Shown here: in pieces, positions 1 through 64,000 of the stretch
Numbering within the stretch: the first letter of the stretch is position 1
Layout of the letters: each line of letters opens with the position of its first letter
Origin: an uncultured Poribacteria bacterium
Lineage (GTDB): Bacteria; Poribacteria; WGA-4E; WGA-3G
Direction: 5' to 3'
DNA: 64,000 nucleotides
Assembly: GCA_951828515.1 (NCBI GenBank)
Contig: OX639992.1
Coordinates: 4,008,217 to 4,072,216, forward strand
Notes under the pieces: model-generated
Database searches by the model: none
What the model saw: the letters and a program-made list of their open reading frames with translations, nothing else
What the model was told of the DNA's origin: nothing
Program-made: the position numbers and the translations under genes

Positions 1-49
1 GTTTTTCAGTAATCGCATATTGTGAATACCCAGCGAAAATCGCGAACAT
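1..49 (-). CDS. Start of an unidentified gene running off the left edge
   Basis: Only the first 16 codons are visible, reading MFAIFAGYSQYAITEK. The ATG at 49 is preceded by AGGAGC with a 5-nt gap, a good ribosome binding site, which is the main reason to call a gene here. It lies downstream of the pyrophosphatase gene on the same strand, 38 bp after its stop, so the two may be co-transcribed. The fragment is too short to assign a family. Confidence 0.45.
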   Translation of the reverse strand, partial: MFAIFAGYSQYAITEK

Positions 50-87
50 GGTTTGCTCCTAAATGAACCAATGCGTTGACTATTCGC

Positions 88-2445
88 CTATATGCCCAAC
101 CAATCGTTAAGCAGACCGCCGTACTTCGCGATGAGACCTGCAAACACGACGGACACCATTGACATCAACTTAATCAAAATGTTAAGCGAGGGACCGGAGG
201 TGTCTTTGAAGGGGTCTCCGACGGTATCACCGACAATGGTGGCTGTGTGCTCGTCGGAACCTTTTGCACCGTATTCGTCCTTATGTTTACCTTCTTCAAT
301 AAATTTCTTGGCGTTGTCCCAGGCACCACCGGCATTTGCCATCATAATCGCGAGGACAAACCCAGTTGCCAATCCACCGGCGAGTAATCCTAACACACCG
401 CCGACGTCAAAGACTAAACCGACAGCGACAGGCACAATGATGGCGATGAGTGATGGGAAGATCATTTCTCGCTGGGCACCCACTGTTGAGATTTCGACGC
501 ATCGTGCGTAATCCGGTTTCTCTTCGCCCTTCATAATGCCAGGTTTCTCTCGGAATTGGCGACGGACTTCCTCGACCATAGCACCGGCAGCACGCCCCAC
601 GGCTTTCATCGTCAACGCACAGAAATAGAACGCCATCACTGCACCGATGAACAGCCCGATGAGGACTTGCGGATTCATCAGGGTAACGTCATAGTAATCC
701 ATGAATTGACTGACAGTGACCTTCAGCGTCTCAACTGTGCCTTCGCCTTCAATGTTCAGTGTATCCTTACCTGCTAAATGGATCAATCCGTAGCGGATTT
801 CTTCTAAGTAGGCAGCTAAGAGCGCAAGTGCTGTTAGCGCGGCTGAACCGATTGCAAATCCTTTACCAGTTGCGGCTGTCGTGTTACCGAGCGCGTCCAA
901 CTGATCCGTGCGTTCTCGGACACTTGCGTCGAGTTTCGCCATTTCGGCGTTTCCGCCAGCGTTGTCGGCGATGGGTCCGTATGCATCTGTGGCGAGGGTA
1001 ATACCAAGCGTCGCCAGCATACCAACAGCGGCAATACCGACCCCGTAAAGCCCCATTAGTGGTTCAGTCGCCCCACCGGGGAGATAGTAACTAACCGCGA
1101 CTGCAACAACAATCGTTATGACTGGAATCGCTGTTGATTCCATACCGACAGCGATGCCTTCAATAATCACTGTTGCGGGTCCGGTTTGTGCTTGCTTGGC
1201 AATAGCACGCGTTGGAGCGTAATCGTGAGAGGTAAAGATTTCGGTAACTTTGCCGATAACTAAGCCCGCTACAAGTCCAGCGATAATTGCGCCCCACACT
1301 TGCCATTTGTTGGGAAGATCAAGATAGATAAGTACCGGAAGCGACAAGATGGCAATGCCTATAGCACTACCGTTAATGCCGAAGTTAAGTGAACCCATCA
1401 ATTGCTTCATTGACGCGCCCTCTTTTGTTCGGACCATGTAGATACCCAAAATGGAGAGAATTACGCCGATACCAGCAATAACCATCGGTGCCGAGAGATA
1501 TTTAAGCTGGTCAACGAGGTTATTGTGATCTTTAGCCGCCACAGCCGCAACACCGAGGGCTGCCGTCGCGAGGATAGAGCCTGCATAGGATTCATAAAGA
1601 TCCGCCCCCATGCCAGCGACATCGCCGACGTTATCACCGACGTTATCCGCGATAACAGCAGGGTTACGCGGGTCGTCCTCTGGGATTCCGGCTTCAACTT
1701 TCCCGACCAGATCCGCCCCAACATCCGCGGCTTTTGTATAGATGCCACCGCCGACACGAGCGAAGAGTGCCTGTGTCGAAGCACCCATGCCGAAACTGAG
1801 CATAATCACGGTAATTTGCGGCAGAGGGTTCACGTCTAAGAATCCGGGCAGTATTTTGGGGAAGAGATAATAGAGAATGAGGAACCATCCAGTTATGTCG
1901 AGGAGTGCGAAGCCAACGACTATCAAGCCCATGACTGCCCCGGCGCGGAAAGAGACTTTTAAACCGGCGTTGAGTCCTTGCATCGCGGCACTTGTCGTGC
2001 GTGCGGAGGCGTTAGTAGCGGTTTTCATGCCGAGGAAACCGCAGAGTCCTGAGAAAAAACCACCCGTGAGAAAAGCAAATGGAATAACTTTATTTTGCGC
2101 ATCGAGAACGAAAGCCATAAAAATAAAGATAACACAGAGGACAACAAAAACGATGCCTACAACTTTGTACTGTTGTCTGAGATATGCCATCGCGCCTTCA
2201 CGGACGGATTGCGCGATCTCGCGCATGGTTTCGTTTCCTTCATCCTGTTTCATCACAGTGCGGTAAAAGTGATAGGCAAATCCCAAAGCGATGAGTGAGC
2301 CAATTGGGGCAATCCACCACACCGGTGGTACAGACGGAGGGGAACCTGTTTCGGCAAAAGCCATGGTGGCTAAATTCAGAACGGGCAAGGATATCAGAAA
2401 TGTCTTCCAATTTAGCCACCGTTTCTTGTAAGTGATATCACGCAT
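88..2445 (-). CDS. hppA: Membrane-bound ion-translocating pyrophosphatase
   Basis: This integral membrane pump hydrolyses pyrophosphate and moves H+ or Na+ across the membrane. At 785 aa it is slightly longer than most bacterial homologues because of a 45-residue N-terminal leader before the first membrane helix. Visible signatures are the substrate loop DVGADLVGKVE (241-251), DNVGDNVGD (267-275) and the C-terminal GDTVGDPFKDTSG. The sequence GNTTAA, with Ala where K+-independent enzymes have Lys, points to the K+-dependent subfamily. A Glu at about 285 (LYESY) sits where Na+-pumping enzymes carry their TM6 Glu, so Na+ transport is possible but unproven. The ATG at 2445 has AGAGAGG upstream. 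It follows folC by 93 bp. Confidence 0.95.
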   Translation of the reverse strand: MRDITYKKRWLNWKTFLISLPVLNLATMAFAETGSPPSVPPVWWIAPIGSLIALGFAYHFYRTVMKQDEGNETMREIAQSVREGAMAYLRQQYKVVGIVFVVLCVIFIFMAFVLDAQNKVIPFAFLTGGFFSGLCGFLGMKTATNASARTTSAAMQGLNAGLKVSFRAGAVMGLIVVGFALLDITGWFLILYYLFPKILPGFLDVNPLPQITVIMLSFGMGASTQALFARVGGGIYTKAADVGADLVGKVEAGIPEDDPRNPAVIADNVGDNVGDVAGMGADLYESYAGSILATAALGVAAVAAKDHNNLVDQLKYLSAPMVIAGIGVILSILGIYMVRTKEGASMKQLMGSLNFGINGSAIGIAILSLPVLIYLDLPNKWQVWGAIIAGLVAGLVIGKVTEIFTSHDYAPTRAIAKQAQTGPATVIIEGIAVGMESTAIPVITIVVAVAVSYYLPGGATEPLMGLYGVGIAAVGMLATLGITLATDAYGPIADNAGGNAEMAKLDASVRERTDQLDALGNTTAATGKGFAIGSAALTALALLAAYLEEIRYGLIHLAGKDTLNIEGEGTVETLKVTVSQFMDYYDVTLMNPQVLIGLFIGAVMAFYFCALTMKAVGRAAGAMVEEVRRQFREKPGIMKGEEKPDYARCVEISTVGAQREMIFPSLIAIIVPVAVGLVFDVGGVLGLLAGGLATGFVLAIMMANAGGAWDNAKKFIEEGKHKDEYGAKGSDEHTATIVGDTVGDPFKDTSGPSLNILIKLMSMVSVVFAGLIAKYGGLLNDWLGI

Positions 2446-2538
2446 TAAAAAACCTCTCTTTTCTACTTTTAATTAAACCTTGCGGGTACCTTTCGGGGTT
2501 TGTGTTTTGACGTTTTTCGTGGTCGAGTCGCCTGCCCG

Positions 2539-3951
2539 TTATTGCAGGCTGGCGATCTTTCGCTCAGAAAGTGGAATTCCAGTGTTATCTTTCGCTGAAA
2601 AATTCGATTCAAATATTTCAAGTGCCTGACCGACAAGGTAGAGTGAACCTGTAACGCAGATTAAATCTGTCGGCGACGCTTCGGATAGTGCCTTCGCGAT
2701 TGCTTTTTCCGGCGTTGAACACGTAGTAATTTTATCGCCGATACTCTTCCATGCACGTTGTATTTCCTTAGCAGGTGTCACTCGCGGGTTATTGAGAACT
2801 TGTGTAGTAATCACGAAATCCGCTGTCTGTGAAATAACACTACCAATTGCTGTGAGATTTTTATCTCTCATTAAACTAACGATAAAAGTCACTTGGCTGT
2901 AACGAAAACTCTGATGGAGTGTGCGGCAGAGTGCCTCCATTGAGGCAGGAGAATGCGCACCATCAAGGACAACAATTGGTGAAGACATAATTCGTTGGAT
3001 CCGCCCCTGCCATTGCACGTTCTTAAGTCCGGCATAAACGCTGGTTTTCGGAACTATGTATCCCTTCTGCTTCAGGCATTCAATTACTGCAACAGCAGTT
3101 GTCGCGTTTATAAACTGATGGTGTCCAAGGAGCGGCAGAGTGAGTTGCGGATAACGCTCCGAATCCGTTTCCATGTCAAACTGCTGTGTTATAGGCATAC
3201 CATCGGCATTTCGGACGAGACGCGGGTTTGGGGTACAGGAATCTTGCACTACCAAATCTTTAGATTCAATAATAGATGCTTCGCGCTCGCTTGCCACCTT
3301 CTCAAATACCGTTCGCGCATCTGAGTGTTGTGGCGCGAGTGCTAACGGACATCCCCATTTAATGATTTCTGCTTTCTCGCTTGCTATTTCGGTATATGTC
3401 TCCCCTAATATCGCGGTATGCTCTAAACCGATCGGTGTAATAACAGTTGCAACAGGCGTAACGACGTTCGTTGCATCGAGTCTCCCGCCTAAACCGACTT
3501 CAATAACAGCAAAGTCTGTTTCTTTGTCGGCAAAATAGAAAAACGCAAGTGCTGTGTATATTTCAAAAAATGAAACACGTCCGAACTCAGAAGCGGAAAC
3601 GGTCTCAATTGCAGGCTTGAGTTTCTCAATATAGAAAGCAACGTCTGATTTTGAGATTAACTCGCCATCAATACGGCACCGTTCTCGCGGTGTAATGAGG
3701 TGCGGAGATGTAAACAAACCTGTTTTATAGCCTGCATGTGTAAGCACCGACGCTACGAGGGCGGCGGTAGAGCCTTTCCCTTTGCTTCCCGCGATATGGA
3801 CAACTTGTAGTTTATCGTGTGGATTACCGAGCAGCTCCAACAAGAGGGAAATCCTATCTAAATTATAGAACCGTGCCTGCCGTGAAAAATCAGGACTCCT
3901 TTCATAGTCGATAAACCCTTCAATATAGGCGAGTGCCGCTTTGTAGTCCAT
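2539..3951 (-). CDS. folC: Folylpolyglutamate synthase / dihydrofolate synthase
   Basis: This cytoplasmic ATP-dependent ligase adds glutamate to dihydropteroate and/or folates. The Mur-ligase-type P-loop GSKGKGSTA lies at about residues 55-63, in the typical FolC N-terminal context (Y-N-L-D-R-I then H-I-A-G-S-K-G-K-G-S). The second-domain signature VVLDGAHSPASMEAL is also present. At 470 aa it is somewhat longer than the common 420-440 aa. It sits between glyA (148 bp upstream) and hppA (93 bp downstream), all on the minus strand. The glyA-folC order makes sense for one-carbon metabolism, since GlyA consumes the polyglutamylated tetrahydrofolate that FolC makes. Confidence 0.93.
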   Translation of the reverse strand: MDYKAALAYIEGFIDYERSPDFSRQARFYNLDRISLLLELLGNPHDKLQVVHIAGSKGKGSTAALVASVLTHAGYKTGLFTSPHLITPRERCRIDGELISKSDVAFYIEKLKPAIETVSASEFGRVSFFEIYTALAFFYFADKETDFAVIEVGLGGRLDATNVVTPVATVITPIGLEHTAILGETYTEIASEKAEIIKWGCPLALAPQHSDARTVFEKVASEREASIIESKDLVVQDSCTPNPRLVRNADGMPITQQFDMETDSERYPQLTLPLLGHHQFINATTAVAVIECLKQKGYIVPKTSVYAGLKNVQWQGRIQRIMSSPIVVLDGAHSPASMEALCRTLHQSFRYSQVTFIVSLMRDKNLTAIGSVISQTADFVITTQVLNNPRVTPAKEIQRAWKSIGDKITTCSTPEKAIAKALSEASPTDLICVTGSLYLVGQALEIFESNFSAKDNTGIPLSERKIASLQ

Positions 3952-4099
3952 AGTTGGCAGTTTTCAGTTCGCCTCGCAGTAAGAGTTGTCAGTTACGGGA
4001 CGTTTTGGAACAACTTTCTCCAACTTGGTGTACTCCAGGAAGGGATCCATCGTTACAGAGCCGCGTCTTAACTGAAAACGGATGACCGACGATCGATAA

Positions 4100-5383
4100 C
4101 TATTGTAGGTATTCATAAATTGGGAATTGTGCGCAGAGTTCCTTGACTTTCCCACGAATTTGACGTTTGATAGAGGCTTTCTGCCTATTTTCAAGCGTTT
4201 CCGCGATGAAATCAGCGACGAGGACCATCTCATCCTCTTTCATCCCGCGTGTCGTAATCATCGGTGTCCCAAGACGTAGCCCACTTGTCGTTCTCGGTTT
4301 CCTTTTGTCGAAAGGAATGGTATTTTTATTTACAATAATTCCGGCATCTTCCAAATGATCGGCGGCTTGCCGTCCACTGAGTTTCTCATACTTGGAAGTG
4401 AGGTCTATTAGCATGAGATGATTGTCGGTGCCTCCGCTCACCAACCGGAAATCGTTTTCAATTAACCGAGCAGCGAGTGCCTTAGCATTTTTAACGATCT
4501 GTGCCTGATATGTCTTAAAAGCGGGTGCGCTGGCTTCTTTGAAGGCTACGGCTCTGGCAGCGATTGTATGTAGAAAAGGACCGCCTTGTAAGCCCGGAAA
4601 CACAGCGCGATCGATCTTGTCGGCGTATTCAGCTTTACACATGATCATGGCACCGCGAGGCCCGCGTAAAGTCTTGTGTGTCGTTGTGGTAATTACGTCA
4701 CCGTAAGGAACAGGATCGGGATGTGCGCCGCCAGCAATAAGTCCGGCAATATGAGCTATATCCGCGAGCAAGTACGCCCCTACGGAATCAGCGACATGCC
4801 GCCATGCTGCGAAGTCAAACTGCCGGGGATAGGCTGTCGCACCGACAACGATGAGTTTGGGACGGTGCTGCGCAGCGAGACGTGCGATCTCCTCCATGTC
4901 GATGCGTTCGGTTTCGGCATCTACCCCGTACATGGCGATATTGTAATAGTTTCCCGAGAAATTGACACCAGCACCATGTGTGAGATGCCCCCCTTGACTG
5001 AGAGACATACCGAGAATCGTGTCACCGGGTTCGAGCAGGGCGTGATAGACTGCCATGTTCGCTTGGGAACCAGCATGTGGTTGGACGTTAATGTGCTCAG
5101 CACCGAAGAGTGCCTTTGCGCGTTCAATCGCGAGCGATTCAACTTCATCCATAAACTGGCATCCGTTATAGTAACGCTCGCCGGGGTAGCCCTCAGCGTA
5201 TTTATTGGCGAGGATACTGCTCTGGATTTCCATAACAGCACGACTTGCGTAGTTCTCGGATGGGATCAGCATGAGAGAATCTTGCTGGCGTTTCAGGTCT
5301 TTGGCGGTGATTTCAACGATCTGTGGGTCGACTTCACCTAATTTGGAAGCAATACTCGGATTGCGAGACTCTGACGTGTTCAT
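4100..5383 (-). CDS. glyA: Serine hydroxymethyltransferase
   Basis: This PLP enzyme interconverts serine plus tetrahydrofolate with glycine plus 5,10-methylenetetrahydrofolate in the cytoplasm. Its 427 aa match the usual bacterial length. The PLP lysine lies in [13 protein letters not shown] (K about 237). Other family blocks are [31 protein letters not shown] and the DIAHIAGL segment. The start ATG at 5383 gives an N-terminus of normal length. It is the first gene of a possible glyA-folC-hppA set and has a plausible promoter at 5432-5460. Long open frames on the opposite strand are antisense shadows. Confidence 0.96.
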
Positions 5384-5431
5384 TTTTCTTCACCGCTTGA
5401 AATTAAGATGGTGTTATATTGTAGAAGTTAA

Positions 5432-5460
5432 ATTTTAACACAAATTTGCCGTAAATTCAA
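5432..5460 (-). promoter_or_regulatory. Putative sigma70-type promoter of glyA
   Basis: On the minus strand, TTGAAT (5455-5460) is followed after 17 nt by TAAAAT (5432-5437). That is 4/6 and 5/6 matches to the -35 and -10 consensus. Transcription would start near 5425, about 40 nt before the glyA ATG. The region is AT-rich, so a chance match is possible. Confidence 0.4.
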
Positions 5461-5839
5461 ATTTTTCGTAATTTTTGCGGAGTTTGGAAAAACAGATTCC
5501 TTGCAGTTTTCAGGCATCGACTCCTCATTAGAAACTCGCTGTAATTTTGTTCCACGAAAAAAAATTGAAGGACGGACGCTCCATCCCTTTGTCTTTTGTT
5601 GCAAACCGATGCGGTTTTCTTCAAAGAATACAAAGTTTCCAAATACTGCGTCAGAACCGCTTATAGTAAAGTATACGGTTAACAATACACCAGCGATAGA
5701 TCTCGCCAGTAAGAGAATCATCAGGTAGATTTCGTTTGCGCACTCTTTGATAATATGCTAATCTAATAGATAATAAAACGTCCCAGTGATTTTCCGATAG
5801 CCTCAATCCTCGATCTAAGGTCTAAATGAAAGGATCAAT
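5461..5839. other. Intergenic region between glyA and the divergent PQQ-repeat lipoprotein
   Basis: The whole divergent gap is 5384-5839. Apart from the glyA promoter candidate, I see no RNA gene or repeat. Two overlapping open frames of 75-97 codons exist on opposite strands but lack a ribosome binding site and family resemblance. The right end (about 5738-5780) has GATAAT and AT-rich stretches that could hold the promoter of the plus-strand gene, with no clear -35 box. Confidence 0.5.
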
Positions 5840-8107
5840 GTGTATCTCTGGAATAGACTTTTCTATAGTAAATTTTCGCTTGTGAACTGTGCCAACAAGT
5901 TTATAGTCCTACTTGCACTTCTCCTTGTGTGGGGATGCGATTCCCAACAAAAAAAGCAGACGCAGCAACCAACAACACAGCAGCCAGCGACTCCTGAAGC
6001 AATAGAACCTGTCCTGCCCCCTCGTGCTGAAGATTGGCATATGTTCATGCACAATCTTGGCTTTTCTGGGATTAGCCCCGACAAAAGCATTACACCGCCA
6101 TTGGAACTGCTGTGGAAATTCAAAACCGGTGGGCCGATCCACGCTTCACCAGTGATTGCGAATGGCATTTTGTATATCGGATCGACCGATGGCAAGTTAT
6201 ATGCACTGGATGCGAAGCAGTGGGGTGTCAAGTGGGTTTTTGATGCTGGGGATGCTATCCGCTACTCTGCAACGGTCTTGGGAAATAAGGTCTACTTTAG
6301 CGCGAGGAACAACAAAGTTTACGCGTTAGACGCGAAAACGGGTGAAAAACTATGGGAATTCAAATCGAGAAGTTGGATGGACGCGCCGCCAATCGTTTTG
6401 GACAATAGGGTTTACATCGGTGCGTTTCCTTCAAAAATCTATCTGCTGAACGCGAGTACAGGGGTCCTTGAAGCGATGCGTGAGCGAACCATTCGTATTC
6501 AGGGTATCGAATACGGGTGTGCTAATGCGGTGTTTCGTCCTATCTCTCCAGAACACAACGCCGATTTGTGGCGGGATCACACAAATGGCAGTGAGAGTTA
6601 TCCTGTGACGGCGAATGGTATCGTCTATATCGGTGCCCGCGATGGACACCTTCACGCATTTGATGTAGCATCCCAGACTGAAACTTGGACATATCAGCTC
6701 GGGGGGTTTGTGGGTGCTGCCCCTGCAATCTCCGATGGCTTTCTCTATGCCGCTTCTGGTGATGGCTATGTTTACGCCTTTACAAATGCAAGCGAGGTTA
6801 CAAATCTCGCCAGCGGGAATTCCGCAACAGATAATGGGCGGCAAGGAACTGTGGTACATGACGCGGCACCGGTCTATACAAGAAAGGATGGGGGTACAAC
6901 CACCACCGCTGAAGGAACATCTGTGTTGTTACAACTCAACGATGGAGTGCGTTTGACAATTGTGCGAGTTTCGGACGGGTGGTATGAAGTTGAACTCCCG
7001 CACGGTGTACGAGGATGGATGGACGAGTTCGCCTTCGGTGAGTTCAAAGAGATAGACGGTATTATGTTCAATACGACTTTCTGTCGCAAGGAAGATCACT
7101 CGATTATGGAGCCGTATAGGGTGCAATTGATTGACGGCGCTGAGTTTCCGCGCTGGAGCCCGGATGGAGAGTTCATCGCATTTTTGAGAAGAGAAGATTT
7201 GAGTGGCAGATATTGGCGTGCGAATGAGTTGTGGATTATGGATCGGAAGGGGGAACGGGCACGTAAGTTCTACACCGGAGACTTTTACAATCCATACCTC
7301 TCTTGGTCGCTTGATAGCAGGCTTGTTGCATTTGAAGTTGACGAAAATGGTGAACGCTTTATTTGCACAGTCGATTGGAAATTCGGACGGATCAAACAGT
7401 TAGCTCATGGAGATGGACCTGCCTTTTCACCGACATCTAACCGTTTGGTGTTCAGGAGACGCGAAAAGGGAATGGATGTTGTCTATCGAATCAATAGCGA
7501 TGGTAGTGGTTTGGGTGCTATTGCCCGCGTACCAATTGAACGCCTACAGCGTACCTATACCTATCTGTCAGCACCCTCTTGGGCACTCGATGGCACTCGT
7601 GTTGCCTTTGGTGTAAACAATTCAAAATATATTGGCATCCGTATTCAAGATATAGAAGGGAGACGGATAAAAGAAATCCTGACGCAGCATCAACAGGTCC
7701 ATCATCTGAACTGGTCGGAGGATGGAACCCAATTGGCTTATGTCTTGTCCGGTAGTAACCGCCCGGGGCAACTGATTGATAAGCAACTGCACTTATCGGA
7801 GACAGGGGCCACTTTGACGCAGAGTCAGATTTTGAAACACACATCACCCGCGTGGTCGCCAACAGGTAAACAGTTAGCGTATATGGAACGTGAGGACTGT
7901 GTGGGCATCCGCTGGAAGGTCTGGATTTATGACCTTGAGAGCGGCAAAAAATTCCCTATCGCCCGTACGCCAATGAAATTGACATCTGTTGTCTGGATGC
8001 CTGACGGTAAGCATCTCTGCTTATGGCAAACATCAAATTACTTGCGCGACAACGCATATAAACCCGCCCTGACGAAGGGATGGATTGTACCTATTGACAT
8101 TCCTTAG
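5840..8107 (+). CDS. Lipoprotein with PQQ-type propeller, SH3-like and TolB-like domains
   Basis: The 755-aa protein starts at GTG 5840 with AAAGGA upstream. The N-terminal hydrophobic segment ends in a lipobox (LLVWGC, Cys about 33), so it should be a membrane-anchored lipoprotein. Residues about 80-330 hold PQQ/Pyrrolo-quinoline-type repeats such as GKLYALDAK and NKVYALDAKTGEKLWEF. Residues about 345-405 resemble a bacterial SH3 domain ending in HGVRGWMDEF. Residues about 430-750 are WD40/TolB-like repeats such as FPRWSPDGEFIAFLRR. The role is probably protein or ligand binding at the envelope; no enzyme motif was seen. Its stop overlaps the converging alcohol dehydrogenase gene by 4 bp. 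Confidence 0.85.
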   Translation: MYLWNRLFYSKFSLVNCANKFIVLLALLLVWGCDSQQKKQTQQPTTQQPATPEAIEPVLPPRAEDWHMFMHNLGFSGISPDKSITPPLELLWKFKTGGPIHASPVIANGILYIGSTDGKLYALDAKQWGVKWVFDAGDAIRYSATVLGNKVYFSARNNKVYALDAKTGEKLWEFKSRSWMDAPPIVLDNRVYIGAFPSKIYLLNASTGVLEAMRERTIRIQGIEYGCANAVFRPISPEHNADLWRDHTNGSESYPVTANGIVYIGARDGHLHAFDVASQTETWTYQLGGFVGAAPAISDGFLYAASGDGYVYAFTNASEVTNLASGNSATDNGRQGTVVHDAAPVYTRKDGGTTTTAEGTSVLLQLNDGVRLTIVRVSDGWYEVELPHGVRGWMDEFAFGEFKEIDGIMFNTTFCRKEDHSIMEPYRVQLIDGAEFPRWSPDGEFIAFLRREDLSGRYWRANELWIMDRKGERARKFYTGDFYNPYLSWSLDSRLVAFEVDENGERFICTVDWKFGRIKQLAHGDGPAFSPTSNRLVFRRREKGMDVVYRINSDGSGLGAIARVPIERLQRTYTYLSAPSWALDGTRVAFGVNNSKYIGIRIQDIEGRRIKEILTQHQQVHHLNWSEDGTQLAYVLSGSNRPGQLIDKQLHLSETGATLTQSQILKHTSPAWSPTGKQLAYMEREDCVGIRWKVWIYDLESGKKFPIARTPMKLTSVVWMPDGKHLCLWQTSNYLRDNAYKPALTKGWIVPIDIP

Positions 8108-9291
8108 AACGCCGCCTCAAATAAATCCACCATATCCTCTTCCGTACACACCCTCGGATTGAATTTGTGACAGTGGTCGAGCATCGCATCCGCGCCGAGT
8201 TTTGGAATCTTTTCCCGCTCCAAACCAGCATCTCCAAGACCTGTAGGTATATTCAACTCCGCGTTATATGCCCTGATTTTATCAATCGCGGCATGTCCTG
8301 CTTCGTCGATATCCATATTACTTGTATCTATACCTAAGGCGCGTGCGATTTCTGCGTATTTCTCGCTTGCATGAGAAAAGTTGAATTCCATGACGGGTGG
8401 AAGGAGAATCGCGTTTGCTACGCCATGGGGTATGGGTGCGTCTGTAGAGAGTTGATGTGCCAGAGAATGCACCGCACCGAGTCCCTTCTGGAACGAGAAT
8501 GCTGCCATGCAGGATCCGAAAAGCATTTCACCACGTGCGGTTACATCTTCACCGTTGTGATAGGCCTGTTGGATATTCGCACTCAACATTCTGAGTGCCT
8601 GCAATGCAACACCCTCAGCAATAGGGTGGTACTTCGTCGCCACATACGCCTCGATACCGTGCGTGATGGCATCCATACCTGTCGCAGCCGTAAGGGCAGG
8701 TGGCATACCAAGGGTTATTCCAGGATCAAGGAGCGCAATGTTCGACATGTTGAAGGGTGTAACGATTGCCCGTTTCCGCCATCGATCGGTTGTCTGGAAA
8801 GATGTATCTGTAATGATTGAGCCTTGTGACACCTCACTGCCGGTGCCAGCGGTAGTCGGTACACATATTAGCGGTGGCATATCGCCTCGGATGCGCTCGA
8901 CGCCACCAACATCAGCGTAATATGGAGCGAGGTTGGAAACCTCGCCAGCGGGTGGTTCGTGGGTCGTCAGGAGACGGATGGCTTTGGCGGCATCCATCAC
9001 GCTTCCACCGCCAACAGCGATGACGACATCACATCCCTCGGCTTTGTAGGCTTCTACACCGTGTGTAACACTGAGGTCCGTGGGATTCGGTTCGATATCC
9101 GAATACGTAGCATAAGACAAACCGCTTGCCTCCAAGGCATCTGTCGCTTTCGCAAGGAGACCCGCATTGATAACACCCGCATCGCTCACCAAGAACGGTT
9201 TTTTGCCGTCAAACGCCTTGACGTGTTCGCCTAAGTTTTGGATTGCTCCGTCGCCAAATTCGATTTGCGGAGGTAAAAAATAGTTTGGCAT
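8104..9291 (-). CDS. Iron-containing alcohol dehydrogenase
   Basis: This is a group III (Fe-ADH) NAD(P)-dependent oxidoreductase of 395 aa, the normal length. The nucleotide-binding signature GGGSVMDAAKA lies at about 94-104. Metal ligands are expected in GMDAITHGIEAY and HSLAHQLSTDAPIPHG, where the Asp and His residues of the family are present. The substrate is unknown; relatives act on butanol, lactaldehyde, 1,3-propanediol or similar alcohols. The start is ATG 9291 with a weak AGGA upstream. It lies 13 bp downstream of the TGT-fold gene on the same strand, which suggests co-transcription but no clear functional link. Confidence 0.93.
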   Translation of the reverse strand: MPNYFLPPQIEFGDGAIQNLGEHVKAFDGKKPFLVSDAGVINAGLLAKATDALEASGLSYATYSDIEPNPTDLSVTHGVEAYKAEGCDVVIAVGGGSVMDAAKAIRLLTTHEPPAGEVSNLAPYYADVGGVERIRGDMPPLICVPTTAGTGSEVSQGSIITDTSFQTTDRWRKRAIVTPFNMSNIALLDPGITLGMPPALTAATGMDAITHGIEAYVATKYHPIAEGVALQALRMLSANIQQAYHNGEDVTARGEMLFGSCMAAFSFQKGLGAVHSLAHQLSTDAPIPHGVANAILLPPVMEFNFSHASEKYAEIARALGIDTSNMDIDEAGHAAIDKIRAYNAELNIPTGLGDAGLEREKIPKLGADAMLDHCHKFNPRVCTEEDMVDLFEAAF

Positions 9292-9304
9292 CTGTTGTCA
9301 GTTC

Positions 9305-11233
9305 CTATAATTTATCTTGTATTGCCTCAACCAAAGCATCTAAGTTGGTATGCCTGAAGAATTCGGCTAAGCGTTTCTGTCTGAGTTCTTTCGGCAACAA
9401 TATGAACCCCGGAAAACGCTCCTCTGTGAGTTTAAAGACTGCTCTATACGCTCTGCTTGTCGCGTATCCTATTTTAAGCGTATAACTGTCGGTATATTTT
9501 TGTAGATAATCGGTCAGACGCGTCGCGCATTGTTCAATCTGGGCTTTGTTTTTAGGGGAGAGCTGAAAATCGTAACGTACAACAGCGTCCTCTGTCTCAA
9601 ATTCCTCAGGAACGGGACCATAGAGTCCAGAAAGTGTTATTTTGTGGATACGCTCTTGTCCTTCCCCGAAAGCAATTTGAAGTCTGTTTGCGACCATCGT
9701 GTGCGTACGTGATAGTGAGTAAGGTTTCTTTCCAGCACACGGGATCATAAGGAGGATTTCTTTTCCATCAGGCACCATATAATCACAAGGAACCCGAAAA
9801 TCATCGGGAGTATATGCCAGTGAGACCGTTTGAGACTCTCTATCTCCTTGGGCAGTTTGGGTTTTGTTCTCTGTATCCCCGAAGAGTTCCAACTGATTTA
9901 AGCTCTGCTGCGTGTGCTTCGCTTTCGTAGGTGTGGGTGTCTGAATTAACGTGCGAGCCAATCGAACTGCGAGGGTCCTATCGTTTTCAGAGAGCCACGC
10001 TGTCGCACGCCGCAACCCTCGGAAGTTCTGGTATTTAGCAAGGTGTCGGACTAAACCTTCAAGGGCATCGTCTGCCGCGATTGCGGTACGCATTTCATCA
10101 AGAATATCCGCTTCCGTTTGGAAATTATGAAGCCCAATAGCGGCATAGTACTCGCTCTTAAACTTGCCTGTGGAGGTGGCTCTATAACTCTGTTTATCCA
10201 TGAATGCCTGCTGAATTTCCTGAAGCGGATATGCCTCGCAGATGTAACAGCCACAGTCTGTTTCATCCATCTCCATGATTCTGAGTTTCTTTTGGGTGTG
10301 CGGTTGTGAATATGTGAGACTCCGAGACGTGTGAATATACCCAGAACTGTCAAACGTGTCAACGCCGATATAAGCGAGGAGCGGCGTAAGCACACCTGAA
10401 ACACCGAAAGCGTGAATAGGTGTCGTATCTCGTCGGTTATCTGGGATTGCTTGGACGACACCGTTAACCAGTTCCATCACTTCGGAATCGTCTTTACCAC
10501 GTAAAGGCACAAGTGATCCAACAGCCAACCCAAATGAGGGTAATATGCCACTCATTTGCGCAAAGAGTTGACTCACATAGTCCGAGATGTCCTCTCCAGA
10601 TTGACCATGACAGCAGGTATAAAGATAAGGTGCCGTCCGGATTTCGCTTGTGTTTGTTGTCAAGCGTTCTGCCACTCGGACTGCGTTTGTAAGACTCTGT
10701 TGCATCCGCTCTTCAGCTTCTGGACGTGCTAAGTTGGGCGGGAGCGGGTAATCCAAAGAGGCGACTATATCACCCTCAAAGCCTAATTGGAAGTCGAGGA
10801 TGTCCTCCGCCTCTGTTTCCTTGTGAATGCCAAATTCCTGCAGATCCATACCTGTGTTGTACAAAAGTTTGAACCCGCCAGAATCTAAGAAAAAAGCACC
10901 CTCATACACACCATTCTGTTCGCGATAATGCTCTCGCATTGACTTTCCACGCCAATTTTCAAGGTATCGTCCGGTGAGCGGGAAATCGAGAAAATGTAAA
11001 ATCTGAGACAGCATAGGTGTCTGTTGCTGCATCAGAATCTTTAGAATATATTTCCAGACACCACCGCCACGTGCGCTCGTACCCGTCAAGAAATTGATGA
11101 CTGGGTATAGCACTGGCGTTTCAAGTTTTCTATTGTTAGTACTCAACCTGAGTTCACCTATCCGCCCGTGTGGTGTTGAGGTAACTGTATGGTAGGTAGG
11201 GATGGGGGCTTCGGTTTGGGAGTGCTTTGTCAT
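9305..11233 (-). CDS. TGT-fold 7-deazaguanine transferase with ArcS-type motif
   Basis: The 642-aa protein has two parts. Residues about 20-400 are a tRNA-guanine-transglycosylase-like barrel with the general-base loop DSGGF (117-121), the nucleophile region GVDTFD (290-295), a zinc set CGCYIC (327-332) and His369. So the transglycosylase residues appear intact. Residues about 480-642 contain PCAGKKPYSLSRTH (498-511), which matches exactly the PC-X3-KPY-X2-S-X2-H signature of archaeosine synthase ArcS (DUF5591). In archaea ArcS acts on preQ0 at tRNA position 15. In bacteria, TGT homologues of the DpdA type insert preQ0 into DNA. Which substrate applies here is unknown. No queC, queD, queE or dpd partner is visible in the window. 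The ATG at 11233 has a weak ribosome binding site. Confidence 0.8.
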   Translation of the reverse strand: MTKHSQTEAPIPTYHTVTSTPHGRIGELRLSTNNRKLETPVLYPVINFLTGTSARGGGVWKYILKILMQQQTPMLSQILHFLDFPLTGRYLENWRGKSMREHYREQNGVYEGAFFLDSGGFKLLYNTGMDLQEFGIHKETEAEDILDFQLGFEGDIVASLDYPLPPNLARPEAEERMQQSLTNAVRVAERLTTNTSEIRTAPYLYTCCHGQSGEDISDYVSQLFAQMSGILPSFGLAVGSLVPLRGKDDSEVMELVNGVVQAIPDNRRDTTPIHAFGVSGVLTPLLAYIGVDTFDSSGYIHTSRSLTYSQPHTQKKLRIMEMDETDCGCYICEAYPLQEIQQAFMDKQSYRATSTGKFKSEYYAAIGLHNFQTEADILDEMRTAIAADDALEGLVRHLAKYQNFRGLRRATAWLSENDRTLAVRLARTLIQTPTPTKAKHTQQSLNQLELFGDTENKTQTAQGDRESQTVSLAYTPDDFRVPCDYMVPDGKEILLMIPCAGKKPYSLSRTHTMVANRLQIAFGEGQERIHKITLSGLYGPVPEEFETEDAVVRYDFQLSPKNKAQIEQCATRLTDYLQKYTDSYTLKIGYATSRAYRAVFKLTEERFPGFILLPKELRQKRLAEFFRHTNLDALVEAIQDKL

Positions 11234-11300
11234 GCTTTTGTGTAACTTTCAAGTTCTTAAAATCCGTTATAAAAAATCTAAACTCTCTGAATAAAGTGAA

Positions 11301-11322
11301 CGCGAGGTATTAAAACCTCGCG
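11301..11322. repeat. Short perfect palindrome
   Basis: CGCGAGGT, a 6-nt loop ATTAAA, then ACCTCGCG. It sits between the LamG-like gene and the TGT-fold gene and belongs to the GAGGT/ACCTC palindrome family scattered through this window. No T-run follows, so it is not an obvious intrinsic terminator. Confidence 0.7.
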
Positions 11323-11348
11323 CTCTAATTCCTAACAGTGTTTGAAAA

Positions 11349-12071
11349 CTACTTCACGGATTTAAGATGTCCCCAAGTCGTCGCGAGTTTGCTCTTCGCA
11401 TCGACCGGTAACGAGGGACCATCAGGTCCGTAAACGACGACATCATCATACTTAGCAACGGTGCTCCATGTGGCTAAGCCTATTCTCCCAACACCACCCT
11501 CAGTGTCATCGTCAACGGTTGCGACTTCTTCATCGTTGAGAATGACCGTGTAACTATCGGGGGTATTGACAATCTTGATGTTATACCAATCCTTATCTTT
11601 AATGGTGTGAGCACTATTGGCACCGGCTTTGCCGCCCCAAGATTCAACCTGTGAGCGTGAGTTTCCCCATCCGCCGAGGTTCCACCAGTATTCCAACGAA
11701 GGCTTGAGTTTCTCCATACGTGGCGGATGATCCTCAAGTGCTTGTCCGCGCGCTTGCATCAAACCTTGGCACCGGAACATAATCAGGAATCCCTCGGCAC
11801 CACTGGTTTTGCTTCCTCGGACCTCAAAGGTGTAATCGTCCCAGTCGTCCTCCCAGAATTCATCGGCGACGACACTCATGCAATTGGGCGTATTTTGGAG
11901 TTGATGGTATTCATCGTCCTTGAGTTCCCATTCCCCAAAGAGGGCGACCCATTTCTCCGCAGATACTTTTGGATCGTCGAAATTATCCTCAAAATAGGTC
12001 TGCGACATCGCAAGCGCAGCAATGCCGAGCGTAATACCGCAGATGGCGGTGAACAAGTAGCGTCTTTTCAT
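11349..12071 (-). CDS. Secreted DUF1080/LamG-like protein with C-terminal KLATTWG tail
   Basis: A 240-aa exported protein with an N-terminal signal peptide (MKRRYLFTAICGITLGIAALA, probable cleavage near AMS-Q). The body (residues about 28-215) begins FEDNFDDPKVSAEKWV and ends with DDVVVYGP, the pattern of concanavalin-like DUF1080 / 3-keto-disaccharide hydrolase domains common in planctomycete-like genomes. No catalytic residues could be assigned. The last 19 residues (PVDAKSKLATTWGHLKSVK) match the tail of the unrelated secreted protein at 15131-15985. The start is ATG 12071 with AAAGGAG upstream. Confidence 0.75.
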   Translation of the reverse strand: MKRRYLFTAICGITLGIAALAMSQTYFEDNFDDPKVSAEKWVALFGEWELKDDEYHQLQNTPNCMSVVADEFWEDDWDDYTFEVRGSKTSGAEGFLIMFRCQGLMQARGQALEDHPPRMEKLKPSLEYWWNLGGWGNSRSQVESWGGKAGANSAHTIKDKDWYNIKIVNTPDSYTVILNDEEVATVDDDTEGGVGRIGLATWSTVAKYDDVVVYGPDGPSLPVDAKSKLATTWGHLKSVK

Positions 12072-12147
12072 AAGAGTATTCTCCTTTTAGCGTGTACCTG
12101 CTTAGGACATAGTCCCGAAGGACACAGTTAGTTAGTTAGTTAACTGG

Positions 12148-13791
12148 TTAGTGGTTAAGCGAAAACTCAGCTGAATTGAGTAAGACCCAATAGAGGTCTT
12201 CGTAAGCCAAATTCTTGTTTCGGTAAAGACTACGCTCTAAATAGCGTCTAAAATAAGTTTTTTCTTTAGCAGTTGGCAACCTGGATAGGACATTGAGATA
12301 GATATACTCCATCCGTTCAATCGGTTCGCGCCATTTTCCCAATACGTAATTGACAAAACTCCCGTATTCTTCATGACTCGCACTATCATTCACCATATTC
12401 CCATTAATCATCATAAGTGCTTGCGGGATGGTTCCATTGAATGCTTCGATCTCTTCCATTTCACCATTATCGAGTAGAAAAAGAAATTTTTTGAGATGCT
12501 CGCGTTTCATCCGTTCAAGCCGACGCAGCATGCCTTTTCTGTCGTCACCCCCCTGCTTCTTAAGACCTTCCATTCTGACTTGTTGAAGTCTTTCAAAACC
12601 GGTGGCTTGCAGCAAGGAATGGAAGAACTGCTCAGCACTCAGAGGTTTCAGGTAGGCATGGGAGTAATAGAGTTGGTCATCTTTGTTACTCTCATTCGTT
12701 TGCGAACTACGTTGATACGTCTCTGAATTCAGGAGAGTCCGCATCAAGTGTTTTAAGTCGTAACCGTAAATGACGAAATCATTCGCAAGCCACTTCAAGA
12801 GTTCAGGATTGGTAGGTTGATTTTCTTCTCCGAAGCCATCAACCGGCTCGACAAAAGCGCGCCCCATAAAGTGTTTCCAGATGCGATTCACGATTGTTTG
12901 ACTAAAGTAGGGGTTTGATTTATCAGTCACCCACTGTGCGAGTGCTTCTCGCTTTTTGCGGAGCGGTCCTTTGTATTCTGTGCCATCTAAGAAGTGCGGA
13001 CGTATCTGTTTTTCAAGTCTTTCCACCCAAATCACATTTTCTGGTTTATTAGTAATGAGAAAATTATCCATTCTTCTCTCATTACCTGCCATATCCATCG
13101 TCTGGATGTCCCCCTTCCGCTGACTCTCAATACCAGTAAAGAAAGCGGCGATACCGTAGAAATTCTCTTGGCTCCACGCTTCTGTTTTATGATCATGGCA
13201 CTCGGCACACTGCATAGGGAGTCCTAAGAAGAGTCGAGAGGTATGCGAAGTTAGAAAGACCGGCGAACTGTCATAACGCATGATATAGTTCCCCGCGCCG
13301 TTGTCTCGTAACTCACCATCAGCCGCAATAAGTTCCTGAACGAACTGATTGTACAGCATATTCTTGGTCAAGGCATCTCTCACCCAAAACGTTAAGCCAA
13401 TGCGTCGATCATCGCTATCTTCGCGCCTACCGATTAACCAGTTCACCCATAACTCTGTCCAATAGTCAAAGTGAGCATCACTGATCAGCAACTGCTCAAT
13501 CTTTCTTTTACGTTTGTTTGAGGAACCGTCTTTGAGAAAATCCATGACCTCCTCAGGAGTTGGGATCCTTCCCGTCAGATCAAGATGAATTCGACGCAAA
13601 AATTCGGTGTCTTCCGACATCTTTGAAGGCTGGATACCTTCCCTTTTAAGCGAGGCATTGATATATCGATCGAGGTGTTTTGTACTTGATGAAACCTGCC
13701 GTGTCGGGGCGACCGTAGTCTTGGTGCAACTAAGCATCAAGCAGGTAAAAACGAATAGAGAAAGTGAGGATATACCAAAAGAGGTTTTCAC
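12148..13791 (-). CDS. DUF1549/DUF1553 planctomycete-type lipoprotein
   Basis: A 547-aa protein with an N-terminal lipobox (LMLSC, Cys about 22). DUF1549 starts near residue 40 (DRYINASLKREG, then FLRRIHLDLTGRIPTPEE). DUF1553 covers the C-terminal half, with SNPYFSQTIVNRIWKHFMGR and the YQRSSQTNES segment. A single CAECH motif (about residue 195) recalls the cytochrome-type haem site of the family. These proteins are abundant in Planctomycetes and Poribacteria, often near DUF1501 genes and sulfatases; the biochemical role is not established. The start is GTG 13791 with a weak ribosome binding site. No DUF1501 partner is adjacent here; one lies at 60857. Confidence 0.85.
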   Translation of the reverse strand: MKTSFGISSLSLFVFTCLMLSCTKTTVAPTRQVSSSTKHLDRYINASLKREGIQPSKMSEDTEFLRRIHLDLTGRIPTPEEVMDFLKDGSSNKRKRKIEQLLISDAHFDYWTELWVNWLIGRREDSDDRRIGLTFWVRDALTKNMLYNQFVQELIAADGELRDNGAGNYIMRYDSSPVFLTSHTSRLFLGLPMQCAECHDHKTEAWSQENFYGIAAFFTGIESQRKGDIQTMDMAGNERRMDNFLITNKPENVIWVERLEKQIRPHFLDGTEYKGPLRKKREALAQWVTDKSNPYFSQTIVNRIWKHFMGRAFVEPVDGFGEENQPTNPELLKWLANDFVIYGYDLKHLMRTLLNSETYQRSSQTNESNKDDQLYYSHAYLKPLSAEQFFHSLLQATGFERLQQVRMEGLKKQGGDDRKGMLRRLERMKREHLKKFLFLLDNGEMEEIEAFNGTIPQALMMINGNMVNDSASHEEYGSFVNYVLGKWREPIERMEYIYLNVLSRLPTAKEKTYFRRYLERSLYRNKNLAYEDLYWVLLNSAEFSLNH

Positions 13792-13950
13792 GATAAACCA
13801 ATCCCCGAACCTCAGGTTTGATTAGGTTCAGCCATCAGACTTACAACGCACATCTACACAAAATTAATGTGCCTAACGCCTCAGTAATTTAAGTTTAACC
13901 TATTTATTCAGAAGACATCAAGGAAATCTGCAGAGCCACAAAAACAGAGA

Positions 13951-15003
13951 CTACGTCCACCGAACGCCTGTTGGAATGATGTCTACATCTTCACCACGGC
14001 GCATCGCTTCAGCGGCATCGAGGATACTCGCTAAATCGTGTTGTGGTTCAAAGTCCAATAGCGTTTTGATTTTGCTTAAGTCAAACTCGAAATAGAGGGA
14101 TTGCGGGAGTTTCACATCAACAAAATCCTTCTGGTAACGTTCACATAGGTATGGAATTACCTCTTCATGTTTGAAGATACCGTTTCCACCGAGCGTGAAT
14201 TCTTCACCGACAGCGGCATCCTTTTCGATCCCTAAAACCAATCCTTGTACAATATCCCGTATATCGGTGAAATGCTCCTTGTAGGGGCGTCCGTCAGGAT
14301 TACGTTTGAGTATGAATTTCTCCTGCCCGTCCCAGAGGCGTTTGACAGCATCTGCAGTCTCTAACTCAGCAGGATCATCACCTGTATAATTCTTGTACCG
14401 ATTGTAGATATTACTAAAGACGAATTGCCTCGGCAAACTATCTTCGTTGAGGTATTCGCTCGGTTCAATGACGGTTGTGAAACGAAAGACTGTCGAAGGT
14501 ACACCATATTGGTGATGATACGTCATGCATAATTCCTCGCCAATCCATTTGGTAAGGAAATAGGGCATGTGGTGATATTTGGCAACGTTGTCTTCGGTGA
14601 TAAGTTCATTGAAATATCTACCTTTTTCAGTGAGTTCCCAATAAATCGCTTCGGTGCAGGCATAGACAAGGCGGTGAATATTTGGATTGAACTCACGGAT
14701 GCACTCTAAAATATTGAGCGTTCCCATCCCGTTGATTGCCAAGTACTGACGGTTATCAAAAGGACCACCGAAAGCGGCGGCGATATGATAGATGGCATCT
14801 ACGCCGTCAACGGCTTTTTTGACATCCTCGTATTCTCGGAGGTCGCCAAGAACGGTCTCTACACGTTCAGTATCGTCCCATCTTCCGATACGATTGACAT
14901 CCCCTGGGTAGACAAAACTGCGGATATCGTGTCCTTTTTCCAGTAATTTTTTGACAAGGTTGGACCCGATACGGCCTGTGCCGCCCGTGACCAAAATTTT
15001 CAC
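13951..15003 (-). CDS. NAD-dependent epimerase/dehydratase (extended SDR)
   Basis: A 350-aa extended short-chain dehydrogenase/reductase. The Rossmann motif GGTGRIGSNL lies at residues 7-16, followed by VLGDLRE and the AAAFGG segment. The usual YxxxK is not conserved in its canonical position (candidate Y148 in MPYFLTKWIG), with T-K spacing like NAD-epimerases. Substrates of this class are nucleotide sugars or similar. The start is GTG 15003 with TAGGAG upstream. It lies between the two secreted proteins that share a C-terminal tail. Confidence 0.85.
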   Translation of the reverse strand: MKILVTGGTGRIGSNLVKKLLEKGHDIRSFVYPGDVNRIGRWDDTERVETVLGDLREYEDVKKAVDGVDAIYHIAAAFGGPFDNRQYLAINGMGTLNILECIREFNPNIHRLVYACTEAIYWELTEKGRYFNELITEDNVAKYHHMPYFLTKWIGEELCMTYHHQYGVPSTVFRFTTVIEPSEYLNEDSLPRQFVFSNIYNRYKNYTGDDPAELETADAVKRLWDGQEKFILKRNPDGRPYKEHFTDIRDIVQGLVLGIEKDAAVGEEFTLGGNGIFKHEEVIPYLCERYQKDFVDVKLPQSLYFEFDLSKIKTLLDFEPQHDLASILDAAEAMRRGEDVDIIPTGVRWT

Positions 15004-15130
15004 GGCTGTTTCTCCTAAAGGTCAGTAGGGTATAAAAGAATAATACAGTGAAAGGAAGTGCATTACTCTTTTTAGGCATCTTTGACGAATTGTAAGTGAC
15101 CTGGGTCGCTCGCAATTTAACAAAGAGGGT

Positions 15131-15985
15131 TTATTGTAAGCGTTTTATTTCTGCCCATTTCACTGCTAATTTATCTTTCGGTTCTACATCATAAGCGGTG
15201 CTTATGAGTTCTATATTATCTATCGCCCACCACCAATCGTTCTGAGCATCGATAACACCGAAACTAATAGTCATCTCAGCGGCACCGGCAGGATTATCGA
15301 TCGGGATTTCTAACGTTTCGTTTATCTGTTCTCCATCGTTTATTTTTTCCTCTTTGAGTTTAAGGGTAGGAATGGTAACAAGGGTATGCGCGCCTGCATC
15401 AATACCGACACTCTTGAAAAATAGGATCTGTTCTTCTTTACCACCGTCGAAACTCACTGTTATCTCACCGTTTTGGGTGTCTTCGGGGCGCCAACTCGAA
15501 TCCAATGTTAAGACGAGCGATTTCGCGGCTGCGCCCTTAATTTTAATAGGTGGGGTAATTAAGTGTCCGTTCCAACGACTCTGAGCGTCAGGATCGCCAT
15601 TTCCCTCCCAATCGTCCCATTCATCAGGGTCAGAAACGGCTCCTTTACCGACGCCCTTGCCGTCATTGTGTACCCCTGTGAACTCACTCCGCCGCTGGTC
15701 TTCCGCTGTTCGTGTCCACCACTCAAGATCGACAATTGCCCAAGTTCTCCACTCCGGCATCCCGAGGTCCTTAGGATTTTCGTTTGTAATTTCCCAACCT
15801 TCAGGAGGTGTGCCTGACCAAACGTCTTTATCTTTTATCTGCTCCATTATACTTGCTTCGAGTTTCACGTCCTCAAAATCTTCCTCAAGAAGGACAACAT
15901 CACGGCTCCAAATTTGTGGTGCTATAAGACAAAGGGTTATCATAAGAACTACGTGTGTAATAATTCTCGTAGTGCTGCTATTCAC
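15131..15985 (-). CDS. Secreted protein of unknown function with KLAVKW tail
   Basis: A 284-aa exported protein with a signal peptide over residues 1-27 (ending LIAPQIWSR). The body starts with EEDFEDVKLEAS and includes a jelly-roll or concanavalin-like pattern (PPEGWEITNEN, WWWAIDNIELIS). These features recall choice-of-anchor or MAM/LamG-like adhesion domains, but I do not recognise a named family. The tail DVEPKDKLAVKWAEIKRLQ resembles that of the protein at 11349-12071. The start is GTG 15985 with GGAG upstream. There is a 127-bp gap to the SDR gene. Confidence 0.65.
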   Translation of the reverse strand: MNSSTTRIITHVVLMITLCLIAPQIWSRDVVLLEEDFEDVKLEASIMEQIKDKDVWSGTPPEGWEITNENPKDLGMPEWRTWAIVDLEWWTRTAEDQRRSEFTGVHNDGKGVGKGAVSDPDEWDDWEGNGDPDAQSRWNGHLITPPIKIKGAAAKSLVLTLDSSWRPEDTQNGEITVSFDGGKEEQILFFKSVGIDAGAHTLVTIPTLKLKEEKINDGEQINETLEIPIDNPAGAAEMTISFGVIDAQNDWWWAIDNIELISTAYDVEPKDKLAVKWAEIKRLQ

Positions 15986-16119
15986 AATTATGCTCCAAGA
16001 GTTTTAACCCAATAATGATATTGTGACAGCATATTTTGGTAGCCCACCACAAATATTGCTAACACGCAAACATCTTTGTCCTGTAATTTAAACCTCGCTT
16101 TGTAAAAAAAACAGGTCCT

Positions 16120-17757
16120 CTAAAAAGTGACCGCATACCCATCGGTTCTCGGATCTGAACCACCAATAAGCGCGCCCGATTCAGGATGAACCATGATCGC
16201 CTGAGCGCTTCCCGGACCACTCCAATCACCAGCAATTTGGAGTTCATGTCCCCTTTCTCCTAATCCATCCTTGGTATCCGAGGAGAACCGGTTTTCTAAC
16301 TGTAGGTCGTTGGAACAAGTGTGTGGGATAGTAGATTCCATTGGATTCTGCAAGCTCCGCCAGCGCGGGGCAGAGACCGCTTCCTGCGGGGTCATTCCGA
16401 AGTCAAGCATGTGGGTAACGAGTTGAAGATTCGTTTGGACCTGTGTATCTGCTCCGGGGGTGCCGCATGTTAAGACGGGTTGACCGTCCTTTGTTACAAT
16501 GACAGGGTTCATGGTATGACGGACGCGTTTGCCCGGCATCAGGCAGTTGGGATGTCCTTCTTCCAAATGCCAATAGGTCATGCGATTGTTCAAGAGGATA
16601 CCTGTATCACCTGCTATGAGGCTGGAACCGAACCCTGACTGGATACTCTGCAGTATGCAAACGAGATTTCCTGCTTGATCCGCAGTGCAAAAACAGGTTG
16701 TATCTTCGTGTGCCTCTGGACCGCCTGCTGGCACATCAAAAGCCGCCTTATCTAAATCTATCCGTTCCGCTTGTTCAGCGGCGTAGGATTTAGATAACAT
16801 CCCTTCTATCGGGACATCCACCCACTCTGGATCCGCCATATATTTTTCACGATCCGCGAAGGCGAGTTTTTTCGCCTCGACCATCAGATGTACACTTTCG
16901 GCAGTATTGCACCCTAAGGTTTGCAAATCAAAGAGTTCAACCATGTTTAATTCTTGAAGTAAGATATGCCCGCTTGAGTTGGGAGGCATCTCATAAACCT
17001 CGTATCCACGGTAGTTGACGTGTATAGGCTCAGCCCAGTGCGCGTGGTAGTTCGCGAGATCCTCAGCTGTCAGGAGTCCATCGTAGGCACGGCTGAATTC
17101 ACCGATGGCTTTAGCGATCTCGCCTTTGTATAATACATCTCTGCCGTGTTTAGCAATTTTTCGGAGAGTGGTACCGAGGTTTGGATTTGCAAGGAGTTGG
17201 CCCGCGGGGATCGGCTCTCCATCGTTTGTAAAGATAGCGCGCGAATCGGGTTCGGCGGCAAATCGAGCGTTCTCGCCTTTAAGCCCACCCGCAAGTCTGT
17301 GGCTCACCGGAAACCCTTCTTCACAAAGCGAAATTGCCGGTGCGAAAACGTCCTCTAATTTGAGTGCACCGTAGCGTTCGTGTGCGAGGAGCCATGCGTC
17401 AACGATTCCTGGTACTGAAACACTTCGCATCCCTTTCATTGGGATTCCACCGTCTTTGAGGTAAGTTTCTCGGGTAGCGGCACGCGGTGCGGGACCAGTT
17501 CCATTCACCGCCTCGACTTTCCCGGTGTCCGCCCAATAGATAAGAATAAAGCCGTCGCCACCGACTCCAGAGCCAGCAGGTTCAACCATGCCAAGAGCCA
17601 CAGCGGTTGCGATCGCTGCATCAACAGCGTTGCCACCCGCCATCATTGTCTGAATACCAGCCTGCGACGCGAGGACGTGTCCGGATGTAACCATGCCGTT
17701 TCTTCCCATCACAGAGGGACGAAACGCTGAAGCCGTAATACCGTGTGGAGATTGCAT
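16120..17757 (-). CDS. Gamma-glutamyltransferase family protein (copy 1)
   Basis: A 545-aa Ntn-hydrolase that would self-cleave before its catalytic Thr (T353 in HEDTTCFCTAD). N-terminal family blocks are MVTSGHVLASQAG, GGNAVDAAIATA and GSGVGGDGF. It could cleave glutathione-type gamma-glutamyl bonds or act as an acylase. In classic enzymes the motif reads TTH; here it is TTC, which may alter specificity. No signal peptide is visible, so it should be cytoplasmic, unlike E. coli Ggt. The start is ATG 17757 with AAGGAAAATTAAAAA upstream, a site that lies in a duplicated short sequence. A divergent paralogue is at 54313. Confidence 0.92.
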   Translation of the reverse strand: MQSPHGITASAFRPSVMGRNGMVTSGHVLASQAGIQTMMAGGNAVDAAIATAVALGMVEPAGSGVGGDGFILIYWADTGKVEAVNGTGPAPRAATRETYLKDGGIPMKGMRSVSVPGIVDAWLLAHERYGALKLEDVFAPAISLCEEGFPVSHRLAGGLKGENARFAAEPDSRAIFTNDGEPIPAGQLLANPNLGTTLRKIAKHGRDVLYKGEIAKAIGEFSRAYDGLLTAEDLANYHAHWAEPIHVNYRGYEVYEMPPNSSGHILLQELNMVELFDLQTLGCNTAESVHLMVEAKKLAFADREKYMADPEWVDVPIEGMLSKSYAAEQAERIDLDKAAFDVPAGGPEAHEDTTCFCTADQAGNLVCILQSIQSGFGSSLIAGDTGILLNNRMTYWHLEEGHPNCLMPGKRVRHTMNPVIVTKDGQPVLTCGTPGADTQVQTNLQLVTHMLDFGMTPQEAVSAPRWRSLQNPMESTIPHTCSNDLQLENRFSSDTKDGLGERGHELQIAGDWSGPGSAQAIMVHPESGALIGGSDPRTDGYAVTF

Positions 17758-17773
17758 TTTTTAATTTTCCTTT

Positions 17774-17800
17774 TTTTAATTTTCCTTGCGGTTCGTTCAG
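17774..17800. repeat. 27-bp direct repeat, copy 1
   Basis: A 27-bp sequence starting TTTTAATTTTCCTTG and ending GGTTCGTTCAG, repeated at 17949-17975 with one mismatch (C/T at base 16). A shorter third piece (TTTTTTAATTTTCC) is at 17757-17770. Read on the minus strand it carries AAGGAAAATTAAAA, which forms the ribosome binding site region of the gamma-glutamyltransferase gene. Confidence 0.8.
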
Positions 17801-17862
17801 GTCGGTTTGATGGATGAAGTGCCTTTCCGTATATCTAAAAAAAGGGAAACGCCCTATCAAGG

Positions 17863-17917
17863 GAAACGCCCAAGCAAAAACACCCCAAGCAAAAACCCCT
17901 CCATTTCATTACGGGCT
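17863..17917. repeat. Intergenic repeat module shared with 49680-49766
   Basis: Two sub-blocks occur. GAAACGCCCAAGCAAAAAC (17863-17881) is found inverted at 49746-49766. CTCCATTTCATTACGGGCT (17899-17917) is found in direct orientation at 49682-49700 with one mismatch. A partial copy of the first block follows at 17885-17899. This is not a gene; it looks like a remnant of a dispersed intergenic element. Confidence 0.7.
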
Positions 17918-17948
17918 ATACGCTCTTTAAAACCGGAGGAAGACGAGA

Positions 17949-17975
17949 TTTTAATTTTCCTTGTGGTTCGTTCAG
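17949..17975. repeat. 27-bp direct repeat, copy 2
   Basis: Second copy of the repeat at 17774-17800, differing by one base. It lies 7 bp past the stop of the Gfo/Idh gene. The two copies bracket the 148-bp module with the CCCAAGCAAAAAC blocks, as if that module had been inserted with a target duplication. Confidence 0.8.
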
Positions 17976-17982
17976 ATTTCCA

Positions 17983-19053
17983 CTAAGCAAGCATCTTCTT
18001 CGCGAACGCTTCAACATCAACTTTTTCGTGCGTTCGAGCAGACTCGTTGCATGCTTCCATGAGTAGCCATGTACCAAGCGTTGTATCCTGCATCCAGTCT
18101 CGATCCGTTCCGTTGGCAATCGCCTGTGCAAACGCATCAAACTGGAGTCGGTCGTCTTCTATAAGACCGGCGTGCAAATCTTGGAGGGCTACATCTTCAA
18201 TGGTTTTGCCGAGTCGGAAGAGTTGCAGGTGTCCCGCATCTCGCCTCAGATCTCCATCCTCACCGTGGAAAGTCCAGTGCCCACTCCATCCGAACGGGGC
18301 TGTATGCGCGGCACGTGTTCCTGCATAAGAGAAAGGCGCGCCGTTTGCGTACTCCATGAGCGCGTTGCCACCAGCAGTCCCCCAAGCTTCAATCTGTCCC
18401 AGTTCAGGATCTCGGCGGTTGTGAACATGAGCGGTAACGTACTTCGGAAGTCCCTTCGCGGCGACAAGCTGATCGAGTTGGTGGCTCGTGCCAGCGTGGA
18501 AGAAAAGTCCGTCAACGTAGGCATCAGGTTGCCGAGAATCTGGACCTGTATATAAGTTTTGGCGAATCCAGAATCGGCACTCCCCTGCTAACATCTCACC
18601 GATGCCACCCTCTTCTCGGAGCCATTCCCGCATTTTCGCGGCGGCAGGGTTCCATCGTTTATTTTGCCCTTGGACAAGTATCAAGCCGGGGTTCGCTTTA
18701 TGTGCGCGTATAATGTCGTGGAATTCTGCCTGTGTCGTTGCAATGGGTTTGACACAGAGGGTATGCATACCGAGGTTCAGGCTTTCAACAATTAATTTGG
18801 CGTGGACGGTCGTTGAGGCATAGATAAGACATGCCTGCGCGTCGTGTTTCTCTTTTGCCTCGGTGATTGTCGTGTAGATGCGATCGGAAAGGTCGTCAGG
18901 AACATCCCCTTCTAAACTTGTTACAGCTTCGCGAGCTTCTGGGAGGTTAATATCTACACAGGCAACGGGGTTAAGTCCTTTTGAATTGATTTGCGCTTGT
19001 AGGCGACCGTGCGCGAAATGGGTACATCCGACATGGATAGTAGGAATCGGCAT
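17983..19053 (-). CDS. Gfo/Idh/MocA family oxidoreductase (copy 1)
   Basis: A 356-aa protein with an N-terminal NAD(P)-binding half (about 1-125). The family's cofactor-cap motif appears as LCVKPIATTQAEFHD (about 97-111), with Lys-Pro conserved. The C-terminal half (about 135-330) is the substrate domain with YVDGLFFHAGTSHQLDQLVAAKG, including the His used in catalysis. Substrates of the family are usually sugars or inositols. The start is ATG 19053 with AAGGAG upstream. It is followed by the PmoA-like gene upstream and the gamma-glutamyltransferase downstream, all on one strand. Confidence 0.9.
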   Translation of the reverse strand: MPIPTIHVGCTHFAHGRLQAQINSKGLNPVACVDINLPEAREAVTSLEGDVPDDLSDRIYTTITEAKEKHDAQACLIYASTTVHAKLIVESLNLGMHTLCVKPIATTQAEFHDIIRAHKANPGLILVQGQNKRWNPAAAKMREWLREEGGIGEMLAGECRFWIRQNLYTGPDSRQPDAYVDGLFFHAGTSHQLDQLVAAKGLPKYVTAHVHNRRDPELGQIEAWGTAGGNALMEYANGAPFSYAGTRAAHTAPFGWSGHWTFHGEDGDLRRDAGHLQLFRLGKTIEDVALQDLHAGLIEDDRLQFDAFAQAIANGTDRDWMQDTTLGTWLLMEACNESARTHEKVDVEAFAKKMLA

Positions 19054-19172
19054 TTATAAATCTCCTTGTATTGGCTATCAGCGGATGGCTATCGGCTTTC
19101 AGAGTTCTCTTTCTGACTGCTGATGGAAACCGACAGCTGACTGTCGATATCCAATTGGGTATGAGTTCGCGC

Positions 19173-20339
19173 TTAGGATACCTCAACGACAGGTGGGTTG
19201 ATGAAATCGTGATATTTCTGTGCTACTTTTCCAACGTTTGCATCGCCAGCATGGATCAGCACACGGAACCGGAAGTGCATCTCTTCACCTTGTTTGAGTG
19301 TATAGGAACCATCTTTAGAAGGATCACTTTCAAAAGTGCCACCTCCAAATATATTGCTACCCATGAGTCCGTAATTGCGCACATGCCAATACGTCGGATA
19401 GCGTGGGTTAACAATATGATCGAACACAGCGATACCAACAGGCGTTCCATCAACAACGCCAGAATAATCGCACCAGTTCGCACGCTTACCCCAAGTTTCT
19501 GCCTCATTGAGACCGCCAAAAGCGTTCTCTATCTTCCCACCATCTGAAGCGTTCATTGACGGATGTACCCGAATAGAGATGATACCACCCTCCTTGGTGT
19601 CTCCGAAATGGACATCCCCCTCAGAGGCGATAAAACTGAGATCGAGATCAAGAAGTGCGGTATCTTCAGGTAGATTGTAGATGCGGAAATTCTGCACGTC
19701 CGTCATCAAAACCTCTCCTACCTGTGTTTGCCAACTATTCTGTGTATAAAGTCTACCGACGACAGCCCCACCCTGTTTTTGTGTGAAGCCTTGATGCACG
19801 ACCTTTCCAGAGTTACTCCCTTCACCCCATAAGTCAACATCGTTGACTTCGCCGTAGGCGACATAGAGGGAGCGGTGATGGACATGGTCCTTTGAGATGT
19901 CGCTTGTTTCACCGCGTGTTACTTCGCGTCCATTCGGACCGATAACCGGAAAAAAATACGGACGGAACTGCCCAGTGTTGTGAGAAGTTGCGTAGCGGAA
20001 TGTTGTAAAATGTCGGTCGTTGAGTGTTACAGTTATGGTTTCGGATTCTTCTTTTAACTGAACGCCTGTCTTGCCAGCAACACTTCCTTCCGATAGGGTA
20101 TAGGTCCGCGATTCACCAGCGGCGAGTCCATCGAGTATCCAAGTTAAGGTAGTCGTGCCATCCTCGGCAGCGTAGCACTGTGCTGAAATGACATCACCGG
20201 ATGCGACATCTGTTAAGGTGACGGCACGATCGTGGAGTTGGTTCACGCCGGGATGGTCGACGTTAACACTAACTGGACACCCATCCCGATTGTGATAACC
20301 AGCATTTACAGTAAACGTCGGAAGATTCTGATTTGACAT
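19173..20339 (-). CDS. PmoA-like (DUF6807) family protein
   Basis: A 388-aa cytoplasmic protein. The diagnostic stretch is FRPYFFPVIGPNGREVTRG, followed by DHVHHRSLYVAYGEVNDVDLW, the pattern of the family labelled methane oxygenase PmoA / DUF6807, although it is not a real methane monooxygenase. Later blocks are FGDTKEGGIISIRVHPSM and WCDYSGVVDGTPVGIAVFDH. Homologues are frequent beside Gfo/Idh genes in planctomycete-like bacteria, as here, so a shared sugar-related pathway is plausible. No signal peptide was seen. The start is ATG 20339 with AAGGAGATTT upstream. Confidence 0.85.
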   Translation of the reverse strand: MSNQNLPTFTVNAGYHNRDGCPVSVNVDHPGVNQLHDRAVTLTDVASGDVISAQCYAAEDGTTTLTWILDGLAAGESRTYTLSEGSVAGKTGVQLKEESETITVTLNDRHFTTFRYATSHNTGQFRPYFFPVIGPNGREVTRGETSDISKDHVHHRSLYVAYGEVNDVDLWGEGSNSGKVVHQGFTQKQGGAVVGRLYTQNSWQTQVGEVLMTDVQNFRIYNLPEDTALLDLDLSFIASEGDVHFGDTKEGGIISIRVHPSMNASDGGKIENAFGGLNEAETWGKRANWCDYSGVVDGTPVGIAVFDHIVNPRYPTYWHVRNYGLMGSNIFGGGTFESDPSKDGSYTLKQGEEMHFRFRVLIHAGDANVGKVAQKYHDFINPPVVEVS

Positions 20340-20485
20340 AAATCTCCTTCTTCGTATCTTGGCTCCCCTCAGAAATTTTCCTAAGTGGCGAAGGGGATAA
20401 TCGTTCTGCTTGTAAGAGCCATACAGTTTTTAGAGTGGCTGTAGCTCTTTAAAGGAGGAACGAAAGGGATACTTTACCCTGTTGA

Positions 20486-20839
20486 TTAGCTTTCCTCGGA
20501 GGTGAGGGCAAGGATTCCTTCTTCTTCGCTATTGTAGTTCTCAAAGACGCTCATCAAGCGTCCGAGGATAAGAAGGTTACGGATATGCGCACCTGCGTTG
20601 ACGAGTGCAGTCCGTCCGCCTTTGCGGGAGACCGTCACGTTCACAGATACCAATGTGCCGAGTCCGCTACTGTCCATACGGGTAACATTCTCGAGGTTAA
20701 AGATAACTTTTGGAGAGTCAAAATGCTCCTCCAGTTCCTCATTAATCTGTTCTCTAATTTCAGCGTTTGCCGCACCAATCATGCGGCCCGTGGGTCGAAT
20801 AACAATGACCCCTTCTCTTTGACGGATTTCTGCTAACAT
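20486..20839 (-). CDS. STAS-domain anti-sigma factor antagonist
   Basis: A single STAS domain of 117 aa, the SpoIIAA/RsbV type that binds an anti-sigma kinase when unphosphorylated. The phosphorylation loop MDSSGLG (about 56-62) retains its serines. I start it at ATG 20839, preceded by AAAGGAAAATAT, rather than the in-frame ATG 27 nt further upstream. No anti-sigma kinase or PP2C phosphatase gene is adjacent, so its partner must lie elsewhere. Confidence 0.88.
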   Translation of the reverse strand: MLAEIRQREGVIVIRPTGRMIGAANAEIREQINEELEEHFDSPKVIFNLENVTRMDSSGLGTLVSVNVTVSRKGGRTALVNAGAHIRNLLILGRLMSVFENYNSEEEGILALTSEES

Positions 20840-21425
20840 ATATTTTCCTTTCTTAATTGTTTGCATTAGGAGTTAATACGGATTTACGTATTATGCCCTA
20901 ACAAGGAGATTTTCAATAGATTAGTTAATATAGTTAATTTCCAAAATTTTGTCAAGATTTTTGGTAAATTTCTCAGTACCATTTAGTTTTCGGTTTTCAG
21001 TTTTCCGGAATCGGAATTCCCTCCTACAGTAGAACTATGGTAAAACCGACGATTACTTAGAGACTCTAAAGAGGCGAAGTTACAAACCTCACCAGCAGTG
21101 ATGGGCGCGTTTGGGGCTACAACTTACTGAAGTGTCTACTTAATTTATAGAATTTACCATAAATGCCTAAAATAGAAAAGTTCTCGAGATGATTTTCGAT
21201 TTTAGGTTGTTCATAAAAGATAATTTATCGGTTAACGTTCGTTAATTTTTTTGGATATATCTATGCTATTTTGTTGTCAATGGTTTTGGTTTCTGCAAGA
21301 GGCTGTTATTACATTATATATGATAACATATTTAGTTTGGGATGCCAATTTATTTTTTTATGGCTGGCGAGGTTCGGAAACCGTACCTACCAATGGAGTG
21401 CGTAAGTCCTATCGTCTTTAATTTT
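20840..21425. other. 586-bp AT-rich intergenic region with palindromes
   Basis: No gene is supported here. It holds a 21-bp block (21007-21027) that recurs inverted at 56429-56449. Two degenerate members of the palindrome family lie at 21073-21093 (GGCGAAGTT-ACA-AACCTCACC) and 21366-21387 (GGCGAGGTT then AAACCGTACC). The rest, about 21170-21350, is strongly AT-rich. This is the 3' side of the damaged hsdR gene, so it may have taken part in the rearrangement. Confidence 0.6.
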
Positions 21426-22325
21426 TTACGCTGCCCAATCTTTGCTCAATGCCTCTGCTTGTTCCAAGGCGGTTGCAGCGGCTTTTTCCTGTAACCCTTC
21501 TTACCGCCTGAAAAAAGGCAACATCGTTGTGAATCTCAGTTGTTTTTTCATCTGGAACAGCCAGTGCAAACGCCTTAGAGAGCTCAGTAACCACTTGCAG
21601 TAAACGCTCTTTGCCATCTTTTTGTGCCAATATATGTTCTTGTGCTGATGGTAGTAATCTAATCCGATCTTCAGCGTTCCCAGTAACCCAAGGTGACCAA
21701 TCAAATCCATGAAATAGCCCACAACAGATCTCGTATTTCTCCAACATCACGGCGACTGCATCCGCTTTATTAAGAGTAGCGTCTCCTTTTCCACCGCTTG
21801 TAGTGTAATTCTGTAATGCCTGTTTTAGATGGTAAGCAAGTCCTATGTAGTCTACAATCAAACCGCCGGGTTTGTCGCGGTATACGCGATTGACACGGGC
21901 GATTGCCTGCATCAGACCGTGTCCACGCATCGGCTTGTCTACATACATGGTGTGAAGACTCGGCGCGTCAAATCCTGTTAGCCACATATCACGGACAATG
22001 ACAAGCTTCAGCGAGTCATCGGGGTTTTTGAATCGAGTCGCTATCTCCTCGCGCCGCGCCTTATTTCGGATATGTGGCTGCCACGATACATCATCAGAAG
22101 CAGATCCAGTCATCACGACTTTTATTTCACCATTTTTGTCATCATCATCATGCCACTCTGGACGGCGTTTGACAATCGCGTTGTAGAGGTCAACGCAGAT
22201 GCGACGGCTCATACAAACAATCATCCCCTTACCGTCTATCGTCTCCAACCGTTCTTCAAAGTGTGCAATAATATCATCGGCAATGAGTCCGAGTCGCTTT
22301 CTTGTTCCGACCAATGCCTCTAATT
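21426..22325 (-). pseudogene. hsdR: Remnant of type I restriction subunit HsdR, twice deleted
   Basis: The open frame 21418-22557 encodes 379 aa but is chimeric. From about [14 protein letters not shown] to FFQAVR it matches the second helicase domain and following helical region of HsdR ([54 protein letters not shown]). The N-terminal nuclease and first helicase domain with Walker A and DEAD are absent. Right after FFQAVR the natural C-terminal end ([21 protein letters not shown], stop at 21426-21428) continues in another frame, so about 150 residues also seem lost. Upstream it is joined in frame to DUF4276 at a shared Leu-Glu-Ala. It cannot encode a working restriction subunit. An assembly artefact is possible. 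Confidence 0.82.
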
Positions 22326-22652
22326 CCTCAATCGCCAGCCGATTGACGACTTGAAAATTACCTTCTGAAGTTGCGATGGATTTTGTCCGAAAACCTGCTT
22401 CGTGTGCTGCGCTCTCTAATTTTGCCTTCAGTTCGTGACAGTCTTTCCGATCTTCATCAATAAGCACCATAATTCGCCAATCGTAAGGTATCCACTGGTA
22501 TCCCTTTAATCGCGAAGCAAGATTATTAACCAGGTCGTCCTTGCCTTCAAAAACCAAAAAGCCAAAAGTGACATCGTTAGAAAAATTTTGGGTAAAATAG
22601 CCTTCAATGCTTCTTCCGCGGACGGTTCCTCTAACAAGAATTCAATGTGCAT
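22317..22652 (-). pseudogene. DUF4276 (TOPRIM-like) partner of AAA ATPase, frameshifted and truncated
   Basis: Starting at ATG 22652 the frame reads [20 protein letters not shown] then PKIF, the typical DUF4276 N-terminus. A -1 shift near 22590, at AAAATTTTTC, is needed to continue as [16 protein letters not shown] and [20 protein letters not shown]. The acidic pair EEPSAEE and the DEDRKD block resemble TOPRIM metal sites (inference). The family normally continues after AIEELEAW; here it runs into HsdR sequence. The ATG overlaps the end of the SEFIR-AAA gene by 11 bp, which indicates translational coupling, as is usual for AAA-DUF4276 pairs. About half of the protein is missing. Confidence 0.8.
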
Positions 22653-24312
22653 GCACACTCCGTTTCAGACCGCCTGCATTGGTCAGCGGATCACCAAATT
22701 CAAAGAACCCTTCCCTCCAAAGCTGCCCCAATTTTGCCCCTGCTTCCATAAAATGATTAATTCCCAGCATGTCCGAGGCGCGTTTGCACACTGTCCATCC
22801 TTGTTCATTTCGGTACAACACCCACACTTCTTCAGCAGTGAATTCATTAACAAATTGAGGTGAGTGCGTGGTAATTATAAATTGGGACCCCATGCATGCC
22901 TTAATGCAGTCCTCCACAAAACCTGTCAGCAAGCGCGGATGTAGGTAATTCTCAGGTTCCTCAATACCTATTAACTGTGGTGGTTGTGGATCGTATAACA
23001 AAGTTAGGTAGGAAAGTAATTTTAACGTGCCATCCGAAGCGAACTTCGCCAAGATGGGTTGATCAAACGGGGCATCTTTAATCTTTAGCAAGCGGCGACC
23101 ACTCATCATTAATTCTGTGTCAACCTTTTCTAAACGCGGTACCCGATTCGACAGCATAGAGATAATTTTTTCCAAACGTTCTGGGAATCTTTCCTGCAAG
23201 TATTGGATAACATTGGGCAGGTTGTCGCCTGTTGGGGATAATCGCTTTTGCGGTCCATCGTTGGTTGCTTGGCGCGTGGCATCGGTAGAAAGGTCAGAGA
23301 GATACCAATCTGTAATAAAGCGCCGAAAGGCACTGACGCGCGGGTGATGTGTGGATTGACCAAACATACTTGCTGCGATCGTTGTGGGATCATCCAGTTG
23401 CTCATCGATAGGTTTATCCGTTTTATCGGGTGTTTCACTAGGAATTACACTGCCTTTTCCGTGACGAAAATTGAGGAAACGCACATGTTTTCCGCGACTT
23501 CCGCGCCGCCACTGCAGCCACTCGGTTTCAACAAAGGGTCCTTCCGTGTCTTCATTGATGGAAAGATAATAGGTGATAATTGGTGTTCCGGATTCTTCGC
23601 GATATTTCAATTCAAATTCAATGGGACCATCACAACCTCGTGTTCTCAGTTCCTTGAAACCTTCCCTTTTGTCCACTGCACGGCGCAGCCCGTCCGTGAA
23701 ACATTCAGCAAGGAACGCAAACACATCAAGGAACGTTGATTTTCCACTGCCGTTCGCGCCTAAAAAGACAGACAACGATTTGAGTTGTTTTAATTCTATA
23801 TTCCGTAACACGCGATAGTTCCTCACACGCAGTGACTCAATATGTGGCACCGATGGCCTTTGCAAAGATGGTACTAACAAACGTTCATGAAGCAATTCCT
23901 CAAATTTAGTATCAAATTGACTATCGTCTGTAAAGTCAACATAAACTCGCCCTTGCAAAAATTTTGGTGTTTTATCCTCTAATAACGTTTGGCGAACTAT
24001 AGGAATAAATTTGTTATTTTCCTGATCTTCAACGATTTTCTTTGTTATAATCATTCGTTCATAGCCCACACCACCTTCACCTGCGTTCGCCTTGCCCACG
24101 TAATTATCTGTGCCAACAACTAAAATCCTATCAGCGTCTACGATGCCGCGTTCCATGAATCGCGCTATATCATCACCCAGCCGAAGGTCCCATTGATCAA
24201 GTGTCGTATCAATGCCATTGTGGCGGAGTTTTACAGCGAGTTCAGATACCCACTGCTTGTGCTCTGGAGAATCGTGAGAATACGAAATGAATACCTTATG
24301 GGTTTCCATCAT
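22642..24312 (-). CDS. SEFIR domain fused to OLD/RloA-like AAA ATPase
   Basis: A 556-aa predicted defence protein. Residues about 6-140 form a SEFIR (TIR-related) domain: KVFISYSHDSPEHKQWVSEL, LDQWDLRLGDD, ADRILVVGTDNY, GVGYERMI and VYVDF. Residues about 157-556 are an AAA/SMC-like ATPase with Walker A GANGSGKS (185-192), Walker B region PQLIGIEEPENYLHPRLL and the switch TTHSPQFVNEF. SEFIR/TIR domains in bacteria are often NAD-consuming or signal-forming effectors; that activity is inferred here. ATG 24312 is chosen because GGAG lies 8 nt upstream; a longer open frame adds 39 unrelated residues. It forms a pair with DUF4276 downstream and has a near-identical SEFIR domain to its upstream neighbour. 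Confidence 0.88.
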   Translation of the reverse strand: MMETHKVFISYSHDSPEHKQWVSELAVKLRHNGIDTTLDQWDLRLGDDIARFMERGIVDADRILVVGTDNYVGKANAGEGGVGYERMIITKKIVEDQENNKFIPIVRQTLLEDKTPKFLQGRVYVDFTDDSQFDTKFEELLHERLLVPSLQRPSVPHIESLRVRNYRVLRNIELKQLKSLSVFLGANGSGKSTFLDVFAFLAECFTDGLRRAVDKREGFKELRTRGCDGPIEFELKYREESGTPIITYYLSINEDTEGPFVETEWLQWRRGSRGKHVRFLNFRHGKGSVIPSETPDKTDKPIDEQLDDPTTIAASMFGQSTHHPRVSAFRRFITDWYLSDLSTDATRQATNDGPQKRLSPTGDNLPNVIQYLQERFPERLEKIISMLSNRVPRLEKVDTELMMSGRRLLKIKDAPFDQPILAKFASDGTLKLLSYLTLLYDPQPPQLIGIEEPENYLHPRLLTGFVEDCIKACMGSQFIITTHSPQFVNEFTAEEVWVLYRNEQGWTVCKRASDMLGINHFMEAGAKLGQLWREGFFEFGDPLTNAGGLKRSVHAH

Positions 24313-24367
24313 CTTTGTATCTCCAATTTGAGATAATTTCCAAAAGTTTCGAGTAATAACGGCTAAT

Positions 24368-25864
24368 TCACATACCCTTAAAGAGATATCTATAAAGATC
24401 GGAAAGGTTCGGGAGAGATATCGCATCAAATCCGCCGGATCTTATCAATGATCCTTCAACCAAGTCTATCCAACTTTCCCATACGCTTTCTACTTGCTCA
24501 CGCGTGACCTTCAAAGAGATCCATAGATCCACAATAGAGTTAGGATTACGGCGTAGCAGAGAAATTGCTTGCTGCGTTGTATCGTAGTCTTCATGCCAGA
24601 AAGTCAATGGAATTGTAAAATAAGGTTCAGAAGTGGTGTTTAACACATCTACTCGCCCTTCAGCGATTACTGTTGCTAATTCATGTATATTCAGAGCCAT
24701 ATAATAAGCAACAAGTGAAGCCCGATATTCTTGTTCTCCTCCAAATATCTTGGATAACCACTTCCATCTTTCATAAGCATTGGCCATATAGTTCCAACTC
24801 TCAAGACTATGTCCGCCACGAGTACCGCTAATTGATTGGGCGTAACCTCTATATTCGCTCATTTCCCATACATGAAAGAATTTTGTTCCGCCAGCAACAG
24901 GAATTTTAACCCGCGCAAGACCCAAGGCAAGATCTATTTGAGATGTACTCAGGCAGAGTGCCCCGTGCAGACTGTGATATACGTACCCTAACGCATTCGG
25001 AAGACGTATCCAAACTTCGTACCCAGCGGGATTCCAACCTACAACGTTTTGCAAGTCATCAAACAAGGATTTTTGATCTCTAAATTCTTCCCTACCGGAT
25101 TCAACTCCCACTAACGCAACAGTCATTAAAGGTGAAATAATTTCAACCGCTTTATCTACAACATGGATTAGATGTTCTTTGTCTTTGGGTTGTTGTCCAT
25201 TTAATTCATCTTGCCGCCATTGAACTAAATCTTTGAATACGTTTGGTCGAATCTGTTTGATGAGTTCCCGCCATCCCAGTGTATCTCCTGCTCGCACGAG
25301 TTTAGAAGCTGTTATATAAGCTGCTGACGCAGATTTAACCTCCTCCGGTATCTCAGTTAGTTGTGTGTCTAATTCCACAGAAGGGAATGGACTTTTTCCT
25401 AAAGGAGGTTTCTCTACAATTGGCATTTCGTGAAGTTCATGAATCAATTTTTCACACGCCGCATCAAATTGACTGTCATTCGTAAAGTCCGCATAAACTC
25501 GTGTTCCTAAAAATGTTGGTGTTTTCTCTCGTCCTGATGCCTGACGGATGATGGGGATGAATTTGTCTGTCCCTAAATTCTGAACAAGTTCCGCGTTTAT
25601 AATCATCCGCTCGTAGTCAACCCCGCCCTCGCCAGTGTTTGCCTTGTCCACGTATGTATCTGTGCAAATGACCAGCACCCTATCAGCGTCCACAATGCCC
25701 CGTTCCATGAACCGTGTTATATCATCGCCTAATCCGAGGTCCCACTGGTCGAGTATTGCGTCAATCCCGTTATGGCGAAGTCGCGCAGCGAGTTCAGATA
25801 CCCACCGTTTGTGTTCTGGAGAATCGTGAGAATATGAAATGAACACTTTAGGATTTTCCGCCAT
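24368..25864 (-). CDS. SEFIR-domain protein with unknown C-terminal effector or sensor region
   Basis: A 498-aa protein. The N-terminal SEFIR domain (about 5-145) has KVFISYSHDSPEHKRWVSEL, LDQWDLGLGDD, GVDYERMI and VYADF. Over that stretch it is about 70% identical by eye to the next gene's domain, with the same residues at nearly every conserved site. The region 150-498 is helical and Trp-rich (YEVWIRLPNALGYVYHSLHG, WNYMANAYERWKWLSKIFGG) and matches no family I know. The ATG at 25864 lies inside the last codons of hsdS (17-bp overlap) with GAGG upstream, so the two are translationally coupled. A longer frame that starts in hsdS is rejected. Confidence 0.82.
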   Translation of the reverse strand: MAENPKVFISYSHDSPEHKRWVSELAARLRHNGIDAILDQWDLGLGDDITRFMERGIVDADRVLVICTDTYVDKANTGEGGVDYERMIINAELVQNLGTDKFIPIIRQASGREKTPTFLGTRVYADFTNDSQFDAACEKLIHELHEMPIVEKPPLGKSPFPSVELDTQLTEIPEEVKSASAAYITASKLVRAGDTLGWRELIKQIRPNVFKDLVQWRQDELNGQQPKDKEHLIHVVDKAVEIISPLMTVALVGVESGREEFRDQKSLFDDLQNVVGWNPAGYEVWIRLPNALGYVYHSLHGALCLSTSQIDLALGLARVKIPVAGGTKFFHVWEMSEYRGYAQSISGTRGGHSLESWNYMANAYERWKWLSKIFGGEQEYRASLVAYYMALNIHELATVIAEGRVDVLNTTSEPYFTIPLTFWHEDYDTTQQAISLLRRNPNSIVDLWISLKVTREQVESVWESWIDLVEGSLIRSGGFDAISLPNLSDLYRYLFKGM

Positions 25865-27473
25865 CGTTTTCCTCCAATATCTCAGCTGCATCATCCACAC
25901 GAATTTCACCGGACAATAGTTTCGGCAGTAGTGTGTCTCGAATTTGGGTGAGTGTATGGGATTGATGGATATTTTCGATAATCCCTTTGATAATTGGTTG
26001 TATGAATTCAGTATATTTTTTGGCAATTTCGACTTTAGGCAGCACGATTTTATACCTTGACATATCATTCCAATTTGTCCGTGGCATTCTTGTTCCCTCC
26101 GAGCATGCATCGGTATAAGCAATGAAATTGTCACTGGACACCAAACCTAAAACAACACCGAACCACTCTGAATCAATTGGCCGAATTACTAAAATATCAG
26201 TTGAACAAATCCCATTAATAGGTGCAACACCAACCTTGTGGAAATAAGGTCGAAGTTTGCCAAAAAGGATTTCACCTTTTTTAAAGCGAGATTTGTTACT
26301 AATAATCTCCGCGGCTGTTTGCCATTGGAAAAGGGCTATATTCCGCCTCGGCATGTGTTCTAAACCTATATAACACTCGTTGGAGTCAATTTCACTTGAT
26401 TTTACGCTCCTCCGAACATTTTCTGAAACCTCGCCGAGTGTTCCAACTTTCCATCCCTGGGGAATCTCTCCAAATGGAGAATCTTGGAACGCAGATGGGA
26501 ATAGTCCCGCGGTTTCGGTGTCCATACATGGCGGTTCGCGCCCTTCTATCTTTGCTTTTACAGGGGCAAAGTCTACAAACCATGACTTGAAAATTGTGCG
26601 TGCCGTTGCTTCCAGAGTCTCATTCATCTGTCGGTTGAGTTCGATTTTGTCGTCAAGTGTGCCGAGGATGTGAGCAATACGACGTTGTTTTTGAAGAGGC
26701 GGGAGAGGGATTTTGTATCGCGATACCCATTCCCATTTAGCCCGTGGCATTCGTGTGCCTTCGGATCCGGAATCAGCAAAATCAACAAAAGACTGAGATG
26801 CCATGCAATAGTAGAGGAAACCTTGATCGACTCCCTCTTTGGCGCGCGTTACCCAAATATCTGTTGAACATATACCATCAAAGGGAGCTCTGACGACTTT
26901 ACGGAAATAGCATCTCAATTTTCCGAAAAGGATATCACCTTCCCTGAAACGAGACTTTGTACTCGTGACATCACTTGCTATACCTTGTCCTATAAGAGAT
27001 AGCGTGTCTTCTCCGATATGCTCAAGTCCTATGTAAGGCGTATCACCTGAATCGGAGGGTGATACGTTTTCGCGAATCAACGTCGCACAATCGCTGAAAA
27101 CCTTTACTTGCCACTCACTTTCTGTCTCACATTTTCCATGAATACCGATAAGTTCCCCTTTTGAGTTAACAGGTTGTGCTTCTTGTATTACTTCGTATTG
27201 TTCGATAATTACTTTCTTGAAACCTTCTGATATTGACTGCCAATCTAGGACATCAACCCGAAACGGAAGGTTAGATTCCTCAAAAGCTGCTTTTAATCGA
27301 CGTTCCTGTCTAATGCTTAATGATTTACTGCCGACGACAGCAAGATCAAGGTCGGAATAATCTTTTGCAGTCCATTTCACACGTGATCCGAACGCACGAA
27401 CTTCGTATTCGGGTATATATTCAGTTAGTATGTACTGAATTGTCTTTAGGTGCTTAGGATTGAGATCAATCAT
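25848..27473 (-). CDS. hsdS: MntA-type nucleotidyltransferase fused to type I specificity subunit HsdS
   Basis: One 541-aa frame with two parts. Residues 1-115 are a minimal nucleotidyltransferase of the HI0073/MntA type with a perfect GSX10DXD motif (G29-S30, D41-L42-D43). Residues about 125-541 are HsdS: two target-recognition domains, each with a YIGLEH ... KSRF ... LFGKLR ... GICSTDI pattern, separated by a long helical spacer (IAHILGTLDDKIELNRQMNETL) and ended by the C-terminal helix. I see no in-frame ATG, GTG or TTG between the two parts, so a separate hsdS start is unlikely. It overlaps hepT upstream by 8 bp and SEFIR downstream by 17 bp. HsdS picks the DNA target for HsdM. Confidence 0.88.
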   Translation of the reverse strand: MIDLNPKHLKTIQYILTEYIPEYEVRAFGSRVKWTAKDYSDLDLAVVGSKSLSIRQERRLKAAFEESNLPFRVDVLDWQSISEGFKKVIIEQYEVIQEAQPVNSKGELIGIHGKCETESEWQVKVFSDCATLIRENVSPSDSGDTPYIGLEHIGEDTLSLIGQGIASDVTSTKSRFREGDILFGKLRCYFRKVVRAPFDGICSTDIWVTRAKEGVDQGFLYYCMASQSFVDFADSGSEGTRMPRAKWEWVSRYKIPLPPLQKQRRIAHILGTLDDKIELNRQMNETLEATARTIFKSWFVDFAPVKAKIEGREPPCMDTETAGLFPSAFQDSPFGEIPQGWKVGTLGEVSENVRRSVKSSEIDSNECYIGLEHMPRRNIALFQWQTAAEIISNKSRFKKGEILFGKLRPYFHKVGVAPINGICSTDILVIRPIDSEWFGVVLGLVSSDNFIAYTDACSEGTRMPRTNWNDMSRYKIVLPKVEIAKKYTEFIQPIIKGIIENIHQSHTLTQIRDTLLPKLLSGEIRVDDAAEILEENDGGKS

Positions 27474-27879
27474 TGCGTTCCTCTAATACACTTAAAAGTT
27501 GCTTGGCCTCATGGATAAATTCGGTAGCTTCCGCGAAAACATTTTCGGCAGCATCCTCATTGTAAGTATGGGAGGTGGAGTTACGCGCTCTATGATAATC
27601 CATCCAGCGTTCTGCATCAGTGATGAGAAGATGTTCCGCTGCCCTACGAAAGAGTTCACTTTGATAAATACCGTCAACATAAGTGTCACCCATATTTTCT
27701 TTAAGCCACCGCTTTATCATTTTCCACGACAGTTCGTAAGCAACCTCAAAGCTATGAATGACTCCGGCGCGGACTGTTTCCAGTAAATCTTTATCAGAGG
27801 CATCAATTCGGCCCGCTGTCTTGACAGAACGTTCCAGAATATCAATAGATTTTGTTAAACTGTCTAATTGTAAACTCAT
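27466..27879 (-). CDS. hepT: HepT-type HEPN protein (HI0074 family)
   Basis: A 137-aa all-helical protein of the HI0074 / nucleotidyltransferase-substrate-binding family. It carries the HepT toxin motif RX4HXY exactly (R99-NSTS-H104-T-Y106). In characterised HepT/MntA pairs, HepT is an RNase that is silenced when MntA adds AMP to that Tyr. Here the MntA-like partner is the N-terminal domain of the overlapping next gene, hsdS. The ATG at 27879 has GAGGTGA upstream. The gene follows the AlbA_2 gene by 38 bp. Toxicity is inferred from the motif only. Confidence 0.88.
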   Translation of the reverse strand: MSLQLDSLTKSIDILERSVKTAGRIDASDKDLLETVRAGVIHSFEVAYELSWKMIKRWLKENMGDTYVDGIYQSELFRRAAEHLLITDAERWMDYHRARNSTSHTYNEDAAENVFAEATEFIHEAKQLLSVLEERND

Positions 27880-27917
27880 AGTTCACCTCAATAGTTTAAT
27901 GTCAAGGAACATCAACA

Positions 27918-29672
27918 TCATTTTGCATCTCCTGTAGAATAGGGACGATATTCTATTAATGCGGAACGGCCAATGATAGCAACAAGGCATACTATCAGTT
28001 CTCTTCCATCGGCATCAGTAAGGCGTAAATCTTCTCCGGGAATGAAAGTAACGGGCTGCTGTTTTCCTTCATTGATAGCGATGTTGGAGGCATAAAGATA
28101 CGTCCGATCATGTGTATCGCGAATAGGATTCAAACGTCCAGATAAGCCTGGGATGTTACCTGTTGCTTCGGGAAAAATTACCGATCCGCCATCTGAGAGA
28201 CTTTGCATTTTAATTTCAAGTTTCCCCTGTTCCGGTGCCCAGTCGTGTTCAAGGTGGGCAGCAAAACTCGGAGCAGCTGCATATACCGTCATAGGGAGGT
28301 GTGTCGTGTGCAAATCAATTTGTGCCTCGCCATTTTCGTCGGTAGTTGCGCGTTTCCATGTTTTATTGGGAAATAGCACCAATAGTTCAACCCCAGTCAG
28401 TGGGTTGCCACTGGACTGAACAAATATACCAGTGGTTGCAGGCGTAGGTTCTGTTTCAGCGGCTGGAATCGTAAGAAACAGATCTGAATCATCAATGAGG
28501 TGGTACTTAGGGCGTTTGCCACTCAAATCTTCCGTTTCACGAAAGATGGTTGGCACGCCGTCCCCACGCCTCTCCATGAAAAATTGTCGTTCACCCGATC
28601 CCCGGATACCTTCAGTGGGTATTCGTCCGAGTATTGAGGCGAGTGCTTCGTTTCGCGTTGATTGTCGGACATCCATGCTATCAATCGTAAGATTGTTTGG
28701 TAAACCGCCGGGAGAGTTTATTTCAACGCGGTCGGCGAACATTGAAAGCCGAATCCGACTACTGTAAATTGCGTAGTCGCGGTGGACAACAGCGTTGACA
28801 ATCGCTTCAAAGAGTGCACTGTCACTGTATTGTGGCAGGTCGGTGCGAGCTGGGTTTTTGTAGGCACCAACGCGCATGTTACGTACAGCAAAGGCAACCG
28901 TCTCAGCAATTTGTCGGTTCAGCGGACCGGTAATTGTCTGGGCATCTGTCTGTCCGGAGGCGCGGTCTTTGCCACGGTAACACGTGGCAGAGATGCAAGC
29001 GTTGGGGAGCCATTCCTCGGGGGAACGGGTGCATAAGAGAACACCCGCCACGGTAGCGCGCAGTGTCCCGTTCTCGTCACTGGTCAGAACTCCCATTTTC
29101 TCCAGAGCTAATTCAGGGGCAGCGGCACCTTCAGCACTCAACAACGGTTTCCAAAGGGATTCATCCAACGCTCCAAAACCTGTTCCCTGAACAGGCTGTT
29201 TATCAAACCAGAGGAAGCGTGCCTGCCCACGCTTCTGTGCGAGACGCAAGCGTTCATCACTAGTCATTCTGCGTTTTGAACTGCCAACTCGGTGGTAACT
29301 ACCACCGGGGCTATCATGCTGCGTATGTCCCTGGCCAACCTCAGCTAAAAGGAACGGCTTATCCACCTTTATTTCCTTACGAAGGATGGTAGGTCGAATT
29401 GGGGGTTTAATCATATCAGTGCAAATTTCGGTCAAGAGTTGTTCGAGGGCATCCATCTGCTTGCGCGACATGCCTTGGACATCACCGCTGTCGGTTACAC
29501 CACACAGGACCACCCCGCCCTCGGTGTTAGCAAAAGCGGCAAGTTCATCTGCCAAATCATCACGCTGCTGACTCTTCGGAACGTCTCCTGCGAACACGAT
29601 TTCCTTGAATTCCCAGTGACTGTCTTCACCTAAGCGTATTTGGCGTTTGATTTCCTCCTCGCTGAAATTCAT
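27918..29672 (-). CDS. AlbA_2/Schlafen-like ATP-binding protein with Ig-like extension
   Basis: A 584-aa protein. Residues about 15-130 are an AlbA_2 (Schlafen AAA_4) nucleic-acid-binding domain: HWEFKE and [19 protein letters not shown]. Residues about 290-380 hold the HATPase_c_4-type motif, [15 protein letters not shown] then VEINSPGG. This layout (COG2865) is common inside type I restriction operons, where the role is regulatory or defensive but unsettled. Residues about 405-490 form a transthyretin or Ig-like module ([26 protein letters not shown]), and a further 90-residue segment closes the protein; both are unusual additions. The ATG overlaps the hsdM stop (ATGA). Confidence 0.85.
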
Positions 29673-31279
29673 GAATCCTCTCCAAATCCGAGTATCTCTA
29701 AATTCTTAGCGATAGTCTTATCCAGTCGCCTTGCCTCTGCCATCTGCTCGGTCAATTTTTGGGTCAAGTGTGCTATTGTATCCTCAAAGGGTTCGCTATC
29801 TTCCTCTTGAACTTCTGCCCCGACGTAACGTCCGGGAGTCAGGACGTTGGTGTGCGCTTGGATTTCGGCAAGCGTAGCACTTTTGCAGAAACCGGGCACG
29901 TCGGTGTATTCACTCGTGTCTGCATCGCCTCGCCATGCGTGATAGGTTTCGGCAATGCGTGTGATTTCCGCATTCGTAAGTTCTCGATGCGTACGGTCAA
30001 TCATGGTTCCTAAGCTGCGAGCGTCTATAAACAGCATCTCACCGGTTCTCTTGCGAAAACGATGGTCTTGTTTATTCTTAGTGAGAAACCAGAGACAGAC
30101 AGGAATTGATGTGGAATAAAATAGTTGCCCGGGCAACGCTACCATGCAGTCCACCAAGTCGGCATCAGTAATGTTCTTACGAATTTCACCTTCATTGGCT
30201 GTATTGCTGCTCATGGAACCGTTTGCTAACACAAATCCAGCGACACCGTTTGGCGCAAGGTGATAGATAAAGTGTTGCACCCAAGCGAAGTTGGCATTAC
30301 CGGTAGGTGGGGTGCCGTAAACCCAACGTCTATCTTCACGCAACCGGTCACCGCCCCAATCGCTGCTGTTGAACGGCGGATTGGCGAGGATGTAATCAAC
30401 TTTCAGGTCTGGGTGCATATCGTCGTGAAAACTGTCGGCGTGTTCCTGTCCGAGATTCGCCTCAATGCCTCGAATTGCGAGATTCATCAGTGCCAATTGC
30501 CGCGTCGTTGGGTTAGACTCTTGTCCATAGATAGAGATATCATCACGCTGTCCACCGTGTGCTTCGACAAATGCTTCACTCTGGACAAACATCCCGCCTG
30601 AGCCGCAGCACGGATCGTAAATTCGTCCTTGATAGGGTGCGAGCATCTCAACGAGAAGCTGCACAACACAGCGGGGAGTGTAGAACTGACCCCCTCTTTT
30701 GCCTTCGGCACTGGCGAATTGTGAAAGGAAGTATTCATAAACCCTGCCCAGTATGTCTTTTGAACGATTCTCTTCTTCACCTAAGCCGATTGTGCTTATG
30801 AGGTCAACGAGTTCGCCGAGGCGTTGCTTGTCAAGTCCTGGACGTGCATAGTTTTTGGGCAGAACACCTTTGAGTCGTGGGTTCTCCTGTTCAATTGCAA
30901 GCATTGCGTCATCAATCAGTGTTCCAATTGCTGCTTGTTTAGCGTTCGCCTGTAGATATGACCAGCGTGCTTCCTGTGGTACATAAAAGATGTTTTCTGC
31001 TAAGTATTCATCCCTATCCTCTGCATACTCAAAACGATTGATTTCCTCTTTAATATAGGATTCACTGTCAGGATTGGCAAATTCTTGAAGCAGGAAATTG
31101 TACTTTTCCTCAAAAGAATCCGAGATATATTTAAGGAAAATTAATCCCAATACGACGTGCTTGTATTCCGCAGCATCCATGTTATTGCGGAGTTTATCGG
31201 CTGCTTGGTATAAGGTCGCTTCAAAGCCGAGTGTTGCGCCGTTTTTATTGGTGTTTGTGTCTGATTTCTTTTTTGCCAT
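29669..31279 (-). CDS. hsdM: Type I DNA methyltransferase subunit HsdM
   Basis: This 536-aa N6-adenine methyltransferase works with HsdS to modify the recognition site. The helical N-terminal domain is at about 15-165 ([20 protein letters not shown]). SAM motif [10 protein letters not shown] is at 222-230 and catalytic motif IV NPPF at 300-303, both intact. The C-terminal part ends in coiled-coil-like sequence ([17 protein letters not shown]). It heads a tightly packed operon with four overlapping or closely spaced genes downstream. With hsdR destroyed, M and S could still act as a solitary methyltransferase. A promoter candidate lies at 31426-31454. Confidence 0.95.
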
Positions 31280-31425
31280 AACTTTTTAATTGGATTGTTG
31301 GGTTTCGTTATATCTATCTATACGAATGCATCATCAGAAAGCGGTGTTCCGCGTATAAACTGGGGACTTCGGTCATTCTCCACTCAACCCAACCTACGTC
31401 CACGCGGTAATCAATTGTTGTTAAG

Positions 31426-31454
31426 ATAATACCACGTTTGGCATAGGAATTCAA
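31426..31454 (-). promoter_or_regulatory. Putative sigma70-type promoter of the hsdM operon
   Basis: On the minus strand, TTGAAT (31449-31454), a 17-nt spacer and TATTAT (31426-31431) give 4/6 and 5/6 matches to consensus. Transcription would start near 31419, leaving a leader of about 140 nt before the hsdM ATG. The gene itself has only a weak ribosome binding site, so leader structure might matter. Confidence 0.5.
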
Positions 31455-31533
31455 CGGTTTTAATTACGGAATAAGGGTGCTGATTGTCTGAATTGTGGAT
31501 TTGCTCCGATAGTAGAAAGGGTACGGATTAAGC

Positions 31534-31558
31534 GGTGCGGTTGGAAACCGCACCTACC
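31534..31558. repeat. Palindromic repeat (GGTGCGGTT arm) with CTACC tail
   Basis: GGTGCGGTT, loop GGA, AACCGCACC, then TACC. The stem of 9 bp is perfect. It lies just past the sulfatase stop and close to the defence operon promoter. Same arm sequence as the member at 49918-49938. Confidence 0.8.
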
Positions 31559-31575
31559 GCTTTTGGAGATGTTAT

Positions 31576-33033
31576 TTAACGTCCCGCGGATGGCGGAGGT
31601 GGCCAGTGAAGTCCGCGTTGACCTGATAAGGCGCGGTTGGAAGACGGACGATACGCTTGGTCGGGCAAACCGACAAGTTTACCGTCTTGTATCCAGTCTT
31701 CATCGCCTCCGTAGAGTTCACCGCTTAGATGGTTTGTCAATCGTTCAAGTATCTCAGCATGTGCTGATGAATTGGCGAGGTCGTTCAATTCCCTCGGATC
31801 CTCTTCCAGATCAAAGAGTTGACGGTAGTTTCCTGTGGCGTAGTAGATAAGCTTGAAGCGTCCGTCATGAATCATCCGGGTAGCGCTGCCGCCTTCACCA
31901 ATTTCGCCGTACAGCCAATCGCGCTTTGCGTCACCCACCATTGGTATCCCATCTACCGTATCTGGAATGTCAATTCCTGCGAGGTGCAGGAGCGTAGGCA
32001 TTACATCTTGCCATCCGACGAGTCGGTCGTCCACTCTGTGATGTCCTACCCGTTCATCGCCTGCAGTGCCGACGAGAAGCATAGGAACGTTGGCGGAATC
32101 CTCATAATAGAGCCGTTTCGCCCACATCTGATGATTTCCGAGCATGTCGCCGTGGTCGGAGGTGAACAAAAGAATGGTGTTGTTCAGCAGTCCTTCCTCC
32201 CGTAACGTACCGATAACAACCCGCAATTGATGGTCGATCTGCGTGCAGAGGGCGTAAAATGCTTGGCGTGCCGAACGAATCTGGTCTTCTGTAAAATGTT
32301 CGTCCTGTTTCTGTCGCGCCTTTAGGGGTAACGGTAGTCGCTCGGTTTGCTGCGCCCATTCGCCACAGTATGGCATATCCACGTCGATATCGCGATACAT
32401 GTCCATGTAACACTGAAGGGGTGCCAGCGGCGGATGTGGGTGGCAATAGGAGAGGTACCAGAACCCGGGACGTGTGGGATCGCGGCGTTTAATCATCCGC
32501 GCCATCTGCTGCGTACTCCAGTTTGTGATGTGACAGTCTTCAGGGAGATGCCAAGGACGGTTGAGATAATCGTTGTTGCACATCCCGTGCGCGAACTGTT
32601 GACCTGCGTAGCCTCTGTCGCCGAGAAACAGTTCATAGTCATCGACCACGCCGTGCTGTAGTCTGCCTTCCTCACCGAGTAACACATCGTCGAAACCGAT
32701 GCGGCTCCGCTGTGGGTGGATGTGCAATTTACCGACAGCGTAGGCTTGATACCCTGCATCTCGAAAGGTCTGTGCGATTGTTGGGAGCCCATTTAATCCC
32801 TGCCGGTCGTTGAAAACTCTATCTTTGTGGGTCCGCGTCGTCGTACCGGTCATCAACGTTTTTCGCGCCGGAACGCAGACAGGACATTCGCTGTAACCTC
32901 GCGTGAAGCGGGTACCGGCACGAGCGAGTGTGTCCAGTGTCGGTGTCTGGATAGCAGGATGCCCGTTGACACCTAATAACGAGTTGGGCCAATGATCTGT
33001 CGAAATCAAGAGAACATGTGGTTTGTCGGTCAT
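31576..33033 (-). CDS. Formylglycine-dependent sulfatase
   Basis: A 485-aa sulfatase of the alkaline-phosphatase superfamily. The maturation motif CVPAR (C53-R57), followed by KTLMTG, provides the Cys that becomes formylglycine. N-terminal metal site residues are in ISTDHW (Asp13) and the later site in LFTSDHGDMLGNH. No signal peptide is seen, so it may act in the cytoplasm or be exported by another route. I place the start at ATG 33033; the frame extends to a TTG 15 nt upstream. Sulfatases are typical of this group of bacteria, for sulfated polysaccharide use. The C-terminus is rich in basic residues and Pro. Confidence 0.93.
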   Translation of the reverse strand: MTDKPHVLLISTDHWPNSLLGVNGHPAIQTPTLDTLARAGTRFTRGYSECPVCVPARKTLMTGTTTRTHKDRVFNDRQGLNGLPTIAQTFRDAGYQAYAVGKLHIHPQRSRIGFDDVLLGEEGRLQHGVVDDYELFLGDRGYAGQQFAHGMCNNDYLNRPWHLPEDCHITNWSTQQMARMIKRRDPTRPGFWYLSYCHPHPPLAPLQCYMDMYRDIDVDMPYCGEWAQQTERLPLPLKARQKQDEHFTEDQIRSARQAFYALCTQIDHQLRVVIGTLREEGLLNNTILLFTSDHGDMLGNHQMWAKRLYYEDSANVPMLLVGTAGDERVGHHRVDDRLVGWQDVMPTLLHLAGIDIPDTVDGIPMVGDAKRDWLYGEIGEGGSATRMIHDGRFKLIYYATGNYRQLFDLEEDPRELNDLANSSAHAEILERLTNHLSGELYGGDEDWIQDGKLVGLPDQAYRPSSNRALSGQRGLHWPPPPSAGR

Positions 33034-33125
33034 CAGTATATTTTCCAATCGACTCGAACTACAAGCCTACCTAACAGGTACGGCAAGTTTAAGAGAAAAT
33101 TCTTGCAATTAGTAATGAAGATCTT

Positions 33126-33854
33126 TTATCGGTCATAACGCGCAAAGTAGAAGGTTATGAGCGGTTCATTTGTGTCATTGATGAGGCTATGCCCCGGATT
33201 TGACGAAGCCACAGAGACAGCGTCACCCGGCATCTGTCGATACACATTTTTGCTTACGACGTGGATACCATTGCCTTCAAGCATATACCAGACCTCGTCC
33301 ATATCGGGACCGTGGCCGTGTGTATCAGGTGTTTGCATCGCTTCAATCCGAACCACCAACACAGAATGCAAGACTACTAAACCGTCATCTTGACCGAAAA
33401 TCGGATGTACCAGATGCGTCCAATGCCCTTGTCCTAATGGTCGTTCGCGGTAGTTCCGTATAAGTGCATCCTTACGGGATGCCTCCACGCCCTCAGGGAT
33501 CGCCTCTTCCAACATTAGGAATTCCAACGGTTCGCCATTCGGATTGTCCAAGACGTGGGTGAGTCTAGGAGGCACGAGAATTGCGTCGCCTTCCCCAACC
33601 TCCTGTTTCAAGTTTCCTGCCTCGAATATACCAGAACCATCAACGATATAAAAAATAAACTGTCGATCATCAAGTGCTGTGGGAACTGAAGCGATCCTCG
33701 GTTCAAGGTAACATCGGGAGAAACTGTCAACATACCTGAGAATTGCCCCCTCTTTATCTGTGGAGTCCTCTGTCCTTTTGCTAAAGATCTCGCGTTTAAT
33801 GATGTTGCCGTGCGTTAGACTTGAAGGGCTTTGTAACCAATGTCGCATATACAT
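33126..33854 (-). CDS. Double cupin-domain protein
   Basis: A 242-aa protein with two cupin folds. The first (about 45-125) includes FIFYIVDGSG and the GDAILVPPRLTHVLDN block. The second (about 160-240) has HGHGPDMDEVWYMLEGNG and GDAVSVASSNPGHSLIN, where the HxH and E that bind metal are visible. A metal-dependent small-molecule enzyme or sugar-binding role is likely, but the substrate cannot be told. Cupins of this kind often neighbour sugar catabolic genes. It lies 77 bp upstream of the sulfatase start on the same strand. Confidence 0.8.
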   Translation of the reverse strand: MYMRHWLQSPSSLTHGNIIKREIFSKRTEDSTDKEGAILRYVDSFSRCYLEPRIASVPTALDDRQFIFYIVDGSGIFEAGNLKQEVGEGDAILVPPRLTHVLDNPNGEPLEFLMLEEAIPEGVEASRKDALIRNYRERPLGQGHWTHLVHPIFGQDDGLVVLHSVLVVRIEAMQTPDTHGHGPDMDEVWYMLEGNGIHVVSKNVYRQMPGDAVSVASSNPGHSLINDTNEPLITFYFARYDR

Positions 33855-33989
33855 TGTGAAGTACCTCCGAGTATATCAATTGGGTGAACAACGCTCGTCA
33901 AATTTCATTCGCATCATCATATCAAAAGTTATGACAATTGGCAAGTGAAAAAGTTCACAACTAACGCCAATCTGATGAAAATCCCTCAA

Positions 33990-35120
33990 TCATAAGCGCA
34001 TTACTGTGGTATTTGTTAGATAGGGTGAATCAAATTCTGTCATGCAATCTGCGTTGCATCCCGGCACCGGAAAAAGGCGTACCGACAGCGGTTTGTTTAA
34101 CTGTATCGAGAGCGTGGCGACATCTTTCAGAATAGAGATAATTTGAGATGTCGAAGCATCACCGGGTATCGGAATGGTATCCAATCCCGTCCCACAGACA
34201 GTGGAATAGAGGAGAAGGCTGTCGAGGTTAAAATAGCCTGCTTCACTTCGCTTTCCCAAACCTACATCCTCAAGGACAGGGAGCATTAATCCGGAATATC
34301 CACAGAGCGGTAGTGCGAGCGATTGGAGTGTGCGGGTCAGACCGGCAGCAACTGTTAACGTGCCTCTCTCGCCAAAATAACCCGGCAGTTGTTGCTCCAT
34401 GGCATAAGCGATACTTTCATCGCCCATCGGGGCAAGCGATGCATCTATACCTACAAATTTCATCCCCCACTTCTGTGCAACGGTTTCTGCGAGCGCGACA
34501 ATCTTCTGTCCTTTTGCTTCCATGACGGTTTTTAGGTTTTGCAAACCGACTTCTAAATTCGGGGCATCTGTGAAAGCGTCTTGCACAAGGTCTATAGCCT
34601 GCCATCCGATGCTGAAGTTAGTCCGAGCGTCTTGCCAGTACGCTGCTGGAAAGAAGGGGGTATTCGGTGGGCAGTTCATCAACACTGCAAAGCGTAGGTT
34701 TCCGTAGCCAGCATCGGTTCGATGCGCAATCTGCTGAATAACCTCAGCCGTGCTTTCCAATATCTCTGATGCGACACGTCCAGATTGCGTCGTCAGGGTG
34801 ACGGTGGCGAAGAGTATCTCACTCTGAACAATTACATCGGCGATGCGAGCGATATGGGCTTCGGTATGCCGTTTTTCCGGTAGGATCGTTCCTAAATTAA
34901 GAAACTCAATTCCGAAAGCCTTGGCATCGGATTCCAACCTTAGGATTGTATCTATATCTCGTATCTCATCCCAAATTTGACAACTTACGCGTGTTGTTTG
35001 TACGTCGTAACCATTCGCCTCGAAATAGGTTTGACAGGCAGCGTTAAATTTTGCCGCGCGTTGGAGTTGGTATAGCGAAAAAGGGAGTGGAATGCCTGTG
35101 GTAATCGTTCGGATTTTCAT
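33990..35120 (-). CDS. DUF711 (UPF0210) family protein
   Basis: A 376-aa protein starting MKIRTITTGIPL, the family's conserved N-terminus. Other family features are the NCPPNTPFFPAAYW segment, the GMKFVGIDASLAPMGDESI block and the GYSGLMLPVLEDVGL stretch. The function is not established; the fold is related to glycyl-radical-like barrels in structural surveys. The frame extends to a TTG at 35144 that overlaps the accA stop (TTGA), so 384 aa is also possible. Coupling to accA is clear from the spacing. Confidence 0.85.
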   Translation of the reverse strand: MKIRTITTGIPLPFSLYQLQRAAKFNAACQTYFEANGYDVQTTRVSCQIWDEIRDIDTILRLESDAKAFGIEFLNLGTILPEKRHTEAHIARIADVIVQSEILFATVTLTTQSGRVASEILESTAEVIQQIAHRTDAGYGNLRFAVLMNCPPNTPFFPAAYWQDARTNFSIGWQAIDLVQDAFTDAPNLEVGLQNLKTVMEAKGQKIVALAETVAQKWGMKFVGIDASLAPMGDESIAYAMEQQLPGYFGERGTLTVAAGLTRTLQSLALPLCGYSGLMLPVLEDVGLGKRSEAGYFNLDSLLLYSTVCGTGLDTIPIPGDASTSQIISILKDVATLSIQLNKPLSVRLFPVPGCNADCMTEFDSPYLTNTTVMRL

Positions 35121-35140
35121 GTCGCTCGTGTTATACCCTA

Positions 35141-36112
35141 TCAAGCAGGATCTTCGCCATAGAGTCCAATGTGCCGATAACGCTCATGTCTCTGTTGGAT
35201 CAGTTGTTGTGGTGTCATCTGCATCAGTTCAGTGAGATGCTTACGGACTGCACGTTTGACGTTGCGTGCGGCGGCTTCCGCATCTCTGTGTGCACCGCCA
35301 AGTGGTTCACGAATAACTTGGTCAATAATCTCTAACTTAAGCAGATCTGGCGCAGTCGGTTTATAGCCTTCGGTCGCTTCTGGTGCGTGTTCGCCTTTAT
35401 CCTTCCACACGATGCCGCTACAGGCTTCAGGGGGTGCTACACAATAGACGGCGTACTCCATCATCAAGACGCGATTTCCAACTGCGATTGCCAAAGCACC
35501 ACCGCTGCCGCCTTCGCCGATAATAACAACAAGGATCGGAACTCGCATCGTCATCATCTCAGCGAGATTCTCAGCGATCGCCATGGCTTGTCCATATTCT
35601 TCGGAACGCAGATCAAAATGTGCGCCTGGGGTATCAACAAAACAGATTAAGGGTCGGTTGAATTTCTCTGCTAACTGCATCAACCGTCTTGCCTTGCGGT
35701 AGCCTTCCGGATGTGTGTAACCGAAATTCATCTCCTGTCGCTCTTCGAGGTTCGTGCCTTTTTGTTGTGCGAGGTAAACGAGAGGCTGTTCATCGAACCA
35801 TGCGAAACCCCCAACGAGTGCCCGGTCGTCGCCATATAGTTTATCGCTGTGGAGTTCAACATGCTCATCGAAAAGTGCGTTAATATAGAAGGGTGCCTGC
35901 GGACGTTGTGCATGCCGCGCTAACCGTACTTTATCCCAACGACTTAAACTCTGAAATGTCTGTTTTGTGAGCGTGTCTGCATTCTGCTTGAGAGCCGCAA
36001 TGCCCTCCGTGATGTCTAACTCAGGATGTGTTTCCGAGAAAGCATTCAGTTCGGAGAGATGCTGTTCCAATTCAATGAATGGCTTTTCAAATTCCAGTTC
36101 TGTTGTGTTCAT
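35141..36112 (-). CDS. accA: Acetyl-CoA carboxylase carboxyltransferase subunit alpha
   Basis: A 323-aa subunit of the carboxyltransferase that moves CO2 from biotin to acetyl-CoA in fatty acid synthesis. The typical N-terminal coiled coil leads to the crotonase-like domain with ALVGGFAWFDEQP, RKARRLMQLAEKFNRPLI, FVDTPGAHFDLRSEEYGQ and GEGGSGGALAIAVG, then PPEACSGIVWKD. The length matches the 315-330 aa of bacterial AccA. accD is not in the window. DUF711 overlaps the stop. The start is ATG 36112. Confidence 0.96.
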   Translation of the reverse strand: MNTTELEFEKPFIELEQHLSELNAFSETHPELDITEGIAALKQNADTLTKQTFQSLSRWDKVRLARHAQRPQAPFYINALFDEHVELHSDKLYGDDRALVGGFAWFDEQPLVYLAQQKGTNLEERQEMNFGYTHPEGYRKARRLMQLAEKFNRPLICFVDTPGAHFDLRSEEYGQAMAIAENLAEMMTMRVPILVVIIGEGGSGGALAIAVGNRVLMMEYAVYCVAPPEACSGIVWKDKGEHAPEATEGYKPTAPDLLKLEIIDQVIREPLGGAHRDAEAAARNVKRAVRKHLTELMQMTPQQLIQQRHERYRHIGLYGEDPA

Positions 36113-36159
36113 ACGTAATTCCGTTACATTGTGGTGATGTTCATTCCAGTTCCTGAAAG

Positions 36160-36180
36160 GGCGCGCTCATAAAGCGCGCC
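36160..36180. repeat. Palindrome GGCGCGCT / AGCGCGCC
   Basis: Perfect 8-bp stem with loop CATAA, between the accA start and the BCCT transporter stop. It is followed by no T-run. It resembles the related imperfect palindrome at 37873-37893 on the other side of the transporter gene. Confidence 0.65.
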
Positions 36181-36194
36181 GTATAACAGGCGTA

Positions 36195-37817
36195 TTAACG
36201 TGATTCGCGTACTTCTCTGCTAAGACCGATCCAGACACAGACTCCCATGCCTAATAACACAATCGCAAAGGGGAAACCCGTCGCAAGGGAAGCGGCTTGT
36301 AATGCTTTCAGCCCTCCGCCAAGTAGAAGTGCTATAGCGACTAAACCTTCCACAGTACACCAAAACACACGTTGTGGTATTGGCGCGTCAACCTTACCAC
36401 CGGCTGCGATGATGTCAATAATCAGAGAGCCGGAATCTGACGAGGTAACGAAAAAAATGATTGTTAACGTCATAGCGACGCAGGAGAGCAGCGTTGTCCA
36501 CGGAAGTCCTTCAAACATTTTGAACAGAGCCAGTTCGTAATTATATATCTCAACTTCTTCGGTTACGCCAGTGGTACCTTCAGTGAGGAACTGGTGGATA
36601 GCAGTGCCACCAAAGGCACTAAACCAGATCAAACATAGCAACGTTGGTAGAAGCAGGACAAAGATTACGAATTCGCGAACTGTGCGTCCTTTTGAAATAC
36701 GAGCAATGAAAGTGCCGATAAACGGTGCCCAAGCGATCCACCATGCCCAGTAGAACGTTGTCCAATCATGAAAGAAGGCGGTGTCCTCTCGCCCGATCCA
36801 GTTGCTGAGTGGCACAATCTTCATGACATAAGTGGTAAGCCCGGTGAAGAAACTGCGGAAAATGTAGAGCGTCGGCCCGAGTACGACAATAGCTGCCAGT
36901 AATAAAAAGGCGAGAATTATGTTGAATTGGCTGAGACGTTTGATACCGACATTAATCCCCGTCATCACAGAAACCAGTGCGATTGCCGTAATGAATACAA
37001 TCAGAAGCACCATGGTGAGACTGTTCACTGGTATTCCGAACAGATGGTTGAGACCGGAGGTCACCTGTTGTACGCCTAAACCGAGCGAGGTTGCGAGCCC
37101 AAAAATACCTGCGAATATGGCAAACGTATCAATGATGTGTCCGGGCCACCCCCATATCCGGTCACCGAGTATGGGATAGAAAGCGGATCGGATAAGGAGT
37201 GGCAAACCTCGGTTGTAAGCGAAAAACGCGAGGGCAAGTCCAACGACACCGTAGATCGCCCACCCTTGTAAACCCCAGTGGAAGACCGTCGTCGCTATAC
37301 CCAAGGAAGCCGCCGTTTGAACCTTGGGATCCTCAGCGTCAGGAACATTTTCAGCGGTATATGTCGTCTTTGGGTCGTAAACTGTTTCTATCTCCAGCGG
37401 CGAATAGCTGCCACCCTGAAAATAGGTAATCGGCTCCGACACGCCAAAGAAGAGAAGCCCAATCCCCACGCCTGCAGCAAAAAGCATGGCAAGCCAAGTT
37501 AAGTAGGAATATTCAGGCTTCGCATCTGCACCGCCGAGACGGACCTTACCGAGTGGAGAAATTGCGACGACCAGACAAAAGAGAAAAACGAGGTTAGTAG
37601 TAATCATGAACAGCCAGTCGAGGTTCGTGGTGAGCCAGACGCGGAGGTCTCCAAAGAGTTTTGTCGCACCTTCTTGGAAGATAAGAGATCCGATGATAAA
37701 GACGACGATGGCAATGCTGGAAATAACGAATACAGGTGTGAGGTAAATCTCTAAACCGAATAACTTCTTGTACTCCCTTTCCTGCATATACTGTGGTTGT
37801 TTTCCTTCTTCGTGCAT
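36195..37817 (-). CDS. BCCT-family betaine/choline/carnitine transporter
   Basis: A 540-residue, 12-helix inner-membrane transporter for quaternary ammonium compounds such as glycine betaine, choline or carnitine. The family signature is visible as FFHDWTTFYWAWWIAWAPFIGTF with the ARISKGRTVREF loop. The N-terminal TM1 region is YLTPVFVISSIAIVVFIIG, and GVGIGLLFFGVSEPI follows. The absence of a long C-terminal osmosensing tail means regulation by osmolarity is unclear. The start is ATG 37817; a TTG two codons upstream is possible. AAGGAG is 10 nt before the ATG. Confidence 0.93.
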   Translation of the reverse strand: MHEEGKQPQYMQEREYKKLFGLEIYLTPVFVISSIAIVVFIIGSLIFQEGATKLFGDLRVWLTTNLDWLFMITTNLVFLFCLVVAISPLGKVRLGGADAKPEYSYLTWLAMLFAAGVGIGLLFFGVSEPITYFQGGSYSPLEIETVYDPKTTYTAENVPDAEDPKVQTAASLGIATTVFHWGLQGWAIYGVVGLALAFFAYNRGLPLLIRSAFYPILGDRIWGWPGHIIDTFAIFAGIFGLATSLGLGVQQVTSGLNHLFGIPVNSLTMVLLIVFITAIALVSVMTGINVGIKRLSQFNIILAFLLLAAIVVLGPTLYIFRSFFTGLTTYVMKIVPLSNWIGREDTAFFHDWTTFYWAWWIAWAPFIGTFIARISKGRTVREFVIFVLLLPTLLCLIWFSAFGGTAIHQFLTEGTTGVTEEVEIYNYELALFKMFEGLPWTTLLSCVAMTLTIIFFVTSSDSGSLIIDIIAAGGKVDAPIPQRVFWCTVEGLVAIALLLGGGLKALQAASLATGFPFAIVLLGMGVCVWIGLSREVRESR

Positions 37818-37872
37818 TTTCAAAATTCTCCTTTTAGAGTTGAGTTAGCGGTTTCAACCGCGCACGGAGCGA

Positions 37873-37893
37873 GGCACGCTTACAAAGCGCGCC
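37873..37893. repeat. Imperfect palindrome GGCACGCTT-ACA-AAGCGCGCC
   Basis: Nine-base arms with one mismatch and the ACA loop shared with the palindrome at 55985-56005. It sits between the porin-like gene stop and the BCCT start. Confidence 0.6.
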
Positions 37894-37917
37894 CACGGTG
37901 GAAGGTCACGTAACCAA

Positions 37918-39234
37918 TTAGAAATAATAACCGAAGTTAAAGTTAAGTCGCCAATGCATCGCGTTATTTCCATTGGCACCAACGTGGTTCACCCCTGTAA
38001 GTATATTCCCGTAGTCATCTCCGGTGTTACCGACAAAGAAGTTGCCATTGGAAAGTGCTAAATCCGAGTAGACATAAAGAGCCCCCAAAACTGTCCAGCT
38101 TGCACCGATTGTGATGAGCATACTGGGGTTGTAGTCATCTACGGTTTTGAGGATAGTACTCCACTCCACGTAAGGTGTAACACTGTCAACCCATGAGATA
38201 CTTGAGGTATCTATACCGCCGTAACGCAGCGATAGCGCGGGTATTAATCCGTTTGAGGCGATGGGCCATGCGAAATCGTAAGCCCCCATGGGAATTAGGT
38301 CGCCAGTCCCCCAAGGGGTTTTATCAGCGATATTATGCGCGTAATAAGAGAATTGTGAAAAAAGCGTAAAATCTGCGAAGGTGTTCTTGGCATGTGCGGA
38401 GAACGCATAGTGGTTACCAGTATCATCGCTACCCACACTTGTTCCTGCCAGCAACCCGTATTGCAGCGACACACCGACATCCGCGATATTCTCAAGTGCA
38501 TAGATCGCTCGGAGATTCAATTGGTGTTGCTCATCATATCCGTTTTCACCGGCACCCCACTCGACGTTTCCTTTCGCATCGGCTTTTTCTTCCCACTTGA
38601 CGACATCATAGCTGTATCGCGAACTCGCCAAACTGCCATACTGTATCAGTTGAGGTTCGGGCATCAGGTAATAGCCTACATCAAGGGTTAACTTGTCAAA
38701 GGTGTCGCTCCAAGTGATCCCTAAATCCATATCGTCGGCGAGTCCAACATAAAAGTGTTGATCAAAAAACCAGCTCGTAGAAACCCCATAGGCGGTGGGA
38801 CCGAAGGGTACACGGACAATACCCGCTTTAACTGTGCCAGAATCACCAAGTTTATACCCTAACCATCCAGTGTGTATCATGCTGTAGCCATCATACCACC
38901 GGTATTCAAGCCGACCGGTGATGTTGTTATAGTCAATATCGGCATTGAGGCGGAATATCTCAAGGTCCACGTCACCGATTTTTTCGCCTCGCGGATGTGG
39001 GTTCTCCTCATCACCGTAAGCACCATAGGCATAGTTTACACGCATTGCCCCCCCGATCTTAATAGGGCTTTTCTTGGGGGCTGGAGCCTCAACGGCTTCT
39101 TCCGTATCTTCGGTTGTATCAGCCATCGCGAACGGCGTAACAATCAATAAAAATGCGATACTGAAGACGAAGATGTGTTGATATTTTCGGTTTTTCATGA
39201 AAAAACAGTTGATGAAACCTCTATATTTATGCAC
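37918..39234 (-). CDS. Outer-membrane beta-barrel protein (porin-like)
   Basis: A 438-aa exported protein. GTG 39234 is the best start because GAGGAGG lies 8 nt upstream; an ATG at 39198 is the alternative. A hydrophobic signal (IFVFSIAFLLIVTPFAMA) precedes DTTEDTEEAVEAP. The body alternates aromatic beta-strand patterns (YRWYDGYSMIHTGWLGYKLG, VEWSTILKTVDDY) and ends in Phe (RLNFNFGYYF), the classic C-terminal beta-signal for barrel insertion. I see no Pfam-level identity beyond porin-like. Its presence supports a Gram-negative envelope. Confidence 0.78.
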   Translation of the reverse strand: MHKYRGFINCFFMKNRKYQHIFVFSIAFLLIVTPFAMADTTEDTEEAVEAPAPKKSPIKIGGAMRVNYAYGAYGDEENPHPRGEKIGDVDLEIFRLNADIDYNNITGRLEYRWYDGYSMIHTGWLGYKLGDSGTVKAGIVRVPFGPTAYGVSTSWFFDQHFYVGLADDMDLGITWSDTFDKLTLDVGYYLMPEPQLIQYGSLASSRYSYDVVKWEEKADAKGNVEWGAGENGYDEQHQLNLRAIYALENIADVGVSLQYGLLAGTSVGSDDTGNHYAFSAHAKNTFADFTLFSQFSYYAHNIADKTPWGTGDLIPMGAYDFAWPIASNGLIPALSLRYGGIDTSSISWVDSVTPYVEWSTILKTVDDYNPSMLITIGASWTVLGALYVYSDLALSNGNFFVGNTGDDYGNILTGVNHVGANGNNAMHWRLNFNFGYYF

Positions 39235-39274
39235 GAGGTTTTCCTCCTCAGTTAGATAATAATACCATCCAATT

Positions 39275-39316
39275 ATGATAAAATATAAAAATTCGCCCAC
39301 AATCAAGTTGTGGACG
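39275..39316 (-). terminator. Intrinsic terminator after the DUF3352 lipoprotein gene
   Basis: Minus strand: CGTCCACAA, loop CTTGA, TTGTGGGCG, followed by AATTTTTATATTTT. The stem is 9 bp with one G-T pair. It lies 14 bp past the stop of the 39331-41343 gene and should isolate it from the porin-like gene. Confidence 0.7.
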
Positions 39317-39330
39317 AGTTAGAAACACAC

Positions 39331-41343
39331 TTATTGCATCTGTTCCATACTTTGCATCATAGCAAAGGTTTGTATCAGTTGCCTGAAGTCCCCGAGAGCG
39401 AGTAACAGTTTTGCACCAATCCCGCCTTCCATTACTTTGGCAGAAAAACCGATGCTATAGTCTTCAGGCAAATTCATAAACATTCCTCCCATCATTTGCA
39501 ATGCTGCGGCACTATTCGGATCCGTAGCCTTCGCAATAATAGGTAAGAGACTTTTAACCATAGTCATTGGAGAAATGGCAAAAAATAGGTTACTCTCCAA
39601 GCCTAAGGTCGTGACCAGTTTTGCATAACTCGGTTCTTCAGAGAAATCAGACGCGGTACCGACTCCTGCTTTGTTATCCAAAGCTGCTTTCATTAGTTCC
39701 TCATTGCCTATTGCCATGAGCAAATAACCGTCGGTAAAGGCATAGTACCAGTGCCATTCGCTGGGCATCAAACCAGCCACTTCGGGCGGTATCTCTCCGA
39801 AACCGGCACCAAAATTAGGAAAGACGTAACTCTCGATTTCGACACCGTTGTGCATTGTGGATTCACCATGATGTGCGTCTCGGTACATTCCAAGACTGGG
39901 AGCGGCATCACCCATCATGCTTTGAGCGAGTTCCATTGAATCTTGAAGTTGTTTAATCAACGACTTTTCCATATAGGTTCTTGCCTTTTTCTCATCTTTC
40001 AGCCCATAGACAATCAAATAATCTGGAATGATGCTATCGCTAAAATTGGCAGAGAAAGACCATTCTTCGGCAAGTGCCCTATAAAAATCTTCCATCTGTT
40101 TGGTAAGGGACGTGAGTAGTTCAGTCTGTTCCGGGTTAGACTCTCGTGAAATCAACTTCAGCCAGAGCAGGTTCATCTCAATCATCAATTCGGGTTTACC
40201 CTGAAATGCACCATTCATAAACGCCGCGCTTGGGAGTTCGTTAAGGAGGGTCAACGCGTCGGGAGCCATCTCTTTTAACGCGTTCTGAATGCCGCCATTG
40301 CTCTTGAACTTCAGAAATGGAGAGAGTTTCACATCGGTGCCTTCCACCTCAAGGGTCGCACTCACGGATTTTAGCTGCTCAAGCAAATCTATCGCGCCAG
40401 CGAATATGCTTTCAAGGAAGGGCGTTGCTGCCATGGCTGCAGGATCGCTTTCAAGGCTGTCCTTCATCGCTTCCGATTCATCCTTAAGTGCCGCACTCAC
40501 GATAGGCACGATTGATTCAAGGTTAAAGTGTACCGCGAGCTGCGGGATCCCTGCTGAAATATCGGCAAGAAACGCCTGATAATCCGGATTGGTTGTGACA
40601 GCCGGTTTTATTTTTTTATAGGTATCAATGACGCTTTCACAGACTTCAGATGACCGAGAAAAAACGAGGGTGTTATTTATGATAGCGAAACTGCCGCCCC
40701 CTCCAGCCGCGTTCCAATAGGTTACACCGTTATATTCCATCGGCGCAGTTCCTTCGCTTTCGGCATTGATCACCTGTTGCATAGCTGCGGGGTCTATGAG
40801 ATGTACGGTTGCGGAGAGGTCTGGTGGGTTCAAGGAGGTCATGAAGATCGCAAAATCTTGGTCCAAATCCAGCCCAATTTCTTCCAATTCAGCAAGATTC
40901 TCAAAGCCAGCACCAAAAGTATTTGCTAAAATTTTGGCGATTACTTCTGGGTTTTCAGCGGTCGGCATCAAGTCTGTTGCCAACATGTTAACCCGATCGT
41001 TTAACGCATTCAAACTGGGGCAATAAATAATTCCAGCTGTATGTTCGGGTATCAGATGTAGCACACTGCTGTCCGGAATCTCCGCCATCGGCATTCCTTC
41101 TTCATCTTCAACTTCACGATGCGTTTCTTCTTCAGCGTGTGCTTCTTCCGGCGATTCGTCGTGTTCATCAAGATCGGATTCTTCGGCGTGTGCTTCTTCG
41201 TGCTTTTCTTCTGGTTTTTGTTGTACGACTGGTACTTCAGGGGGGGTTGGAACTGGAGGGATTTCTTTCGCGCTGCATCCAACGAATACAAACGTTGCCA
41301 GTAACGCTAATGCAATGAGGGGTAAAAACAAACATTTCTTCAT
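39331..41343 (-). CDS. DUF3352-type lipoprotein with acidic linker
   Basis: A 670-aa lipoprotein: signal MKKCLFLPLIALALLATFVF then lipobox VGC (Cys 23). Residues about 30-95 are a low-complexity stretch rich in Glu, His, Asp and Pro (EEKHEEAHAEES, EEAHAEEETHRE), which could bind metal or serve as an envelope linker. The body from about 95 (VLHLIPEHTAGIIYCPSLN) is a DUF3352-like, SusD-unrelated domain with repeated PEHAAF-type folds. The role is unknown. ATG 41343 is followed by the MKKC signal; it is upstream of the terminator at 39275. Confidence 0.75.
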   Translation of the reverse strand: MKKCLFLPLIALALLATFVFVGCSAKEIPPVPTPPEVPVVQQKPEEKHEEAHAEESDLDEHDESPEEAHAEEETHREVEDEEGMPMAEIPDSSVLHLIPEHTAGIIYCPSLNALNDRVNMLATDLMPTAENPEVIAKILANTFGAGFENLAELEEIGLDLDQDFAIFMTSLNPPDLSATVHLIDPAAMQQVINAESEGTAPMEYNGVTYWNAAGGGGSFAIINNTLVFSRSSEVCESVIDTYKKIKPAVTTNPDYQAFLADISAGIPQLAVHFNLESIVPIVSAALKDESEAMKDSLESDPAAMAATPFLESIFAGAIDLLEQLKSVSATLEVEGTDVKLSPFLKFKSNGGIQNALKEMAPDALTLLNELPSAAFMNGAFQGKPELMIEMNLLWLKLISRESNPEQTELLTSLTKQMEDFYRALAEEWSFSANFSDSIIPDYLIVYGLKDEKKARTYMEKSLIKQLQDSMELAQSMMGDAAPSLGMYRDAHHGESTMHNGVEIESYVFPNFGAGFGEIPPEVAGLMPSEWHWYYAFTDGYLLMAIGNEELMKAALDNKAGVGTASDFSEEPSYAKLVTTLGLESNLFFAISPMTMVKSLLPIIAKATDPNSAAALQMMGGMFMNLPEDYSIGFSAKVMEGGIGAKLLLALGDFRQLIQTFAMMQSMEQMQ

Positions 41344-41403
41344 CGTCAGTTTCTCCTGAGGTGTAGGACAATTTATTAGCGTATCCTCACCAGATTTGTG
41401 ATA

Positions 41404-42492
41404 TTAATTTTGCGCTTTTGATATTTTTTCTTGAAGAGCATCAATCTCTGCCTTGGAAGACAATACACCGATTTCGACCTCGTAATGCCTGCGACCGCCG
41501 GGTTCAATATATTGAAGGGCACCACGTTCGCGTTCCTTTGCCCTGCCTTCTACCCCACAATTCGATGGTTCTAAACCGAAGACATAGTTTCCTTCACCAC
41601 ACATTTTCCACTGAACAAAGTGCGGAAATTGAGTCTTGTGGTAGCGTACCGATACACCGATACCTTGCCCGCCGTTAAAATTGCGGTTTACAAGCGCGAC
41701 GTGGATGTGGTTATCAATATCCGGTTCCATTTCGTGATAGAAAACCTGCTCTTGGAAATCGACAGTTGGTGGTTCGCAGAGATTATAATTGTTTAGGTTT
41801 GCGGTGGCTTGTTCGTCCCGCGGGGTAACTTGGGAAGAGGGAGCAAGCAGTTCGCTGTCTTGCGTAAGTATTGGAAATCCAACATTAATATGGAAGAGGT
41901 ACATGTGTGGTGAATCTTGGTATCCCAAGTTCTCAACAATATCCTCGATATGCAACGTACGCGAGCCTAACTCTGTCCAAATTCTACGGGTGCGAATGAG
42001 ATTTTCACCCAAAGCGGCGGTTTCTTTCACTTTGCCTTGTGCCCATAGCATATAGCGCTGACCTTCCCACCGGCTGTCGACCCAAACGTTCTTGGCGGGA
42101 ATATACGAGGCTCTACCGTGAAGTCCTAATGCCTCATCGTCATCTTCGCTCGGTACCCCGACTTGTCGCATACCGCAGGTTGTCAGTAAGCCACCATAAA
42201 AACCCCGTAGCCAGCCGAGTCCGTCATGTTCATAATGCGCCGGACTGACATCGCCGGTACTTGAACGCCAGCAGAGAGGGATACCCTGATATTCTGCATA
42301 AGAGACATCCAAACCACGACTCGGCAGCACGGTGAAATTGAGACCACTACCGGTTCGGAAATCGATAGCGTCAACGCCCTTTTCGTTGCCGTCTGTTAGT
42401 TGGTACATTTTGGCATGGGCAATTTGCGACACATCTCCGACATGGCGAAGTAGTTGCATTCTGTCATACGTTGCTCCATATAAGTTTATCAA
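41404..42492 (-). CDS. DUF4432 aldose-epimerase-like protein
   Basis: A 362-residue galactose-mutarotase-fold protein. Family blocks are LRHVGDVSQIAHAKMYQLTDGNEKG, NFTVLPSRGLDV, GLGWLRGFYGGLLTTCGM and the LHGRASYIPAKN stretch, with His in the active-site region. DUF4432 proteins are thought to act on sugar acids or similar. I choose the TTG at 42492 as start since GGGAG lies 8 nt upstream and it precedes the conserved INLYGATYDR; a longer frame reaches 42576. Non-AUG starts also occur in the SBP56 gene of this window. Confidence 0.82.
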   Translation of the reverse strand: MINLYGATYDRMQLLRHVGDVSQIAHAKMYQLTDGNEKGVDAIDFRTGSGLNFTVLPSRGLDVSYAEYQGIPLCWRSSTGDVSPAHYEHDGLGWLRGFYGGLLTTCGMRQVGVPSEDDDEALGLHGRASYIPAKNVWVDSRWEGQRYMLWAQGKVKETAALGENLIRTRRIWTELGSRTLHIEDIVENLGYQDSPHMYLFHINVGFPILTQDSELLAPSSQVTPRDEQATANLNNYNLCEPPTVDFQEQVFYHEMEPDIDNHIHVALVNRNFNGGQGIGVSVRYHKTQFPHFVQWKMCGEGNYVFGLEPSNCGVEGRAKERERGALQYIEPGGRRHYEVEIGVLSSKAEIDALQEKISKAQN

Positions 42493-42848
42493 ATTGAGGG
42501 TCTCCCTTTTTGGCGCAGCTTGATAGTTTCGATTCAAGGGCGTTGCTTTCAAGCCTATATTGAGAAGATGGATCAAGTTTTCTATATTCTGTTGCTAAGG
42601 AAAATTATAGCATATATGAAAAAAAAAAGCAAGTTTTTCGTTTCAGCGTCGATAGAGATAATCACGCGATATTAACCTATGTTTACTACCATTTTGAGTT
42701 GCCTTGAACCCAGTTTTGTGATACCCTTAATACGAGTCACCGAAAACCTTGCATTGGGAAAAGACATCGCGGTTTCATCCGTGACGCATACCCTCATATA
42801 CAATCTTATATTCAGGGCAATCTGCGTGTGATTTAAAAGGAGATGTCA
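42493..42848. other. Intergenic region before the HD-domain gene
   Basis: This 356-bp divergent gap holds an oligo-A stretch around 42620 and AT-rich sequence up to 42820. I see no RNA gene, and no clear -35/-10 pair, although ATACAAT near 42796 could be a -10. AAAAGGAG just before 42843 is the ribosome binding site of the HD gene. Confidence 0.5.
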
Positions 42849-43412
42849 GTGATTGAAACTATGAAAAACAGAATCGAGCAGATTGTTGAACAAGCTTGTG
42901 CCGCGGATACGAATATTTTCGGTTACGACATTTGGACGCATCACATCCTACCCGTCATTCAAAACGCAAAACAACTCGCCCCACGCTTTGATGCCGATCC
43001 AGAAATTGTAGAACTCGCGGCGTTACTCCATGATTATGCCAGTATTAAGGACGAGGCACTCTATGCGGATCATCATGTTCACGGTCCGATTGAAGCGGAA
43101 AAACTGCTCAAGCGTTTCGGCTATCCAGAAGAAAAAAGAGAAGCCGTCAAGGACGCGATCGCAACACACCGAGCAAGTGTAACGGTTGAGCATCGGAGGG
43201 CAGAGGGAGAGTGTCTTGCCAATGCTGATGCCATGTCCCACATTGAACAGGTGTCTTCGCTCTTGTACTTAGCTTATGTTCATCACGGAATGGGAGTTGA
43301 TGAGGGAAAAACATGGGTTAAAGCAAAACTACAACGAAGTTGGCAGAAACTACGAGAGGATGTCCAAGACATTCTGAGAGACACATACGAAGCGGCGTTG
43401 AAAATACTCTGA
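42849..43412 (+). CDS. HD-domain phosphohydrolase
   Basis: A 187-aa protein of the HD superfamily. Metal-binding residues are seen in WTHHILPVI (His-His), LLHDYASIKD (HD pair) and HHVHGPIEAEKLL. The later ATHRAS and NADAMSHI segments complete the pattern of small phosphohydrolases similar to YedJ. The substrate is unknown, possibly a nucleotide. AAAAGGAG is immediately before ATG 42843, so GTG 42849 (6-nt spacing) is the better start; the ATG adds two residues. Confidence 0.83.
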   Translation: MIETMKNRIEQIVEQACAADTNIFGYDIWTHHILPVIQNAKQLAPRFDADPEIVELAALLHDYASIKDEALYADHHVHGPIEAEKLLKRFGYPEEKREAVKDAIATHRASVTVEHRRAEGECLANADAMSHIEQVSSLLYLAYVHHGMGVDEGKTWVKAKLQRSWQKLREDVQDILRDTYEAALKIL

Positions 43413-43452
43413 CTATAAATTTCATATAACCCTTTTCAAGGAGGTTTCACCA

Positions 43453-43668
43453 ATGAAAAAAGAACAGATTGTTTCGCGCAACCCAAAAGTGATGAATGGA
43501 GCCTTAGTTTTCGCTGGCACCCGGGTCCCAGTCGAGATTTTGATTCAACATCTAACGGCAGGCGACTCACTCAACAAGTTTCTTGATGACTTTCCGACGG
43601 TATCTCAAGAGCAAGCTGTCGCATACTTGAAGATGACATTAGAGGTTGCTGATGCGCGTGTTGCTTGA
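43453..43668 (+). CDS. DUF433 antitoxin
   Basis: A 71-aa DUF433 protein (VapB45-like), with NPKVMNGALVFAGTRVPVEIL and the helix-turn-helix-like LNKFLDDFPTVSQEQAVAYL. It should bind DNA and neutralise the PIN-like toxin encoded next. The ribosome binding site is AAGGAGG. It overlaps the toxin gene by 17 bp, which couples translation so that antitoxin precedes toxin. Confidence 0.9.
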   Translation: MKKEQIVSRNPKVMNGALVFAGTRVPVEILIQHLTAGDSLNKFLDDFPTVSQEQAVAYLKMTLEVADARVA

Positions 43669-43975
43669 TGAAAATCTGCCTCATAAACTGCGTGAATTGT
43701 TTGAAGACAATATTGAAGTGGGCACAGTAAGTTATCGCGGTTGGAAGGGAAAAGAGAATGGTGAACTGCTGAGAATTGCGGCGAATGAGTTTGACGCTTT
43801 CATTACAATGGATCAAGGCATTCCCAATCAGCAAAACTTAAGCGAAATTAAGATTGGGATTATAGTGTTGGAAGCAGAGAGTAACCGTTTTGAAGACCTT
43901 GTACCGTTGATTTCCGAAGTCGATACTATGCTGAAAACACTCAAAAATGGGCAAATTGTGCATGTAAGATTTTAA
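43652..43975 (+). CDS. DUF5615 PIN-like toxin
   Basis: A 107-aa PIN-like RNase of the VapC45 type. MRVLLDENLPHKL contains the first acidic residue (D7 E8), and DAFITMDQGIPNQQN the second acidic site; these are the usual metal-binding positions of the family. ATG 43652 is chosen rather than the TTG two codons upstream. Partner of the DUF433 antitoxin upstream. Such pairs are spread by horizontal transfer, but nothing mobile is adjacent. Confidence 0.88.
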   Translation: MRVLLDENLPHKLRELFEDNIEVGTVSYRGWKGKENGELLRIAANEFDAFITMDQGIPNQQNLSEIKIGIIVLEAESNRFEDLVPLISEVDTMLKTLKNGQIVHVRF

Positions 43976-44031
43976 TAAATCATTACTTAAATGAAGATAA
44001 ATCCACTCACCGACTACGAATGTGCAGTCCT

Positions 44032-44550
44032 ATGACCGATGACATGGTTCACTGGTTCCTTGATCTTTTCGATGGACTCGGCATCACAGTTTGGATTGAC
44101 GGGGGTTGGGGTGTTGATGCCCTATTAGGTGAATGCACCCGAGAGCATCAAGATCTGGACATCATGGTCTCATGGGATGATTCAGCAATACTCACCGAGG
44201 CACTCTCGGCGCGAGGCTTTGTTGACATCCACACCGACGACCATAAGGATCGAAACTTCGTGATGGGGCATCCATTACACGGGAGGATCGACTTTCACGT
44301 TATTGATCTTACCGAAGGCGGCGGGGCAGTCTATGGTCCCGGCGAGATTGATTGGGAGATCTCTGAATCGGAATTGAACGCTGTAGGGACTATCGGCGGG
44401 AGGGAAGTCCAGTGTCTGTCGGTGGATTACCAAGTGCGTTCGCACACCGGATATACGCTAACAAACACAGACTTCGCCGACCTGCGCGCGTTGCACGAGA
44501 GATATGGAGTTAAGCTGCTCGCTGGACAGATTAGATCATTGTCAGTGTAG
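44032..44550 (+). CDS. LinA/AadA-type nucleotidyltransferase
   Basis: A 172-aa protein. The nucleotidyltransferase motif reads VWIDGGWGVDALLGECTREHQDLDIMV, with the GG-W-G...D-L-D catalytic pattern of lincosamide and aminoglycoside nucleotidyltransferases. The second domain includes GRIDFHVIDL. Antibiotic modification is plausible by family but unproven; many members are of unknown target. The start ATG 44032 is used; an ATG four codons upstream is possible. The end overlaps the converging membrane protein gene by 9 bp. Confidence 0.83.
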   Translation: MTDDMVHWFLDLFDGLGITVWIDGGWGVDALLGECTREHQDLDIMVSWDDSAILTEALSARGFVDIHTDDHKDRNFVMGHPLHGRIDFHVIDLTEGGGAVYGPGEIDWEISESELNAVGTIGGREVQCLSVDYQVRSHTGYTLTNTDFADLRALHERYGVKLLAGQIRSLSV

Positions 44551-45189
44551 ATGCGGTAATAGAAAAGTAACAACACCCGCAATCATCAGCCCGATAGACC
44601 ACAACAGATCCATGTTAAACCACGCTTTACGGAGTAGGGCAAGTCCTACGACCTCGTAAACGATAACCGCCACGATCCCTGTCACAAGAAAAAAACTGAG
44701 CGTATGTACACCAACTGCGGATAACAATATCGTCGCGTTATCCGCCATGCTTGCAGGTGCATGATGCATGTGCGCGGATGCCTTGGCAGTGGGCATTCGC
44801 AATAGGAGTGGTGCGAGCATCAAACCCGCCCCGTGTGCGGATGCCATCAGGAAGGACCAAATCGTTAAATCTTTGAAGTTAACACGCATCCCGACCCACT
44901 TCGGATGCCGCGCTCGGAAAAACTTGTATACGCCAAAACCGAGCAACACAGTTGCACAAGCGATACGCAGCACGTCTTCCGGGAGTTGTTGCTGTGCCAA
45001 GGCAATGACGAAAACCACAACTGCGATGGATATCGCGTGTCCGAGTGCCATGGGGAAGAGCGCGCCGATAACTGCACTTCTCCGTTTTTCTTGCATGCCC
45101 AATGCGACGGCAAAAAGCCATCCCATCCCCGGATTAATACCGTGAAATACGCCGAGGAGCGTGTAACTCAACCATGAGACTGTGTCCAT
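44542..45189 (-). CDS. Polytopic membrane protein of unknown family
   Basis: A 215-aa hydrophobic protein with about six membrane helices (for example SAVIGALFPMALGHAISIAV, RIACATVLLGFGVYKFF, LIAGVVTFLLPHLH). The GHAISIAV and HGAGLMLAPLLL helices carry buried His residues, reminiscent of metal or small-ion exporters, but I do not recognise a family. A His-rich loop (AHMHHAPA) lies near residue 140. The start is ATG 45189 with GGAAAG upstream; the 13 residues upstream in the longer frame are not needed. Topology and function are uncertain. Confidence 0.7.
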   Translation of the reverse strand: MDTVSWLSYTLLGVFHGINPGMGWLFAVALGMQEKRRSAVIGALFPMALGHAISIAVVVFVIALAQQQLPEDVLRIACATVLLGFGVYKFFRARHPKWVGMRVNFKDLTIWSFLMASAHGAGLMLAPLLLRMPTAKASAHMHHAPASMADNATILLSAVGVHTLSFFLVTGIVAVIVYEVVGLALLRKAWFNMDLLWSIGLMIAGVVTFLLPHLH

Positions 45190-45217
45190 AAAAAATATCT
45201 TTCCACTGATAATATGA

Positions 45218-45250
45218 GGGTGCTGCAAGAGAACTTGCGCACCCTTTTTT
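45218..45250 (+). terminator. Strong intrinsic terminator hairpin
   Basis: GGGTGCTGCAAG, loop AGAA, CTTGCGCACCC, then TTTTTT on the plus strand. The stem is 11 bp with one bulged T. It would end plus-strand transcription that reads through from 44032. It overlaps the 5' region of the minus-strand membrane protein gene and could also affect its leader. Confidence 0.75.
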
Positions 45251-45298
45251 AAAAAAGTTGTCGCCTAAAACAGCGTTGTGATGACGCGTGCTTAAGGA

Positions 45299-45318
45299 GT
45301 GAGGTTGAACACCTCGCC
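45299..45318. repeat. Degenerate GAGGTT/ACCTC palindrome
   Basis: GTGAGGTTGAACACCTCGCC, an imperfect member of the GGCGAGGTT palindrome family. It lies 38 bp downstream of the SBP56 stop. Confidence 0.55.
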
Positions 45319-45356
45319 AGCGGCGCGCCTATCGGTTCTGAATTTTTACTGTATTC

Positions 45357-46748
45357 CTATGGGTAACAGTAAGAGTCGGAAGAACTGTCTCCACCCTGTA
45401 ACCGAATCTGATGGGCGCGACTCTCGCCGAAATCGACGAAGAAGTCGGGATCTAATTCCAGTCCGCCATCTTCTACGTTCACATCCGCCTTCACCATCCA
45501 CCCGTTCGCGCCATTTGGATAGAACTGGTTATCCAAAGCGATATAGAGAGAATTGGTAAAGTAGAGGCGTTTGCCGTCGCGACTCAATTCAACCATCTGA
45601 GGACCGCCGCTTACAGGTCCAGTTGCTGGATGCGGGTGTGATTTGGTAATCCCACCGATCTTAAGGGTGCCGGTATGCTTCGGATTAAACGGGTCGGACA
45701 CGTCGTATTGCAACATTTCCCCGGTTCCCCAACAGGAGACGTAAAGGAACTTGTCATCCAACGAGAGGATATGGTCGGTGACAAGGGGTGGGATCATGCC
45801 GATATCCTTCAAAACAGGTGGTAAATCATCTGGATTTTCTGGTGCCTGTGCCGGAATATCAATAATCTTTTTAATGCCCCAATCGTCTCCATCTTTGTAC
45901 CACGTCCAGATGGAACTGGAGAGGTCGTTCATATTAAGCACGGCATTGAGGAACCCATACGCCTTTGTTGGGTCATGTGCGGGACGTAGTTCCAAGGCCA
46001 TTTGGTAGTCCTCACCGAGATCCAGCGTCTGGATGTTTTTCCGGTGCCGGATATCCCAGATATGGATTTTATGCCCGAACTTGCGTTCAACCAAGTCTTC
46101 GAGGCTCAGACCGTTCTCAATCATTGCCGGATAGCCCCACTCACTGGTGACAGCGACATCATATCCCAAGTGCCACCAGAAATCGTAAGAGAGGACTTGC
46201 GGACCGCGTTCCACCTCCCACTGTCCGAGAATGTTGAAATTATAGTGATCCATGAGGAAAATCCCACCAGGACCTTCTTCTGAACCGGCAGAAGCCAAAG
46301 CACTCACATAGATACCTTCGGGACCGCAGTGGACTGTATGCGGACGGGTATAGCCTGAACGCGACTCAACTTCATTGACATCCAAAGTTTTAACGAGTTG
46401 TGGTGCTCTGGGATCCGGTTTTACATCAAGGACGTAAATATTAGAACTCCGCAGTGCTGGCACAACGAGGTAACGCCGTTCTATATAAGGATGAGGGGCA
46501 TACGGGCATAATGAAGCACTGCATGCGCTCCAGTTAAAATGGTGGAGTTCGTCACCGACCCCGAATTCCTGTGCATTAACAATTTGGCTATAGGTGTCAG
46601 AGTTTTTATTCAGGTCAACAACGCACATCGTATCCGGACTTCCGTCATCCCGGGGTGCGGCGACATAAGCGAGTTCTTCAATAGGTGCATCAATCGCCAT
46701 CTTCGGCGACGGGTAAAAAGTTGGGTCAGGTTTCCACTGTTGTAACAA
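45357..46748 (-). CDS. Selenium-binding protein SBP56 family
   Basis: A 463-aa beta-propeller protein of the SELENBP1 / methanethiol oxidase family. Typical blocks are DPTFYPSPKMAIDAP, AYVAAPRDDG, HHFNWSACSASLC and TSEWGYPAMIENGL. The Cys near residue 80 matches the selenium or metal site of the family. Its likely role is oxidation of methanethiol or copper/selenium handling. The start is a TTG at 46748 with AAGGAG 8 nt upstream; the longer frame to 46805 overlaps the next gene. It ends near the palindrome at 45299. Confidence 0.87.
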   Translation of the reverse strand: MLQQWKPDPTFYPSPKMAIDAPIEELAYVAAPRDDGSPDTMCVVDLNKNSDTYSQIVNAQEFGVGDELHHFNWSACSASLCPYAPHPYIERRYLVVPALRSSNIYVLDVKPDPRAPQLVKTLDVNEVESRSGYTRPHTVHCGPEGIYVSALASAGSEEGPGGIFLMDHYNFNILGQWEVERGPQVLSYDFWWHLGYDVAVTSEWGYPAMIENGLSLEDLVERKFGHKIHIWDIRHRKNIQTLDLGEDYQMALELRPAHDPTKAYGFLNAVLNMNDLSSSIWTWYKDGDDWGIKKIIDIPAQAPENPDDLPPVLKDIGMIPPLVTDHILSLDDKFLYVSCWGTGEMLQYDVSDPFNPKHTGTLKIGGITKSHPHPATGPVSGGPQMVELSRDGKRLYFTNSLYIALDNQFYPNGANGWMVKADVNVEDGGLELDPDFFVDFGESRAHQIRLQGGDSSSDSYCYP

Positions 46749-46762
46749 TGTTATTTCTCCTT

Positions 46763-47653
46763 TTAGTTTGATGCTTCTGCATCGTTTTGTGCGCGGTCGA
46801 GCCAACCCGGAAGTCTGATCCCCTCAGATAGCTTCCACGCCGTCAAATAGAGTGAAGCCGTCCAACGCACCGATTCACGCGCCCGATCATTAGTGAAATC
46901 AACCAACGCAGGCGTCGGGGTTTTCAGATTTTGCCAGTCTCCGGCAAGTTCGTAAACGCTGTCTACTAAACTGAATCCCGATTTAACCTGTTTTATTATC
47001 GCTGGCATCAAATCGCCGACAGCTTCTATCTGTTGTGATTTCGCGAGTTCTGCTGGGTTTAGTTTCAACATCTCAATTGCCGAATCTACTTTCTCATGGA
47101 TACCGGCATGCAGGCGTGTTCCGTCCTCTTGCCGAATCCCATCAAAATTGATGGTTAGGTGCAGGGGTTGACACATATCTTGGGCATAGTGTGCAAGGAA
47201 GCCCGCATAGAGAAAGCATTTATTCTGAATCATCGGATTATCGGGCCATTTGCGGTACTCTGCGAAAGCGACAGCGAGCCGTTCTGTCCATTCCGCGAGC
47301 GCATAGGGCAGTGTACCGACGGCTCGCGGGGCAATCCCTAACTCTGCACATAATTTAATATGTGCCTCGCGCCCCTCTGGAATCGGATGGTCTTTTAGCA
47401 ATTCTACATCGATGTAGTGTTCGCCGTATTCAGCCTGCCTCGCGTGTGGTGTGCCACGCTCTTTGGATATGTCTGGGTCGTAGACACAGTGAGCGACCAT
47501 TTTTTCGGCAGATCGGAAGAATTCGGGTATCTCTTCGGGCAGTGCTTTGACGGCTGCCTGTGTGAGAATATCGTGCCCACCTCCCCACCATGCCCACGCT
47601 GGCGTAGTGAGGAATATCGAAAATAGAATAAGAATATTACAGAAACGCTTCAT
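46763..47653 (-). CDS. S1/P1 nuclease-like secreted phosphodiesterase
   Basis: A 296-aa exported protein. ATG 47653 with AAAGGAG gives a signal peptide MKRFCNILILFSIFLTTPAWA, and the mature N-terminus WWGGGHD fits the S1/P1 nuclease and phospholipase C fold, in which the N-terminal Trp and His bind zinc. Further ligands are in EYGEHYIDVE (His, Asp) and AHYAQDMCQPLH (His, Asp, His). The fold cleaves nucleic acids or phospholipids; the substrate is unknown. SBP56 is 14 bp downstream of its stop. Confidence 0.78.
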   Translation of the reverse strand: MKRFCNILILFSIFLTTPAWAWWGGGHDILTQAAVKALPEEIPEFFRSAEKMVAHCVYDPDISKERGTPHARQAEYGEHYIDVELLKDHPIPEGREAHIKLCAELGIAPRAVGTLPYALAEWTERLAVAFAEYRKWPDNPMIQNKCFLYAGFLAHYAQDMCQPLHLTINFDGIRQEDGTRLHAGIHEKVDSAIEMLKLNPAELAKSQQIEAVGDLMPAIIKQVKSGFSLVDSVYELAGDWQNLKTPTPALVDFTNDRARESVRWTASLYLTAWKLSEGIRLPGWLDRAQNDAEASN

Positions 47654-47669
47654 AATTCTCCTTTTGTTG

Positions 47670-48620
47670 TTAGTCTGCCGCCAGGTATTCTGCAGGACTG
47701 GCTTCCTGCCACTGGAACTGGAGTTCAGCGGTTTCATGAGGCTTAAATGATGTCGCAACTTTCTCTACGGCGGGTCCGAGGATGTCAATTTTGTCAAGAT
47801 CTGCGGTGCCGTAGCCCATTTCATTTGCGTAATGGAACAGCCCAATCTCCAACGGCTCAAATCCCATCGCTTTTGTTGTGACCGCATCAGCTGCGAACAC
47901 ATCTCCGCTTGCAATCGCGATCCCGAGTGGAACGGAGTCAGTGCCACCAGGTCCGTTGCCTTGTAACCCGACGGTGCCATCAACAATAGCGATATCGGGC
48001 TTAAGATGACGTGAGACGCGAAGCAGGTTGATATTGAGCGTCTGTGCTTCGCGCGGAAGCACTCGATCTGCGTGGCTGTGGTAGCCGTGCATTTTAATCC
48101 GGTCTTCCTTGTGCAGGGTGCCCATAATCATATTCTTCATCGCGAGTGTTACGACACCAGCATCATGTGTTTTAGCGATGGCAACAGAAATAGTGCAAGG
48201 ACAATCCAATACTATCTTCGGCATCCTCACAGTATCTTCATTACGTTCAGCAAGAAATACCGTGGTTTCTACCCACTCGGTCTCCTGATGCAAATCCACG
48301 AGCCGGATTGGGAGATCGTATTCGGCTTGAAGTGCCTCATAACCAAAAACTTGGAACGCCTCGCCAGAAAAGGCTTCATTTGCGCCCTCAGCAACAATTA
48401 TCTCTTTTGGCGGATGTGGTGTACTCAGCAGAAAATCAAGCGCACCCCGCATCGCGTCGACATGCGACGAGGCGAGTTGATTCGTGCTGGAGAGAAAATT
48501 CGGTTTTAACAGGACCTGCTCACCGACTTTTGGTGTAAGTTCATCCCGTATATTGTCCAACGCTTCAAAAACGTTAGAACGTCGCCTGCCCGTTTTGGCA
48601 AGCCCAACTTTCGTACCCAT
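47670..48620 (-). CDS. DUF362 domain protein
   Basis: A 316-aa protein of the DUF362 family. It includes KPNFLSSTNQLASSHVDAMR, AEGANEAFSGEAFQVFGYE and IAIVDGTVGLQGNGPGGTDSVPLG, all family blocks. No ferredoxin-type Cys clusters are present, unlike larger DUF362 proteins. Function unknown. The start ATG 48620 has AGGAGG 5 nt upstream, better than the ATG at 48695. It is followed by the S1/P1-like gene at a 16-bp distance. Confidence 0.85.
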   Translation of the reverse strand: MGTKVGLAKTGRRRSNVFEALDNIRDELTPKVGEQVLLKPNFLSSTNQLASSHVDAMRGALDFLLSTPHPPKEIIVAEGANEAFSGEAFQVFGYEALQAEYDLPIRLVDLHQETEWVETTVFLAERNEDTVRMPKIVLDCPCTISVAIAKTHDAGVVTLAMKNMIMGTLHKEDRIKMHGYHSHADRVLPREAQTLNINLLRVSRHLKPDIAIVDGTVGLQGNGPGGTDSVPLGIAIASGDVFAADAVTTKAMGFEPLEIGLFHYANEMGYGTADLDKIDILGPAVEKVATSFKPHETAELQFQWQEASPAEYLAAD

Positions 48621-48740
48621 TGGTCCCTCCTGACCTTTTGTGAGTGCCCCTAATCTTTTCCGATATCCTTTACCTAACATTGAAAGAAAACCCAATTTTG
48701 ATAACAGAAAATTGGAGCAAAACGCGATCGTTAAAAAATT

Positions 48741-49649
48741 TCAATCAAGAATTTGCCTCAGAAATCCCTCATGTTCTTCCAATAATGTGTTTGCGTCCGT
48801 TGGATTCAACCCCTTCGCGAGCATGACAATGGCGAGTTTCGCGCGGCCGCCTGCCCGTGTTAACGCTTCCTCAGCCATCTCAGTATCAACGCCTGTAACG
48901 GCTTGAACAATTCGGATGCTCCGCTCGACCAATTTCGTATTAGAGGCGTGTACATCTACCATCAGATTGTTGTAGACCTTACCCAGCTTGATCATAGAAG
49001 CAGTCGTCAACATATTCAGAACCAATTTTGTGGCTGTTCCGGCTTTCAGTCGGGTCGAGCCAGCGATAATCTCCGGTCCGACGATTGGCGTGATGAAATG
49101 CGTCACCCACCCTTTCAGTTGCTCAGGAGGTGAAACGCAGCAGAGAAATATTGTTTTCGCGCCAATAGTGTGTGCTTCCCTTAAAGCCCCTATAACGTAA
49201 GGTGTCCGTCCACTGCTTGCAATTCCGACGAGCACATCCTGTGATCTGAGGTGTCGTTCTCGGACAGCGAGTGCTCCTCTTTCAGGCTTATCCTCTTCAC
49301 CTTCCACTGAGCGACGTAAGGCAACATCTCCACCGGCAATTATCCCTTGGACCATTTCTGGAGGTGTGCTAAAGGTTGGTGGACATTCGGAGGCATCCAA
49401 CACCCCAAGTCTGCCGCTTGTGCCAGCACCGACATAAAATAGTCTGCCACCCGTGCGAAAGGCCGCAACGCATAATTCAATAGCCTGGGCAATCGCTTCG
49501 GATTCTGCTTCTACTGCCGCAACTGCTTTTCGATCTTCTTCGTGAAAAATCCGGACGATTTCTGGTGTTGACTTCAGATCAATGTCAACAGAATTCAGAT
49601 TTTGCTGTTCCGTTTTTTTAATTATACCTTGCGGGAGAACTGTGTGCAT
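48741..49649 (-). CDS. murQ: N-acetylmuramic acid 6-phosphate etherase
   Basis: A 302-aa SIS-domain enzyme that cleaves the lactyl ether of MurNAc-6-phosphate to GlcNAc-6-phosphate plus lactate in peptidoglycan recycling. Motifs include GRLFYVGAGTSGRLGVLDASECPPTF (residue region 65-90) with the catalytic Glu near, and RLKAGTATKLVLNMLTTASMIKLG. The N-terminal LKSTPEIVRIFHEEDRK block is as expected. The start ATG 49649 lacks a strong ribosome binding site. An amino-sugar kinase is 425 bp upstream on the same strand, a sensible partner. Confidence 0.95.
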   Translation of the reverse strand: MHTVLPQGIIKKTEQQNLNSVDIDLKSTPEIVRIFHEEDRKAVAAVEAESEAIAQAIELCVAAFRTGGRLFYVGAGTSGRLGVLDASECPPTFSTPPEMVQGIIAGGDVALRRSVEGEEDKPERGALAVRERHLRSQDVLVGIASSGRTPYVIGALREAHTIGAKTIFLCCVSPPEQLKGWVTHFITPIVGPEIIAGSTRLKAGTATKLVLNMLTTASMIKLGKVYNNLMVDVHASNTKLVERSIRIVQAVTGVDTEMAEEALTRAGGRAKLAIVMLAKGLNPTDANTLLEEHEGFLRQILD

Positions 49650-50074
49650 TCAAGCTTTAACGGGCACCCCTTAAATCCGCCCTCCATTTCATTGCGGGCT
49701 TGTGGTTGACTTTTTTAGAAGATAGCAGCCTGCAACAACGGCGCAGGGTTTTTGCTTGGGCGTTTCTTCAACTCGAACACGAAAACCGTTAGAGAACCAA
49801 CCGCTTATCTAACGCTTTGCGAATTATTATAGTGGATCCTGTAATTACTTTTACACCAAACTTGGTGCGGTTAGATGAAGATTCAGAATTTAATTCGGTA
49901 ATTTCCTAATGATGCCCGGTGCGGTTGCAAACCGCACCTACCGGGTCTGGGGAAAACATAGCATTACCGAAATATTTAGTGAAACTTCATGAAACCGCAC
50001 CTACCGGGGGTGTGCAGATATTTTCGGGCTTTACTATAAAAAACTAAAACCCATTGATTTGACACGGTGTCCTT
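49650..50074. other. Intergenic region with repeat module and nested inverted repeat
   Basis: The 425 bp between murQ and the kinase gene hold no gene. They contain the dispersed module shared with 17863-17917 (49680-49700 and 49746-49766) and a 138-bp nested inverted repeat (49864-50001). It looks like a landing site for intergenic elements. Confidence 0.65.
49864..50001. repeat. Nested inverted repeat, MITE-like
   Basis: The outer arms begin GGTGCGGTT (49864) and end AACCGCACC (50001). Matches continue inwards: ATGAAG/CTTCAT, TTCA/TGAA and TTCGGTAAT against ATTACCGAA, with gaps. At the centre is a second perfect palindrome, GGTGCGGTT-GCA-AACCGCACC (49918-49938), extended by CCC/GGG. No open reading frame lies within. 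Confidence 0.72.
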
Positions 50075-50983
50075 CTACAAATTCGCTTGCGCTAATAACA
50101 CAGCACCATAGGCAGGCTCGTGTTTTGGGAGTTGCACCGATGCCTCTGGTTGAGTCCTCGCAAACCGGTGACGGAGTTTATCGGCGAACATCGTTTGATG
50201 GATGAGATTACCACCACTGAGAACAATATCAAACGGCTCTGTGAATTCCAACTGTTCAATTACGCTGGTTGCGGCACAAACGAGTTCATCAGCCGCTTCG
50301 TCAACAATGCATGCAGCGACAGCGTCCGTTGTTCGGGCTGTATCAAAAATCACCTCTGCCAACTGTGCAATTGTATCCCTATTTGCGGCGTGTACCCAGC
50401 GAATTAGTTCACTCGGCTCGTTGAGTTCAAGTCTATTGAGGATTCGATCTGTCAATTCGGTCTGATCGTCTCTACCATCGGCGGCACGAGCAATAGCTTG
50501 GAGCCCTTTTATAGCGATATTGTAACCGCTCCCTTCGTCTCCGAGAAGGTATCCCCAACCACTCGCGCGTGCGTCTCTGCCATCGGTATGGATGCCGTAG
50601 ACAATCGCACCCGTTCCAGAGATGACAATTACACCTTCCTGTTTCTCCGTGCCCCCAACGAGCGCGATATGTGCATCGTGTGTCAATATCCGATCTTCAC
50701 AAATACCAATCTCATCGCAAATTCGTCCTATTACTTCTCGATCTGCAGGACGTCCCAAACCCGCCATGCCCAAGCAGAACCGGACAGAACTTGTTGATGG
50801 AACGTTTGCTTTTTCGTGAAGTTCCCGGACGATGCCTCCCAAAACTGTCTGCGTTTTCGCTTCACCAACGACGTGGTAGTTCGCTGGTCCCGATTGCACT
50901 TCTGCAAGGTGTTCTCCCGTTCGAGTTGCCAGAATACCAATCGTTTTTGTCCCGCCGCCATCGATTCCGATGATGTACATCAT
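50075..50983 (-). CDS. N-acetylglucosamine kinase-like BadF/BcrA ATPase
   Basis: A 303-aa ASKHA-fold kinase. The phosphate 1 loop IIGIDGGGTKT is at residues 3-13, and FCLGMAGLGRPADRE and VISGTGAIVYGI follow, as in GlcNAc kinase/BadF proteins. It probably phosphorylates GlcNAc or anhydroMurNAc, feeding the MurQ reaction in peptidoglycan recycling. I start at ATG 50983; a GTG 15 nt upstream is in frame and a second ATG follows. The neighbouring murQ supports the role. Confidence 0.85.
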   Translation of the reverse strand: MMYIIGIDGGGTKTIGILATRTGEHLAEVQSGPANYHVVGEAKTQTVLGGIVRELHEKANVPSTSSVRFCLGMAGLGRPADREVIGRICDEIGICEDRILTHDAHIALVGGTEKQEGVIVISGTGAIVYGIHTDGRDARASGWGYLLGDEGSGYNIAIKGLQAIARAADGRDDQTELTDRILNRLELNEPSELIRWVHAANRDTIAQLAEVIFDTARTTDAVAACIVDEAADELVCAATSVIEQLEFTEPFDIVLSGGNLIHQTMFADKLRHRFARTQPEASVQLPKHEPAYGAVLLAQANL

Positions 50984-51011
50984 ATTTTGGTATAGCACCT
51001 CTATGAAGAAC

Positions 51012-51040
51012 TTGACAATTCACACTGCATCCTCTATAAT
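51012..51040 (+). promoter_or_regulatory. Consensus sigma70-type promoter
   Basis: TTGACA (51012-51017), a 17-nt spacer and TATAAT (51035-51040) on the plus strand: a perfect match to both boxes. Transcription would start at about 51047, 53 nt before the ATG of the Ycf48-like lipoprotein. It is the best promoter in the window and implies strong expression. Confidence 0.85.
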
Positions 51041-51099
51041 GTAGTTTACACGATTTAGCAAATAGTTGCAATAAAATTTTTATCGGTAGGTGCCTCAAA

Positions 51100-52041
51100 A
51101 TGCAAAACAAAAATTACATCGCGCTCATGATTTTGTGTGGAAGCCTTGTGTGCTTCGGTTGCTCTCAAGATACGGTGCAATTTGAGTGGCGACAACTTGA
51201 AAGTGGGACAGGTGAACATCTTTACGGAGTCCATTTTATAGATACGAAACATGGATGGGCAGTCGGCACAGGTGGAACAGTCCTGTCGACCGTTGACGGT
51301 GGAGCCGCTTGGAAAGCGACTTCAATCTCAAAAGATACGCTGACACAGGTTAATTTCGCAACCCCAAACAACGGCTGGACAGTTAGTATTGGGCAGGTGC
51401 ATTATACTGGCAGCGGTGGTGCCTCATGGAACTTGCAACACCAAGCACGCGGCATGGGTAAAACCTCTTCAGGCATCTTGGATCTCCATTTTGTTGATAC
51501 GACGCATGGTTGGGCGGTTGGTGGAAAAGGGACAGTGCTCAAAACAGAGAGTGGCGGGAGTCGGTGGGAAAGTCAAAGAGATCTGTCGGATAAACATTTA
51601 TGGGGTGTGTATTTTGTTGATCCAGCACGCGGGTGGATTGTTGGGGAAGAGGGTGAAATACTGCATACTCAAGATGGCGGGGAACGATGGGTGCAACAGA
51701 GAAGCAACGCCGAGCAACATTTATTCTCTGTCTATTTCGCAAATCTGACGCACGGATGGATTGTAGGAACCAACGGCTTGATTCTCCATACTACTGACGG
51801 TGGAAAGACGTGGATTCGGCAAAAAACGTCTGTGAATCTGAACCTACGGGATGTTGCCTTCCGAGACGAAAAACGCGGGTGGGCAGTCGGCGAAAAAGGG
51901 CTAATCCTCCATACAATAGACAGCGGCAACACGTGGAGTCGGTATCCTACGCCTGCGCAACATAACTTACAGGATATCTATCTCCAGAAAAATGCCGGAT
52001 GGATTGTCGGCGCGAGAGGGACTATCCTGAGAGGGCATTAG
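51100..52041 (+). CDS. Ycf48-like beta-propeller lipoprotein
   Basis: A 313-aa lipoprotein: signal then lipobox LVCFGC (Cys 21). Seven or so repeats of the type GWAVGxxGTxLxTxDGGxxW make up the protein, for example HGWAVGTGGTVLSTVDGG and RGWIVGEEGEILHTQDGG. This is the BNR/Ycf48 fold, known in photosystem II assembly and in many non-photosynthetic envelope proteins. Here a generic binding role is the safest reading. A consensus promoter is upstream. A frame overlapping its end (51999) belongs to a different small gene. Confidence 0.85.
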   Translation: MQNKNYIALMILCGSLVCFGCSQDTVQFEWRQLESGTGEHLYGVHFIDTKHGWAVGTGGTVLSTVDGGAAWKATSISKDTLTQVNFATPNNGWTVSIGQVHYTGSGGASWNLQHQARGMGKTSSGILDLHFVDTTHGWAVGGKGTVLKTESGGSRWESQRDLSDKHLWGVYFVDPARGWIVGEEGEILHTQDGGERWVQQRSNAEQHLFSVYFANLTHGWIVGTNGLILHTTDGGKTWIRQKTSVNLNLRDVAFRDEKRGWAVGEKGLILHTIDSGNTWSRYPTPAQHNLQDIYLQKNAGWIVGARGTILRGH

Positions 52042-52166
52042 GATTCAAATTCTATAAATATAACGTAAATGGAAAGCTTTTTAACATGCTTCTTGTTCAG
52101 GGAAGATCAGCAACAGATCAGATGGTTTGTTTTCGAGATAATTATGTTTGTAACAAAGGATATGAT

Positions 52167-52487
52167 ATGAGCAATAGAAACACACGACTTCGCGTTACAA
52201 TGCCCGATGGTCAAATTATTGAATGCCTTCAGGCAGCTGACACTTTAGAGGCCGTAATGTGTAAGATCGGTCTTGAAAAAGTATTAAATGTAGACTACGA
52301 AAACATGCTTATAGCACGCACGTCCAATGGACTTGCTAAGAGCGTTCGAGCCTATAAAATTCGTTGTGTAAACGGATATTATACATGTGGAGGTGAATAT
52401 AATAATTCTGACAAGAAAAGGTATCTTAAGAGAATTGCTAATCGTCTTGGTATGTCTGCTCTCAAGGTGAGTATTGTTTACAAGTAA
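52167..52487 (+). CDS. Small AT-rich gene of unknown function
   Basis: A 106-aa protein from ATG 52167, preceded by AAAGGATATGAT. It starts MSNRNTRLRVTMPDGQIIEC and contains AADTLEAVMCKIGLEKV, then VNGYYTCGGEYNNSDKKRYLKRIANRLGM. It has four Cys and a basic C-terminal helix. No family recognised, but the layout suggests a small nucleic-acid-associated protein. Codon use is more AT-rich than the neighbours, consistent with recent transfer. The longer frame beginning at 51999 overlaps the Ycf48-like gene and is rejected. Confidence 0.6.
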   Translation: MSNRNTRLRVTMPDGQIIECLQAADTLEAVMCKIGLEKVLNVDYENMLIARTSNGLAKSVRAYKIRCVNGYYTCGGEYNNSDKKRYLKRIANRLGMSALKVSIVYK

Positions 52488-52677
52488 TGTAGCGTATAAA
52501 CGAAAATTCTCAAATCCAAAACTACTTATTGCGTTCTTCAATACAATTGTATTTGAATGCACAACCTTTTAGGTAGCAACTTGCGTTATAAATACAATAC
52601 TCATAAATTAAGGGATTTGTAGAGTTGAATTCCAGTAGTTCAGCCCTACTTGTCCGGTGAATTTCCAAATATAGGTT

Positions 52678-53727
52678 CTACTCGCGCGGAAGCGAAACTG
52701 TATCCGGAACGATAATCTCGCCAGCAATGATCTTTGCCTTCAGCGATTCAATGGTAGCTATCATGTCGTCCGAAAGTAGTGATTGATTGTGTTCATCAAC
52801 GGCATAACTGACGCCACCATCTTCGAGTCCAAAGTATCGGATACCTGCTGTAAAATTGTCCTCAGCGGTTTCGCGGATGATGCGTTGTACAGAAGCCGAA
52901 ATCTCTTTTGTCATACTCGTCAAGACAATCCCGGGGGCAAGGTGGTTACCGTTGGAGTCAACCCAAATGATGAACTTTTGCTGTTCTTGGGCGGCTTCAA
53001 GCACCCCTTGACCGGACCCGCCAGCAGCGACATAAATCACATCAATACCGTTTTCATATTGTGCCAACGCCAATTCTTTCGCTCTATCTGGTTGTCCAAA
53101 ACCGGCGACACTCTCGCTAATGTATTCTACGGAGATTTCGGCATCTGGATTGATAGCCTGAATCCCAGCGACGTAACCGGCTTCAAATTCGCGTAACAAC
53201 GGAACATCCACTCCACCAATATAGCCGATTTTACCGCTCTTCGTCTTTAACGCCGCAATTGCCCCGACCAGAAATGAACCTTCGTTGGATTTATAGTTCA
53301 CAGAAGCCACATTTTCAATATCAAGAACAACATCAAAAATTGCAAATTTGACATCAGGAAATTCCGGTGCTACACGGGCAAGCACATCTCCCATTTGATA
53401 ACCTGCGGTCAAAACAAGTTCTGAATTTTGTGCTGTATCTCTTAGGAGCATTTCTGTAGCGACGGGATCGTCTTCCATACCGTTTACTTCAATTAGCGTA
53501 ATTCCAAGTTTTTCCTCTGCGGCTTTCACACCGATATGGAAGGCATCACAGTAAGCCGCAGAGCCAACGCAATCGCTCGGATATACCATGGTTACGCGAA
53601 GTGGCGCAGTATCTGTTTCTGTTGAAGGGTCAGAAAGAATTACCTCCTGAATCGCGTCGCAACCACAGATTATAAGTAGTCCTAATGCGAAAAAAACGGA
53701 TTTGTGCCCGATATTAAAACTTTTCAC
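52678..53727 (-). CDS. BMP-family (PnrA-like) substrate-binding lipoprotein
   Basis: A 349-aa periplasmic binding lipoprotein with lipobox IICGC (Cys about 23). The BMP/Med fold appears as VTMVYPSDCVGSAAYCDAF, then LVLTAGYQMGDVLARVAPEFPDVKF and GKIGYIGGVDVPLLREFEAGYVAG, a block diagnostic for nucleoside-binding PnrA proteins. It would serve a nucleoside ABC importer, but no ATPase or permease gene is adjacent. The start is ATG 53727. Confidence 0.9.
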   Translation of the reverse strand: MKSFNIGHKSVFFALGLLIICGCDAIQEVILSDPSTETDTAPLRVTMVYPSDCVGSAAYCDAFHIGVKAAEEKLGITLIEVNGMEDDPVATEMLLRDTAQNSELVLTAGYQMGDVLARVAPEFPDVKFAIFDVVLDIENVASVNYKSNEGSFLVGAIAALKTKSGKIGYIGGVDVPLLREFEAGYVAGIQAINPDAEISVEYISESVAGFGQPDRAKELALAQYENGIDVIYVAAGGSGQGVLEAAQEQQKFIIWVDSNGNHLAPGIVLTSMTKEISASVQRIIRETAEDNFTAGIRYFGLEDGGVSYAVDEHNQSLLSDDMIATIESLKAKIIAGEIIVPDTVSLPRE

Positions 53728-53817
53728 AATTCCTCCTTAAAGAATCTTGTCATGGGTGTGAAATTCAAAAAACAATTATTTTTTTAAGGACATTTCAGTC
53801 GTCAATCTACCTCGATT

Positions 53818-54267
53818 TCACAGGAAACGTTCCTCACAAATCTGATATGGATCATTAGTATAAACGCGATAAATGACACGTCCCGAAAAATCAAGCATAT
53901 CTTTCATTCTATCATAAATAGCCGGGTGCGACATACGTTGCAAAGCAGAACCACGTGCCACCCACTCGGTCTCTAAACTCTCATCGCTCGTTGCTAATTC
54001 ACCACAGGCGTAATCTCCTAAGAAACCAAACATCAATTTGGTAGGCGACCTGATGTTTGAGTAAATCCCAACCAGCGGCCCAATTGATGCTGTGACACCA
54101 GACTCTTCGTGAATTTCACGTTGAAAGGCTTCAATAAGATTTTCACCTTCTTCGACCTGACCACCGGGAAACTCCCAGCCACGGCGCGGACCCCGTATGA
54201 GCAAAATTTTACCGTCCGGATGACTTATCAATCCAGAAACAGCAACAATGTGCTTCGGATGAATCAT
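53818..54267 (-). CDS. Nudix hydrolase
   Basis: A 149-aa protein with a perfect Nudix box (G36-X5-E42-X7-REIHEESGV, residues 36-58). These enzymes hydrolyse nucleoside diphosphates linked to another moiety, often oxidised nucleotides. The FPGG before the box is typical of MutT-like members. Substrate unknown. The gene starts ATG 54267, 45 bp downstream of the stop of the second gamma-glutamyltransferase. Confidence 0.92.
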   Translation of the reverse strand: MIHPKHIVAVSGLISHPDGKILLIRGPRRGWEFPGGQVEEGENLIEAFQREIHEESGVTASIGPLVGIYSNIRSPTKLMFGFLGDYACGELATSDESLETEWVARGSALQRMSHPAIYDRMKDMLDFSGRVIYRVYTNDPYQICEERFL

Positions 54268-54312
54268 TTAAACCCTCACCTTCGTTCACTCCAAATACTG
54301 AATGCTTACAGG

Positions 54313-55932
54313 TTACACACCTATTGCATACCCATCGCGCCTCGGGTCGGCACCCCCCATAAAACTTCCTTCCGCCGGATCAAAGGCAATACCTTGACCA
54401 CCGCCGACAGTTGCAGTCCAATCGGGTAGCACCTCTACCTCATGTCCACGTGCTTCCAATGCCGCACGGACAGCAGCAGGAATACGTCCCTCCATACTGA
54501 CATGCGTTCCCGGATTTATCAAGCGAACGCGCGGTGCTTCAATCGCTGCTTGCACATTCATTCCGTGTTCAATCAGGTTCAACACCATCTGTAACGTCGT
54601 TTGAAGGATGCCGTGGCTTCCGGGTGTGCCAATTGCAGCAAACGGATTTCCATTCTTCCAGACTTGGCACGGCGACATACACATCTCTATCCGTTTATGC
54701 GGTCCAACGGCGTTAGGACTCTCTGGGATTCTATCGAACCAGTTCATAAAGTTGTTGAGAAACATTCCTGTTGAACCGAGAATTACGCCTGAACCGAAGG
54801 GTTGTCCAAGGCTCTGCGTCACAGCGACGATATTGCCCTCTGCATCAGCAGTGTCAAAGTGGGTTGTACATTCGGTCGTCCAGTCGTCAGCTATGATCTC
54901 GCCGGGGAGTTTGTCCTTAGACCAACGCTCACCACCGCTGACTGCAGCCTGTTCACTGATGCGTTCGCGTTGCGCACGTGCGTAGTCTTTAGATAACAGC
55001 CGTTCAATCGGTGGATTCGGACGCGGGGCGTATTCGGCTCTATCCGCGCTTGCCAGTTTAATCGCTTCAATCAGCAGATGCAAGTACTCCGGTGTATTGT
55101 GCCCAAGTTCACCGAGGGCATCGTTTTCTAAAATATTGAGGGTTTCCAGATATTGAAAACCTGAACACGGCGGGGGTGGGCAGTAGACTTCATAATCTTT
55201 GTAGGTAACGGAGATGGGTTCTTGCCATTCTACCTCAAAGTCAGCCAAGTCCTTTTCGGTAATCAGTCCATCAGTTTCTTCGGAGAAACGGACGATCTCT
55301 TTAGCAATGTCGCCGCGGTAGAATGCCTCCGCACCGCCTTCGGCGACCTGACGGAATGTGTTTGCTAAATCCTTTTGTACCAAAATCTCGCCGGGATGTG
55401 GAGTTCTCCCTCGTGAGGCGATAACCTCTTCAGCTCTTTCGGAGAAATAAGGGCGTGCACCTGCGATGAATTCCGCATTCTTGACGGTGACGGCGTACCC
55501 GTTTTCCGCCAATTCAATCGCTGGGGTAAAGATGTCCGCGTGGTCCATACTCCCGTAGCGTTCCAAGAGTGCGAGCCATCCGCCGCATCCACCCGGCACC
55601 ATACCGGCACGAATACCAACCTGCTGGCTTTCGAGTGTCGGATAGACATCCAGTGTCGCCGCGTAGGGGGCAGTCCCCAGATAATCTATCACACGGTGTG
55701 TTTTTTCCTTCGCATTATACAGCAACATGTACCCATTGCCGGCAATACCCGACATATAAGGTTCAACGACGTTGAGCGTTGAAGCGACTGCGACTGCCGC
55801 ATCAAACGCGTTGCCACCAGCGAGCAACATACGGGCACCAGCAAGGCTTGCAAGCGGATGTGCACTTGTTGCCATTCCGCGTGTGCCTGTTACCGTGGAA
55901 CGGTGCGTTGTGCCATAAGATGGAAATGCCAT
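54313..55932 (-). CDS. Gamma-glutamyltransferase family protein (copy 2)
   Basis: A 539-aa Ntn-hydrolase. The autoproteolytic Thr lies in DDWTTECTTHFDTAD (T356), with the canonical TTH. N-terminal blocks are GMATSAHPLASLAGARML and GGNAFDAAVAVAS, similar to but clearly divergent from copy 1 at 16120. No signal peptide. Substrate not known; perhaps a gamma-glutamyl peptide or a cephalosporin-like acyl group. The C-terminus ends VTGGADPRRDGYAIGV-like, as in copy 1 (GGSDPRTDGYAVTF). The start is ATG 55932 with AAGGAGAT upstream. Confidence 0.92.
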   Translation of the reverse strand: MAFPSYGTTHRSTVTGTRGMATSAHPLASLAGARMLLAGGNAFDAAVAVASTLNVVEPYMSGIAGNGYMLLYNAKEKTHRVIDYLGTAPYAATLDVYPTLESQQVGIRAGMVPGGCGGWLALLERYGSMDHADIFTPAIELAENGYAVTVKNAEFIAGARPYFSERAEEVIASRGRTPHPGEILVQKDLANTFRQVAEGGAEAFYRGDIAKEIVRFSEETDGLITEKDLADFEVEWQEPISVTYKDYEVYCPPPPCSGFQYLETLNILENDALGELGHNTPEYLHLLIEAIKLASADRAEYAPRPNPPIERLLSKDYARAQRERISEQAAVSGGERWSKDKLPGEIIADDWTTECTTHFDTADAEGNIVAVTQSLGQPFGSGVILGSTGMFLNNFMNWFDRIPESPNAVGPHKRIEMCMSPCQVWKNGNPFAAIGTPGSHGILQTTLQMVLNLIEHGMNVQAAIEAPRVRLINPGTHVSMEGRIPAAVRAALEARGHEVEVLPDWTATVGGGQGIAFDPAEGSFMGGADPRRDGYAIGV

Positions 55933-55984
55933 GCGTATCTCCTTGTTTTTTTCTGTAGTAAGTTTTATGGCAGATTTTAGAATC

Positions 55985-56005
55985 GGCGAGGTTACAAACC
56001 TCGCC
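55985..56005. repeat. Palindromic repeat (GGCGAGGTT arm) with CTACC tail
   Basis: GGCGAGGTT, loop ACA, AACCTCGCC, followed by TACC. The 9-bp stem is perfect. It overlaps the 3' end of the glutaredoxin-like gene, so the last few codons and the stop are supplied by the repeat. Confidence 0.8.
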
Positions 56006-56288
56006 TACCTATTTGAGGTATAAGCCTCCAAAACCGGTGCCATCGTAACTGCCAGATTAACTTCCAGCCGGTAACGTGATGCGTAAAGAGTCTTTGTCCA
56101 TCCAACTCAAGTACAGGAATCAGATGCTTGTATTTCGTGAAGAGTCCCATATCCTTCGTGATGTCAATGTCTTCTACCGCAATAAACGATGTTTTCGCTC
56201 CGATACTTTGCAACACTGCCTTTGCCTCATCACAGAGCGGACAATCCGGTTTGGTGTAGAACTGGAGTTGTATCGGTGGGGTCTTCAA
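55992..56288 (-). CDS. Glutaredoxin-like (DUF836) thiol protein
   Basis: A 98-aa thioredoxin-fold protein with the redox pair CPLC (residues 16-19, in KPDCPLCDEAK) and the family cis-Pro in HLIPVLELDG. It is likely a disulfide reductase or electron-transfer helper in the cytoplasm. Its C-terminal IGRRGL and stop codon lie in the palindromic repeat 55985-56005, suggesting that the original C-terminus was altered by repeat insertion. The start ATG 56288 has weak ribosome binding. Confidence 0.8.
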   Translation of the reverse strand: MKTPPIQLQFYTKPDCPLCDEAKAVLQSIGAKTSFIAVEDIDITKDMGLFTKYKHLIPVLELDGQRLFTHHVTGWKLIWQLRWHRFWRLIPQIGRRGL

Positions 56289-56747
56289 AAGAATCGCCTA
56301 AAAGCCAAAATAAAGTTCATCTTCTTGCGCGAACCCAAAATCAATTTGACTTCGGATATAAATTGTGAAACGATGGTCTATATCGTAAAGCATAAGTCCA
56401 TGAATTGCGAGCAATCCACAACTCCCCGGTAGGAGGGAACTCCGATTCCCGACTCTCTCTTCTGTAGGAGCGACCCCTTGACAGCTTCCCTAATCCAAGG
56501 TAGACGTGCTTGCAAAGCATGCTGATTAGCACTTGTGGGAAGGGTTTCTAACCCCGATTTCTTCCGCTTTTACTGATCGCTGCTTGCCGATTGCCGACTA
56601 CTTTGAGAGTTTAGCACAAGTCGCCAAAAATCGCACTTATTTTTTAAATGAACCGATGTGGATTCTATGATAAAATCATGTTAGAACTTACCCTATGTTT
56701 TTGGTAATCATAGGTTTCCAATATGATACTATCTAAGGAGAGAAAAC
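56289..56747. other. Intergenic region with shared repeat block
   Basis: The 459 bp between the glutaredoxin-like gene and the divergent Gfo/Idh gene hold no gene. A 21-bp block at 56429-56449 (beginning GTAGGAGGGAA) is an inverted copy of 21007-21027 with one mismatch, and a related CTGTAGGAGCGACC follows at 56462. The right end before 56748 is AT-rich and may hold the Gfo/Idh promoter, with GATACT and TTGGTA boxes of low quality. Confidence 0.6.
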
Positions 56748-57737
56748 ATGAAATTGAGACTTGCACAATACGGTATTTCACACGATCACGCTGGAGGGAA
56801 AGCCAACGTGATGAAGGAAAGTGACGAAATTGACTTCGTCGGTGTTTTTGAGCCGTCACCAGAAGTCCGAGAGACCCTTGGTCAAAGCCCGGTTTATGAA
56901 GGCGTTCACTGGTTTACATCCAAAGAAGAGATACTTGAGGATGAAACAATCGTTGGGATTGCGGCGCAGGGGCGTGTGTCGCAAAATCTCACCTTTGCAC
57001 GGGAAATTCTTGAACACGGCAAGCATGTTTGGTTTGATAAACCTGCGGGTGATAATCTTGACGAATTTCGAGAGGTTTTAGACATCGCACGAGATAGAAA
57101 CCTGCTCGTTCAACTCGGTTATATGTTCCGATACAATGCAGGCTTTCAGTTCGTTCTCGATTGGGCGAACTCTGGCAAACTCGGTGATATTTTCTCTGTT
57201 CGGGCGCGAATCTCATCAGGACCTTCAAGCGATGCCCATTGGCAACGTTGGGATTCACTCGGTGAACACTCCGGCGGCATTATGTTCATCCTCGCTTGTC
57301 ATCTCACCGATATTATCGTGGCATTGCTGGGACGCCCCACACGGGTGACACCCTTTTCGAGGCACGATGGACACGACGTGCCGTGGTATCGGAACAATAC
57401 AGCAGCCGTCCTTGAATATCCGAGAGCATTGGCGATTCTTGAGTCGACGTCATTGGAGGTGGATTCGGGTAAATCAAGGCGATTGGAAGTCTACGGGACA
57501 CGCGGCAGTGCAATCCTTGAGCCGCTTGAACCGCCGGAATTGCGGTTGTGTCTTGATGAGGAACGGGACGGATATGCGAAAGGCTGGCAGACAGTGCCTG
57601 TGGAACGACGACCGCGTTACGTCGAAAGCCTGCGAGCGTTTATCGCTGATATTCGGGGCGAGAAATCACCTGATCGTTCTCTCGACCACGAGTTCACAGT
57701 TCAGGAAACGGTGCTACGGGCGGCGGGTCTGCAATAA
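56748..57737 (+). CDS. Gfo/Idh/MocA family oxidoreductase (copy 2)
   Basis: A 329-aa NAD(P)-dependent oxidoreductase. The N-terminal Rossmann half includes RLAQYGISHDHAGG, and the family Lys appears in HVWFDKPAGDNLDEF (about 97). The C-terminal substrate domain contains HSGGIMFILACHLTDIIVALLG with the catalytic His. Its sugar or cyclitol substrate is unknown. AAGGAG is upstream of ATG 56748. Its neighbours are unrelated and transcribed the other way. Confidence 0.88.
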   Translation: MKLRLAQYGISHDHAGGKANVMKESDEIDFVGVFEPSPEVRETLGQSPVYEGVHWFTSKEEILEDETIVGIAAQGRVSQNLTFAREILEHGKHVWFDKPAGDNLDEFREVLDIARDRNLLVQLGYMFRYNAGFQFVLDWANSGKLGDIFSVRARISSGPSSDAHWQRWDSLGEHSGGIMFILACHLTDIIVALLGRPTRVTPFSRHDGHDVPWYRNNTAAVLEYPRALAILESTSLEVDSGKSRRLEVYGTRGSAILEPLEPPELRLCLDEERDGYAKGWQTVPVERRPRYVESLRAFIADIRGEKSPDRSLDHEFTVQETVLRAAGLQ

Positions 57738-57816
57738 CTTAAAAGGAACACCCTCCTTGATGCGATAATCTCCAAAAATTGAGGCAGTATCGTGTCAAAG
57801 AGGGTTCCTCTCCGCG

Positions 57817-58761
57817 TTAATCTTCATCTTCAATAGCAATGATAGGAATAGTTGTAACGGGAAATGCCGATGGTTTGTAGTTGCCATCTGGTGCTTTGGT
57901 TGGGAATTTGTATTGAGGGTCTGTTAGAAGTTCATATACCCCGGTATCCCCAGTCCTAACCCGTTCTCTGGTATTCAACTCCCATTCGACTTCAAGTGCC
58001 TCGTGTCGTCCTGGAAAGTCTTGTGTCCCCAATATCGATGTCAAAGCCCAGTAGATATATTCCGTAACCATGCAACCGTAGTCACAGGTTTCATCCGTAT
58101 AGTGATACCACGCTTCTGCCGGATACCCGCTCTTGGGTCCACCTTTCGGCACTTGCTCGAAATATCCGCCACGGGCGGCATCCATACACTTCGCTAAGAT
58201 GGATCCTCGTTTTTCGCCGAACACCTCGGGGTAAGCATTGGCATAACCGTGTTGTGTAATAGGATGCAGAATTTCCTCTAATGCGCCGTCGTAGTACGAT
58301 CCATCGGGGGCATTGATTTTGCCATCGATAAGGAAATCTGGTTTGGTTTCTTCGCCATATAGGTCTTGACCAAATCGGTGGCCTGCCGCTTCTACCAGAC
58401 CCATTTCCAACCCCTCCATCTCCGCTTCTGTTCCGGGCATAATGATGAAGACGTTTCGGCTCACAAGGTGACTGAGCACCTGTGTGTTGTCAGGAACACC
58501 ATCTTCGTCATTGTCAAGGTATTGTGCCAAAACGCCTGCGGCGTGAGAAAGTTTATCTTCAGGTGTCGTTGGGCTTGCGAAGATATGAATACCGAAAACG
58601 TTGACGTATTTGTCACAACCGACTTGTCTGAAAGCAGAAAATTCGCTCGGTATCTCTACGATTTCGATTTTCGGTACCACCTCAATGCTTCGCATCGCGT
58701 TGTCGCCGATAATTTGGGATGAAGCAAGTCCCATTAAAACCAGCATGATTCCTGCAGTCAT
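57817..58761 (-). CDS. Secreted protein of unknown function with calcium-type loop
   Basis: A 314-aa exported protein. ATG 58761 with AAAGGA is used, giving a short hydrophobic signal (GIMLVLMGLASSQIIG). A DNDEDGVPDN loop (near 85) looks like a thrombospondin-3 or EF-hand calcium site. An LHPITQHGY segment near 160 and AWYHYTDETCDYGCM near 225 carry His and Cys residues that could bind metal. A resemblance to metal-dependent hydrolases is possible but I cannot name a family. Confidence 0.6.
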   Translation of the reverse strand: MTAGIMLVLMGLASSQIIGDNAMRSIEVVPKIEIVEIPSEFSAFRQVGCDKYVNVFGIHIFASPTTPEDKLSHAAGVLAQYLDNDEDGVPDNTQVLSHLVSRNVFIIMPGTEAEMEGLEMGLVEAAGHRFGQDLYGEETKPDFLIDGKINAPDGSYYDGALEEILHPITQHGYANAYPEVFGEKRGSILAKCMDAARGGYFEQVPKGGPKSGYPAEAWYHYTDETCDYGCMVTEYIYWALTSILGTQDFPGRHEALEVEWELNTRERVRTGDTGVYELLTDPQYKFPTKAPDGNYKPSAFPVTTIPIIAIEDED

Positions 58762-58838
58762 GGTTTTCCTTTCTTCCAAATTGACTCTCTTGAGACCGCT
58801 GCCTGAATAGATAACCTGATGACGCTAAAATTCAACAG

Positions 58839-59873
58839 TTATGCGAATCGAACGCCTAATTTTACGTTCTCACCGGGGGCAGTCGCGATCTTCGGATATT
58901 CGTTCAATAGATCGTCAAAATCGACAACAGGATAGATAACCGGTTCAGATTTCAGGCTGCCATCGCAAAGCAGTCGCCAACTGATTTCAAAAAGTCTGCC
59001 TTCATTCCAATTTGGGTACTCAGGATTCGGTTCGCTACACGCGCGTGAGAAGACAATCGTCGGTCGATTGAAATGCGCTTCAGCACCGAGATCTAATCCC
59101 GATGGATAGATACCGGGCCATGCGCCAGCGACAACCGTTCCTAAATACGACACACCGCGGATAGCGGCTTGTAGTGCCGTATGATGACCGCTGTATTCAA
59201 TGCAAACGTCAGCACCACGCTTGTTGGTAGCCTTTTTAATTTCCAGACCCGCATCATCTGTTGTGGGATCGATAACAAGGTCAGCACCACATTCGAGGGC
59301 TACATTGCGACGCAACTCAAGTGGATCGACACCAATTACAGGATAGGCACCCGCCAATTTGGCAAGTTGCAGTGCCATCAATCCGATCCCACCCATTCCA
59401 AAGACTGCCACGGCATCCCCAATGCGGATATGACCGTCGCGAACCGCACCCAAGGCAAAATCTGTCGGGTCAAGACAGACGGCGGCTTGCCAAGGCACAC
59501 CATCAGGAAGTTTCCGGACACCTACCGCGGACCAAACATTTTCTTCGCGGAAGGAGCTGTGCCGAAAAACCCGCTCTCCGACCTCAAATTCGGTAACGTC
59601 CGTCCCAATTTCAGTTACCTCGCCGACACACATGTTCCCCAGCCCTGAAGGATAGCTCACCATCCCGCCAGAACCGTCTGCTCGAAAGATTTTATATTCG
59701 CCATCGTAGTCACCGCGTGGACCCGCATACCCCTGATACGATGCCATCTCTGAACCGTGTTTGGCGGCACCAAACTGGCTCTTGACCCGAATTTCATTGG
59801 TTTGTAAGGGTTGGCTCTCATATTCTCGGAAAGCGACCTGCTCTTGGGCGGGGGCAATAAGTTCTCTTAACAT
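58839..59873 (-). CDS. MDR-superfamily alcohol dehydrogenase-like protein
   Basis: A 344-aa medium-chain dehydrogenase/reductase. The NAD-binding motif VFGMGGIGLMALQLAKLAGA is at about 165-184. The GroES-like N-terminal half has GLGNMCVGEVTEIGTDV, but the first catalytic zinc ligand (Cys before GHE in classical enzymes) is not seen: the place reads FGAAKHGSEMAS. It may be a zinc-independent or altered enzyme. ATG 59873 is used, with AAAGGA upstream; a longer frame to 59972 adds unrelated residues. Substrate unknown. Confidence 0.85.
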   Translation of the reverse strand: MLRELIAPAQEQVAFREYESQPLQTNEIRVKSQFGAAKHGSEMASYQGYAGPRGDYDGEYKIFRADGSGGMVSYPSGLGNMCVGEVTEIGTDVTEFEVGERVFRHSSFREENVWSAVGVRKLPDGVPWQAAVCLDPTDFALGAVRDGHIRIGDAVAVFGMGGIGLMALQLAKLAGAYPVIGVDPLELRRNVALECGADLVIDPTTDDAGLEIKKATNKRGADVCIEYSGHHTALQAAIRGVSYLGTVVAGAWPGIYPSGLDLGAEAHFNRPTIVFSRACSEPNPEYPNWNEGRLFEISWRLLCDGSLKSEPVIYPVVDFDDLLNEYPKIATAPGENVKLGVRFA

Positions 59874-60017
59874 ATTGGCTATTTTCCTTTCTGTGTTATC
59901 GCACTTCGGAAATGCGCAATGAATTGCGCTACTACGAACGGGATTTACCTGAAAATCAGGTTGACAAAGCACTATCGCAAACTATCTATTGCGTTTATTT
60001 TTTCAATTCACCATAAT

Positions 60018-60855
60018 TCAATCAATAATCGCTTGGTAGCAGAGGATACGAATTTTCTCTCCGAGATCCAAGTCACCGCTCGGATGCAATTGGCATAAGG
60101 AAATGCCGATCATCTGCTCTTGAGGATCAATGAAGAAATTGGTAAAGAAGAAACCGCCCCAGCCATACCTTCCAACTGATCCGATCTCCCTAAGATCCGA
60201 TTCGTCTCGGACAATACCAAAGCCCAGACCGAATCCGTGGTCAACATCCATATTGGCGAGTTGGTCCGTAGTCATCAACTCAACGGTTTTTCGACTCAAC
60301 AATCGAACACCGTTAAATTTTCCACCGTTGAGCATCATTTGTGCAAAGCGGACGTAATCAGGGACAGTGGATACCAATCCACCCCCGCCAGAGAAATAAG
60401 TGCGCGGACCGTTGTAAGGATAATCCGTTGAATAGATCAGTGAGCCGTCCACTGTCGGTTCTTGGGATTTTCGCGTTATGGGACCGTCTTTGGTTCGCTC
60501 ATACACTGTTGCGAGTCGCTCGCGTTTCGCTTCAGGGATAAAAAAGTGTGTGTCTTTCATGCCGAGAGGTTTGAAGATACGTTCAGAGAAAAACGCATCG
60601 AGCGACATCCCCGACACGACTTCGACGAGGTAACCGAGCAAATCAATTGACAGTCCATATTCATATTCCGCACCCGGCTGATATAGCAACGGAATCGTCG
60701 CCAAGATTTTCATCTTCTCCTCAAGCGTGCTCTCATCTTGAAGGAGTCCGTGGGTGATCCCCGCATCGGTGTATTGTTGACCTAAACGTCCGTTCCAGTG
60801 ATACGTTAGACCCGCGGTGTGGGTAAGCAGGTTCCAAATTGTAATCTGCCGTTCT
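60018..60855 (-). pseudogene. Serine hydrolase (beta-lactamase fold), N-terminally truncated
   Basis: The readable part begins LAERQITIWNLLTHTAGL just past the DUF1501 stop and runs through the YGLS motif (YxS), KPLGMKDTHFF, YFSGGGGLVSTVPDYVRFA and the GWGG end motif to the stop at 60018. The N-terminal 70-80 residues with the catalytic SxxK Ser are missing; upstream in frame is a TGA, then DUF1501. The longest ATG frame (from 60713, 231 aa) lacks the TIWNLLTHTAG segment. It is a broken gene, either a real deletion or an assembly join. Confidence 0.75.
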
Positions 60856-60856
60856 G

Positions 60857-62296
60857 CTAAGCCAAAATGTCACGGACGATGTGTCCATGGACATCGGTGA
60901 GGCGGAAATCTCGTCCTTGGAAGCGGTAGACCAATTTCTCGTGGTTAATCCCGAAGAGATGCAACATCGTGGCGTGGAAGTCATGGACATGCACGATATT
61001 TTCAACGGAATTATATCCCAACTCATCGGTATTCCCGTAACTGATACCCCCCTTGATGCCACCGCCAGCCATCCACATCGAGAATCCCTTGATGTGGTGG
61101 TCGCGTCCGGTGCCTTGTGCCATGGGGGTCCGACCAAACTCGCCGCCCCAAATCACCAAGGTATCGTCCAACATACCGCGCTGCTTCAAATCATTGACGA
61201 GTGCTGCTGTTGCCTTATCAACATAGCCAGAGGTTGTTTTGATGGCGTTCTCAATGCCACCGTGATGATCCCAACCGCGATGGTAGAGTTGGATAAACCG
61301 AACACCACGTTCAGCTAACCGTCGTGCGAGGAGACAGTTTGAGGCATAGGATCCGTCACCGGGTTTCGCACCGTACGCATCCAGAACGTGCTGCGGTTCT
61401 TTCGAGATGTCAGTCAGTTCTGGGACGCTCGTCTGCATTCGGAACGCCATTTCGTATTGACTAATCCGCGTCGAGATTGCAGGATCCTCTACGGTTTCGT
61501 CGAGCATACCGTTTAAGGTTTGTACGGTATCCACGACGTCCCGTTGCTGTTCAGTGTTGACACCGCCAGGGTTGGTGACGTAGTGAACAGGATCGCCAGT
61601 TGAATGGAACTGGACACCTTGAAATTGACCTGGGAGAAACCCGCTATGCCACTGCCGCGTTGCAATTGGCTGGTCCTGTCCGCCACCAGAGGAGGTGAGG
61701 ACGACGTACCCCGGCAAATTTTCATTCTCACTGCCAAGCCCATAGAGCAGCCACGACCCCATACTCGGTCTACCGGCGATCGCAGTCCCAGTGTTCATGA
61801 AGGTGTGTGCGGGATCGTGGTTGATTTGCTCGGTTTTCAGGGAACGGACGATGCAAATATCATCGGCGAGACTTCCGATATGCGGAAACGCCGTACTCAT
61901 CTCCTGCCCCGACGCTCCATACTTTTTGAATTCATGGGTCGGACCGAGGCATTTGAGTGAATCCGCTTGTCCTTGGAGTTGCGCAATCGGTTGTCCTTCC
62001 GTGAAAGACTTCGGCATCGGTTGCCCGTGGAGTTCTGCGAGTTGCGGCTTGTAGTCCAAAGTCTCTAAGTGCGACGGACCCCCCGCCATGCAGAGATGAA
62101 TAATACGTTTCGCTTTCGGTGGCACATGTGGAGTGGTAACAATCCCCTGCCACCGATCAACCTCCGGCGCAGCATTGATAATAGACGGTGTTAGTAGGGA
62201 AGCGAGCGCGAGTGATCCGACACCGCGCACAGTTTTCCCCAGAAATGTTCGCCGTGTAAGACGAAGTTCGGTTTCTTCATGAATATCTATAGCCAT
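60857..62296 (-). CDS. DUF1501 protein with Tat signal
   Basis: A 479-aa protein with a twin-arginine signal (RRTFLGK at 15-21, then a hydrophobic stretch ALASLLTPSIINA), so it is probably exported folded. The DUF1501 body includes HLCMAGGPSHLETLDYKP and VIWGGEFGRTPMAQGTGRDHH, the sulfatase-like metal region, and ends RFQGRDFRLTDVHGHIV. Partnered with DUF1553 genes in planctomycete-like genomes; the DUF1553 gene at 62763 lies one gene away. The start is ATG 62296. Confidence 0.9.
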   Translation of the reverse strand: MAIDIHEETELRLTRRTFLGKTVRGVGSLALASLLTPSIINAAPEVDRWQGIVTTPHVPPKAKRIIHLCMAGGPSHLETLDYKPQLAELHGQPMPKSFTEGQPIAQLQGQADSLKCLGPTHEFKKYGASGQEMSTAFPHIGSLADDICIVRSLKTEQINHDPAHTFMNTGTAIAGRPSMGSWLLYGLGSENENLPGYVVLTSSGGGQDQPIATRQWHSGFLPGQFQGVQFHSTGDPVHYVTNPGGVNTEQQRDVVDTVQTLNGMLDETVEDPAISTRISQYEMAFRMQTSVPELTDISKEPQHVLDAYGAKPGDGSYASNCLLARRLAERGVRFIQLYHRGWDHHGGIENAIKTTSGYVDKATAALVNDLKQRGMLDDTLVIWGGEFGRTPMAQGTGRDHHIKGFSMWMAGGGIKGGISYGNTDELGYNSVENIVHVHDFHATMLHLFGINHEKLVYRFQGRDFRLTDVHGHIVRDILA

Positions 62297-62322
62297 ACCT
62301 ATACCTCCTGTCCGTTTAGTTT

Positions 62323-62736
62323 TCAGAGAATCCTTATCATCCAGGCCCCATCATGTGCAGGGTTATAGATCAATCCTTTTGTCATGTCAACACAGAGGTC
62401 GAGAGTTTCCAAGATCATGTGTCCGACAAGAACGGGCATGCCTTCGGGAAGGTCTGTTACCCGGATGGTGTCGCTTCGTTCCAATACGGTATATTCTACT
62501 TCTGAATAGATAACGCGTTCCACGATACCGTTTGCGGTTTCTGCTTGAATTTTCCTGAGAGGTGTAAGCCCGAGGCGTTTGATAAGTGGATCCGGTAAGC
62601 AGAGCCCTGTCGCGCCGGTGTCAACGAGCGCGTCTTTGACGGTCAGTCGTCGGACATCTTCGGGCTTCATAACACCCGCTCTTACTAAAACCAGATCGTC
62701 TTGATTCACGAGTTCGATTCGTGTTGTCTGTTCCAT
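62323..62736 (-). CDS. Retropepsin-like aspartyl protease
   Basis: A 137-aa single-domain clan AA aspartyl protease. The catalytic triad motif is LVDTGATGLCLP (D39-T40-G41). The second conserved block VLVGHMILETLDLCVD is the hydrophobic region before the flap-like end. It would act as a homodimer. Gene location between DUF1501 and DUF1553 is unusual for the planctomycete-type cluster. The start is ATG 62736; spacing to neighbours is 26 bp on both sides. Confidence 0.85.
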   Translation of the reverse strand: MEQTTRIELVNQDDLVLVRAGVMKPEDVRRLTVKDALVDTGATGLCLPDPLIKRLGLTPLRKIQAETANGIVERVIYSEVEYTVLERSDTIRVTDLPEGMPVLVGHMILETLDLCVDMTKGLIYNPAHDGAWMIRIL

Positions 62737-62762
62737 TGTGAATGCCTCTTGCTTTTTCGCAT

Positions 62763-64000
62763 TTAATATCGCATAATCGTCTCATGCAAGTTCAGTATTA
62801 CCCGCGCCACAGAAGTCCACGCCGCCAATTCGTCGGGTTCAACGCCTTCTGTTATTGGTGCTTCACCCGTTGCAACCAACATGCCGGCAGCATCGAGATC
62901 AGCAGTGTACTCGGCTTGATGCTTTTCATAGAGATTTGTTATAATCTCTAATTCCTTCGGCTGCGGCGGACGAGATAAAGTCCATTGGTACGCCCAATTG
63001 ATCCGCTCAGCGATGGATTCGCCACCCTCTTGGATAATCCGTGCCGCAAAGACGCGCGCCGCCTCAACGTAACTTGGGTCGTTGAGTAGCGTCAAAGCTT
63101 GCATCGGTGTATTAGAGGTCGCACGCTCAGCGGTACACTCCTGACGACTCGGCGCATCGAACGCCATCATACTCGGATGCAAGAAAGTGCGCTGCCAGTG
63201 TGTATAAAGTCCCCTGCGATATTGATTCTCTCCTGCATCGTGTACATAAACTCGCTTCGGGAAGTTTAGGTTTGAGTAATAACCCATCGGTTGGTAAGGT
63301 CTCACACTCGGACCACCAATTTTGGGGACAAGGAGCTCACTCAGCAACAACGCGTTATCGCGGACCACCTCTGCATCGAGTCTCCAGCGCGATTGGCGTG
63401 CCAGCAAACGGTTGTAGGCATCCTTTTCCACCAATACTTCGTTTGATTTCGAGGATTGACGATACGTATTCGAGGTGACGAGGCGTTTTACAACATGCTT
63501 AACGTTCCAACCGCTCTCCACAAATTCCACAGCGAGCCAGTCAAGTAGTTCAGGATGCACCGGCGATTCGCCTTGCGCACCGAGATCGTCTAAGACACCG
63601 GATAATCCTGTCCCGAAGTAGAGTGCCCAAAGTCGATTTACAAATGTACGCGCAGTCAATGGGTTGTCCTTTGACGCTATCCACTGTGCCAGCTCTAAAC
63701 GGGTCGGTCGACGGTTTTTGATACCGAGATCGCCGAGGAAAGTCGGTATCATCGGTTCGACGATCTCGCCCGAATCGTCCATCCAGTTGCCTCTCGGTAG
63801 CACGCGTGTTGTCCGAGGTAGCGTAGACTCGGTTGTGAGCGAGTAGGGAATTTGCGCTTCAATTTCGCCTTTCTGTTTCTGTAACTCCGCGATCTGGTTC
63901 CGGATACCGTCAAGCGCAGGTGTGATACGGCGATACTCCGCTGCGATCAGCTCACGCTGATGTGTCGTCCTGACAGAGGGATCGACCTGAATTGCTGCAA
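62763..64000 (-). CDS. DUF1553 protein, running off the right edge
   Basis: The frame is open from the stop at 62763 through 64000, with about 412 residues visible. I translated past the GTG at 63803 because upstream residues read QIPYSLTTESTLPRTTRVLP, the usual DUF1553 lead-in. Motifs are RGNWMDDSGEIVEP, ASKDNPLTARTFVNRLWALYFG, RLVTSNTYRQSSKSNE and the C-terminal SRPPQPKELEIITNLYEKH. This is the C-terminal part of a PSCyt/PSD1 protein whose start lies outside the window. Confidence 0.9.
   Translation of the reverse strand, partial: AAIQVDPSVRTTHQRELIAAEYRRITPALDGIRNQIAELQKQKGEIEAQIPYSLTTESTLPRTTRVLPRGNWMDDSGEIVEPMIPTFLGDLGIKNRRPTRLELAQWIASKDNPLTARTFVNRLWALYFGTGLSGVLDDLGAQGESPVHPELLDWLAVEFVESGWNVKHVVKRLVTSNTYRQSSKSNEVLVEKDAYNRLLARQSRWRLDAEVVRDNALLLSELLVPKIGGPSVRPYQPMGYYSNLNFPKRVYVHDAGENQYRRGLYTHWQRTFLHPSMMAFDAPSRQECTAERATSNTPMQALTLLNDPSYVEAARVFAARIIQEGGESIAERINWAYQWTLSRPPQPKELEIITNLYEKHQAEYTADLDAAGMLVATGEAPITEGVEPDELAAWTSVARVILNLHETIMRY

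Follow-up and report, generated by a model that had tools for sequence, protein, structure and literature searches.

Archaeal ArcS consists of a TGT-like domain followed by a DUF5591 core with the signature PC-X3-KPY-X2-S-X2-H. The ArcS of T. kodakarensis forms preQ0-Lys by attaching lysine to tRNA-borne preQ0, and RaSEA is the partner for archaeosine, or G+ (PMC11298593). ArcTGT (TIGR00432; structure 1iq8) features two Asp regions, a Cys3-His zinc site, and the motif GVDxFDSxxY. DpdA (7ui4; Nostoc and haloarchaeal representatives) belongs to the same TGT superfamily, and DpdC, assigned to DUF328 in a survey of BREX systems, acts on dPreQ0 (PMC12839542). Vibrio phage nt-1 encodes DpdA2 and ArcS separately, and its DNA carries dPreQ0, dADG, and some (low) dG+ (PMC6884629). 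Finally, a TGT in BREX-related (BRC) defence operons has been proposed to mark DNA; no DpdC homolog is reported there, and no ArcS core has been described for this system (PMC12839542).

The protein considered here joins a TGT domain and an ArcS core in a single bacterial chain. No description of such a TGT-ArcS fusion was found in the literature searched, in which coverage of key papers is incomplete. On balance, we favour its interpretation as a bifunctional 7-deazaguanine nucleic-acid modification enzyme that most likely acts on DNA and whose product is likely not standard archaeosine.

Domain architecture of the fusion

The window analysed here, a stretch of 64,000 nucleotides, originates from a sponge-associated bacterium, namely from a single-contig Poribacteria chromosome of 5.85 Mb. 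Its fusion gene occupies 9305..11233 of the minus strand, on which all features of the gene lie, and encodes 642 amino acids from an ATG start. Pfam recovers a TGT catalytic domain at residues 23-399 (10037..11167; PF01702, E=6.8e-20) and the ArcS core domain DUF5591 at residues 484-583 (9485..9784; PF17884, E=1e-12). The TGT half features Asp117 of DSGGFK in the first catalytic Asp region (10883..10885); Asp295, the predicted nucleophile, in G290-VDTFD295 (10349..10351), which aligns to GVDLFDSASY of ArcTGT; and a zinc site formed by C327, C329, and C332 of CGCYIC (10238..10255) with H369 as the fourth ligand (10127-10129). Within DUF5591, the signature PCAGKKPYSLSRTH (residues 498-511; 9701..9742) reads P498-C-AGK-KPY-SL-S-RT-H511 and is an exact PC-X3-KPY-X2-S-X2-H. 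The sequence-only reading had described both Asp regions, a full zinc site, and the exact ArcS signature as an active-looking TGT and an ArcS motif in one bacterial protein, and this description holds in every part.

Family profiles place the solved structure of ArcTGT, 1iq8, nearest to the TGT domain (E=7e-20) and match the ArcS core to 2q07, AF0587 (E=4e-5). Against the NCBIfam models for ArcTGT (TIGR00432) and ArcS (NF040592), the fusion scores 84 and 70.7 bits, respectively. Both values fall far short of the equivalog cut-offs (350 and 440), so the fusion is a relative of each family without belonging to either. Relative to archaeal ArcS, which shares its domain order, the fusion has an intact TGT half where that of ArcS is degenerate, and both a PUA domain and a RaSEA partner are lacking. 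With ArcTGT, the fusion shares both Asp regions, the Cys3-His zinc site, and the GVDxFDSxxY motif, but it bears an ArcS core and again lacks the PUA domain; TGT and DUF5591 are the only Pfam domains, and the protein ends shortly after the core. DSGGF or DSGSF is the tRNA-type TGT motif preceding a conserved Gln, present in 1iq8 and in the host Tgt, whereas every fusion encodes Lys122 at this position.

An ordinary queuosine Tgt is ruled out, as the fusion reaches 30 bits against bacterial Tgt (TIGR00430; cut-off 306.75) and a separate Tgt in the same genome scores 549 bits. A close kinship to DpdA is likewise rejected: no PADLOC model of DpdA matches at E<=1, the DpdA motif is DCGA(F/W)G instead of DSGGFK, the partner domain differs, and DpdA forms a separate clade in the TGT-domain tree (support 100/100). 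A PHROGs search of the fusion returned insignificant matches only, and a structure prediction from five sequences reached a pLDDT of 39 and a pTM of 0.30.

Distribution and selection in Poribacteria

The fusion is present in 18 of 85 Poribacteria genomes, with split or broken copies counted. Sixteen copies, 47-91% identical to the window protein, can be aligned from end to end; D117, D161, D292, D295, C327, C329, C332, and H369 are invariant among them, as is P498-C499-x3-K503-P-Y-S-x-S-R-T-H511. Since the architecture recurs in these 16 copies and in three on haloarchaeal plasmids, it is neither a chance event nor an assembly accident. The catalytic, zinc, and signature residues are common to both groups, with Asp117 and Asp295 invariant and P-C-x3-K-P-Y-x2-S-R-T-H conserved in all copies. 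Archaeal contamination is ruled out by the single-contig chromosome and by synteny among relatives. In one genome (G084), a frameshift near residue 167 breaks the frame (L005 8001-9949), representing either a pseudogene or a sequencing error.

Compared with four relatives, the TGT half shows a dN/dS of 0.06-0.07 and the ArcS half one of 0.07-0.11, versus 0.26-0.44 in the linker; for the fusion gene, the estimate is about 0.09-0.10. Values of about 0.1 in each half indicate purifying selection, and both halves are therefore maintained. Divergence of the fusion tracks that of QueC (Mantel rho 0.76, p about 0.0006), so part of its inheritance is vertical, as would be expected of a tRNA gene with a housekeeping role. 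Some movement is also suggested by the patchy presence of the gene and by genus g9, in which the copies of G021 and G023 cluster with another genus and occupy a different locus from those of G018 and G019.

Plasmid-borne copies in haloarchaea

A plasmid search recovered full-length homologs with about 32% identity on plasmids of Haladaptatus (NZ_CP119784), where two copies lie less than 1 kb apart, and Natrinema (NZ_CP082247), which carries the third. The TGT-domain tree joins Poribacteria and haloarchaeal fusions (support 94.5/95) and does not group them with ArcTGT, although its deeper nodes are weak and ArcTGT is represented by one fragment only. The Haladaptatus copies adjoin an SF1 helicase and a module of a helicase, PLD, DUF6884, another TGT, and an ATPase. 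The Natrinema copy is flanked by a PbeA-like helicase, a helix-hairpin-helix protein, a DruE/DpdJ-like helicase, and a STAND NTPase. Judged by their gene content, these surroundings are helicase-rich defence islands. As ArcS is detected in Haloferax volcanii, a plasmid copy dedicated to tRNA should be unneeded in haloarchaea. No phage relatives were recovered by tblastn at E<=1e-5, nor any on viral contigs in three scans; loose phage matches cover a single domain each at about 20-30% identity.

Restriction-modification genes near the fusion

Restriction-modification (R-M) genes flank 8 of 19 Poribacteria fusion loci and none of 18 control windows, which are hand-chosen positions rather than a formal random sample (Fisher p=0.003); with sister pairs merged, the count is 6 of 17 loci (p=0.008). 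At E<=1e-10, defence models identify 99 families among 111 fusion-neighbour proteins, type II methylases foremost, against 19 families and zero R-M enzymes among 120 control proteins. Within a few kb of the fusion are an Eco57I-type enzyme and a Snf2-PLD helicase (L053), Mrr and MutH-type endonucleases (L049, L050, L056), N6/N4 methylases (L054, L056, L095), and D12/Dam-type methylases (L004, L095); further neighbour genes at the last two loci are L004 4307-5449 and L095 1653-2423. In one genome (G017), the fusion frame begins exactly where a Dam-type gene ends. R-M genes are plentiful in these genomes in general, and N6/N4 methylases in particular number 8-74 per genome. Taken alone, PF01555 methylases within 5 kb of the fusion number 3 against 0.94 expected, a borderline excess (p=0.07) that sharpens within 2 kb (p=0.007). 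The MutH-type endonuclease, present in 21 genomes and adjoining the fusion in only two, is ruled out as a dedicated partner.

The window genome has no restriction gene within 4 kb of the fusion; about 10 kb separate the fusion from the start of a type I-like locus. Read by eye, this locus (21418-31279) comprises HsdM (29669-31279), HsdS (25848-27473), and a short HsdR-like piece (21418-22557); two TIR/SEFIR-like proteins (22642-26134), together with a schlafen/AlbA-like gene, break it up. The adjoining alcohol dehydrogenase-like gene, also assigned by eye (8104..9291, minus strand; cluster C2), recurs beside the fusion in many Poribacteria, within families f1 and f3, and is probably inherited synteny with no known functional link. 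Most f1 loci lie among metabolic genes.

Unlike Dpd systems, the Poribacteria copies show neither a surrounding dpd cluster (DpdB/C plus restriction genes) nor an adjacent DpdB-like partner, and the haloarchaeal copies are accompanied by DpdJ-like and other helicases. The dpd genes sought at the suggestion of the sequence-only reading do not adjoin the fusion in the window genome; its proposal of DNA as a plausible target, however, gains support from the haloarchaeal islands and the R-M neighbours.

preQ0 supply and the absence of RaSEA

A lack of any preQ0 pathway, which would have weakened the same reading, is not what the window genome shows: FolE (4.6e-73) adjoins two PTPS/QueD-like domains, and the genome also encodes QueC (1e-76) and a QueE-like radical SAM protein (81 bits, under cut-off). 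With this gene set, the host very likely makes preQ0. A canonical Tgt and QueF are also present, so queuosine is handled by its own enzymes. A second full-length QueC occurs in another fusion carrier (G028:C1:99042-99683), whose main copy lies on another contig.

RaSEA (TIGR01210) has no match over cut-off in any fusion carrier; weak radical SAM matches in G005 and G015 fall under it. The one match, in non-carrier G003, is a RaSEA-like radical SAM protein just over cut-off (L081; G003:C239:805-1743) in a genome that is 76% complete and possibly contaminated. Because RaSEA is absent from all carriers, standard archaeosine is an improbable product, and this part of the original proposal is not retained.

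ArcS, DUF6884, and DpdC as candidate nitrile-processing modules

Profile comparison by hhalign matches the ArcS core to DUF6884 (probability 92%, E 8e-7). DUF6884 in turn matches, with a probability of 97%, the DpdC-like domain fused or adjacent to DpdA in Nostoc and haloarchaea; the direct match between ArcS and DpdC is weak (20%). Two motifs are shared, C-x3-K and LS(G/A)-x-YG-x-(V/I)P. The DpdC/DUF6884-like domain is fused to the N-terminus of DpdA in Nostoc (L090 2653-4797) and to its C-terminus in Haloarcula (L089 5978-8887), and is a separate gene adjoining DpdA in Natronosalvus (L088 6351-9259). These DpdA fusions parallel the TGT plus nitrile-processing design of the TGT-ArcS protein, which we infer to be one of several independent couplings of base exchange to preQ0 nitrile processing. 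On this reading, ArcS, DUF6884, and DpdC would be tied together as candidate nitrile-processing modules, repeatedly joined to transglycosylases.

Proposed function

The fusion is likely a bifunctional enzyme. By homology, the TGT half would use Asp295 covalently, with help from Asp117 and the zinc site, to replace guanine in nucleic acid with preQ0. Through its Cys499-Lys503 motif, the ArcS half would then attack the nitrile of the inserted preQ0 and build the derivative in place. Rather than standard archaeosine, the likely product in the absence of RaSEA would be a lysine adduct or an amide/amidine. The same two DNA activities are predicted for DpdA2 and ArcS of phage nt-1, where they reside in two genes (PMC6884629). 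A DNA target is better supported by the haloarchaeal defence islands, the R-M genes at fusion loci relative to controls, and the parallel DpdA-DpdC-like fusions; on genomic context, DNA is more likely than tRNA. The mark would be a tag for self-marking or defence: it may act as an accessory self-tag, or work together with the restriction genes that happen to lie close by.

Among the alternatives, it is possible but rather unlikely that the fusion modifies tRNA, probably at G15, as a bacterial ArcTGT and ArcS in one chain that yields preQ0-lysine or a related base. The TGT half scores best against ArcTGT (TIGR00432, 1iq8), yet it is not placed with ArcTGT in the tree, where deep support is weak, and Lys replaces the Gln conserved in tRNA-type TGTs. 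The zinc site is intact and the domain order is that of archaeal ArcS, but RaSEA is absent; inheritance is mostly vertical, but presence is patchy. Although most f1 loci lie among metabolic genes, the fusion also has R-M neighbours, and the haloarchaeal copies are plasmid-borne in a class that already has ArcS. The missing PUA domain would be compatible with a tRNA target because that of ArcTGT is reported to be dispensable (Sabina and Soll 2006, a title cited in PMC11298593).

Formation of true archaeosine in bacterial DNA or tRNA, by ArcS alone or with an unrecognised partner, is doubtful. The exact ArcS signature and the low dG+ of phage nt-1, which has an ArcS homolog (PMC6884629), are consistent with it, but T. 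kodakarensis ArcS yields preQ0-Lys and has RaSEA as its G+ partner (PMC11298593). No carrier encodes RaSEA, and the radical SAM matches in G005 and G015 are under cut-off. It is very improbable that the substrate is neither host DNA nor tRNA, for example protein, which is deazaguanylated in type IV CBASS (Cap9/Cap10), or phage nucleic acid only. A defence-like context points this way, as does a weak hit to Cap10 in profile comparison (9ntn, E=0.07), but this hit lacks significance, the fusion loci show no Cap9-like partner, and the known substrate of the ArcS domain is preQ0 within nucleic acid.

Returning to modification of DNA by a bifunctional fusion, a more specific version is tentative and may well not hold in full: a single-chain DNA hypermodifier, shared by Poribacteria and haloarchaeal plasmids and accompanied by changing restriction modules, would insert preQ0 and finish it with the ArcS core, independently of RaSEA, to give an undescribed base such as a preQ0-lysine derivative. 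If the favoured interpretation is right, one enzyme would perform two steps that are divided among proteins in archaea and Dpd systems. ArcS-type chemistry would then take place in bacteria and on the DNA of cellular genomes, and a setting free of RaSEA would predict a new modified base. The fusion allows a one-gene test in E. coli, itself a preQ0 maker.

Other TGT and DUF5591 genes

A second kind of TGT, about 400 amino acids long and missing the zinc Cys, was observed in seven Poribacteria genomes (L065 and L070-L075; G073, G074, G040, G054, G015, G047, and G066). Its operon is conserved and defence-like, featuring a BrxC/D-like ATPase, a Pfam-less protein, a PIN-domain protein, a small protein, a DUF6884 protein, and sometimes a PAPS-reductase-like gene or a DNA methylase. 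Haloarchaeal plasmids likewise harbor further TGT genes in defence-like operons (L086 2123-5995; L088 9962-13046; L089 10025-13094), accompanied by DUF6884 and PLD on the Haladaptatus plasmid; the operons of Natronosalvus and Haloarcula include a BREX-type ATPase, and queE and a queD-like gene lie nearby on the Haloarcula plasmid. Finally, stand-alone DUF5591 proteins of about 290-345 amino acids (L063 5862-6899 in G002; L064 9368-10231 in G008) have an N-terminus that resembles a winged helix, and their signature is altered to QC-X3-RPF...SHG.
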